Program-made: the position numbers and the translations under genes | The notes under the pieces: generated by a model | Seen by the model: the letters and a program-made list of their open reading frames with translations, nothing else | Database searches by the model: none | What the model was told of the DNA's origin: nothing | Part shown: positions 1 through 33,469 of the stretch, in pieces | Position numbering within the stretch: position 1 is the stretch's first letter | Layout: every line of letters starts with the position of its first letter | Source of the DNA: Candidatus Hydrogenedentota bacterium | Lineage (GTDB): Bacteria > Hydrogenedentota > Hydrogenedentia > Hydrogenedentales > SLHB01 | Reading direction: 5' to 3' | NCBI GenBank assembly: GCA_019695095.1 | Contig: JAIBAQ010000054.1 | Span: 1-33,469 of the forward strand | Length of the DNA: 33,469 bases

Positions 1-145
1 GGGTCTATCAATATGTTGCCTCAACTACGATTAACTACACTAGCTCGCCTCGCCGCGCTTGCTTCTGTCCAACTGTGCGCCCTATTGTCATCGGCGAGAG
101 ACAGGGGCATAGCCGGAGCAAGAACCGGCGGGGGAGAGTGCAGAC

Positions 146-799
146 ATGACCGAGGCATCGCAGCAAGCGCTTATCGGAATGCGGGACTGGACGACGTTAC
201 AGTGGTACGTGATCCCGCTGATGGCGATTGTCTTCTATATCTACACCAAGGAAATGCACAAGGCGCGCGAAACGGGCAATTGGGACGCCGTGTTCGCGGG
301 GCTGACCTTGTTTGGCATGGACTTCGTCAACGAGACGATCAACGGTCTCATCTTCCACTTCACGCAACGGTCCGCGCTATGGACCGCGCCCGGCCCAACC
401 GCCTTCCGCACGATGATGGGCTGGAACATCGAGATCATGTTCATGTTCGCGATATCCGGCATCATCTATTACTACACCATCAACCCCGACTACCGTGTCC
501 GTATTCTCGGCATTCCCAACTGGTGGTTCTGGGGCATCACCTACGCGGCCTTCTGCGTGCTTGTCGAATGGTTCCTCAACAAAGGCGGACACCTTGTGTG
601 GGAGTACGAATTCTGGAACCGTTCCTTCAAAGGCGTCTGGCTCATTTTCCTGTTCGGCTATTTCCACTTTTATGTGGCCATGATCTTCGTGCTCAGCCGC
701 AAAACCATGAAAGCCAAAATCGCCACCAACGTGTTTCTGTACTCATTGGCAATCGGCCTGAATGTCGTGTGCATGGGCGTGCTGGGGTGGCTGTATTGA
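146..799 (+). CDS. Six-helix integral membrane protein, unknown function
   Basis: The 217-residue protein is dominated by hydrophobic stretches at about residues 19-34, 48-72, 96-112, 126-144, 163-184 and 193-215, so it is probably an inner-membrane protein with six helices. It has no signal peptide. Conserved-looking polar residues lie inside or next to helices, for example MDFVNETING (58-67), GWNIEIMF (92-99), VEWFLNKGGH (140-149) and WEYEFWNRSF (152-161). The density of Trp, Tyr and Phe is high. GGGGAG lies 7-12 bases before the ATG and supports the start. It stands alone, with no gene upstream in the window and only a degenerate small gene downstream. I do not recognise the family, and no catalytic motif is evident, so I propose no function. 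Confidence 0.8.
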   Translation: MTEASQQALIGMRDWTTLQWYVIPLMAIVFYIYTKEMHKARETGNWDAVFAGLTLFGMDFVNETINGLIFHFTQRSALWTAPGPTAFRTMMGWNIEIMFMFAISGIIYYYTINPDYRVRILGIPNWWFWGITYAAFCVLVEWFLNKGGHLVWEYEFWNRSFKGVWLIFLFGYFHFYVAMIFVLSRKTMKAKIATNVFLYSLAIGLNVVCMGVLGWLY

Positions 800-913
800 G
801 AAGGCAAGTTCTCGGAGTCATGGCATCTAACTGTATTTTCGCTGAGTTCTGCAGGAGGCGGAACTGAGAAGATCGCGGGGGGATTCGATTGATAATGGTC
901 TAATTGGGAGAAG

Positions 914-1198
914 ATGACCGTGAAGCACTTCATCCTTGCTTTTACGCTGGCGATTGTTGCCGGGTCGTCTGACACTTTTGGCGAATCCAAAGACAGATCC
1001 GTTGCGTAAGAATTGGGGGTGCTTGAGGAATGGGGTGAGGCAAGTTACAGCGATGAAGGGAAAGAAGAAGTAGCTTACCGAATTCAGGTGCGGATTCTCC
1101 TTCGCTATGAAGACCACGACTTGAAGCGTATCGCGTCGTCCCCTCAAGACTCGACTGAAATGAAGGCCCTGCCATGGCTGGAATTGACGGCAGAATAA
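914..1198 (+). pseudogene. Small secreted-protein gene interrupted by an in-frame TAA
   Basis: From the ATG at 914 the frame encodes a signal-peptide-like start (MTVKHFILAFTLAIVAGSS). It then stops at TAA 1007-1009 after 31 codons. The same frame continues open from 1010 to the TAA at 1196-1198, giving 62 more codons of hydrophilic, charged sequence (ELGVLEEWGE..., ending LPWLELTAE). Read through, it would be a secreted protein of about 94 residues. A single base change in the stop would restore it. GGGAG lies only 3 bases before the ATG, which is close for a ribosome site. It may be a recent nonsense mutation, a sequencing error, or two unrelated open stretches. I know no homologue. Confidence 0.35.
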
Positions 1199-1212
1199 CT
1201 TCGTGGTATATT
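1184..1212 (+). promoter_or_regulatory. Sigma-70-type promoter of the toxin-antitoxin pair
   Basis: TTGACG (1184-1189) and TATATT (1207-1212) are separated by 17 bases, close to the housekeeping consensus. The predicted transcription start is about 1219-1220, exactly at the antitoxin ATG. The AGGG at 1215-1218 has a one-base spacer and cannot work as a normal ribosome site, so the message is probably leaderless. The -35 box overlaps the tail of the upstream degenerate gene. Confidence 0.65.
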
Positions 1213-1219
1213 TTAGGGT

Positions 1220-1450
1220 ATGAAAATAAAGACATCTATCACACTTTCGGAAGACTTACTGACTGCAATCGATGAAAGGTCCCAGCAGTTCAAGAATCGC
1301 TCTGGTTTCATCGAGGAAGCGGTTAGGTCGTTCCTTGCTCAGATACACAAGCAAGAGGTGGACGCTAAAGACTTGGCCATACTCAACAAGCATGCGGAGC
1401 GGCTCAACCAAGAAGCAGAAGACGTGTTGGGCTATCAGCTAATCCCGTGA
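1220..1450 (+). CDS. Ribbon-helix-helix antitoxin of a MazF-type module
   Basis: This 76-residue protein starts with the short beta strand and two helices typical of MetJ/Arc/CopG DNA-binding antitoxins. [18 protein letters not shown] is the strand and first helix, and [16 protein letters not shown] (about 27-42) is the second helix, with the usual R-S-x-F-I-E-E-A-V turn. The C-terminal half (about 45-76) is charged and helical, and would bind and neutralise the toxin. In the family, the RHH dimer binds its own promoter, so autorepression at 1184-1212 is expected. Its stop overlaps the toxin GTG by four bases (GTGA). The gene and its partner look less GC-rich than their neighbours, in keeping with horizontal transfer. 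Confidence 0.85.
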
Positions 1451-1776
1451 AGCGCGGAGATCTGTATCTCGTCACCAATCCGTCGGCTCACGACCCGCGC
1501 AAACAAAGGGTATTTGTAGTTGTGAGTCGACAAGTTCTGATCGACTCGCGGCATTCGACAGTAATCTGTGCGCCTGTATATTCGAGCTGCGACGGACTGT
1601 CTACTCAAGTCCCAATTGGGGTTGAGGAAGGACTCAAGCATCACAGCTGTGTGCACTGTGATGAGTTGGTCAGTATTCCAAAGAGTGTATTGACGAACTT
1701 TGTTGGCACTCTGAAACCGCAGAAATTAGACTTACTCAAAGCGGCACTGCAGAATGCCTTGGAACTTGACCGATGA
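1447..1776 (+). CDS. mazF: MazF/PemK-family endoribonuclease toxin
   Basis: The 109-residue protein has the MazF/PemK plan. It opens MKRGDLYLV (family: RG-[DE]-[VIL]), follows with a basic strand ending in FVVVSRQ (the R-x-x-V-V-S region), then has VICAPVYSS. It ends with the [13 protein letters not shown] segment that corresponds to the family's C-D-Q-x-x-x-x-x-K-x-x-L motif. MazF toxins cut single-stranded mRNA at short sequences and stop translation; the target sequence cannot be read from the protein. The GTG start at 1447 overlaps the antitoxin stop at 1448-1450, giving translational coupling as usual for type II pairs. A terminator follows at 1812-1842. It appears intact, with no frameshift. 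Confidence 0.85.
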
Positions 1777-1811
1777 ACAGTTGTACTTGTTCAATATCGC
1801 TAAATAGCAAG

Positions 1812-1842
1812 AGCCCTCGGTGGGGGTAGCACCGAGGGCTTT
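1812..1842 (+). terminator. Intrinsic terminator after the toxin-antitoxin pair
   Basis: An 11-base perfect stem AGCCCTCGGTG / CACCGAGGGCT (1812-1822 with 1830-1840) closes a 7-base loop and is followed by only a short T run (TTT, counting the last stem base). The stem is strong but the U-tract is weak. Confidence 0.6.
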
Positions 1843-2106
1843 GCTGGGACTGTGCTTTCCGTCTTCTAAGCGAGACGAGTATAGGAAAGCAATAGGCGTG
1901 CCAAGGGTTTTTGAACGATGGTCCGTTTGTAAGTCGTTCGTGTGCAAGGATCGGGTCAAAGGCGGGATAATTGACTGACAGATTATCACCGTCAACACTT
2001 TGACAAATTGTCGAAAAATCGCCAGTCCTTGTCGGGGTGAAATCGCTAAGTCGTTCAGGCACTTGCATTTTTGATGGATTCTGAGGCACTCTTGCTTTGG
2101 TAGCCC

Positions 2107-2215
2107 GGATTTCTTACGAACACACGCGAGCCTATCTCGTGACTCGCGCGTTCGCGAGACTTGCACTGGAAAATGCGATGGTCCCTCGTTGACAGAGTGT
2201 ATTCGTGAGAAATCC
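2107..2215. repeat. About 110-base imperfect palindromic element
   Basis: The outer arms 2107-2127 and 2195-2215 are inverted repeats matching at 18 of 21 positions (GGATTTCTTACGAACAC... against the complement GGATTTCTCACGAATAC...). Inside lies a small perfect hairpin CTCGCG cgtt CGCGAG (2143-2158). The element begins next to AGCCCGGATTT, a string that recurs at 20286-20296. It may be a REP- or MITE-like non-autonomous repeat. No transposase is nearby. Confidence 0.5.
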
Positions 2216-2246
2216 TCATGGCATAACCTCAAAGTATTGCACGTGA

Positions 2247-2286
2247 GCAATTTGCGCCGGCGCTCAATCGCGCCGATGCAAATTGC
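2247..2286. repeat. 40-base palindrome, copy 1
   Basis: GCAATTTGC (2247-2255) pairs with GCAAATTGC (2278-2286). CGGCGC pairs with GCGCCG inside, leaving two mismatched pairs and the loop TCAATC. It ends 27 bases before the start codon of the 816-residue protein. A related copy in the same orientation lies at 20290-20329. It could be a REP-like repeat, an operator, or both. Confidence 0.55.
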
Positions 2287-2313
2287 GGGGTTAGGCGTCG
2301 GGAGAGCAGCATA

Positions 2314-4764
2314 ATGCCAGGAAGCGATACCACGGAACTGCGCATCTACTGTGTCTGTGGGCAGAAGATGAGAGTCTCCGAGGATATGTTCGGACGGCCG
2401 GGTAAATGTGTGGCGTGCCGGCAGAAAATCCGAATCCCCCGCCTTGATGAAATGCCTCCCAACACGACCGAACTCCATCTCAAAGACCACCCGCAGTTTC
2501 TGCGCAAGGTTAAAAAGCGCCCCGTTGACAGCGAACCGCCGCCTCCACTCGAAGAACGCGAGATGAATCTGGAGGGGGAGGTTCCTGAATCGTCATTGGG
2601 ATCGGTTCCGATAGAAATTCTCGAATCCCAGCGGCTTCTTATGAGCCTTGATGAGAAAGCCAAGAGACTGCTGGACGGTGGTTCGGCGGGCGAAAACGCG
2701 CCCAGTGAATCGGATCTTAAGCAGTATCGCGTGCGTATCGGGGATGCTCTTGCCGATCTTGAAGAGGAATTGCGGCAACGCCTGATGGAATCCGCCATAG
2801 AGCTTGCCACCGCGAACGACACTATCGGAGAATTGCACCTCGCCGTGCGCGTGGGGGAGATGACCTTCTCCGAGTACGCCGCACAAGTTGACCGGCTTCG
2901 CCGCCGCCGCGACATCATGGAACTGCGGCAGGTGAATCTGCGCGGATGGCTAGCGGCGCGAACGGCCGCGGCCGCGGGTGGTTATGTTGAGGCTGGGTTC
3001 GATCAGATTCCTTCGGGCGCTATTCGAGTGGGTTTTATCCGTGAACTCGATGACAGCGCTTTGCTCCTCGACTGGCACATTGAAGGGTTAAGGAAGGCGT
3101 TGGCGCAGCGCCGCGAAACCGAGCGGGAATTTCAGGAATACACATCGAACCGGGGCAGTAAGAACGGCGGGAGCCGCCGCGACGAACTTCGCGCCGCGAA
3201 GGATCGGGCTCTGTCAGAAGTGCAGTACTACCGCGAGCGGCTCGATCAATTGGCGCGCGATTACGCGGGCGATGTGCAAGCAGTCGACGCGCAACTCGAT
3301 CACGCGCGCAACCGCTTAAAGGTCGGAACCATTAACTCGGCCCAATTTGCCTCCATTGAGAGCGACCTTATCCGCGCCAAGACCGATCACGCCAAAGCGC
3401 GGCGTCTCGTGGCGCGCGCATTGGGGGCCAATTCGCCTGACGAAGTGCCGCATCCACGGGGCACATTCCTGGAGCGGCTTGCGCAGTCGAGCAATTCGAT
3501 GCGCGTTCCATTCGATGCATGGCTTGCGTGGGCAAGTGCCGTAGTGCTGGTCGTATCGCTGTTCCTTCCGCTGGCGGGCAATGCCTCCGCGTTTGAGATC
3601 TTCCGGACCATGACCGCGCGCGACGTAGATGCCCACTGGCTGGTGTCGTTTCCGGCGACAATAGCGCTCCTGATCACATTTCTCGCGTTTGTGCCGCAGC
3701 AATCGGCACGGGGTCTCGTCATCTGTGGTGTGTGGATTATTGGTTGTGTGGCCTCGGCTGCGTACGTGCATGAATCCGCATATCTCGACAGCGCGACTGG
3801 TGAGCGCCTGCGCGAGGGCGGAAACTTGTTGCTCCAGCCGGGAATGCTTCTTTATATCGCGGGATTGGCGGGTATTGGCCTGTCGAGCGTACTTTCTTTG
3901 GCTCCTCTGCGCGAAGTCCGCGCCATGCTACCGCTCGCTGTAGTGCTGACAGTAGCCGCCATAGCGATCATTGTCACCGAGATAGGCGGTCTGCGCACAC
4001 CTCGCCCAGCCGTCACCACCGGCCAGCCAACATTTGTCAGGGACAACGTCCCTCCGTCATTCGAGACTCCGGTCCGCATTACGAACGAAGGACGGAGATT
4101 CATGTTGCTGTCGAGTCAATCGACGCTGCGCAACGCGTACGATCTCCTGCTGGAGCGGAAGATCGGGAGTGACTCCTGGGAAGATGCCGGTCCGCCCGTG
4201 GCGTTCCGTACCGGCGATTCGCCCAGGCCAATGCCGCGCTCCGGCGTCTTGGGAGGCATCCCGTTGCAGCCCACTGAAAGCGCCACGTTCACCTATATGC
4301 TACCTCCCGGTGAATACCGCGTGCAGCTAGGCTCCAAAATCACGGGTTGGCGCACTGCCGAAACCTTCTCGCTGATCCCGCCGGGCGATGGAACCGCGCA
4401 ATCCGCGGCACCCGCGGTTGCGCCCGCGCCCCAGGCGCCAACACCTGACTCTGCTGAAGCCCCGTCTCCGGATTCAGAACCCCAGAAAGTCCCCAGCGTA
4501 TTGGCGGATTTGTTGACCGCGCAGGTACAGCTTCGCGGTATCATTGCTCAGGCCGGTCGAGACGCGAGTTTCTCTATTCAGGTGATCCTGCCCGATGGCC
4601 GATCCCAGCAACGCACGTTCAATGTGGGCGATGAAGTGCACGACGGTTGGACGGTGAGCGAATTCAATCCTGCCGAGCAGACCGTGACGTTGAAGAAGGA
4701 TGACACCATCCTCATTCTGCGACAGCGCCCCGAGCCGTATCCGCTCAGACCGCCATCACTTTGA
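2314..4764 (+). CDS. Zinc-ribbon, coiled-coil, five-helix membrane protein with GspC/PilP-like tail
   Basis: The 816 residues form several parts. A rubredoxin-like zinc ribbon at 13-35 has ligands C13, C15, C32 and C35, in a style common in Planctomycetota-like genomes. Residues about 100-390 are charged and largely helical, with coiled-coil-like stretches around 140-220 and 285-385. Five hydrophobic helices lie at about 402-420, 441-460, 467-485, 511-530 and 540-556. An extracytoplasmic part follows, then a Pro/Ala-rich linker (about 690-725). The C-terminal domain (about 730-805) has LRGIIAQ, a GRSQQRTFNVGDEV turn and VTLKKDD, resembling the small beta domain of GspC/PilP secretion proteins; that resemblance is inference. 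GGGAGA lies 8 bases before the ATG. The 3' end overlaps the convergent TPR gene by 9 bases. Function unknown. Confidence 0.8.
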   Translation: MPGSDTTELRIYCVCGQKMRVSEDMFGRPGKCVACRQKIRIPRLDEMPPNTTELHLKDHPQFLRKVKKRPVDSEPPPPLEEREMNLEGEVPESSLGSVPIEILESQRLLMSLDEKAKRLLDGGSAGENAPSESDLKQYRVRIGDALADLEEELRQRLMESAIELATANDTIGELHLAVRVGEMTFSEYAAQVDRLRRRRDIMELRQVNLRGWLAARTAAAAGGYVEAGFDQIPSGAIRVGFIRELDDSALLLDWHIEGLRKALAQRRETEREFQEYTSNRGSKNGGSRRDELRAAKDRALSEVQYYRERLDQLARDYAGDVQAVDAQLDHARNRLKVGTINSAQFASIESDLIRAKTDHAKARRLVARALGANSPDEVPHPRGTFLERLAQSSNSMRVPFDAWLAWASAVVLVVSLFLPLAGNASAFEIFRTMTARDVDAHWLVSFPATIALLITFLAFVPQQSARGLVICGVWIIGCVASAAYVHESAYLDSATGERLREGGNLLLQPGMLLYIAGLAGIGLSSVLSLAPLREVRAMLPLAVVLTVAAIAIIVTEIGGLRTPRPAVTTGQPTFVRDNVPPSFETPVRITNEGRRFMLLSSQSTLRNAYDLLLERKIGSDSWEDAGPPVAFRTGDSPRPMPRSGVLGGIPLQPTESATFTYMLPPGEYRVQLGSKITGWRTAETFSLIPPGDGTAQSAAPAVAPAPQAPTPDSAEAPSPDSEPQKVPSVLADLLTAQVQLRGIIAQAGRDASFSIQVILPDGRSQQRTFNVGDEVHDGWTVSEFNPAEQTVTLKKDDTILILRQRPEPYPLRPPSL

Positions 4765-6468
4765 TGGTCCCTTTTTCAGCTTCTTCTTGTACTTATCGAT
4801 CTTCTCTTGCACGCCTTCAAGCTTGGGATCCAAACGATGCGCGCGCTCCCATTCGCCAACAGCACGCACTTTGTCCCCCTTTAGAAGGTACACATCACCC
4901 AGATGGTCGCGCAGCACCGCGTCGTCACTGGTCATCAGGACGATTGCTTTCCGAATCGACTCGATAGCGAGGTCTGCTTTTCCCTGACGGTAGTAGATCC
5001 AACCTAGACTGTCGAGATAAAACGCGTTATTGGGTTCAATGGCCAACGCCTGGTTGAGGAGCTTCTCGGCTTCGTCCAGGCTGATGTTCTTCTCCGCGTA
5101 CAAGTACCCCAGGAAGTTCATCACTTCCGCGTCTTCCGGATCCAGCGCGAGTGTCGCCTTCAGGTGCTTTTCTGCATCCTTCACCTTGTCAAGCGCTTCG
5201 TATACCGTTCCAAGGTAGTAGTGAATCCACTTGTCGGGTCCGTACTGAGCAAGAGCCGCCTCCAACAATTCGCCCGCTTCCGCATTTTTCTCCAGGCTGA
5301 TGTACGTCCGCGCAAGGACGATGTCCACGTATTTGGATTTCACACCCTCATCCCGCAACGCCTTCAGACTCGAAATGGCAAACTCGCCGGCGTCTTGTTT
5401 CCCATACCGGAATAGCAGGCTGTTCAGAAAATCGGTGCATTCCGCGTCAATTTCGCCTTCAACACTGTCGAGCGAATCCAGCAACGGGCGATAGGGTTGC
5501 GAAGCGAACTTGCGTGCCCACGCGCGAAACAGCGTGCCCAGAATGGGGGCATCGTTGGGCGGAATGATCTCCGAAGCCTCATCGTAGCGCCCTGCCCGGA
5601 TGAGGAGATACATCAGGTCGAGGGTGTGCTGCGGTTTGGCCTGGCCTCGTGCAATCACGATCTTCAGTTCGTCAGCCGCGGCCTGATACTGTTGTTGCTG
5701 CCCCAACGCGCCCGCCAGGTACACGTGTCCCTCGTCGTCATCGGGAGACTGCTGCAGAAACGTGCGAAAATGTTCCGCCGCCGCGGAAGGATTGCCTAAT
5801 TCGAGAAGGCACACGCCAAGCAGCAATTGCGCTTGTGACAATCCCGCGTTCAGGCCCAGCGCTTTTTCGAACGCGGTCTTGGCCGATTCCACGTTGTTGA
5901 TGCGCAAATACGTCAATCCAAGCTGCAAGTGCAATTGCTCGGACTTTGGATTGATTTCAATGAACTTCTCTAAAACGTCAATAGTCGTGATCTGATCGTT
6001 CGCCTGCTCGCCCGCAAGGATGAGGCGTTGGTAATCGTCTGGGTCCGAAGGCTTGAGCTCCACGGCCTTTTGAAACGCCTGCGCGGCGTCCTCGTACTTG
6101 TCCTGCTCCTGGTAGATTCGGCCCAAGATAATCCACAGACTCGCGTCGTCTTTGCGCTGCTCCAACACGCGTTTGCACATCTGTTCCGCGTTTGGATAAT
6201 CCTGAAGATCGACGTAGTACTGAATCAGCCGGATATCCAGCGAGAGCGAGCCGGGAGCCAAATCCGATGCCTTGCGAAACTCCTTCAGCGCATCCTCATA
6301 CTGTCCCGCTCGCTGGTGGATGACGCCCATGAGGTAGTGCGTGTAGGCGTCTGCCTGATTGCCGCTCTGTTCCGCCGCTGCCAATTGGGCATCGGGAACC
6401 GTCGCGCAGGCGGACCACAATACAAGCAGGATGGCAATTGTCATACGCATTCGACTTTTGGGGTGCAT
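4756..6468 (-). CDS. TPR-repeat lipoprotein-like protein
   Basis: I place the start at the ATG at 6468 (570 residues), which has AGGGA 8 bases upstream and lies 19 bases after the rnhB stop; a longer frame reaches 6717 but would lie inside rnhB. The N-terminus is a signal peptide ending in a lipobox-like WSA-C21. Trp at -3 is atypical, so lipid attachment is probable but not certain. The rest is a chain of tetratricopeptide repeats, recognisable by G-x-x-Y-x-x-A and P-x-x-x-x-x-x-x-x-L-G spacing (for example YEDALKEFRKASDLAPG, YEDAAQAFQKAVELKPSD, NAFYLDSLGWIYYRQGK). The tail is Lys-rich. TPR lipoproteins usually scaffold envelope complexes. Its place behind rnhB suggests co-transcription rather than a shared function. 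Confidence 0.88.
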   Translation of the reverse strand: MHPKSRMRMTIAILLVLWSACATVPDAQLAAAEQSGNQADAYTHYLMGVIHQRAGQYEDALKEFRKASDLAPGSLSLDIRLIQYYVDLQDYPNAEQMCKRVLEQRKDDASLWIILGRIYQEQDKYEDAAQAFQKAVELKPSDPDDYQRLILAGEQANDQITTIDVLEKFIEINPKSEQLHLQLGLTYLRINNVESAKTAFEKALGLNAGLSQAQLLLGVCLLELGNPSAAAEHFRTFLQQSPDDDEGHVYLAGALGQQQQYQAAADELKIVIARGQAKPQHTLDLMYLLIRAGRYDEASEIIPPNDAPILGTLFRAWARKFASQPYRPLLDSLDSVEGEIDAECTDFLNSLLFRYGKQDAGEFAISSLKALRDEGVKSKYVDIVLARTYISLEKNAEAGELLEAALAQYGPDKWIHYYLGTVYEALDKVKDAEKHLKATLALDPEDAEVMNFLGYLYAEKNISLDEAEKLLNQALAIEPNNAFYLDSLGWIYYRQGKADLAIESIRKAIVLMTSDDAVLRDHLGDVYLLKGDKVRAVGEWERAHRLDPKLEGVQEKIDKYKKKLKKGPSK

Positions 6469-6487
6469 GCAGAAAATCCCTGGTGTG

Positions 6488-7288
6488 TCATGAAGCCATG
6501 TTAGATTCTTCGAACAGGCTGCCTGTTTGGGCGGCGGAGGTAAACGGCGCAAAGCTCTTACGATGGACCGGGCAAGGTCCGTGACGTTCGATGGCCGCCA
6601 GATGTTCTTCCGTAGCATATCCTTTGTGGCGCGCGAACCCGTACTCCGGAAACTCCGTGTCAACTTGCAGCATGATGCGATCGCGCGTGACCTTCGCAAT
6701 GATGCTGGCTGCGGCAATGGACTGCGAGAGACGGTCGCCTTTCACAATCCGGCGATGCGGTATGGGGCAACCGGGTACTGCAAAGCCGTCAATCAACAGA
6801 AAGTCGGGCAGTGGCTCCAGCGAGGTTGCCGCCAAGGTCATCGCGCGGTAATTTGCCGTCTGAATACCGAGCCGGTCGATGTCTTCGGGTTCAATTACTG
6901 CCACTCCCACCGCGTGGCCGTCGTTCATAATTCGCTCGTACAACGATTCCCGCTCTGATTCCTTCAGCAGCTTCGAATCGTTCAGGCCCGCGATGGGTTC
7001 GTTCAATACGACCGCCCCCGCTACGATGGGCCCTGCAAGCGGGCCGCGCCCGGCCTCGTCAACGCCACCCACACGCCGAAATCCCGTGGCCTTTGCCTCG
7101 TGTTCGTATCGGAACATAGCCTCCATGCGGTCCTTCGAGGCCTTCGCCCGAAGTTCCATCCGATGGCAAATGGCGAGCAAAGCGCGCGCGCCGCTACGCT
7201 CGTCGGTCTCCAGATCGCGCAAAAAGGCCCCCGAGTACGGAGGGCCGGCTTCGACGCGCATTCGAAGTGCCGTAAGGCTCTCTCTCAC
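6488..7288 (-). CDS. rnhB: Ribonuclease HII
   Basis: RNase HII cuts the RNA strand of RNA-DNA hybrids and starts removal of single ribonucleotides from DNA. I choose the GTG at 7288 (266 residues) because GGAG lies 8 bases upstream, and because this start gives the N-terminal extension (LTALRMRVEAG..., ETDERSGARALL) seen in Bacillus-type RnhB. The acidic active site is visible: D77-E78 in GVDEAGRGPLAG, D167 in LLIDG and D185 in IVKGD. SIAAASIIAKVTRD and the C-terminal RHKGYATEEHL...GPCPVHRKSF are typical. It follows rplS after a 76-base gap that contains a terminator-like hairpin, and precedes the TPR gene by 19 bases. Confidence 0.95.
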   Translation of the reverse strand: MRESLTALRMRVEAGPPYSGAFLRDLETDERSGARALLAICHRMELRAKASKDRMEAMFRYEHEAKATGFRRVGGVDEAGRGPLAGPIVAGAVVLNEPIAGLNDSKLLKESERESLYERIMNDGHAVGVAVIEPEDIDRLGIQTANYRAMTLAATSLEPLPDFLLIDGFAVPGCPIPHRRIVKGDRLSQSIAAASIIAKVTRDRIMLQVDTEFPEYGFARHKGYATEEHLAAIERHGPCPVHRKSFAPFTSAAQTGSLFEESNMAS

Positions 7289-7300
7289 TTGCAGTGCTCC

Positions 7301-7331
7301 AAAAAGAAACGGGGCGGAAATCTTCCGCCCC
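7301..7331 (-). terminator. Intrinsic terminator or attenuator between rplS and rnhB
   Basis: Read on the minus strand, GGGGCGGAA gat TTCCGCCCC is a perfect 9-base stem with a 3-base loop (7311-7331). It is followed directly by GTTTCTTTTT (7310-7301). The rnhB ribosome site GGAG starts right after the T tract. This should end most transcripts of the ribosomal operon and lower expression of rnhB and the TPR gene. Confidence 0.8.
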
Positions 7332-7364
7332 AAGCATACCACGACAAATGTCGCGAATTCTTTC

Positions 7365-7766
7365 TTACTCGGCTGCTCCCGAGGTCTCCGTGCTTGCCGA
7401 CTTCTTAACGGCAGAACGCTCGCGTCCGCGCACACGGGCCGCTTTACCCGAACGTTCGCGCAGGTAGTAGAGCTTGGCGCGGCGCACGCGGCCTTCGCGG
7501 ACCACTTCCACTTTTTCGATGCGCGGCGAATGGATGGGGAACACGCGCTCGACACCCTCGCCGAATGCCACACGGCGCACCGTGAACCGGCCTTCAGGAC
7601 TGTCTCCGCCTTTTCGCCCGATGACCACGCCTTCGTAGACCTGCACGCGTTCCTTCTCGCCTTCGATGATGCGGAAATGCACGCGGACCGTGTCGCCGAT
7701 GCTGAACTTCGGCACTTTGCTTGCCGGCTTCTTCTGGGCCTGCTTCAATTCTTCCAAGATATTCAC
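7365..7766 (-). CDS. rplS: 50S ribosomal protein L19
   Basis: L19 lies at the 30S-50S interface of the ribosome. The 133-residue protein has the family core: [54 protein letters not shown] and a basic [17 protein letters not shown] segment. An Ala/Ser/Lys-rich tail makes it longer than the usual 115-120 residues. The start is GTG at 7766, overlapping the trmD stop by four bases (GTGA), so translation is probably coupled. It is the last gene before the hairpin at 7301-7331. Confidence 0.96.
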
Positions 7767-8515
7767 GACTCGACCTCCCTTTCCGACTCCACGTCTTCCC
7801 GCTCGATTTCCTTCAGGAGCGCACGATCCTCGTTGTCACAGGCCTCGAGCAAATCCGGACGCCGGTGTTTCGTTATCCGCAGGGCTTCTTTCCGCCGCCA
7901 CCGGCGAATGGCCGCATGATTACCTTCCCGCAACACCGCCGGCACTTCCATCCCGCGGAAGACCGGCGGCCGCGTGTACTGCGGCGAGCCCAAAATCCCA
8001 TCATAAAACGAGTCCGTCGCAACGGACTCCCAATCGCCGACCACACCGGGAATCATCCGGCTCAACGCCTCGATGACCACCAGCGCAGGCAACTCGCCAC
8101 CGCTGAGCACGTAGTCTCCAATGGAGATCTCGTCCGTGCACAACGCTTGGCTCACGCGCTCGTCCACGCCCTCGTATCGGGCGCAGACCAGCACCAAGTC
8201 CGGGTGTTGCGCCAATTCGCGCACCAACCCTTGCGTCAATGGCCGCCCTCGCGGCGACATCAGGATCACCCGTTCGAGCGAGTTTCGCCCGCGCAAGCTT
8301 TCCACCGCCGCGAACAGCGGTTCACACTTCATCACCATTCCCGGGCCGCCGCCAAACGGCGCATCGTCCACCGTGCGGTGCCGGTCCGTCGCAAACGAGC
8401 GAATGTCCGTCACCTCTACCGTGAGCGCGTCTCGCTCGATGGCCTTTCCGAGGAGGCTCACCTTCAAGGGAGCCTCGAAGAACTCGGGAAATATCGTAAG
8501 AACGTCAATCCTCAT
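7763..8515 (-). CDS. trmD: tRNA (guanine37-N1)-methyltransferase
   Basis: TrmD methylates G37 next to the anticodon of tRNAs for Leu, Pro and Arg using S-adenosylmethionine, which prevents +1 frameshifting. The family starts M-R-[IF]-D-[VI]-L-T-[IL]-F-P, so I use the ATG at 8515 (250 residues) rather than the ATG at 8527. Conserved stretches are [40 protein letters not shown] (the trefoil-knot cofactor loop), [16 protein letters not shown] and [13 protein letters not shown]. The start overlaps the rimM stop by 11 bases and the end overlaps rplS by 4. No clear ribosome site is present, in keeping with translational coupling. Confidence 0.96.
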
Positions 8516-9032
8516 CGTCGACCGCATACGGCCCGTATTCGCCTACAACGACTTGGCCTTCGTTCCAATGTATCGATTCAACTATTGACTCAATGACCGG
8601 AAGCAAGAAACGCTTGCCTGTCGCGGTCTCTATCTCAATGACGTCGTTCGCACCGGTTTCCATCGCGTCGCGAATCGTTCCAATCCGCTCGCCCCGGTTC
8701 GACACGACCTCAAGTCCAATCAATTCCGAAACTTCGTACTCGCCCGCTTGCCGCGCCGAAGATGTCTCCGGCTCGACGTACACGACGGCATTTCGCATGC
8801 CCGCCACCGCGTCTCTAGGCACTCCCGCGGCCAACGCGATCACAATCCACTCGTTACCCGCTGTCACGTTCGCCACTTTGCACCGAACGGGGGTGTTCGC
8901 AGAACGGCCCACGTAGACCCAATCCGCGCCCTCGATTCGGCTTCTCCCAGACCTGCGCGGCTGCACACGCAACTCACGCCGGGCCGGATTCACCGACCGC
9001 ACCACGCCAATCTCGACCCACGAGCCGGTCAT
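8505..9032 (-). CDS. rimM: Ribosome maturation factor RimM
   Basis: RimM binds S19 and helps 30S head assembly and 16S processing. The 175-residue protein has the two beta-barrel domains. The N-terminal RimM domain starts VEIGVVRSVNPARRELRVQP. The C-terminal PRC barrel holds GEYEVSELIGLEVVSNRGE, GTIRDAMETGANDVIEIE and LLPVIESIV. The position between khpA and trmD is standard. The more divergent N-terminal half lacks the common G-x-H-G-x-x-G-x-x-x-V form, having RRELRV instead. Confidence 0.92.
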   Translation of the reverse strand: MTGSWVEIGVVRSVNPARRELRVQPRRSGRSRIEGADWVYVGRSANTPVRCKVANVTAGNEWIVIALAAGVPRDAVAGMRNAVVYVEPETSSARQAGEYEVSELIGLEVVSNRGERIGTIRDAMETGANDVIEIETATGKRFLLPVIESIVESIHWNEGQVVVGEYGPYAVDDED

Positions 9033-9047
9033 GGCGCGGCTGCGCCG

Positions 9048-9287
9048 CTACTCCACAATCTGCAGAACGGCGCGCGTGTCGGACTTCGTCGTAGCTGACG
9101 CCAAGAGCGAGCGCATCGCCTTTGCGGTTTTGCCGTTCTTCCCGATGACTTTTCCCATGTCCTCGGGGTTCACGCGCAACTCCACAATCTGGCCCTCTTC
9201 GCTCTCGATAGTCCGCACATTCACGTCTTCGGGGTGCGTTACGAGTTTCTTCGCAACGAACTCAACCAAATCGTTCAGTTGTGCCAT
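9048..9287 (-). CDS. khpA: KH-domain RNA-binding protein KhpA
   Basis: KhpA is a small single-KH protein that binds RNA, often with KhpB, and is nearly always encoded between rpsP and rimM. The KH core is visible as VELRVNPEDMGKVIGKNGKTAKAM, with GKNG as the G-x-x-G RNA-binding loop, followed by the helix SLLASATTKSD. I prefer the ATG at 9287 (79 residues, MAQLNDLVEF...), with GAGG 10 bases upstream. The ATG at 9296 would add three residues and has its GAGG too close. Confidence 0.92.
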   Translation of the reverse strand: MAQLNDLVEFVAKKLVTHPEDVNVRTIESEEGQIVELRVNPEDMGKVIGKNGKTAKAMRSLLASATTKSDTRAVLQIVE

Positions 9288-9308
9288 GTTCGTCATGCCT
9301 CATCCGCG

Positions 9309-9599
9309 CTACGCGGACGCCTCGCCTTCAGACTTTGCGCCAGATGCATGCGCGGCCATGACACCCTTCTTCGTCAGCATCGCGCGAACGGTTTCCGAAG
9401 GCTTCGCGCCCTTCGTCAGCCACGCAAGCGCTTTTGCCTCGTCGATTTCCGCCTGCGGCTCGGGCTTTGCGCACGGCTGGTATACGCCGATCTGGTCAAT
9501 GACCCGCCCACGGGTCCGATCCCGCGAGTCCATCACTACCACCCGGTAGTACGGCGCGTGCGTGCGCCCGCCGCGCTGCAATCGAATTACTGTCGCCAT
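9309..9599 (-). CDS. rpsP: 30S ribosomal protein S16
   Basis: The 96-residue protein begins with the typical MATVIRLQRGGRTHAPYYRVVV and continues DSRDRTRGRVIDQIGVYQP, both hallmarks of S16. The segment ALAWLTKGAKPSETVRAML follows, then a short Ala/Glu-rich tail. AAGGA lies 6 bases before the ATG. It lies 55 bases after ffh and 21 bases before khpA. One of its roles is 16S central/5' domain folding during 30S assembly. Confidence 0.97.
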   Translation of the reverse strand: MATVIRLQRGGRTHAPYYRVVVMDSRDRTRGRVIDQIGVYQPCAKPEPQAEIDEAKALAWLTKGAKPSETVRAMLTKKGVMAAHASGAKSEGEASA

Positions 9600-9654
9600 G
9601 TCTCTTCCTTAGTCTCCCTGTTGACCGTTCTCTACGTCGTGTATTGGCTCGGGT

Positions 9655-10986
9655 TTAAAATCCCGGCATGCGCATCATGTGGCGCTTCTTTCCGCCGCCC
9701 TTCATCATCTGCTGCATCATCTTCTTCATCTTCTCGAAGTCCTTCAGCAGCCGGTTCACTTCCTGCACCGAAGTGCCGCTGCCGTCCGCGATCCGAAGGC
9801 GTCTGCTCCCGTTGATAATCTTCGGGTTCTGACGCTCCTTACGCGTCATCGAGTTGATGATCGCTTCGGTGTACTTCAATTCGTCCGCGTCAAACTCAAA
9901 ATCGTCGCCAAGCATTTTCGACATGCCCGGAATCTTCTTCACCAAATCGCCCAGCGGCCCCATCTTCTTGACCTGCTTGAGCTGATCCATGAAGTCTTCG
10001 AGGTCCCAGTTGGCCTTCTTGGCCTTCTTCTGGAACTCAATCGCCTTGTCGCGATCGATGACTTCCTGGGCCTTCTCGACCAGCGACACGATATCGCCCA
10101 TGCCGAGAATCTGGTCCGCCATCCGCCTTGGATGGAACGGCTCCAGGGCGTCGAGCTTTTCGCCCGTACCCACGAACTTGATTGGGCAACCCGTCACATG
10201 GATCAAGCTGATGGCCGCGCCGCCACGCGCGTCGCCGTCCATCTGCGTCAAAATCACGCCCGTGAGCGGCAAGTTCGCGTGGAACTGTTTCGCCGAGTTC
10301 ACCGCGTCCTGACCGGTCATCGCGCTCGCGACAAACAGAATCTCGTGCGGCTTCACCTGCGCGTGAATGCGCCGCACTTCCGCCATCATCTCGTCGTCCA
10401 CATGCAGGCGGCCCGCAGTATCGAGGATGATGATGTCGCAATTGCGCATCTGGGCTTCGCCCAGCGCCATCACGCACGTATTCACCGGGTCCGCGTGCTC
10501 GCCAAGACTAAAACTCTCGACGCCCGCCTGCTGCGCCACGACTTCCAACTGCTTGATAGCCGCGGGCCTGTATACGTCTGCGCCGACCAGCAACGGCCTG
10601 CGCCCGTTCTTCTTCAGAAATGCCGCCAGCTTACCGGCCGAGGTCGTCTTACCTTGACCCTGGAGACCCACCATCATGATGATTGACGGCGGCGTCTGCG
10701 ACAGCGTCAGCGGAACATTCGACTCGCCCATGATCTTGATCAACTCGTCGTGAACGATCTTCACGATAAGCTGACCCGGCTGGATACTCGCCATCACCTC
10801 CTGGCCGAGGGCGCGCTCCTGCACATCCGCAATGAACTGCTTGACAACCTTATAGTTAACATCGGCTTCAAGCAGCGCCATCCGGATTTCCTGGAGGCTG
10901 TCCTTCATGTTCTTCTCGGTCAGTTTTCCCTGACCTCGAATATTCTTGAAGACGCGATCCAGTTTCTGAGAAAGCGATTCGAACAT
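9655..10986 (-). CDS. ffh: Signal recognition particle GTPase Ffh (SRP54)
   Basis: Ffh binds 4.5S RNA and hydrophobic signal sequences and brings ribosomes to FtsY and the Sec translocon. The 443-residue length is normal. The N domain (MFESLSQKLDRVFKNIRGQG) is followed by the G domain: P-loop GLQGQGKTTSAGKLA, LVGADVYRPAA (G2), DTAGRL (G3), TQMDGDARGGAA (G4) and GTGEKLDALEPFHP. The methionine-rich M domain (about 320-443) carries SRRLRIADGSGTSVQEVNRLL, the RNA-binding helix, and ends in KKMMQQMMKGGG and HMMRMPGF. It heads the operon. A plausible promoter lies at 11057-11086. No clear Shine-Dalgarno is seen before its ATG. Confidence 0.97.
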   Translation of the reverse strand: MFESLSQKLDRVFKNIRGQGKLTEKNMKDSLQEIRMALLEADVNYKVVKQFIADVQERALGQEVMASIQPGQLIVKIVHDELIKIMGESNVPLTLSQTPPSIIMMVGLQGQGKTTSAGKLAAFLKKNGRRPLLVGADVYRPAAIKQLEVVAQQAGVESFSLGEHADPVNTCVMALGEAQMRNCDIIILDTAGRLHVDDEMMAEVRRIHAQVKPHEILFVASAMTGQDAVNSAKQFHANLPLTGVILTQMDGDARGGAAISLIHVTGCPIKFVGTGEKLDALEPFHPRRMADQILGMGDIVSLVEKAQEVIDRDKAIEFQKKAKKANWDLEDFMDQLKQVKKMGPLGDLVKKIPGMSKMLGDDFEFDADELKYTEAIINSMTRKERQNPKIINGSRRLRIADGSGTSVQEVNRLLKDFEKMKKMMQQMMKGGGKKRHMMRMPGF

Positions 10987-11056
10987 GGTTCTACACGGTC
11001 TCTGCCAAGGTTATTTTCCTTCGCCGGACATAATTCGCCCTATGGACGGACTGGGG

Positions 11057-11086
11057 AATATAGCATACGCCGGAAACCCGCTGCAA
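11057..11086 (-). promoter_or_regulatory. Candidate sigma-70 promoter of the ffh operon
   Basis: On the minus strand TTGCAG (11086-11081) and TATATT (11062-11057) are 18 bases apart. The -10 box matches 5 of 6 consensus positions and the -35 box matches 3 of 6. The start would be near 11050, leaving a leader of about 64 bases. Confidence 0.4.
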
Positions 11087-11152
11087 CTCGCGGTCGGCAA
11101 CGCTTCTGAGGCCATATTCCCGGCGCAGCATAGCCGCAATCAAATGAGACTC

Positions 11153-11682
11153 AACCACGGGTGAACACCGATGAACTCCGATAAACGAACCCAATTAGCG
11201 CACTGTTCTCGTGGCCGCTGGCACCCAACCTACTTGCAGTCTGCGGGATACCCCACGCCGCGCTCGGCGATCGCGGCGCTACCGGGGCCGCGTTTCGGGA
11301 AGTAGGCTCATGCGGGGTCTGTTGCGTTTGGCCCCACACTACGCTCGCACATTAAACGTCAGTCGCGTTCTTTGTAGCGCCCGGCTTCCACGCCGGGCTT
11401 CCCCAGACGAGGGATGCCGCACCCTGTGGCGCAGCCGCCCTCGGCGCGATTCAGTAGCGTAGCGCTCGCCGAGCGCGGCGCGGATAACCGAGGTCTCTGT
11501 TGTGGCTCCTAAGAAGGGGACGTTATAGGTTGCTTTCGTCCTTACAGGACTCACGTTGGTTGGGGGCGGTTACCTGGGGTTTCGATTCGCGTCGGTGACG
11601 CGAATCTTACCCCAGGCTGGAGTATTTCGCGCTTGCAGCGCTCTGGAGTATCGAGTCAAGTCGTCGGTGTTCACCCGTGGTT
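11153..11682. repeat. Gene-free block flanked by 22-base inverted repeats
   Basis: The arms 11153-11174 (AACCACGGGTGAACACCGAT...) and 11661-11682 (its complement) match at 21 of 22 positions and enclose 530 bases. The left arm is part of a decaying 10-base periodic motif (CACGGGTGAA, CACCGATGAA, CTCCGATAAA). A second inverted pair lies inside: CGCCGCGCTCGGCGA near 11255-11269 and its exact complement near 11467-11481. A 7-base hairpin GCCCGGC ttccac GCCGGGC sits at 11379-11398. No protein-coding gene is convincing. The block may be a composite of dispersed repeats or a MITE-like unit. Confidence 0.55.
11573..11616. repeat. Long hairpin inside the repeat block
   Basis: CCTGGGGT (11573-11580) pairs with ACCCCAGG (11609-11616). 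Inside them GATTCGCGTC (11584-11593) pairs perfectly with GACGCGAATC (11597-11606) around a GGT loop. The total is 18 paired bases with a small internal loop. No U-tract follows, so it is unlikely to be a terminator. Confidence 0.65.
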
Positions 11683-11748
11683 AAGTCACTTTTGGTTGCG
11701 GCTATGCCGTGCCAGGCTGTTATGTTTTGCGCCTTGCGGCGCGCAGGA
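11612..11748 (+). repeat. Two direct copies of a CCAGGCTG / GCGC-hairpin repeat, 100 bases apart
   Basis: The units at 11612-11647 and 11712-11748 start with the same CCAGGCTG and share the layout T-rich spacer, GCGC(C)-TTGC-(G)GCGC hairpin, then C(T/A)GGA. They begin exactly 100 bases apart. Sequences of this form occur scattered in many environmental bacterial genomes (from memory); their role is not known to me. Confidence 0.45.
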
Positions 11749-12083
11749 CCTGGTAAGAAAACACTACACCAGCCATCCGGTGCAGCGTTCCGCCTTCTGC
11801 TCTGTTTAAGCCAGATTCTTCGCTACGCTCAGAATGACAAGTGGCAGTCTGTTTCTCACGCGCCGTCCCTCAACCACTGCGGTGGGCATAGCGACATCTC
11901 CGCAACACCATACGAAATGTGCCGCGCTATCTCCTTAGGTCATCCTGAGCGAAGCGAAGGATCTGGCTTAAGAACGATTCCTTGTAGTACCAGATGCTTT
12001 ACTGCCGCTCCTAAGAAACAAGCCGATCCTCTGGCATGTGATGCTCCTTCCGAGCGGTCGTTAGGGTGGGATCCGGGGTGGTA
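11749..12083. other. Remainder of the gene-free block downstream of the kdp operon
   Basis: Apart from the inverted repeat pair I see no gene, RNA or clear terminator here. The string GCTCCTAAGAA at 12007-12017 also occurs at 11505-11515, another sign that the whole 11-12 kb block is built of repeated pieces. Confidence 0.5.
11811..11966. repeat. Inverted pair of a 28-base dispersed repeat
   Basis: The sequence at 11811-11838, complemented, matches 11939-11966 (containing CTGAGCGAAGCGAAGGAT) at 25 of 28 positions. Each copy is itself a short hairpin (ATCCT/AGGAT around GAGCGAAGCGA). When translated this repeat gives the PERSEGS-type peptides often misannotated as genes. The two copies face each other across 100 bases. 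Confidence 0.6.
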
Positions 12084-13745
12084 TCAGTCCTCGGGATAGG
12101 TCAATGCCTCCAACAACGCGGCTGACTCTTTCGCCGTTCGCGCAGCGCGCGCAAATCGCCGGTCCTTAGCGGTCCGGCTGGCCAAAGCCAATAATTCCAC
12201 CTGCAATGCGGGCGTATCCGCAGGACACAGCGTCAGAAACACAAGCTCAATGGGTTTGCCCGTGGACTCATCTGAGACGCCGCCGTGCGTAATGCCAAGC
12301 GCCAGAATGGGCTGTTGAAGACCGTCAATGCGAGCGTGCGGAAATGCAACGCCCTCGTTAAAGAAGGTGCTTCCTTGGCTTTCCCGTTCGACAATTCGCG
12401 CGAAGACCGATTCCGTGGAAACTCCTACGCTCTCAACGTCAATCGCCTCCACCAATTTTCGGAGAAGGATGTCCTTCGCGACCGGTTCCTCCCATATCAC
12501 AACTCCGTTTGTGGCAAGGAGAGACCGTAAGCGCGCTGCGTCGGTTTCCACCATTCGAGTCTGACCTTCGTGGCCGCCCTTTGCAGACTCAACCGAAGCG
12601 GACTCCTGTCGCTCGGGCGCGCGCCGTGTATCCACTACCACAACGGTCGTGTCTCGGACCTTGTCCGTGAGCCGTTCGAGTATGTCTTTTCTGCCAAAGA
12701 CTCGTTTCCACCATGGCAACGGCGCGGGTGTGCCTATAACGATATGGCCGACGCGGTATTCTTTCACGAAACTGCCGATGGCGCTGACAACATCCCCGCC
12801 TTTGTACGTGAACACGATGGCGCCCAATTGCTTGGCCAGGGTCAGCGTGCCGGAGAGTTCGCGCTGCGTTTCCGCGTCGATGCGTGTCGCCGATTCGCGC
12901 GGTGTCTGCACGTACACCGCGTACCAATTCCGGTTGAGGCGGCCGGCAAGACGCGATCCGTACCGTAGCAGCCGTTCACTTTGCGGACCGCGCGAACTCA
13001 GGCACACCATGACCTGATCGGGGCTGACCGACTTCTCCTCGTCCGTGGGTTGCCTGCGGCGCGAATCAATCTGAGCCGCCAGTTCGCGCAGCGCCAACTC
13101 GCGCAATTGCTCCAAATTGGCCGGAGCGAAGAAGTTCGCCAACGCGCCTTCGACACGTTCCCGGGGATACACTTTGCCCTCGGCGAGCCGCTTGCGAAGG
13201 TCTTCGGATGACACGTCCACGTTTACAATCTGGTCGGCTTCGCTCAGCACGCTGTCGGGGATGCGTTCGCGCACGCGAATCCCGGTGGCGTGTTCCACCG
13301 CGTCGTAAAGGCTCTCGAGATGTTGCACGTTCAGCGTGGAGATGACGTGGATACCGTGCGAGAGAATGTCCTGCACGTCTTCGTATCGTTTGGCGTTCCG
13401 GCTGCCCGGAACATTCGTGTGTGCCAACTCATCGATGAGCACCACGGTTGGATTTCGCGCGAGGATGAGGTTGACATCCATTTCCTCGACCGTGATACCC
13501 CGATACTCTTGCCGCATGCGCGGCAACACTTCCAGTCCGTCAAGCAAAGCCTGGGTGTCGGCGCGGCCGTGGGTCTCCACGTAACCCACAACCACGTCGA
13601 TGCCCTCATCCTTCATGCGGTGAGCGTCCTGCAGCATCTCGTATGTTTTACCGACGCCCGCGCAATAGCCGAGATAGACCTTCAGCCGCCCGCGCTGTGA
13701 GCGGCGAATCATGCGAAGGAAGCTGTCGGCTTTGTCGTTGCTCAT
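12084..13745 (-). CDS. kdpD: KdpD N-terminal/USP protein fused to a PTS EIIA domain, without kinase
   Basis: The 553-residue protein has three parts. Residues about 18-230 are the KdpD N-terminal domain with P-loop GYCAGVGKT (26-34), VGYVETHGRADT and Walker-B-like LIDELAHTNVPGS (D105, E106). Residues about 242-375 are the KdpD universal-stress-protein domain (VMVCLSSRG...SERLLRYGSRLAGRL, then WYAVYVQTP). Residues about 402-553 are not KdpD: they resemble the PTS EIIA type 2/EIIA-Ntr fold with FPHARIDG, whose H470 is the expected phospho-accepting histidine. The second conserved EIIA histidine aligns with Q515. The four KdpD membrane helices, GAF, HisKA and HATPase domains are all absent, so it cannot act as a sensor kinase. 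It starts 7 bases after kdpC and ends the operon. Likely a soluble regulator of Kdp. Confidence 0.88.
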   Translation of the reverse strand: MSNDKADSFLRMIRRSQRGRLKVYLGYCAGVGKTYEMLQDAHRMKDEGIDVVVGYVETHGRADTQALLDGLEVLPRMRQEYRGITVEEMDVNLILARNPTVVLIDELAHTNVPGSRNAKRYEDVQDILSHGIHVISTLNVQHLESLYDAVEHATGIRVRERIPDSVLSEADQIVNVDVSSEDLRKRLAEGKVYPRERVEGALANFFAPANLEQLRELALRELAAQIDSRRRQPTDEEKSVSPDQVMVCLSSRGPQSERLLRYGSRLAGRLNRNWYAVYVQTPRESATRIDAETQRELSGTLTLAKQLGAIVFTYKGGDVVSAIGSFVKEYRVGHIVIGTPAPLPWWKRVFGRKDILERLTDKVRDTTVVVVDTRRAPERQESASVESAKGGHEGQTRMVETDAARLRSLLATNGVVIWEEPVAKDILLRKLVEAIDVESVGVSTESVFARIVERESQGSTFFNEGVAFPHARIDGLQQPILALGITHGGVSDESTGKPIELVFLTLCPADTPALQVELLALASRTAKDRRFARAARTAKESAALLEALTYPED

Positions 13746-13752
13746 CGTACGG

Positions 13753-14334
13753 CTATCGCAGCGCGTCGAGCGCCAGGTTTAGCGTGACCACATTGACACG
13801 AGGTTCACCGAGAATTCCCAGTGTGCGCCCCTCAGTATATTCCGCAATAAGCGCGTTTACTCGCTCTTCGGGAATTCCGCGCGCATTCGCAACGCGCGTA
13901 CACTGAAGCTCGGCATTGCGCGGACTGATATGTGGATCGAGACCGGAACCCGATGCCGTGACCGCGTCGGCGGGCACGCACTCGCCGGGAGACAGACCGT
14001 TTTCTTCGCGGTAGGCGCGCACGCGCTCCTCCACCGAGTCAATCAGCTTGCCCGAAATAGGCCCCAGGTTCGATCCGCCCGAAGCGGACGCGTCATATCC
14101 TGTTCCCGCTGCCGAGGGTCTTGGATGAAAGTACGCGGGTTTCGTGAACGGCTGCGCAATGAGCGCGCTGCCCACTACGGCGCCGTCCTTCATCAAGAGC
14201 GAGCCGTTGGCCTGACTGGGAAACGCCGTCTGAGCAACGGCCCACACAGCGGCGGGATACACTCCGCAAAGTATCGCGGCGAGTGCCAGCGTCGCAACGG
14301 CCGCAGGCCGCAAATATTCGACAAGCGTATTCAT
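13753..14334 (-). CDS. kdpC: Potassium-transporting ATPase subunit C
   Basis: KdpC is the single-span subunit that stabilises the KdpFABC complex and helps ATP binding. The 193-residue protein has one N-terminal helix (about 9-32). The family sequences follow: QANGSLL, GSALIAQPF, YFHPRPSAAG, ASGGSNLGP (the conserved S-x-G-S-N-x-G-P), GLDPHISPRNAELQ and RVANARG, then the Glu-rich C-terminus LGEPRVNVVTLNLALD. It is intact. It lies 11 bases after kdpB and 7 bases before the KdpD-like gene. Confidence 0.97.
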   Translation of the reverse strand: MNTLVEYLRPAAVATLALAAILCGVYPAAVWAVAQTAFPSQANGSLLMKDGAVVGSALIAQPFTKPAYFHPRPSAAGTGYDASASGGSNLGPISGKLIDSVEERVRAYREENGLSPGECVPADAVTASGSGLDPHISPRNAELQCTRVANARGIPEERVNALIAEYTEGRTLGILGEPRVNVVTLNLALDALR

Positions 14335-14345
14335 GGAGGTCTCCT

Positions 14346-16367
14346 TTACACGACGCCTGCGACGGACAGCACGACATCGATAAGCTTGATCCCCGCGAAC
14401 GGCGCGAGCACGCCACCCAATCCGTAGATCAGGAGATTGCGCCGCAGTAGTTCGATTGCGGGTAGCGGACGAAACGTCACACCGCGCAGCGCCAGCGGAA
14501 TCAGGGCAACAATGATCAACGCATTAAAGATCACGGCGCTCAAGATGGCGCTGTTCGCGGAACTCAACCGCATCACGTTGAGCGGTGCAACCACCGGATA
14601 CGCCGAGACGAACAATGCGGGAATGATGGCGAAGTACTTCGCAACGTCATTGGCGATGCTGAACGTCGTAAGCGCGCCGCGCGTAATAAGCATCTGTTTC
14701 CCGATTTCCACAATCTCGATGAGTTTCGTCGGATTGGAATCGAGGTCTACCATGTTCCCGGCCTCTTTTGCGGCCTGCGTACCGGTATTCATCGCGACTC
14801 CCACATCGGCCTGCGCGAGCGCCGGCGCGTCGTTCGTGCCGTCGCCGGTCATAGCAACGAGGCATCCCTTGCTTTGCTCCCGGCGAATCAGCGCCAGTTT
14901 GTCTTCGGGCTTCGCTTGCGCGAGGAACTCGTCAACACCGGACTCCTGGGCAATGGCGGCGGCCGTCAGCGGGTTGTCGCCCGTGATCATGATGGTTTTG
15001 ATGCCCATCGCGCGGAACCGCTCGAATCGTTCCCTTAATCCGCCCTTGACGATGTCCTTCAAATGCACGACGCCCAGCGCGCGTTGGTTGTCCGCGACGA
15101 CCAGCGGGGTCCCGCCGGATTGCGAAATGCGTTGCACGGCCAAACGCACCGATTCAGGAAACGGCGATCCGACAAACGTTTCGACGGCATCGGCCGCTCC
15201 TTTACGTATGGAATGCCCGTCGATGTCGATGCCGCTCATGCGCGATTGTGCGGTGAATGCTACGAACACCGCGTGGGGGAGATCGGCGATAGAACGCGCG
15301 CGCAGGCCGTGTTTCTTCGCAAGCACCACGATGCTGCGACCTTCCGGAGTCTCGTCGGCCAGCGATGCCAGTTGAGCCGCATTGGCCAATTCGTCTAAGG
15401 CGACGCCGTCCGCGGGGACGAACTCCGTGGCTTGGCGGTCCCCCAGCGTGATCGTGCCCGTTTTGTCGAGCAGCAGCACGTCAACGTCGCCGGCCGCTTC
15501 CACGGCGCGGCCACTCATCGCCAACACGTTCTTCTGCACCAGGCGGTCAATGCCCGCAATGCCAATTGCGCTCAGTAGGCCGCCAATAGTCGTCGGAATC
15601 AAGCAAACCAGGAGCGATACGAGTACCGTCAGCGATAAGGCGATTCCCGAGTACATGCCGAAGAACTTCAGCGAGACCACGGCGATGAGAAAGACGATCG
15701 TCAGGGCCGCGAGGAGAATCGTTAAAGCTATCTCATTGGGTGTCTTCTTGCGTTGCGCGGATTCCACCAAGGAAATCATATGGTCCAAGAAACTCTCGCC
15801 GGGATTTGCGGTAACGCGCACGACGATTTCGTCGCTGAGTACGCGCGTGCCACCGGTTACGGCGCTGCGATCGCCGCCCGCTTCGCGGATCACGGGCGCT
15901 GATTCGCCGGTGATAGCCGATTCGTCCACCGTTGCCGCGCCTTCGATGATTTCGCCATCGGCGGCAATCACTTCGCCCGCGCTTACGACGAAGATATCGC
16001 CCTTACGCAGTTCCGTCGCGCTGATGGTCAACACGGCCCCATTCGAGGCGCGCCGCCGCGCCAATGTCTGCGTGCGTGTTTTTCGGAGCGCGTTGGCCTG
16101 AGCCTTGCCGCGTCCTTCGGCCAGCGCTTCCGCGAAGTTCGCGAACAGCACCGTGAACCAAAGCCACGCGGCGATTTGCACACCGAAACCCAGGTGCTCG
16201 CCTTCAGGACGGAAGAGAATCCCTACGGTAGTGAGTAGCGCACCCACTTCCGTGACAAACATCACGGGATTGCGCACCATGCGGACCGGATTGAGCTTGA
16301 CAAAGGACTGTACCAGCGCTTGCGCCAGCAACGCCTGGTCCAGCAAAGAATGCTTCTTGGAGGCCAT
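14346..16367 (-). CDS. kdpB: Potassium-transporting P-type ATPase subunit B
   Basis: KdpB hydrolyses ATP to drive high-affinity K+ import through KdpA. The 673-residue protein has the P-type ATPase plan. The actuator loop ITGESAPV contains the Ser of the inhibitory phosphorylation site TGES. The phosphorylation motif is DKTGTITLG with D301. The nucleotide domain includes KGAADAVE, and the hinge is [21 protein letters not shown]. The final helices include [21 protein letters not shown] lies 10 bases before the ATG. It follows kdpA by 14 bases. No key residue is missing. Confidence 0.98.
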
Positions 16368-16381
16368 GATATCCGATTCCT

Positions 16382-18100
16382 CTAGAACGTGGTCTTCGTT
16401 GCGACCATCGTGAAATGTTCAAGCACAGGACCGAGTGACAACGCGGGGAGAAAGGTCAACGCACCCACTAGAACCACCGTCGCGACAAGCAGGACAGCAA
16501 ACGTCGGACCCGAGACAGGGAAGCTGCCTTTGCCAGTGGGAGAGAGTCGCTTGCGTGCCATGTTGCCTGCCAGCGCGAGTATGGGAACGATCATCGCGAA
16601 CCGTCCCAGTAACATGGCGATGCCCAGGGTCGTGTTGTACCAGTTCGTGTTTGCGTTCAACCCGGCAAACGCGCTGCCGTTGTTGCCTGTTGCCGACGAG
16701 TAGGCATACAGGATTTCGGTGAGGCCGTGGGGCCCTTCGTTCGCCCGGCTTGAGACACCCCAATCGCTGACGCTGGCCCACGCCGAGAAGCCGAGTATTG
16801 AGAAGGTCAAAATGAGAATGGCCAGAGCCGCGGCCTTCACGTCGAACGCATCGATTTTCTTACCCAAGTATTCCGGCGTGCGACCGATCATCAGTCCCGC
16901 AAGAAATACGGTCAGTATGACGAAGACCAGCATCCCATACAGACCTGCCCCGACACCGCCAAACACGACCTCGCCGAGTTGGATGTTGAGCAGGGGCGCC
17001 AAGCCGCCAAGTGGCGTGAACGAATCGTGCATCGAATTCACCGCGCCACACGACGCTGCTGTCGTGATCGTCGCGAACAACGCCGAATTGAACACGCCAA
17101 ACCGGACTTCCTTGCCTTCCATGTTGCCGGGTGTAGCCTCCACGCCAAGTGCGTGCAGGCGCGGGTTTCCGTGGGCTTCCGCGGCCCAGCAGGCCAGCGC
17201 GCCCGCAATGAACAACGCGGCCATTGCGCTCCAGACGGCCCACCCGTGGCGCTGATCCTTGGTTGCGCAACCCAGGTAGTACGTTAATCCGCTCGGGATG
17301 AGGAAGATCGAAATCATCTGCACGAAGTTCGAGAGCGGCGTTGAATTCTCGAATGGATGAGCGGCATTGGCATTGAAGAAACCGCCGCCGTTGGTTCCGA
17401 GCATCTTGATCGCCACTTGCGATGCAACCGGCCCTTGCGCAATCGTCTGCGTCGTCTCTCCCTCGATGGTAGACGCAGTTGTATACCCGCCAAAGTTTTG
17501 AAGAGTGCCCTGGCTCACAAGAAACAACGCAAACACGAAACTGAGCGGCAAAAGCAGATGCAGATTGATGCGCACGAGATCGACCCAGAAGTTCCCCACG
17601 GTGCTTGTTTCGCGCCGCGCAATTCCGCGTACCAGCGCCGCCGCAATGGCAATACCCACCGCAGCCGACGCGAAATTGTGAAACGTCAGCGCTACCATCT
17701 GCGAGAGATACGACATCGTGGTCTCGCCCGCGTAGGCCTGCCAGTTCGTGTTGGTCGTGAAGCTCACCGCCGTGTTGAAAGCCAGCGCAGACGGAACGGC
17801 GGGGAGTTTCTGTGGGTTCAAGGGAAGTAGGTGCTGCAATCGCAGAATCGCGTAAGTGAATAGTAGCGACACCGCGCTGAATGCGAGCATCGAGAACGCA
17901 TAGCGCTGCCACGTCTGCTCGTCCGAGCGCTTGACGTTCATGAGTCGCAGCAAGCCTCGCTCGACCGGATCGACGAGTCGGCTGACGGGCGTGCGCCGTT
18001 CGGGATCGAGCACGTGAACGAGATAGAGTCCAACCGGTTTCGTGAGTGCCAGCAGCACTCCAAGAAACAGGGCAAATTGTATCCAGCCATAGATGTCCAT
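16382..18100 (-). CDS. kdpA: Potassium-transporting ATPase subunit A (channel-like)
   Basis: KdpA is the K+-selective, ion-channel-like subunit related to Trk/Ktr. The four pore loops are visible: [40 protein letters not shown] and [19 protein letters not shown]. About ten hydrophobic helices surround them. I use the ATG at 18100 (572 residues, [14 protein letters not shown]...), which has AAGGA about 11 bases upstream. A TTG at 18112 would add MLSV but has no usable spacing. It starts 15 bases after kdpF. Confidence 0.97.
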
Positions 18101-18115
18101 AACGGAGAGCAATCC

Positions 18116-18199
18116 TTAGAATTTCTCTGGTCGAACGAGTACCGCGGCCAAGTACGCGGTGATTGCCAGGCAAACGAGACCAACCACGACATCGAACAT
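18116..18199 (-). CDS. kdpF: Potassium-transporting ATPase small subunit F
   Basis: This 27-residue hydrophobic peptide starts MFDVVVGLVCLAITAYL and ends LVRPEKF, matching KdpF in size, single helix and the typical C-terminal (R/A)-P-E-(R/K)-F. KdpF sits at the KdpA-KdpB interface and stabilises the complex. Its ATG lies two bases after the stop of the 27-residue peptide upstream, with AAAGG inside that gene as ribosome site. It was too short for routine gene calling. Confidence 0.92.
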   Translation of the reverse strand: MFDVVVGLVCLAITAYLAAVLVRPEKF

Positions 18200-18201
18200 G
18201 T

Positions 18202-18285
18202 CTATAGCCTTTCGCAAAGCCGGACATAACCGGCGCACAACACGAAGAACACAGCGACAACTCCGACAACAACCAGGTCCTGCAT
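18202..18285 (-). CDS. 27-residue membrane peptide of the kdp operon
   Basis: The frame starts at an ATG sharing its A with the kinase stop (TAATG). GGAG lies 8 bases upstream. It encodes 27 residues: a hydrophobic helix (MQDLVVVGVVAVFFVL) followed by CAGYVRLCERL. The ending with Cys, Arg and Glu differs from KdpF, which follows only 2 bases downstream. I recall similar short peptides ending in (Y/V)-V-R-x-C-(E/D)-R-(L/I) before kdpF/kdpA in other phyla, so it may be a second small Kdp component. No function is established that I know of. Spacing, start signal and membrane character all support a real gene. Confidence 0.75.
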   Translation of the reverse strand: MQDLVVVGVVAVFFVLCAGYVRLCERL

Positions 18286-20126
18286 TACGAGGTCTCCATC
18301 GATTCGGGCGCGTCGGCGCGCCGCAAGGTGAATGTGAACACGCTGCCGGCCCCGTCTCCGCTGCTAGCAGTCACCGTGCCGCCATGCGCCACTACGATTT
18401 CCTTGACGATCGCCAAACCGAGGCCCACGCCCGATGATTTGTCTTGCCCCGGTACGCGGAAGAACGGATCGAAGATGCGGCTTCGGTACTCTTCGGGAAT
18501 TCCGCAGCCCGTGTCCGAAATAGAGAACGTGACGAATTCCGCATCGCAACGAGCAGCAATGGTTACGGCGCCTCCGGGCATCGTGTACTTCAGCGCGTTA
18601 GTGATCAGGTTGTCGAAAACGTGCGCGATACGGGTTGCGTCGGCCAGTGCCTCGGGAAGGTCCACCGCCACATTCGCGACGAGCGAAATGCCACGATCTT
18701 TGGCCGGCCCCGCGTGGCGTTCGATGGCGTTGAACGCCAATTCCGACGGAGCGATCGGGCGCAAGTCAAGCAAGGCCCTGCCCGATTCGATACGGCTGAT
18801 ATCGAGCAAGTCTTCGAGGATTGCCGACAACCGGCTGCCCTCGTCGCGCGCTGCCAACAGGAGGTCGGTCTGCTTTGGATTCAGGGGGCCTACCTTCTCC
18901 TCCAACAGCAAGTGCACGGCCATGCGTATCGCGGTGAGCGGTGTCCTTAGTTGGTGGGATACCGTTGAAATGACTCCGCGTTTCAGTTCCACCTGCTGAC
19001 GCAACTGCGTGACGTCTTCCAGGACCATAATGACGCCGTTCACGCCTTCGTCGTGCTCGATCATCGGCACACCCTTGGGACGGTAGAAACGTTCCTCGCC
19101 GTTGACGAAGAACTGATGACCGCTGTCTTTGGCCGAACCTTGCACGGCGCGGCCCTCGCGCAGGACCTCATGAAATGTGTCTGCAATCCACGGATACATG
19201 CACTGTGAAATCAGCGTATGTGGCGTGAGTCCAAACGTGTGCTGCGCGCTGGGCGTCGCAATTTCCACTTCGCCGGCCTCGTTGACGACTGCAATGGCTT
19301 CGGGCAGGCAACTGAAGGCTTCCTGTGTCGCGCGCTGAACCCGAATGTACTGAAGCCGTTCGCTGCGCCGGAATTCGCGCAGCTTCGACGCCATCTCGTT
19401 AAACGCGGCCGTAAGCTGACCAAGTTCGTCGTTGGACACAGTGGGCACGACCACCTCGAGCGTGCCGTGTTGGATGTCGCGCACGGAATCGGTGAGGAGT
19501 TGGATTGGGCGCAGCACCCAGCGCCGCACAAGCACGATGCTCACGACGGCAATCAGAAATCCGGCGAGCAAGTACATATACATCTGATGGCGCGCCGCCG
19601 CCGCGCGTAAACCGGCCGCGCGATTCGCCGACGCCATGTTCTCCTGGTTGAGCGTCAGGATCGTATCGGCCAGCGACTTGATCTGTTGGAAGAGCGGCAG
19701 GATTTCGTCAAAGTAGGTCAAGCGCCGCTGGTCCATGCTCAGGTTCCCATTGCGAACCGTCTCTATCTTCTGGACGTATTCGGCAAAGTACTTTTGAATT
19801 TGTGCGGCCTTCTCGCCTTCTCCGGGCAACGTAACATTCGAAATCTCGGTTTGAAGCGCCTTCTCAAACACGATCCGATTGGCGTCGATGAGCGCGTTGC
19901 CCTCGTCCTCGTCGCCAAGCATCGTGAATAGCGCGCCGCTGTCCATCCGCTCCAGCGCTTCCTTCATGTCGCCGCACGCAATGACGCTTCGATAATTCTC
20001 TTTCATGATTACGTCGATTGCGCGCCCCAACACATGAAGTTGCGAAATGCTGACGCCGCCAATCACCACCGTGACGAGCAGCAATGCCCCGAACCCGATA
20101 CCAAGTTTCTGTCGTAAACCAATCAT
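18285..20126 (-). CDS. Membrane sensor histidine kinase controlling kdp (KinB-like layout)
   Basis: The 613 residues show a transmembrane helix (9-29), a periplasmic helical-bundle sensor (about 32-180), a second helix (about 181-201), HAMP (about 202-255), PAS (about 262-375), HisKA with H391 in STVSHQLRTPLTAIR, and HATPase with N box FDNLITNALKY, G1 DTGCGI, F box FDPFFRV and G2 GVGLGLAI. It is not related to KdpD. The layout matches KinB-type kinases that pair with NtrC-type regulators such as AlgB. The partner is the activator 206 bases upstream. GGAAG lies 8 bases before the ATG, and a sigma-54-like promoter lies just upstream. Its stop overlaps the next gene by one base. Confidence 0.92.
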   Translation of the reverse strand: MIGLRQKLGIGFGALLLVTVVIGGVSISQLHVLGRAIDVIMKENYRSVIACGDMKEALERMDSGALFTMLGDEDEGNALIDANRIVFEKALQTEISNVTLPGEGEKAAQIQKYFAEYVQKIETVRNGNLSMDQRRLTYFDEILPLFQQIKSLADTILTLNQENMASANRAAGLRAAAARHQMYMYLLAGFLIAVVSIVLVRRWVLRPIQLLTDSVRDIQHGTLEVVVPTVSNDELGQLTAAFNEMASKLREFRRSERLQYIRVQRATQEAFSCLPEAIAVVNEAGEVEIATPSAQHTFGLTPHTLISQCMYPWIADTFHEVLREGRAVQGSAKDSGHQFFVNGEERFYRPKGVPMIEHDEGVNGVIMVLEDVTQLRQQVELKRGVISTVSHQLRTPLTAIRMAVHLLLEEKVGPLNPKQTDLLLAARDEGSRLSAILEDLLDISRIESGRALLDLRPIAPSELAFNAIERHAGPAKDRGISLVANVAVDLPEALADATRIAHVFDNLITNALKYTMPGGAVTIAARCDAEFVTFSISDTGCGIPEEYRSRIFDPFFRVPGQDKSSGVGLGLAIVKEIVVAHGGTVTASSGDGAGSVFTFTLRRADAPESMETS

Positions 20127-20153
20127 GATGTGTACTTCCTTGCCTGAGAAGAA

Positions 20154-20169
20154 ACAAGACTGGTGCCAA
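20154..20169 (-). promoter_or_regulatory. Candidate sigma-54 (-24/-12) promoter of the kinase-kdp operon
   Basis: On the minus strand TTGGCAC (20169-20163) is followed after 5 bases (CAGTC) by TTGTT (starting at 20157). This gives the GG-N10-G spacing of sigma-54 promoters. The -24 box matches consensus perfectly. The -12 box has GT instead of GC, which may weaken it. The transcript would start about 17 bases before the kinase ATG. The gene next upstream is a sigma-54 activator. Confidence 0.6.
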
Positions 20170-20233
20170 GGCGCGGGCGCGTCTAAGTCGTTGATGCAGA
20201 AAGGAAAGAAAGGCCGGGGTGTCTAGCGAATCA

Positions 20234-20275
20234 TGCAGGCTGCAATGGCAATTTCACGCGGTATTGCAGAATGCA
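20234..20275. promoter_or_regulatory. Candidate upstream activator site (dyad)
   Basis: TGCAGGCTGCAAT (20234-20246) and ATTGCAGAATGCA (20263-20275) are inverted repeats matching at 11 of 13 positions, 16 bases apart. The dyad lies about 65-105 bases upstream of the -24 box, the usual place for NtrC-type enhancer sites. It sits next to the dispersed palindrome at 20290-20329, so it could instead belong to that repeat. Confidence 0.4.
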
Positions 20276-20289
20276 AGGCGGGGCAAGCC

Positions 20290-20329
20290 CGGATTTGCGC
20301 CAACGCGACTGAGCGCCGATGCAAATTGC
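20290..20329. repeat. 40-base palindrome, copy 2
   Basis: It has the same orientation as copy 1 at 2247-2286. The first half shares ATTTGCGCC, and the last 17 bases (GCGCCGATGCAAATTGC) are identical; the centre differs. The left arm is changed, so only ATTTGC...GCAAAT still pairs. It ends 3 bases before the stop codon of the activator gene. Confidence 0.5.
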
Positions 20330-20332
20330 GGA

Positions 20333-21685
20333 CTACGTGATACCGTACTGTTTGCGACGGCGCCACAGCGTTGCTTGATCGATGCCCAGAATCTCCGCCG
20401 CCGCCTGAAGCGAACTCGTCGTGGCCAGCACCCGCCGGATGTGCTGTTCCTCCAGTTCTGCAAGCGAGATACGCTCGCCAATTCGGGGTTGGCTTTCGCG
20501 TGAAACCATGGAATCAGGCAGATGCTCAATACCCACCGAATCGCCAGTACACACGATGGTGGCGCGTTCGATGACGTTTCGGAGCTCTCGCAGATTGCCC
20601 GGCCACGGATACTCGGTCAAAACACGCTCGGCTTCGTCCGTAAACCCAAGGAAGCCCCGGTGTGTTGCCGTGCCGAAGAAGGCGAGTAATCGTTTGGCAA
20701 TGGGGACGATGTCCGCCGTTCGTTCGCGCAGCGGTGGGATTTCCAACTGAAACACATTCAGCCGGTAGTATAGATCCTCGCGGAATCGCCCATCCGAGAC
20801 CGCCAGCGCCAAATCGGTATTCGTTGCAGCAATGATGCGCACATCGGCCCGCCGTGTTCTGACGTCGCCGATGCTCTCATACTCCTTATCCTGAATAAAT
20901 CGCAGTAGTTTTGGCTGCAACGGCAGCGGCAGTTCCCCGATTTCGTCAAGAAACAGGGTCCCTCCTTCACACGCCATCACTCTTCCGGGATTGTCGCGCA
21001 CCGCACCGGTAAACGAACCGCGGACATGTCCGAATAACTCACTCTCAAGCAACTCCCCGGACAGCGACGGGCACGACACAACGCCGAAGGGCTTGCGTGC
21101 CCGGCGGCTCCAAGCATGAATGACTTTCGCAAGGACCGTCTTACCAGTCCCGCTTTCGCCCAGGATCAGGACAGAAGCCTCGCTCTGGGCTACCTGCCGC
21201 GCCAACTCGAGCGCGCGCTGCATAACAGGGCTGGTGCTGGTAAGGTCCACATCCGGGCTTGCGCCCGCAAGGTCGTGCTGAACTTGCTGCAGCCTTAATT
21301 CAAGAGAGCGCATTTCCGACATCTTACGCACGGCAATCAGGACTTGGGGCGGCGTAAAGGGCTTCGCAATGTAGTCGATTGCCCCCCGCCGCATGGCCTC
21401 CACCGCGGTTTCTATCGATGCATACGCCGTGATGACGACAATCTTCAGCCAAGGCGCGAGCGTCAGCAGCTCGGGAACAAGATCCAGTCCACTGGTTGTG
21501 CCCAGACGCACATCGACGAACGCCAACGCAAAACTCTGCCGTGTTACGGCCTGGATGGCCTCCGACGCGCTCCCCACCGATACGACGGAATGGCCCTCCG
21601 CCTCCAGGCACACGGCCAGCGTCTTTCGGATGTTGGCCTCGTCATCGACGATCAAAATTGAGAGTGCGGCGTTCTCGGTGTCCAT
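20333..21685 (-). CDS. NtrC-type sigma-54-dependent response regulator
   Basis: I use the ATG at 21685 (450 residues), with GGAG 9 bases upstream. The ATG at 21694 has no usable site. The receiver domain (about 8-120) has the acidic pair in ILIVDDE, phospho-acceptor D58 in FVDVRLG, then VITAYAS and the conserved Lys in AKPF. The AAA+ domain has Walker A GESGTGKT (176-183), the sigma-54 contact loop GSFTGA (223-228; usual GAFTGA), Walker [13 protein letters not shown] and the arginine finger region [12 protein letters not shown]. The C-terminal Fis-type helix-turn-helix is [19 protein letters not shown]. It should activate the promoter at 20154-20169 when phosphorylated by the neighbouring kinase. 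The S for A in the loop occurs in functional relatives. Confidence 0.94.
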
Positions 21686-21690
21686 GGGAA

Positions 21691-22122
21691 TCATCTCCGG
21701 CGCATGCGGGCGCGCGGCGATACGCTCGCCTTCACCGGCCGCACGTCGGGAAAGGCGTCGCGGATCAACAGCAACTCAGGTTCGCCCGATTCGGGCAACA
21801 CGACCGTCACCACGTCGAACCGGAAGTAGACGTCCTCCGGCTCGTTGTCACTCAGCCAGCGGTGGGCAGCACTACGAATGTGGCGCTGTTTCTTCGGAGT
21901 GATATTGGCTTCCGGCGCGGCGTACCCATCGTCACGGCGCGTCTTGACCTCCACGAATGCAATCGTGTCGTCTTCCCGCGCGATGATGTCGAGCTCGTAA
22001 CGCCCTACTTCCACGTTTCGGCCCAGAATGATGAACCCTTCCTGTTTGAGAAGCCTGACAGCCAAATCTTCGCCCTGTGCGCCCAACGGCTTGGGTTTAT
22101 GGCGTCGAAAGGGCCAGATCAC
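21691..22122 (-). CDS. yraN: YraN/UPF0102 family nuclease-like protein
   Basis: The family belongs to the restriction-endonuclease-like fold; its cellular role is unclear. The GTG at 22122 overlaps the scpA stop (GTGA), giving 143 residues starting MIWPFRRHKPK. Motifs are GAQGEDLAVRLLKQEGF, then RNVEVGRYELDIIARE, where Y replaces the usual G of G-E-[IL]-D but E and D are kept, and FVEVKTRR with the catalytic-type E-x-K. The Arg-rich C-terminus is longer than usual. Its stop lies 5 bases before the activator ATG, so the three genes scpA, yraN and the response regulator are probably one transcript. Confidence 0.88.
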   Translation of the reverse strand: MIWPFRRHKPKPLGAQGEDLAVRLLKQEGFIILGRNVEVGRYELDIIAREDDTIAFVEVKTRRDDGYAAPEANITPKKQRHIRSAAHRWLSDNEPEDVYFRFDVVTVVLPESGEPELLLIRDAFPDVRPVKASVSPRARMRRR

Positions 22123-22931
22123 ACCGCCGCCGTTTGCTGGGCAGGGTAGAGGCGAATTTCGTCGAAGGCTCCGTGTTGATGGACGCGCATGCGCCCCATA
22201 CGGCACAACTCAAGGATGGCCAGGAAGCAGCAGACGAGTTCCACACGGCTCTTGCATTCGCCTAGGAGGTCGGTCCACGCAATGCTTCCGTGAGTCGACA
22301 TGAGTTCTTCGATACGTTCGATCTTCTGATCGACCGACGCGCCTTCCCCTTGAACCGTATGAAACAGGTCGTCGGAGAAATAGCGCAAGTATGCGCGAAA
22401 CGCCGTCACCAAGTCGTAGAGGTTGACCTCCAACAGGTCTTCTTCCTCCTCTTCGGGCTGTTCAACGACCGGCTTCACGTTACGCGTATACCAATCGGCC
22501 CGTTGCTCTTCCAGCCACAGCAACCGCGCGGACACATCCCGGTACCGGCGGTATTCCAGCAGCTTTTCCACCAGCTCCAGCCGCGGATCGTCCTCCTCCA
22601 TTTCCTCTTCTTCGCCGGTATCGGTGTCGGCGGGGAGCAACATGCGCGATTTGATCTGAATGAGTGTGGCCGCCATGACCAAGAAATCGCCCGTAACTTC
22701 CAGATTCTCCTCTTGCATGAGGTCGAGGAAGCGCAGGTATTGTTCCGTAATCTTCAGGATGGGAATATCGAAGATATCGATTTCCTGCGACTTAATCAGG
22801 TACAGCAACACTTCCAGCGGCCCCTCGAACTTCTCAAGGTGCAGCCGCAATACTTCGTCGGTAGCTTGATCGACAATGAAGTCGCCGTCGAGTCCCTCGA
22901 CGGTTCCGGACGATTCCGCAGCAGTAGTCAT
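22119..22931 (-). CDS. scpA: Segregation and condensation protein A
   Basis: ScpA is the kleisin that joins SMC heads with ScpB in chromosome condensation. I use the ATG at 22931 (270 residues), with AGGA 5 bases upstream. The hallmark N-terminus is LEKFEGPLEVLLYLIKSQEIDIFDIPI, split by no gap, followed by ITEQYLRFLDLMQEENLEVTGDFLVMAATLIQIKSRMLLP. An acidic linker comes next (EEEEMEEDD, and later EEEEEDLLEV). The C-terminal winged helix includes CCFLAILELCRMGRMRVHQ and the F-D-E-I-x-L ending. No scpB follows. The next gene overlaps by 4 bases. Confidence 0.94.
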   Translation of the reverse strand: MTTAAESSGTVEGLDGDFIVDQATDEVLRLHLEKFEGPLEVLLYLIKSQEIDIFDIPILKITEQYLRFLDLMQEENLEVTGDFLVMAATLIQIKSRMLLPADTDTGEEEEMEEDDPRLELVEKLLEYRRYRDVSARLLWLEEQRADWYTRNVKPVVEQPEEEEEDLLEVNLYDLVTAFRAYLRYFSDDLFHTVQGEGASVDQKIERIEELMSTHGSIAWTDLLGECKSRVELVCCFLAILELCRMGRMRVHQHGAFDEIRLYPAQQTAAV

Positions 22932-23093
22932 AGGTATCCTGTTTGTTTGGATGCAGCCCAAGCAGATTGCAGCGCGTTCTCAAGTTTCAAGCTGCCATGA
23001 AGCGAACCCATTGCACCGGGGAAATCGCGACACGCCGCTGACGTGAGCCTGAAAAGCGGAATCACTCTAGCGGGATTGAGGAGGCACTCGCAA

Positions 23094-24707
23094 CTACGGC
23101 GTAGGCGCCGGTTCGGAAACGGGCGGAGCAGGCACGCACATCAGCTTGAACTCCGCATCGATATAGTCATTCCCGAACGACGCCAGGGCCGTGATTTCTT
23201 GCACACCTGCCGCGGACGCAGTCCATTCCGCGGCTGCCTGCTCAAACGACTCGTTCGTGTAGCCCCGCAATCCGTTGAAGGCAAGAAACTGGCGTCCTGC
23301 CTCAACCAACTGCTCCACACATGGACGCGGTGTTATGCGTGCATACACGTTGCCCTTTTCCGGCAACGGCGCGGCGGTTGCCGGGTTTTTCAGCAGGCTT
23401 TCTGCCACGGTACGGCTCGAGCTCACCAGGACGTCGTCTCCGTACACGGCCACGGTCGGCTCGATAGATGGTCCGCCCAGCAACGGCAACCGGACGACAT
23501 TCGTCGCGGAATCCACCCGTGGATACATGTCCCACGGCATGGTGCCCGGCGGCGGTGGAGGAATTGCCTTGAAGAGCTCCGGCAATGCCGCGACCTGTGC
23601 GTCCAGTGTTGCTGCCAACAGCGGTGCCGGCATCATCTCGTTGGAGTCGATCCCCACACAACTCAGGCGTATCCCTGGACCCATGGGACCGAAGAGAGCC
23701 GTTGCGAGCTGCGGCAGTCCCGGAGTCTCGCCGGGTTTTGTCTCTTCCCAGGTCTGCCACTTCGATGCATTAAAGAAGGGACTGTCGAAAGCGTGACCTG
23801 CCTCTATCCAGACCTCTTTGAGAGGTTTCCCGAAATCAAGCGATACTTGGACGATTCCCTCGGGTGGGGCCGTCAATGTGCGAGGCGACACGCCCTGAAC
23901 CAAGTTCGCGAAGCGCTCGCGCGCGGCTGCATTGAAAATCCCGCGGAACTTTGTATGGGCGCTCGACTCGTCGATGCGCATCGCAAAGGCCAACGATTGA
24001 AACGTCGAGCCCAAGGGATCATCCGGATGCAGCAGTACGACACCGCGCAGGTCTTCCGTGCCCGATCGGGTCAAGTCCGACAAGGTCGATTCGTCGATAG
24101 CGGCTTCCTTGGTCAGCGTCAGCGCGCGTATCAGCTCATCTCGAGACGGACTGAAGAGCAGAATCCGGCCTCGTACGGCATAGTACATGCCCGATTGGGT
24201 CATCTTGCGTAAGCGCAGGCCACCAGCGTAGTCGCTTTCGATGCCGGGCATGAACCAATGAAGACGTTCAATCAAGCTGCCAATACGGGACATCTTCGTA
24301 AGGCCGATGACGTCGCTAAACGACGAGATGTCATTTCCGAGCAAATAGAGTTGGCCGCGGATCAGGTTGTTGAGCACCCATTCCGGAGGACCTGCATTGC
24401 GCTGGATCGGCTCGATGGCCTTGGCGAGGCCAAACGACGGCGGCACCGAGTTCCAAACGCGTGACTGAACAATTCGGTTCCTGTTGTTTACAGGATCGGC
24501 CAGCACAAGACTGAACCGCTGCCCCGCAGGCATGCAACGCGTAATGTCGAAGCTATCGCGTGTGATCCAAAGCAAAACCACGGCAATAATTATCGCCAAT
24601 GCGGCGAGCGAACCCCGCCACGGGAATGCCGCGCCGGCACTGTGTCTGCGCCGCCGTTGAAGAGGGCGTCCCTGGCCCGAGTAATTGCGAACTACGTCTT
24701 CGCTCAT
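23094..24707 (-). CDS. Unknown single-pass membrane protein, translationally coupled to the ceramidase fusion
   Basis: The 537-residue protein has a basic cytoplasmic N-terminus (about 1-31), one transmembrane helix (about 32-49) and a large extracytoplasmic part. That part holds alternating strands and helices with phrases such as MYYAVRGRILLFSPSRDELIRAL and VAVYGDDVLVSSSRTVAESLL, which look like two related halves, similar in style to DUF3352-type proteins. This is only a resemblance. It ends in a Pro-rich tail with no catalytic motif visible. Its ATG overlaps the stop of the upstream ceramidase fusion (ATGA), so the two are likely made together and may act together at the cell surface. Confidence 0.75.
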   Translation of the reverse strand: MSEDVVRNYSGQGRPLQRRRRHSAGAAFPWRGSLAALAIIIAVVLLWITRDSFDITRCMPAGQRFSLVLADPVNNRNRIVQSRVWNSVPPSFGLAKAIEPIQRNAGPPEWVLNNLIRGQLYLLGNDISSFSDVIGLTKMSRIGSLIERLHWFMPGIESDYAGGLRLRKMTQSGMYYAVRGRILLFSPSRDELIRALTLTKEAAIDESTLSDLTRSGTEDLRGVVLLHPDDPLGSTFQSLAFAMRIDESSAHTKFRGIFNAAARERFANLVQGVSPRTLTAPPEGIVQVSLDFGKPLKEVWIEAGHAFDSPFFNASKWQTWEETKPGETPGLPQLATALFGPMGPGIRLSCVGIDSNEMMPAPLLAATLDAQVAALPELFKAIPPPPPGTMPWDMYPRVDSATNVVRLPLLGGPSIEPTVAVYGDDVLVSSSRTVAESLLKNPATAAPLPEKGNVYARITPRPCVEQLVEAGRQFLAFNGLRGYTNESFEQAAAEWTASAAGVQEITALASFGNDYIDAEFKLMCVPAPPVSEPAPTP

Positions 24708-27037
24708 CGGCTCTGCTTCCCAAATCCGTATTCGATCGGTTTGCCCAATTCGCCGGACGCGTCCGGAAACGCCACTCGCATACGCTTGGTCTTGGGCACA
24801 AAAACGACGCTATATCGCGTGTCCGTATTGCAGATCTGCTCCATGCCCGTGCTTCCTGGGTCCGCATCACGCAAATACGTGGCGATCTCGTCTCCATCGA
24901 GAATGCGTTCCGACTCCAGCAGAGTAGACAACCGCGCATAGCGCTTCGCCGCGGTCGGGTCCGCACCCGCTGTCGCGGGGTCCATTCCGAGTAACAGTCC
25001 ATCGTACGGCTCGCGTATGGTAATGCTGGCTCCGAATTCGACCACGCACGCCTTACCCGACGCGTCGACAAGCATCACGTGGTACCCCCGGACGTGTACT
25101 GCGGCTTGAAGTGCGGCACTTGCCGCTGTCACGTCCGGTGCGGAAGCGAGCACCCCGCGCAACACAAATTCGACAGGCGGGCCATCGAGCGTAGGCTCGC
25201 CCAAGTGGTCTACGCGCTCGACACTTACCGCAAGTCCAGCCTCGTTCATGCCCGTGAAGACGCCCAAAGACCAGGGGAAGGCGACATATAGAAAACGAAG
25301 TCCGGCCGGCGGCCTCACATCGAATACGAACGGAGCCTCGGCACGCGTCCAGTCGAAGTTTCGCCCAGCCAGAATGTCGTCAGCCCCTGCCCGGTCTCCC
25401 ACGGCAGCAAACATCGTGCAGAACGGCGACCGGTACATGGGAGCCCGGTCCGTCTTGGCCGCGAAAGTCGGTGCGCACTGTGTCAGCCAGACGGCATCGA
25501 ATGGCATCCCTGCACCTTCCGCTACGCCCTCCATTTCCGCCAGCACGTCAGACGATAACCCTGCCAACATCGGGCGGGCTCCGATACCCAGACGCGGCAA
25601 CGCCAACGGCGTCAGATTCATGAAGCGAGGAGCCATGCCCCAAAGGCCATCCTTGGGTATCCATTCTCCGCTGTCGCACGGTTTGACAACCGAATCTTGA
25701 AACGTCGCTTGTATCGCCTCGCGAAATGCAGCTCCCCTGCGGTATCCCGATTCGAAAGGATCGCCGGAGACGACGATGGGCGTTCCAGCGCTCATCTCCT
25801 CGAGCTTCCACGGCTCGATGACCGGCCGCTCCGGCATCGCCGTTCCACGCGTCATTAATGCGTCGAACTCGCGATAGAACCACGAATCGATTCGAGGACC
25901 GTAGAACGTCATCGCGCTTTCGTAGGTCAGCGTTGGGTACAGATCGCGGGGTACGAAATACATGAGGTAATCGTTCGCGAGCCCCACGGTGAATTGCGCC
26001 CTGTACCCGCGCTCCAGCGCCAATCTGCGCAACTCAAGACCAATCTCCACGCACGCTTCGCCAGGCACGAAACTAAGGAGAAGATCGCCGATTTCCAGCG
26101 TTCGCAATTGGGTTGTTGAAGGCACAAAATCGGAAGCGAGCGTGGGAGGGAGGTTCGGCGTAGATGATCCGACGTGAAGCTTTGCTTCGCCGCACGTGAT
26201 AGTCCCCGCTACCTCCATTGCTTTGGCCGCCAATTGCGTGCCGATGGCTTCCGTCGCTTGCCATCCGGACTTGCCTTCGAGAGTCGCGGGCCGCTGGTTG
26301 CCCTCCGCGCCGTTCAAAAACATCGCGACACAACTGCCACCTGCTACGCGTTCCACCTCGTTGTAGTAGTAACCGGGATAGTCCGCGCTGATTGACATCA
26401 TGTCCTCGCCGCTCACCGTTGTCGGGTGCGCGGCAAAATTCGTCGCCAACGCGATAATATTCCCATCCGAATCGTCCACTCGGATGACGCCAATCTGCGG
26501 GTCCGTCGGACCATTCTCAACACGGCGGTTAACGCTCAGGCCCGTTTGCGTCGTTACGCCGAACCCGATCGTCGCACGCTTGCGATTCGCAATAGCTTGA
26601 TTCATCGCCTCCGCGAATCGCTGGGCCGTGGCCTCCAGCACCTCGGGCACGAAACGTCCCGAGACGCACCGCACGACCATGTTGCGGATCATGCCGCCTT
26701 GCGCGCTGTGGGTGTGCGTGGCCGTCAGGAGGATGTTCTCTTTCGGCACTTCCGCGGGCGCCAGCTCAAGCACGCGATCCCGCAGTTCCCTGCTGATCAT
26801 GCACAGGTCCGAGTTTACGAGCAGGACGGGGGTTTCGTCATCGTCGAGAAACAGGCACCGTACCCACACCGGATCATGAACAGATAGTGCGCCACGCCCC
26901 AAGCGGTCGTAATAACCGTTGAGCGGTGTATCGAGCGGCGGAGTGATCTCCACCTTGGCGGCCCCCGCCTCCAAGGCCTGTACTTGAAGAACAGACAGGA
27001 GTCCCAGTAGTAGTGACAAAGAAATGCGTTGAAGCAC
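24704..27037 (-). CDS. Secreted fusion of neutral-ceramidase and C45/Ntn-hydrolase domains
   Basis: The 777 residues start at a GTG 2 bases after the enoyl-CoA hydratase stop and carry a signal peptide (cleavage near A21). Residues about 22-400 match the neutral/alkaline non-lysosomal ceramidase family: AGAAKVEITPP, THTHSA (H108, H110 as zinc ligands), ATNFAAHPTT (H204) and LNGAEGNQRP. Residues about 415-777 look like a C45-type autoproteolytic acyltransferase/amidase: SGDPFESGYRRGAA, candidate N-terminal nucleophile C540 in SPFCTMFAAV, then AGRNFDW (558-563). Both domains would cleave N-acyl amide bonds, so the enzyme may deacylate ceramide-like or other N-acyl substrates in the periplasm. 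The substrate is not known. The ceramidase C-terminal domain seems shortened. Confidence 0.82.
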   Translation of the reverse strand: MLQRISLSLLLGLLSVLQVQALEAGAAKVEITPPLDTPLNGYYDRLGRGALSVHDPVWVRCLFLDDDETPVLLVNSDLCMISRELRDRVLELAPAEVPKENILLTATHTHSAQGGMIRNMVVRCVSGRFVPEVLEATAQRFAEAMNQAIANRKRATIGFGVTTQTGLSVNRRVENGPTDPQIGVIRVDDSDGNIIALATNFAAHPTTVSGEDMMSISADYPGYYYNEVERVAGGSCVAMFLNGAEGNQRPATLEGKSGWQATEAIGTQLAAKAMEVAGTITCGEAKLHVGSSTPNLPPTLASDFVPSTTQLRTLEIGDLLLSFVPGEACVEIGLELRRLALERGYRAQFTVGLANDYLMYFVPRDLYPTLTYESAMTFYGPRIDSWFYREFDALMTRGTAMPERPVIEPWKLEEMSAGTPIVVSGDPFESGYRRGAAFREAIQATFQDSVVKPCDSGEWIPKDGLWGMAPRFMNLTPLALPRLGIGARPMLAGLSSDVLAEMEGVAEGAGMPFDAVWLTQCAPTFAAKTDRAPMYRSPFCTMFAAVGDRAGADDILAGRNFDWTRAEAPFVFDVRPPAGLRFLYVAFPWSLGVFTGMNEAGLAVSVERVDHLGEPTLDGPPVEFVLRGVLASAPDVTAASAALQAAVHVRGYHVMLVDASGKACVVEFGASITIREPYDGLLLGMDPATAGADPTAAKRYARLSTLLESERILDGDEIATYLRDADPGSTGMEQICNTDTRYSVVFVPKTKRMRVAFPDASGELGKPIEYGFGKQSR

Positions 27038-27039
27038 GT

Positions 27040-27822
27040 TTATGCGCCTGTGAAGTTTGGGGGACGCTTCTCGATAAATGCCGCAACGCCCTCCGCGGCG
27101 TCGCGACTCGCGGCCGCTTCGGCGAATGCCTCGGCTTCCAGCGCCTTGCCCCTGTCGGGTTGAAGCGCGCGCTCGCGCACGGCCCGAAGTATTGCCCTTG
27201 TCGCCACGGCGGGTTTTCCTGCAAGCGCACCCGCCAGTTCACGGGCCGCATTGGCCAATTCCGGAAGCGGCACGACCTTCAGCACGAGACCGGAGGCAAG
27301 CGCTTCCTGTGCGTTGATCATGCGGCCAGTCAGCATCCAATCCAATGCGCGCGCCTCGCCGATGAGCCGCGGCAGCCGGTGGCATCCGCCCCATCCCGGT
27401 ACGATGCCCAGATTGATTTCCGGCTGGCCGAACACGGCTGTGTCTGCCGCGAGTCGAAAATGGCACGCCAGAGTCAGTTCGCAACCGCCGCCCACGGCGA
27501 TGCCGTTCACCGCGGCGATCACGGGCTTGGGACTGTTTTCGATGATGTCCATGGTCTTGAGGCCCGCGGGAAGCGGCTGCCCTTCGGCGAATGGGGCTCC
27601 CAGGGAACTCCCTAGACTGGGGATATCCGCGCCACCGCTAAAGAACTTGCCTTCGCCTCCCGTGATAAGGATGCATCGGACTTCCGCGTCCTCGATAAAG
27701 TTCTGCACCGCGGACCCGATTTCCGTCACCAATTCCAGCGAAAGCGCGTTCGCCTTGGGCCGGTTCAGTGTGATCGTTCCACAACCGCCGGCCTTGTCCG
27801 TGAGGATGAATTGATATGCCAT
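27040..27822 (-). CDS. Enoyl-CoA hydratase/isomerase
   Basis: The 260-residue protein is a crotonase-fold enzyme, expected to hydrate trans-2-enoyl-CoA or act on a related acyl-CoA. Visible features are ITLNRPKANALS, the oxyanion-hole segments KFFSGGADI and NGIAVGGGCEL, and the two catalytic-position glutamates E115 (GGGCELTLACHF) and E135 (FGQPEINLGIVPGWGG). The end NFTG is typical of the short enoyl-CoA hydratases. GGGAG lies 8 bases before the ATG. It heads an operon with the ceramidase fusion, so degradation of the released fatty acid is one possible link. Confidence 0.92.
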   Translation of the reverse strand: MAYQFILTDKAGGCGTITLNRPKANALSLELVTEIGSAVQNFIEDAEVRCILITGGEGKFFSGGADIPSLGSSLGAPFAEGQPLPAGLKTMDIIENSPKPVIAAVNGIAVGGGCELTLACHFRLAADTAVFGQPEINLGIVPGWGGCHRLPRLIGEARALDWMLTGRMINAQEALASGLVLKVVPLPELANAARELAGALAGKPAVATRAILRAVRERALQPDRGKALEAEAFAEAAASRDAAEGVAAFIEKRPPNFTGA

Positions 27823-27920
27823 GCTTGCATCTCCCGACCTGGATAGATGGAGAGTTTACCACAGCGCGAGGCGCTACCGTGAACGGGCTGCACGCGCGGG
27901 GCCGGCAAGCCCGATGGGTA

Positions 27921-28637
27921 TCACTTGTTTTGCTTCGGGCCGAGAAGGTCTATCAACGCGTTGACGGGGGATTCCGCCGCACCGTCTTCACCGGAGCCGC
28001 CCAGGAGTCCGCTTTCATCGATGAGCTTCTGCATGATCTGCACCATGATTTCCTGCGAGGTCATGCCCTCGTTGTTCGGACCCGTAAAGCTCATCTCCAT
28101 GCCATCGATCTTCTTCTCTTTCCCCGAACCGCCCAGAAGCGGGGAATTCATGGTCAGCGAACTGTCGTTGATGGCAACGCGCTCGATGCGCCAACGCTTT
28201 TCTCCGCGCTGCAATCCTCCACGTGGCCGCATGCCTTTGGGCATCGCTTGCTTCGCGTTATCCATCAGCTTCTTGAGATTGTTCCCCTGCAACGAGGTCT
28301 CCGCGTTGATGTGCGCGCCCTCCACCGAGATCAATCTCACGTCCGGCTGCTCGGACATCAATGAACGTATGTCCGCCTCAAGCTCCACGGTCCCCAAGGC
28401 AATCGCGTCGCCTTCCGAGAACCCGGATGGGTTTGCCAGCGTAACATCCTTTAGCGTAAGCCGCTGCTTTTCTCGATCCCAACGGATGCCGCCGACCGTG
28501 GCAGGCGCGCCCATTACCGAAGACACGATTCGTTCCACGCCCTCGGTTACGATTCGTTCGATGTTCTCGCCCGGAGCTTCCTGCCGCTGAAGTATTCCGC
28601 CCGACAATACGGCAACAACCACAAAACTGCACAGCAT
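27921..28637 (-). CDS. Secreted AsmA-like protein, unknown function
   Basis: I choose the ATG at 28637 (238 residues) because GGGAG lies 8 bases upstream and it opens directly with a signal sequence (MLCSFVVVAVLSGGIL). A longer frame reaches 28673. The mature part has the repeat-like beta pattern of AsmA/DUF748 proteins: LKDVTLANPSGFSEGDAIALGTVELEADIRSL and WRIERVAINDSSLTM. The Ser/Gly-rich end is probably flexible. Proteins of this type work in outer-membrane lipid transport or assembly, but this is a short member and the assignment is only structural. It is followed by the enoyl-CoA hydratase gene after 98 bases. Confidence 0.7.
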   Translation of the reverse strand: MLCSFVVVAVLSGGILQRQEAPGENIERIVTEGVERIVSSVMGAPATVGGIRWDREKQRLTLKDVTLANPSGFSEGDAIALGTVELEADIRSLMSEQPDVRLISVEGAHINAETSLQGNNLKKLMDNAKQAMPKGMRPRGGLQRGEKRWRIERVAINDSSLTMNSPLLGGSGKEKKIDGMEMSFTGPNNEGMTSQEIMVQIMQKLIDESGLLGGSGEDGAAESPVNALIDLLGPKQNK

Positions 28638-28922
28638 GTTCAAATCTCCCAACAACCGGGTCCACGCACGCAACGCGACCCGCCTAAACCGGTAGTCTGT
28701 ATTATTCGCATTAAGTGACGAGCGCCTTACCGCGCCTATTCACTCCTAAGTAACGCGGCGCGCTTCCGGCCGTTTGACCTCTCCGGCAAACCCAACGCGT
28801 ATTCGGCGTTGTACCGAGTGTCTCCGAAGTAGATCCCGCGAAACACTTGACGGTTCCTTCTCCGCCTCGTAATGTTACGTCGCACTGTGTACCCGTAGTC
28901 CGTTCCTTCTTGAGGAGAGTCC
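28638..28922. other. Divergent intergenic region between the AsmA-like gene and the antiporter gene
   Basis: It holds the promoter at 28847-28875 near its right end. I see no gene, riboswitch or repeat in the rest. Confidence 0.5.
28847..28875 (+). promoter_or_regulatory. Sigma-70-type promoter of the antiporter gene
   Basis: TTGACG (28847-28852) and TAATGT (28870-28875) are 17 bases apart. The expected start near 28882 leaves a leader of about 40 bases containing GAGGAG before the ATG at 28923. Confidence 0.6.
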
Positions 28923-30917
28923 ATGCACGAATCTGACTTTATGGCTGCAATCGTTCTGCTGTTCGGCACGGCACTCGTCGTTGCGTGGCTCTTTCGCATC
29001 CTCCGCGCACCCTCAATCATAGGCTTTCTCATCACCGGCCTCATAATGGGGCCATCGGGGCTTTACCTTTTCGACCCCTCGGACGTGAGTTCCATCAGTG
29101 AGATTGGCCTTGTGCTCCTGCTGTTTATCGTCGGACTTGAACTAAACCCGGGTCCGCTCTTCCGGTTGGGCAAGAACTTGCTTCTCGCAACTGGTCTGCA
29201 GATCGGCGTCACAGCCGCCCTTGCCGCCGCCGTATTTGAGTTTGGCTCTGACAATTCGATCGTCACCTCTGGGTTGATTGGGGGCCTTGTCGCCCTGAGC
29301 AGCACCGCCATTGTTCTCAAGCAGATCAGCGAACGTGGCGAGACCGATTCCGTATCGGGGATGATTACCATTGGAATACTACTCCTCCAAGACGTAATCG
29401 TCATCGCGTTCATGCTCTTCCTGCCAATGCTGGCCGTGAAGTCCGGTGGCGATTGGCACGGCGCCGCGGCGCGCTCGCTGATAGGGCTGGCAGTCATGGG
29501 TGCGCTGGCCATTGGCGGACGCAAGACGTTACCTGGCCTCATGAACGAGCTTTCCCGGCGCGGCGGACCTGAACTGATGACACTCTTTGCCGTATCGATG
29601 GCATGCGGCGGCGCGTGGCTGGCTTCGCTCGCGGGCTGGAGTCCCGCATTGGGCGCTTGTGTCGCGGGCTTGCTGCTCGCGGAGGCCGACGCCCGGCACC
29701 AACTCGTGGCCGACATTCACCCTTTCCGCGACGTATTCAACGCCGTGTTCTTCATCTCGCTGGGTATGATGGCGAACATTAACTTGGTCATCGACAGTCT
29801 GGGTCTCATTCTCGTGGCCGTTCTCGTGACCTTGATTGCCAAATCGCTCATAACCACCGCAGCCGTGCGCGTCGCCGGATGGCCAATTCGTCCCGCAATC
29901 CAAGTCGGACTGGGCTTGTGCACGGTCAGCGAATTCGGCTATGTGGTCGCCTTTGAAGCCAGCAAGCTCAACCTCATGCCGTCTTCACTCTTCAACGGAA
30001 TCATGGTGTACGCCATCGGCACGATGATCATCGGCGCAGTGCTCGTACCTGTTTCCGGCAGAGTCGCGGCATGGGTTGCCGGGCGTCTTCATGATGACGC
30101 GCCTCCCCCGGATGCGGCTCCCGTGGCCCACGGAAAGCACCACGTCATCATCATCGGATTTGGCGTCAGTGGCCAGAATCTCGCCCGCGTGCTCAAGGCA
30201 ACTCACGTCAACGTCATTCTTGTGGAGATGAGCCCGCGATCGATTCAGATCGCCAAAGACACCCAAACCCCGTATATCGTTGGCGACGCCACCCGGCGGA
30301 GCATTCTCGAACACGCCGGGATTGCCACGGCCCACGCGATGGTCGTGGCCACAAACGACCGCCAAGCGACTCGCGCAATCGTATCGGTTGCCCGTTCGAT
30401 GCGCCCGGATCTCTATATCCTTGCGCGATGCCGTTTCGTGTCGGATCTCGACGAAATCTACCGGCTCGGCGCGAGTCAAGTTATCCCGGAGGATTTTGAG
30501 ACTTCTATCGAAATCGCCGCACATGTCCTCAAAGAAATGGACATCCCCGACAACATTGTCGAGGCGCAAATCGCCGCGGTCCGTGCCGGCCGGTACGGTA
30601 TGCTGCGCGGCAAGTCCACCGACCGTACCGCACAGCAAGAGCTCATGAAGGTGTTGCAGACCACCGCGACGCGCACCTTCTACCTTGAAGAGAATCATTG
30701 GGGCAACGGCAAGACCATCGGCGAACTCAATCTTCGCGCGCGCACCGGCGTATTGATCATCGCCGTCGTGCGCAACGGCGTACCTGCCACCAATCCGGGC
30801 GTAGACACGCGGGTGCAGTCGGGCGATGTGCTCGTGCTCGTCGGCGCCCATGCGCAACTCGAATCGGCCAAAGCCGTGCTTCAAGAAGGCGATCATCTCG
30901 ATTCCTCAGGCTCATGA
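28923..30917 (+). CDS. CPA2-family cation/H+ antiporter with RCK domains (KefB/YbaL type)
   Basis: The 664 residues begin with about 12 membrane helices of the CPA2 exchanger fold (about 5-385), including LLLFIVGLELNP, ALSSTAIVLKQ and GILLLQDVIVI, whose Asp corresponds to the ion-binding region. A cytoplasmic RCK-N domain (about 407-525) has the nucleotide-binding loop GFGVSG (412-417), an acidic residue at the end of strand 2 (LVEM) and VGDATRRSILEHAGI. An RCK-C domain (about 565-655) includes LRARTGVLIIAVVRNG and LVLVGAH. The family exports K+ in exchange for H+ under ligand control. GAGGAG precedes the ATG by 5 bases. It may balance the Kdp importer encoded 10 kb away. Confidence 0.92.
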   Translation: MHESDFMAAIVLLFGTALVVAWLFRILRAPSIIGFLITGLIMGPSGLYLFDPSDVSSISEIGLVLLLFIVGLELNPGPLFRLGKNLLLATGLQIGVTAALAAAVFEFGSDNSIVTSGLIGGLVALSSTAIVLKQISERGETDSVSGMITIGILLLQDVIVIAFMLFLPMLAVKSGGDWHGAAARSLIGLAVMGALAIGGRKTLPGLMNELSRRGGPELMTLFAVSMACGGAWLASLAGWSPALGACVAGLLLAEADARHQLVADIHPFRDVFNAVFFISLGMMANINLVIDSLGLILVAVLVTLIAKSLITTAAVRVAGWPIRPAIQVGLGLCTVSEFGYVVAFEASKLNLMPSSLFNGIMVYAIGTMIIGAVLVPVSGRVAAWVAGRLHDDAPPPDAAPVAHGKHHVIIIGFGVSGQNLARVLKATHVNVILVEMSPRSIQIAKDTQTPYIVGDATRRSILEHAGIATAHAMVVATNDRQATRAIVSVARSMRPDLYILARCRFVSDLDEIYRLGASQVIPEDFETSIEIAAHVLKEMDIPDNIVEAQIAAVRAGRYGMLRGKSTDRTAQQELMKVLQTTATRTFYLEENHWGNGKTIGELNLRARTGVLIIAVVRNGVPATNPGVDTRVQSGDVLVLVGAHAQLESAKAVLQEGDHLDSSGS

Positions 30918-30981
30918 CACGTTGGACACAGGGAACTTTTACGGTCTTCGGGGGATAAGGCTCCGGAAGGGGAGATCTGTC

Positions 30982-31842
30982 ATGCAAACATTTAGATTGT
31001 CCATCGCGCTTCTGGCGGTATCCGTAGCCGGCTTTGCACAGACCACGCAAGCCGTGAAGGACCCGGAGCTTACGCGCTATTTTGACCGCGTTTCGCGCGC
31101 AATGCTGGACGCGCAGTCCATCGCCGCATCCGGCGATTCCACTCAGTTTCGCGGTGCCCTGAAGGCCGTCAACGAAGCCTGGGAACCCGTCTATTCGCGA
31201 TACCGCGCGTGGGCAACCTCCGACACGAATTGGCAAACCGATTTCGACGCCATACAAACGTTTCTCATCAACGCGACCAATGCCATCACACCAGGCGACA
31301 ACTTGCCAAATGCCTCCGCCCAGCTTGATGCCGCCGCCGCCAAGCTGTCCGATCTTCGCGAACGCAACGGCGTGCCCGATCTAATTGGAACTGCGGAGGA
31401 TATGGGGGCTTCGATAAAGTCACTTCAGGATACGGTGAAGTCTCTGCAAGGAAAGCGCTATACCAACTCGGACTATGAGTTGTTGAAGGCGGACTTTGAC
31501 GATGCGCTGACGAGTTGGAAGAAACTCACTCAGGCCGTGATAGACACCAACGTACTTGGCCTCAGCAGCGGGCAGCTCGATTCGCTGCAGCGAGTCATCA
31601 CCCTGCAAAATGTCGCGTTCGAAACGCTCGACAATGTTCTCAAGAACCCCGACACTCTTACCCTGCTCAACAACCTTCAGGATATCCAGGATCGGCTAGC
31701 TTCCCTCATGAGCGAATTGACGCCAAGCATGATTGCCGCCGGAATGACCGAAACCGACGCCACGGAGAGCGCAACGCCGACCGATGCCAAATCGAATTCG
31801 CGGCGCCTTTTCCCTAGGCGTCATCGGTTGCTGGCGCGCTGA
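30982..31842 (+). CDS. Secreted helical protein, unknown function
   Basis: I choose the ATG at 30982 (286 residues), with GGGGAG 7 bases upstream. It opens with a signal peptide (MQTFRLSIALLAVSVAGFA) and probable cleavage before Q20. The mature protein is almost entirely predicted helix, with heptad-like Leu/Ala patterns (for example SAQLDAAAAKLSDLRERNG and DTVKSLQGKRY). It has no Cys and no catalytic motif. The tail is basic (NSRRLFPRRHRLLAR). It lies 64 bases after the antiporter in the same direction and may share its transcript. I do not recognise the family. Its stop lies one base from the convergent gene's stop. Confidence 0.75.
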   Translation: MQTFRLSIALLAVSVAGFAQTTQAVKDPELTRYFDRVSRAMLDAQSIAASGDSTQFRGALKAVNEAWEPVYSRYRAWATSDTNWQTDFDAIQTFLINATNAITPGDNLPNASAQLDAAAAKLSDLRERNGVPDLIGTAEDMGASIKSLQDTVKSLQGKRYTNSDYELLKADFDDALTSWKKLTQAVIDTNVLGLSSGQLDSLQRVITLQNVAFETLDNVLKNPDTLTLLNNLQDIQDRLASLMSELTPSMIAAGMTETDATESATPTDAKSNSRRLFPRRHRLLAR

Positions 31843-31843
31843 T

Positions 31844-32854
31844 TCATCCCCCGACAGGGATCGATGCTTCCAACTCAACGGCAGGTTTGATCCGTTTCAG
31901 CCACGCATGTGACGTGTGAGTCTGGCTTGGCCCCGGCGTTACTTTCGGCTGATCGGAGACTCCCTTATCACGCTCCTGCGTCCGCTTCACCGCCTTGTAG
32001 TAGGGATCCGCTTCAAGACGCTCCTGGATAGCAGCCTTGATTTCCACGGCCGTGTCGGGCGTCGTGTATTGCTGCAGATAGGCCCAGGCGCTGGCTTCGT
32101 CGCCCATCAAGCACGTTTCGGTTACCCATGCCACCAAATCCGCGCAGGCAGCCCGGCTCGTTTCATTCCATTTCTCGTACGAAAACGCATGCTTCGAAAC
32201 GGGATTTTGTTCAAAGGACTTCCGTCGCGCATCGGCTGTTTCGCCGATTTTCTCACGGAACTTCTGATTCTGACAGAGATACTGCTTTGCGTCCTCGCGA
32301 TACGAGAATATCAGTGTCGGCGTGGGGCTCATAGCCCGCGTTAGGTCCAACAAGTTTCCATACAACCGAGACTTCCCTATGACCTCAGGCCAGCCGTCGC
32401 TATTGAGGTCCTCAACCTTGGTGAGATTAAAGTCGCTGGACACTTTCAACAACGTACGGTAATTCTCCTTCAAGTGAATAATGTCCAGCGCGTCGGGCCC
32501 GTTTACGCCCCCCGAATACCGAAGTACCAGCAGAAAACGAGGGTCGGGATCGTCAATCGGCCACAACATGAAGCGAATCCAATCTTCACGGTTGCCGCAA
32601 TCCGCAAACTCGGTTACCAACGCGCCTCGCGCCTCAAGCCGCGCGTACCAGAGGCCATCCGCGTTCTTCATTCGAACGACGGACCACTCCTTGCCGCGAA
32701 TCGCGCGTACATTCAGGAACCCCATGGCGTCCGCGGTCATCGCCTGACCCGGAGATGAGATGATCTCCGGCTTGTCCGCCTCGGGCGCAGCCCAGGCATT
32801 CACAACCAGAATGGGCATGAATGCCGCCAGTATCCATACGCCTCGTGTCGTCAT
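31844..32854 (-). CDS. Secreted protein with an FG-GAP-like motif, unknown function
   Basis: I choose the ATG at 32854 (336 residues), with GAGG 7 bases upstream. A TTG at 32860 lies too close to it. The signal peptide runs to about residue 23 (NAWAA). Residues about 25-190 include a likely beta domain with VEDLNSDGWPEVIG, a calcium-binding D-x-N-x-D-G turn as in FG-GAP/VCBS repeats, but I see only one such repeat. The second half is helical with several Cys (YLCQNQ, AACADL, ETCLMG) and ends in a Pro/Thr/Ser-rich tail. No family is recognised. Confidence 0.72.
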   Translation of the reverse strand: MTTRGVWILAAFMPILVVNAWAAPEADKPEIISSPGQAMTADAMGFLNVRAIRGKEWSVVRMKNADGLWYARLEARGALVTEFADCGNREDWIRFMLWPIDDPDPRFLLVLRYSGGVNGPDALDIIHLKENYRTLLKVSSDFNLTKVEDLNSDGWPEVIGKSRLYGNLLDLTRAMSPTPTLIFSYREDAKQYLCQNQKFREKIGETADARRKSFEQNPVSKHAFSYEKWNETSRAACADLVAWVTETCLMGDEASAWAYLQQYTTPDTAVEIKAAIQERLEADPYYKAVKRTQERDKGVSDQPKVTPGPSQTHTSHAWLKRIKPAVELEASIPVGG

Positions 32855-32948
32855 CGTCAAACCTCGCTACCGAGTCCCATCGATTGGATAGGACCGATAT
32901 TCTGTGCCACACTCAGTTCACAGCCAAGCAACAGAAAGGGTGTTCTCC

Positions 32949-33469
32949 GTGCAGTATCGCAAACTCGGTTCAAGCAATCTAGAAGTCTCCGTGGTCGCCT
33001 TCGGCGCGTGGCAGATTGGCGATTCGCAGTACTGGGGCGCAGACGATCAAGCCGATGCCAATGCCACGGTCGCCGCGGCGCTCGATGCCGGCGTTAACCT
33101 CTTCGACACCGCCGAGATGTACGGCGCGGGCGAGTCCGAACGGATGCTCGGACGCGCTCTCGGGTCGAATCGAAACAGCGTCTACGTTGCGTCCAAAGTC
33201 TGGCCCGACAAATGCCAACCGGCGACGCTCCGCAAAACCTGCGAAGAAAGCCTGCGCCGTCTCAATACAGACGCCATAGACCTCTATCAAATTCACTGGC
33301 CGCCGCGCGACGTTCCCTTTGCGGACGTCTATGCCACCCTCACAGCCCTGCGCGACGAAGGCAAGATCCGCGAAATCGGCGTGTCGAACTTCGGCGCGAC
33401 GGACTTGGCCGCATGGATGAGCGAGGGGACGTGCGTGTCCGACCAACTCGGCTATAACATCCTGTTTCG
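32949..33469 (+). CDS. Aldo/keto reductase, 5' part (runs off the window)
   Basis: The gene starts at GTG 32949, with AAAGGG 8 bases upstream, and is still open at the window end (173 codons seen). It opens MQYRKLGSSNLEVSVVAFGA, the usual AKR start. The catalytic tetrad is visible: D53 and Y58 in NLFDTAEMYGAGESE, K83 in VASKVWP and H116 in DLYQIHWPP. The GKIREIGVSNF segment follows. Such enzymes reduce aldehydes and ketones with NADPH; the substrate cannot be told. It is divergent from the 336-residue secreted protein gene. Confidence 0.94.
   Translation, partial: MQYRKLGSSNLEVSVVAFGAWQIGDSQYWGADDQADANATVAAALDAGVNLFDTAEMYGAGESERMLGRALGSNRNSVYVASKVWPDKCQPATLRKTCEESLRRLNTDAIDLYQIHWPPRDVPFADVYATLTALRDEGKIREIGVSNFGATDLAAWMSEGTCVSDQLGYNILF

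What the first reader, a model, noticed from the sequence alone, without database searches (positions are those of the whole stretch)
12084..13745. KdpD without a kinase, fused to a PTS EIIA domain
The last gene of the kdp operon keeps the KdpD N-terminal ATP-binding and USP domains. The membrane, GAF and kinase domains are replaced with an EIIA-Ntr/EIIA type 2 domain carrying FPHARIDG (H470). In E. coli, free EIIA-Ntr is known to bind KdpD and stimulate it. Here the two partners would be one protein, which suggests direct phosphotransferase input into potassium uptake, perhaps acting on the Kdp complex itself since there is no kinase part.
Basis: partly seen in the sequence, partly recalled or inferred. 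Interest (0 to 1): 0.8.

Follow-up and report, generated by a model that had tools for sequence, protein, structure and literature searches.

The report
Potassium-pump switch fused to PTS domain
In several bacterial phyla, the small protein thought to switch off the high-affinity potassium pump is fused to a phosphate-accepting domain of the sugar-PTS type, which would let the cell's energy or carbon state adjust potassium uptake directly.

Summary
The gene lies on the minus strand (13745 to 12084, 553 aa) and ends a kdpFABC operon. It joins a KdpD N-terminal domain (PF02702, E=1.5e-94), a USP domain and an EIIA-Ntr-like domain (PF00359, E=5.8e-15). The transmembrane, GAF and histidine-kinase parts are absent. 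It is no misassembly: at least 50 distinct homologues with the same architecture occur in Hydrogenedentota, Desulfobacterota, Acidobacteriota/Aminicenantes and Krumholzibacteriota. H470 is kept in 53/53 proteins examined.

The interpretation needs two corrections. First, 'without a kinase' is half right: the retained domain is the one shown in E. coli to be an atypical serine kinase that inhibits the pump by phosphorylating KdpB Ser162 (PMC11018627), and its catalytic residues are invariant here. Second, the locus carries its own histidine kinase and NtrC-type regulator, with a conserved sigma-54-like promoter, in place of KdpDE.

Best reading: a soluble serine-kinase brake on KdpFABC that gained an EIIA input domain, presumably phosphorylated by HPr; transcription is handled by the separate two-component system. 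KdpD/USP short forms and PtsN-KdpD binding are known. I found no description of the fusion in the open-access papers searched. Function is inferred, untested.

The parts
12084..13745 (-). kdpD:EIIA fusion gene, 553 aa
13068..13697 (-). KdpD domain (aa 17-226), predicted atypical serine kinase
   Evidence: PF02702 E=1.5e-94; 2r8r TM 0.93
13644..13670 (-). Walker A GYCAGVGKT (aa 26-34)
   Evidence: G26, K33, T34 invariant
13428..13433 (-). Walker B D105-E106, equivalent to E. coli D109/E110
   Evidence: invariant in 53 fused proteins; E. coli numbering by alignment with L100
12630..13019 (-). USP-like domain (aa 243-372)
   Evidence: 7ji4 TM 0.83; Pfam Usp only sub-threshold in a relative
12534..12620 (-). 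variable, probably disordered linker (aa 376-404)
   Evidence: pLDDT <50; 13% mean identity
12102..12533 (-). EIIA-Ntr-like domain (aa 405-548)
   Evidence: PF00359 E=5.8e-15; 2a0j TM 0.83
12336..12338 (-). H470 codon, predicted phospho-acceptor
   Evidence: His in 53/53; aligns with the PtsN active-site His
13753..14334 (-). kdpC
   Evidence: PF02669
14346..16367 (-). kdpB, with [11 protein letters not shown] (Ser162-equivalent)
   Evidence: TIGR01497; motif
16382..18100 (-). kdpA (ATG at 18100)
   Evidence: PF03814; start codon
18116..18199 (-). kdpF (MFDVVVGLVCLAITAYLAAVLVRPEKF)
   Evidence: assigned by position, size and general knowledge of KdpF
18202..18285 (-). second small membrane-peptide ORF
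18285..20126 (-). histidine kinase (4HB-HAMP-PAS-HisKA-HATPase)
   Evidence: orthologous sensor part in most fused loci
20153..20168 (-). sigma-54-like promoter TGGCACCAGTCTTGTT
   Evidence: 12.5 of 15 points in the window; such a site in 27/30 loci
20333..21694 (-). NtrC-type sigma-54 response regulator

Best explanation
The protein is a soluble, histidine-kinase-less KdpD. Its N-terminal domain is a serine kinase that inhibits the pump by phosphorylating KdpB at the Ser of TGES, and a C-terminal EIIA domain, phosphorylated on H470 by the cell's HPr, tunes that activity. The USP domain gives a second input, possibly c-di-AMP. Transcription of the operon is handled separately by the neighbouring histidine kinase and NtrC-type regulator at a sigma-54 promoter. 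Shown here: architecture, conservation, operon, promoter-like site, presence of EI, HPr, diadenylate cyclase and RpoN in the genome. Shown elsewhere for other KdpDs: serine kinase activity, and c-di-AMP stimulation of a short KdpD. Inferred: that this protein has that activity, that HPr phosphorylates H470, and that the phosphorylation state changes the serine kinase. The direction of the effect is unknown.
For: The residues shown by mutation in E. coli to be needed for KdpB phosphorylation are kept, apart from W39, which is Tyr in 46, Trp in 5 and Cys in 2 of 53 (PMC11018627). KdpB keeps [11 protein letters not shown] in all 40 fused loci where that stretch is present. The gene sits in the kdp operon in the window and in other loci with enough flank. 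H470, T460, E464, P469, R472 are invariant and R454 is kept in 52/53, while the EIIA domain as a whole is only 44% identical between members against 74% for KdpD: selection on the phospho-acceptor pocket. HPr plus EI are adjacent in the own genome; HPr is in all 12 fused Hydrogenedentota genomes and a good match is in 53 of 56 other fused genomes. Diadenylate cyclase is in the own genome and in 33 of 36 fused genomes of other groups. S251 and Y278, at the same spacing as the S. aureus c-di-AMP residues S244/Y271, are kept in 52/53 and 53/53. In Hydrogenedentota, fused forms go with the NtrC-type pair (8 of 9 loci with flank) and full-length KdpD goes with KdpE (3 of 3).
Against: No activity has been measured for any member. 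The EIIA was apparently lost in at least three close relatives; two of them still have the HK and sigma-54 regulator in the locus, so the EIIA is not indispensable. The USP motif is a hybrid: R261-x3-R265-x8-W274-x-A-x-Y is the E. coli-type motif, and three of the S. aureus positions differ, so c-di-AMP binding is uncertain. In five loci the histidine-kinase gene lies next to the fusion gene, which fits a histidine-kinase partner equally well. Diadenylate cyclase is common in the phylum anyway (59/68).
Confidence: 0.5

Rival explanations
1. Split-KdpD reading: the fusion protein is a cytoplasmic sensor subunit of the separate histidine kinase. The EIIA domain docks on that kinase's transmitter domain, as free PtsN does on E. 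coli KdpD, and so controls kdp transcription through the NtrC-type regulator.
For: The HK sensor part is orthologous across fused loci. The HK gene lies next to the fusion gene in five rearranged loci (L046, L048, L061, L062, L159) and next to kdpD in unfused sisters L154, L156, L157. PtsN binds the transmitter domain of E. coli KdpD. The D. vulgaris homologous operon was described as a split KdpD with its own regulator (PMC3333781).
Against: The HK has its own sensor, HAMP and PAS domains and is not KdpD-like. The serine-kinase residues would have no reason to be invariant if docking were the only role. In the commonest order the HK is at the other end of the operon.
Confidence: 0.27
2. Both at once: one soluble hub acts on KdpB through the serine kinase and on the histidine kinase through the EIIA.
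For: The combined evidence above; full-length E. coli KdpD itself has both outputs (PMC11018627).
Against: No direct evidence for either output in these organisms.
Confidence: 0.15
3. The EIIA is a passive passenger or a phosphate relay to an EIIB, without effect on potassium uptake.
For: EIIA domains are fused to other proteins in the phylum, so such fusions arise easily. Losses occur.
Against: Acceptor pocket invariant over several phyla. The position of the second active-site His of PtsN is Gln in 50/53, which from general PTS knowledge makes onward transfer less likely. No EIIB or EIIC was found among the neighbouring genes scanned.
Confidence: 0.06
4. Misassembly or annotation artefact joining kdpD to a neighbouring ptsN.
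For: The genome is a 405-contig draft.
Against: Same fusion in about 50 independent contigs and in 40 searched genomes, single open frames, one main clade.
Confidence: 0.01

Closest known systems
Short KdpD (KdpD+USP) serine kinase, e.g. Deinococcus geothermalis KdpD (PMC11018627)
   Same: Same N-terminal serine-kinase and USP domains, no TM, GAF or histidine kinase, no KdpE in the operon, genome has a diadenylate cyclase.
   Different: The EIIA domain; an NtrC-type two-component system in the locus. The paper's main text does not mention EIIA (0 occurrences).
Desulfovibrio vulgaris DVU3334-3339 kdp operon (PMC3333781)
   Same: Response regulator, separate HK, short KdpD+UspA protein and kdp genes; the regulator was mapped to its own operon.
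   Different: DVU3336 is described as K+ sensor plus UspA only. I could not examine its sequence.
Free PtsN (EIIA-Ntr) binding KdpD in E. coli, P. putida, rhizobia
   Same: An EIIA-Ntr-type protein connected to KdpD and potassium; in rhizobia ptsN2 lies in the kdpDE cluster (PMC13104625).
   Different: Separate proteins, and the KdpD parts bound (transmitter or GAF) are absent here.
NCBIfam NF038185 KdpD-like non-kinase potassium sensor
   Same: aa 6-342 align over positions 6-343 of 373 (361 bits).
   Different: Far below the model's cut-off of 550 bits; the 373-position model has no room for an EIIA.

Membership tests
KdpD N-terminal domain (atypical serine kinase) | PF02702 match and KdpD NTD fold | tested here: met
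   E=1.5e-94; 2r8r TM 0.93
KdpD N-terminal domain (atypical serine kinase) | Walker A G-x5-GKT, Walker B D-E, Arg equivalent to R190 | tested here: met
KdpD N-terminal domain (atypical serine kinase) | Trp equivalent to W39 | tested here: inconclusive
   Tyr here; Tyr 46, Trp 5, Cys 2 of 53. Mostly aromatic but not identical.
KdpD N-terminal domain (atypical serine kinase) | Phosphorylates KdpB Ser162 | not testable with these tools
   The substrate motif TGES is present; no assay
KdpD sensor histidine kinase | TM, GAF, HisKA and HATPase domains | tested here: not met
   No such matches; not filed as a KdpD histidine kinase
c-di-AMP-binding KdpD USP | SXS-X20-FTAXY motif of S. aureus KdpD | tested here: inconclusive
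   S251 and Y278 kept at the right spacing, but the second S, the F and the T become G253, W274, Y275; also fits the E. coli-type motif
PTS EIIA type 2 / EIIA-Ntr | PF00359 match, EIIA-Ntr fold and acceptor His | tested here: met
Canonical PtsN | Second active-site His of PtsN | tested here: not met
   Arg kept (R454, 52/53), but the second His is Gln515 in 50/53; a derived EIIA-Ntr-like domain, not a canonical PtsN; also below the PtsN model cut-offs
PTS EIIA type 2 / EIIA-Ntr | Phosphorylated by HPr or NPr | not testable with these tools
   HPr and EI genes present
Sigma-54-controlled operon | GG-N10-GC promoter and a sigma-54 activator next to it | tested here: inconclusive
   Activator present, RpoN in genome, 27/30 loci with a good site against 4% of random stretches; the window's own site has GT, not GC

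The most novel reading that the evidence does not exclude
H470 phosphorylation by HPr directly sets the activity of the serine kinase that shuts the KdpFABC pump, so that the PEP-driven phosphotransferase chain controls a P-type ATPase post-translationally through a single three-domain protein (serine kinase, nucleotide-sensing USP, EIIA).
Probability: 0.4. Interest if true: 0.78.

Novelty: new variant of a known kind. Interest (0 to 1): 0.6.

Why it matters
The link between the regulatory PTS and potassium is a long-standing and contested question, with discrepant models in E. coli (PMC13104625). Here evolution has tied an EIIA to the pump's predicted serine-kinase brake rather than to a histidine kinase. 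That gives a simple in vitro test (fusion protein plus KdpFABC, with or without EI, HPr, PEP and c-di-AMP) of whether PTS state controls potassium uptake post-translationally. Silberberg et al. used E. coli KdpFABC as the substrate for a D. geothermalis KdpD, so the assay exists.

Tried and rejected
Misassembly: rejected. A pure docking role for the KdpD domain: made unlikely by invariant catalytic residues. The idea that EIIA replaces c-di-AMP input because the cyclase is missing: rejected, the cyclase is present in most fused genomes. The idea that the fused EIIA is the genome's only EIIA: rejected, a free 169-aa EIIA and other matches exist. The idea that fused forms were gained several times: not needed; one gain followed by losses is simplest. 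L075 scored as unfused only because its contig ends inside the gene. L078, L092 and L128 carry the EIIA part in a shifted or broken frame. Literature searches for the fusion, for EIIA-cyclase fusions and for antiporter-EIIA fusions found nothing direct; the paper library is open access only, so absence is weak evidence.

Full report
What is there. The ORF at 12084..13745 is on the minus strand and encodes 553 aa. It matches Pfam KdpD at aa 17-226 (E=1.5e-94) and PTS_EIIA_2 at aa 427-548 (E=5.8e-15), with nothing of the KdpD membrane, GAF, HisKA or HATPase families. The AlphaFold2 model built on 46 homologues (mean pLDDT 72.9, pTM 0.48, so the domains are usable and their arrangement is not) matches, as three separate domains, the KdpD N-terminal domain 2r8r (TM 0.93 by target), the c-di-AMP-bound KdpD USP domain 7ji4 (0.83) and EIIA-Ntr structures 2a0j, 3urr, 1a6j (0.81-0.83). 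Residues 376-404 are a low-confidence, highly variable linker.

Surroundings. On the minus strand the order is NtrC-type response regulator (21694-20333), sigma-54-like site (20168-20153), histidine kinase (20126-18285), a small membrane-peptide ORF, kdpF, kdpA, kdpB, kdpC, then the fusion gene 7 bp after kdpC. There is no kdpE next to it. The histidine kinase has a four-helix sensor, HAMP, PAS, HisKA and HATPase domains and is not KdpD-like. PF02702 occurs only once in the genome.

It is a family. A scan of genome contigs and whole-genome searches gave the same architecture in 12 of 68 genomes of the own phylum (the other three KdpD carriers there have full-length KdpD), 21 of 395 sampled from the phylum of a Desulfobacteraceae genome (plus one frameshifted, G379), and 7 of 396 from the phylum of an Aminicenantes genome; a Krumholzibacteriia contig also has it. 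This disposes of misassembly. On trees of the KdpD-USP part, the first set gives one fused clade, its only unfused member (L075) being cut by its contig end. With more unfused relatives added, fused proteins still cluster (5 label changes against 25 in shuffles), with an unfused Desulfobacterota group (L124-L127) beside them and unfused L122, L123 and L138 nested inside; one of the five changes is the broken-frame L128. One gain and a few losses is the simplest reading; the method was the quick one and many inner branches are weak.

Conserved sites. Over 53 fused proteins (window included) Walker A K33/T34, Walker B D105/E106 and R186 are invariant; by alignment with E. coli KdpD these are K37/T38, D109/E110 and R190 (the E. 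coli ORF used starts 14 residues early). Those are residues whose mutation abolished or nearly abolished KdpB phosphorylation in Silberberg et al. 2024 (PMC11018627); the partner W39 is mostly Tyr here. KdpB carries [11 protein letters not shown] in all 40 fused loci where the stretch is present. In the EIIA domain H470, T460, E464, P469, R472 are invariant and R454 nearly so, while the domain as a whole is only 44% identical between members against 74% for KdpD and 70% for USP. The position of PtsN's second active-site His is Gln515 in 50 of 53. I read this as a regulatory EIIA that takes phosphate but need not pass it on; that last step is inference.

Inputs available. EI and HPr genes are adjacent in the own genome and HPr has the HARPA site. 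HPr is found in all 12 fused Hydrogenedentota genomes and as a good match in 53 of 56 other fused genomes (G470 has none, G210 and G238 only partial matches; draft genomes may account for this). A diadenylate cyclase is in the own genome and most fused genomes, but it is common in the phylum. The USP keeps S251 and Y278 at the spacing of the two S. aureus residues tested for c-di-AMP binding (PMC4686210), yet it also fits the E. coli-type motif, so c-di-AMP is possible, not shown.

Transcription. About 30 fused loci with enough flank carry the orthologous histidine kinase and sigma-54 regulator. In Hydrogenedentota, 8 of 9 fused loci with flank do, whereas the three full-length KdpD loci have an OmpR-type KdpE next door. 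A sigma-54-like site scoring at least 12.5 (of 15; the script printed '/16' by mistake) lies between the regulator and the next gene in 27 of 30 loci, against 4.3% of random 250-base stretches of the same loci. Some loci are near-copies. The window's own site is at the threshold and has GT instead of GC. RpoN is encoded in the genome. For D. vulgaris an equivalent operon was mapped as a target of its own regulator DVU3334 (PMC3333781), which is prior art for this part.

Mechanism. The best-supported reading is a pump brake: the KdpD domain phosphorylates KdpB at TGES-Ser and the EIIA, set by HPr, tunes it; the sign of the effect cannot be told. The main rival is a split KdpD in which the EIIA acts on the operon's histidine kinase. 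It is supported by five rearranged loci that place that kinase next to the fusion gene (L046, L048, L061, L062, L159) and by PtsN's known binding to the E. coli transmitter domain. Both may be true.

Novelty. Short KdpD-USP serine kinases, kdp operons with a separate HK and regulator, and PtsN-KdpD binding are all known. The fusion, its multi-phylum spread and the altered EIIA active site were not found in the papers searched, which cover open-access text only; domain databases probably list the architecture already. I class it as a new variant of a known kind.

Noticed in passing
L018:601-1947 (-) and L174:1573-2919 (+), genomes G066 and G064: Single 448-aa proteins with an N-terminal EIIA domain and a C-terminal diadenylate cyclase domain, a weak DacZ_P-like region between. 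This would tie the PTS to c-di-AMP synthesis in the same phylum.
   Followed up: partly
L017, L023, L026, L031 (G036, G003, G041, G051): Na+/H+ exchanger proteins with a C-terminal EIIA domain: another cation transporter joined to EIIA in the same phylum.
   Followed up: partly
window 12201-12203 (aa 515 of the fusion protein): The second active-site His of PtsN is Gln in 50 of 53 family members; three Hydrogenedentota members (L011, L012, L013) keep His.
   Followed up: yes
window 18202-18285 (-): A second small membrane-peptide ORF between the histidine kinase and kdpF, its start overlapping the histidine-kinase stop.
   Followed up: no
window 28923-30917 (+): Na+/H+ exchanger-type protein with TrkA_N and TrkA_C domains, Kef-like, about 7 kb from the kdp regulator.
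   Followed up: no
window 24704-27037 (-): 777-aa frame with a ceramidase-type N-terminal match and an acyl-transferase (AAT) C-terminal match.
   Followed up: no
L090:8902-11307 (+), Paenibacillus rhizosphaerae: 801-aa protein with two tandem KdpD-USP stretches.
   Followed up: no
window about 11000-12083: About 1.1 kb without clear genes downstream of the operon, with repeat-like text such as CATTCTGAGCGTAGCGAAGAATCTGGC and a similar inverted stretch.
   Followed up: no
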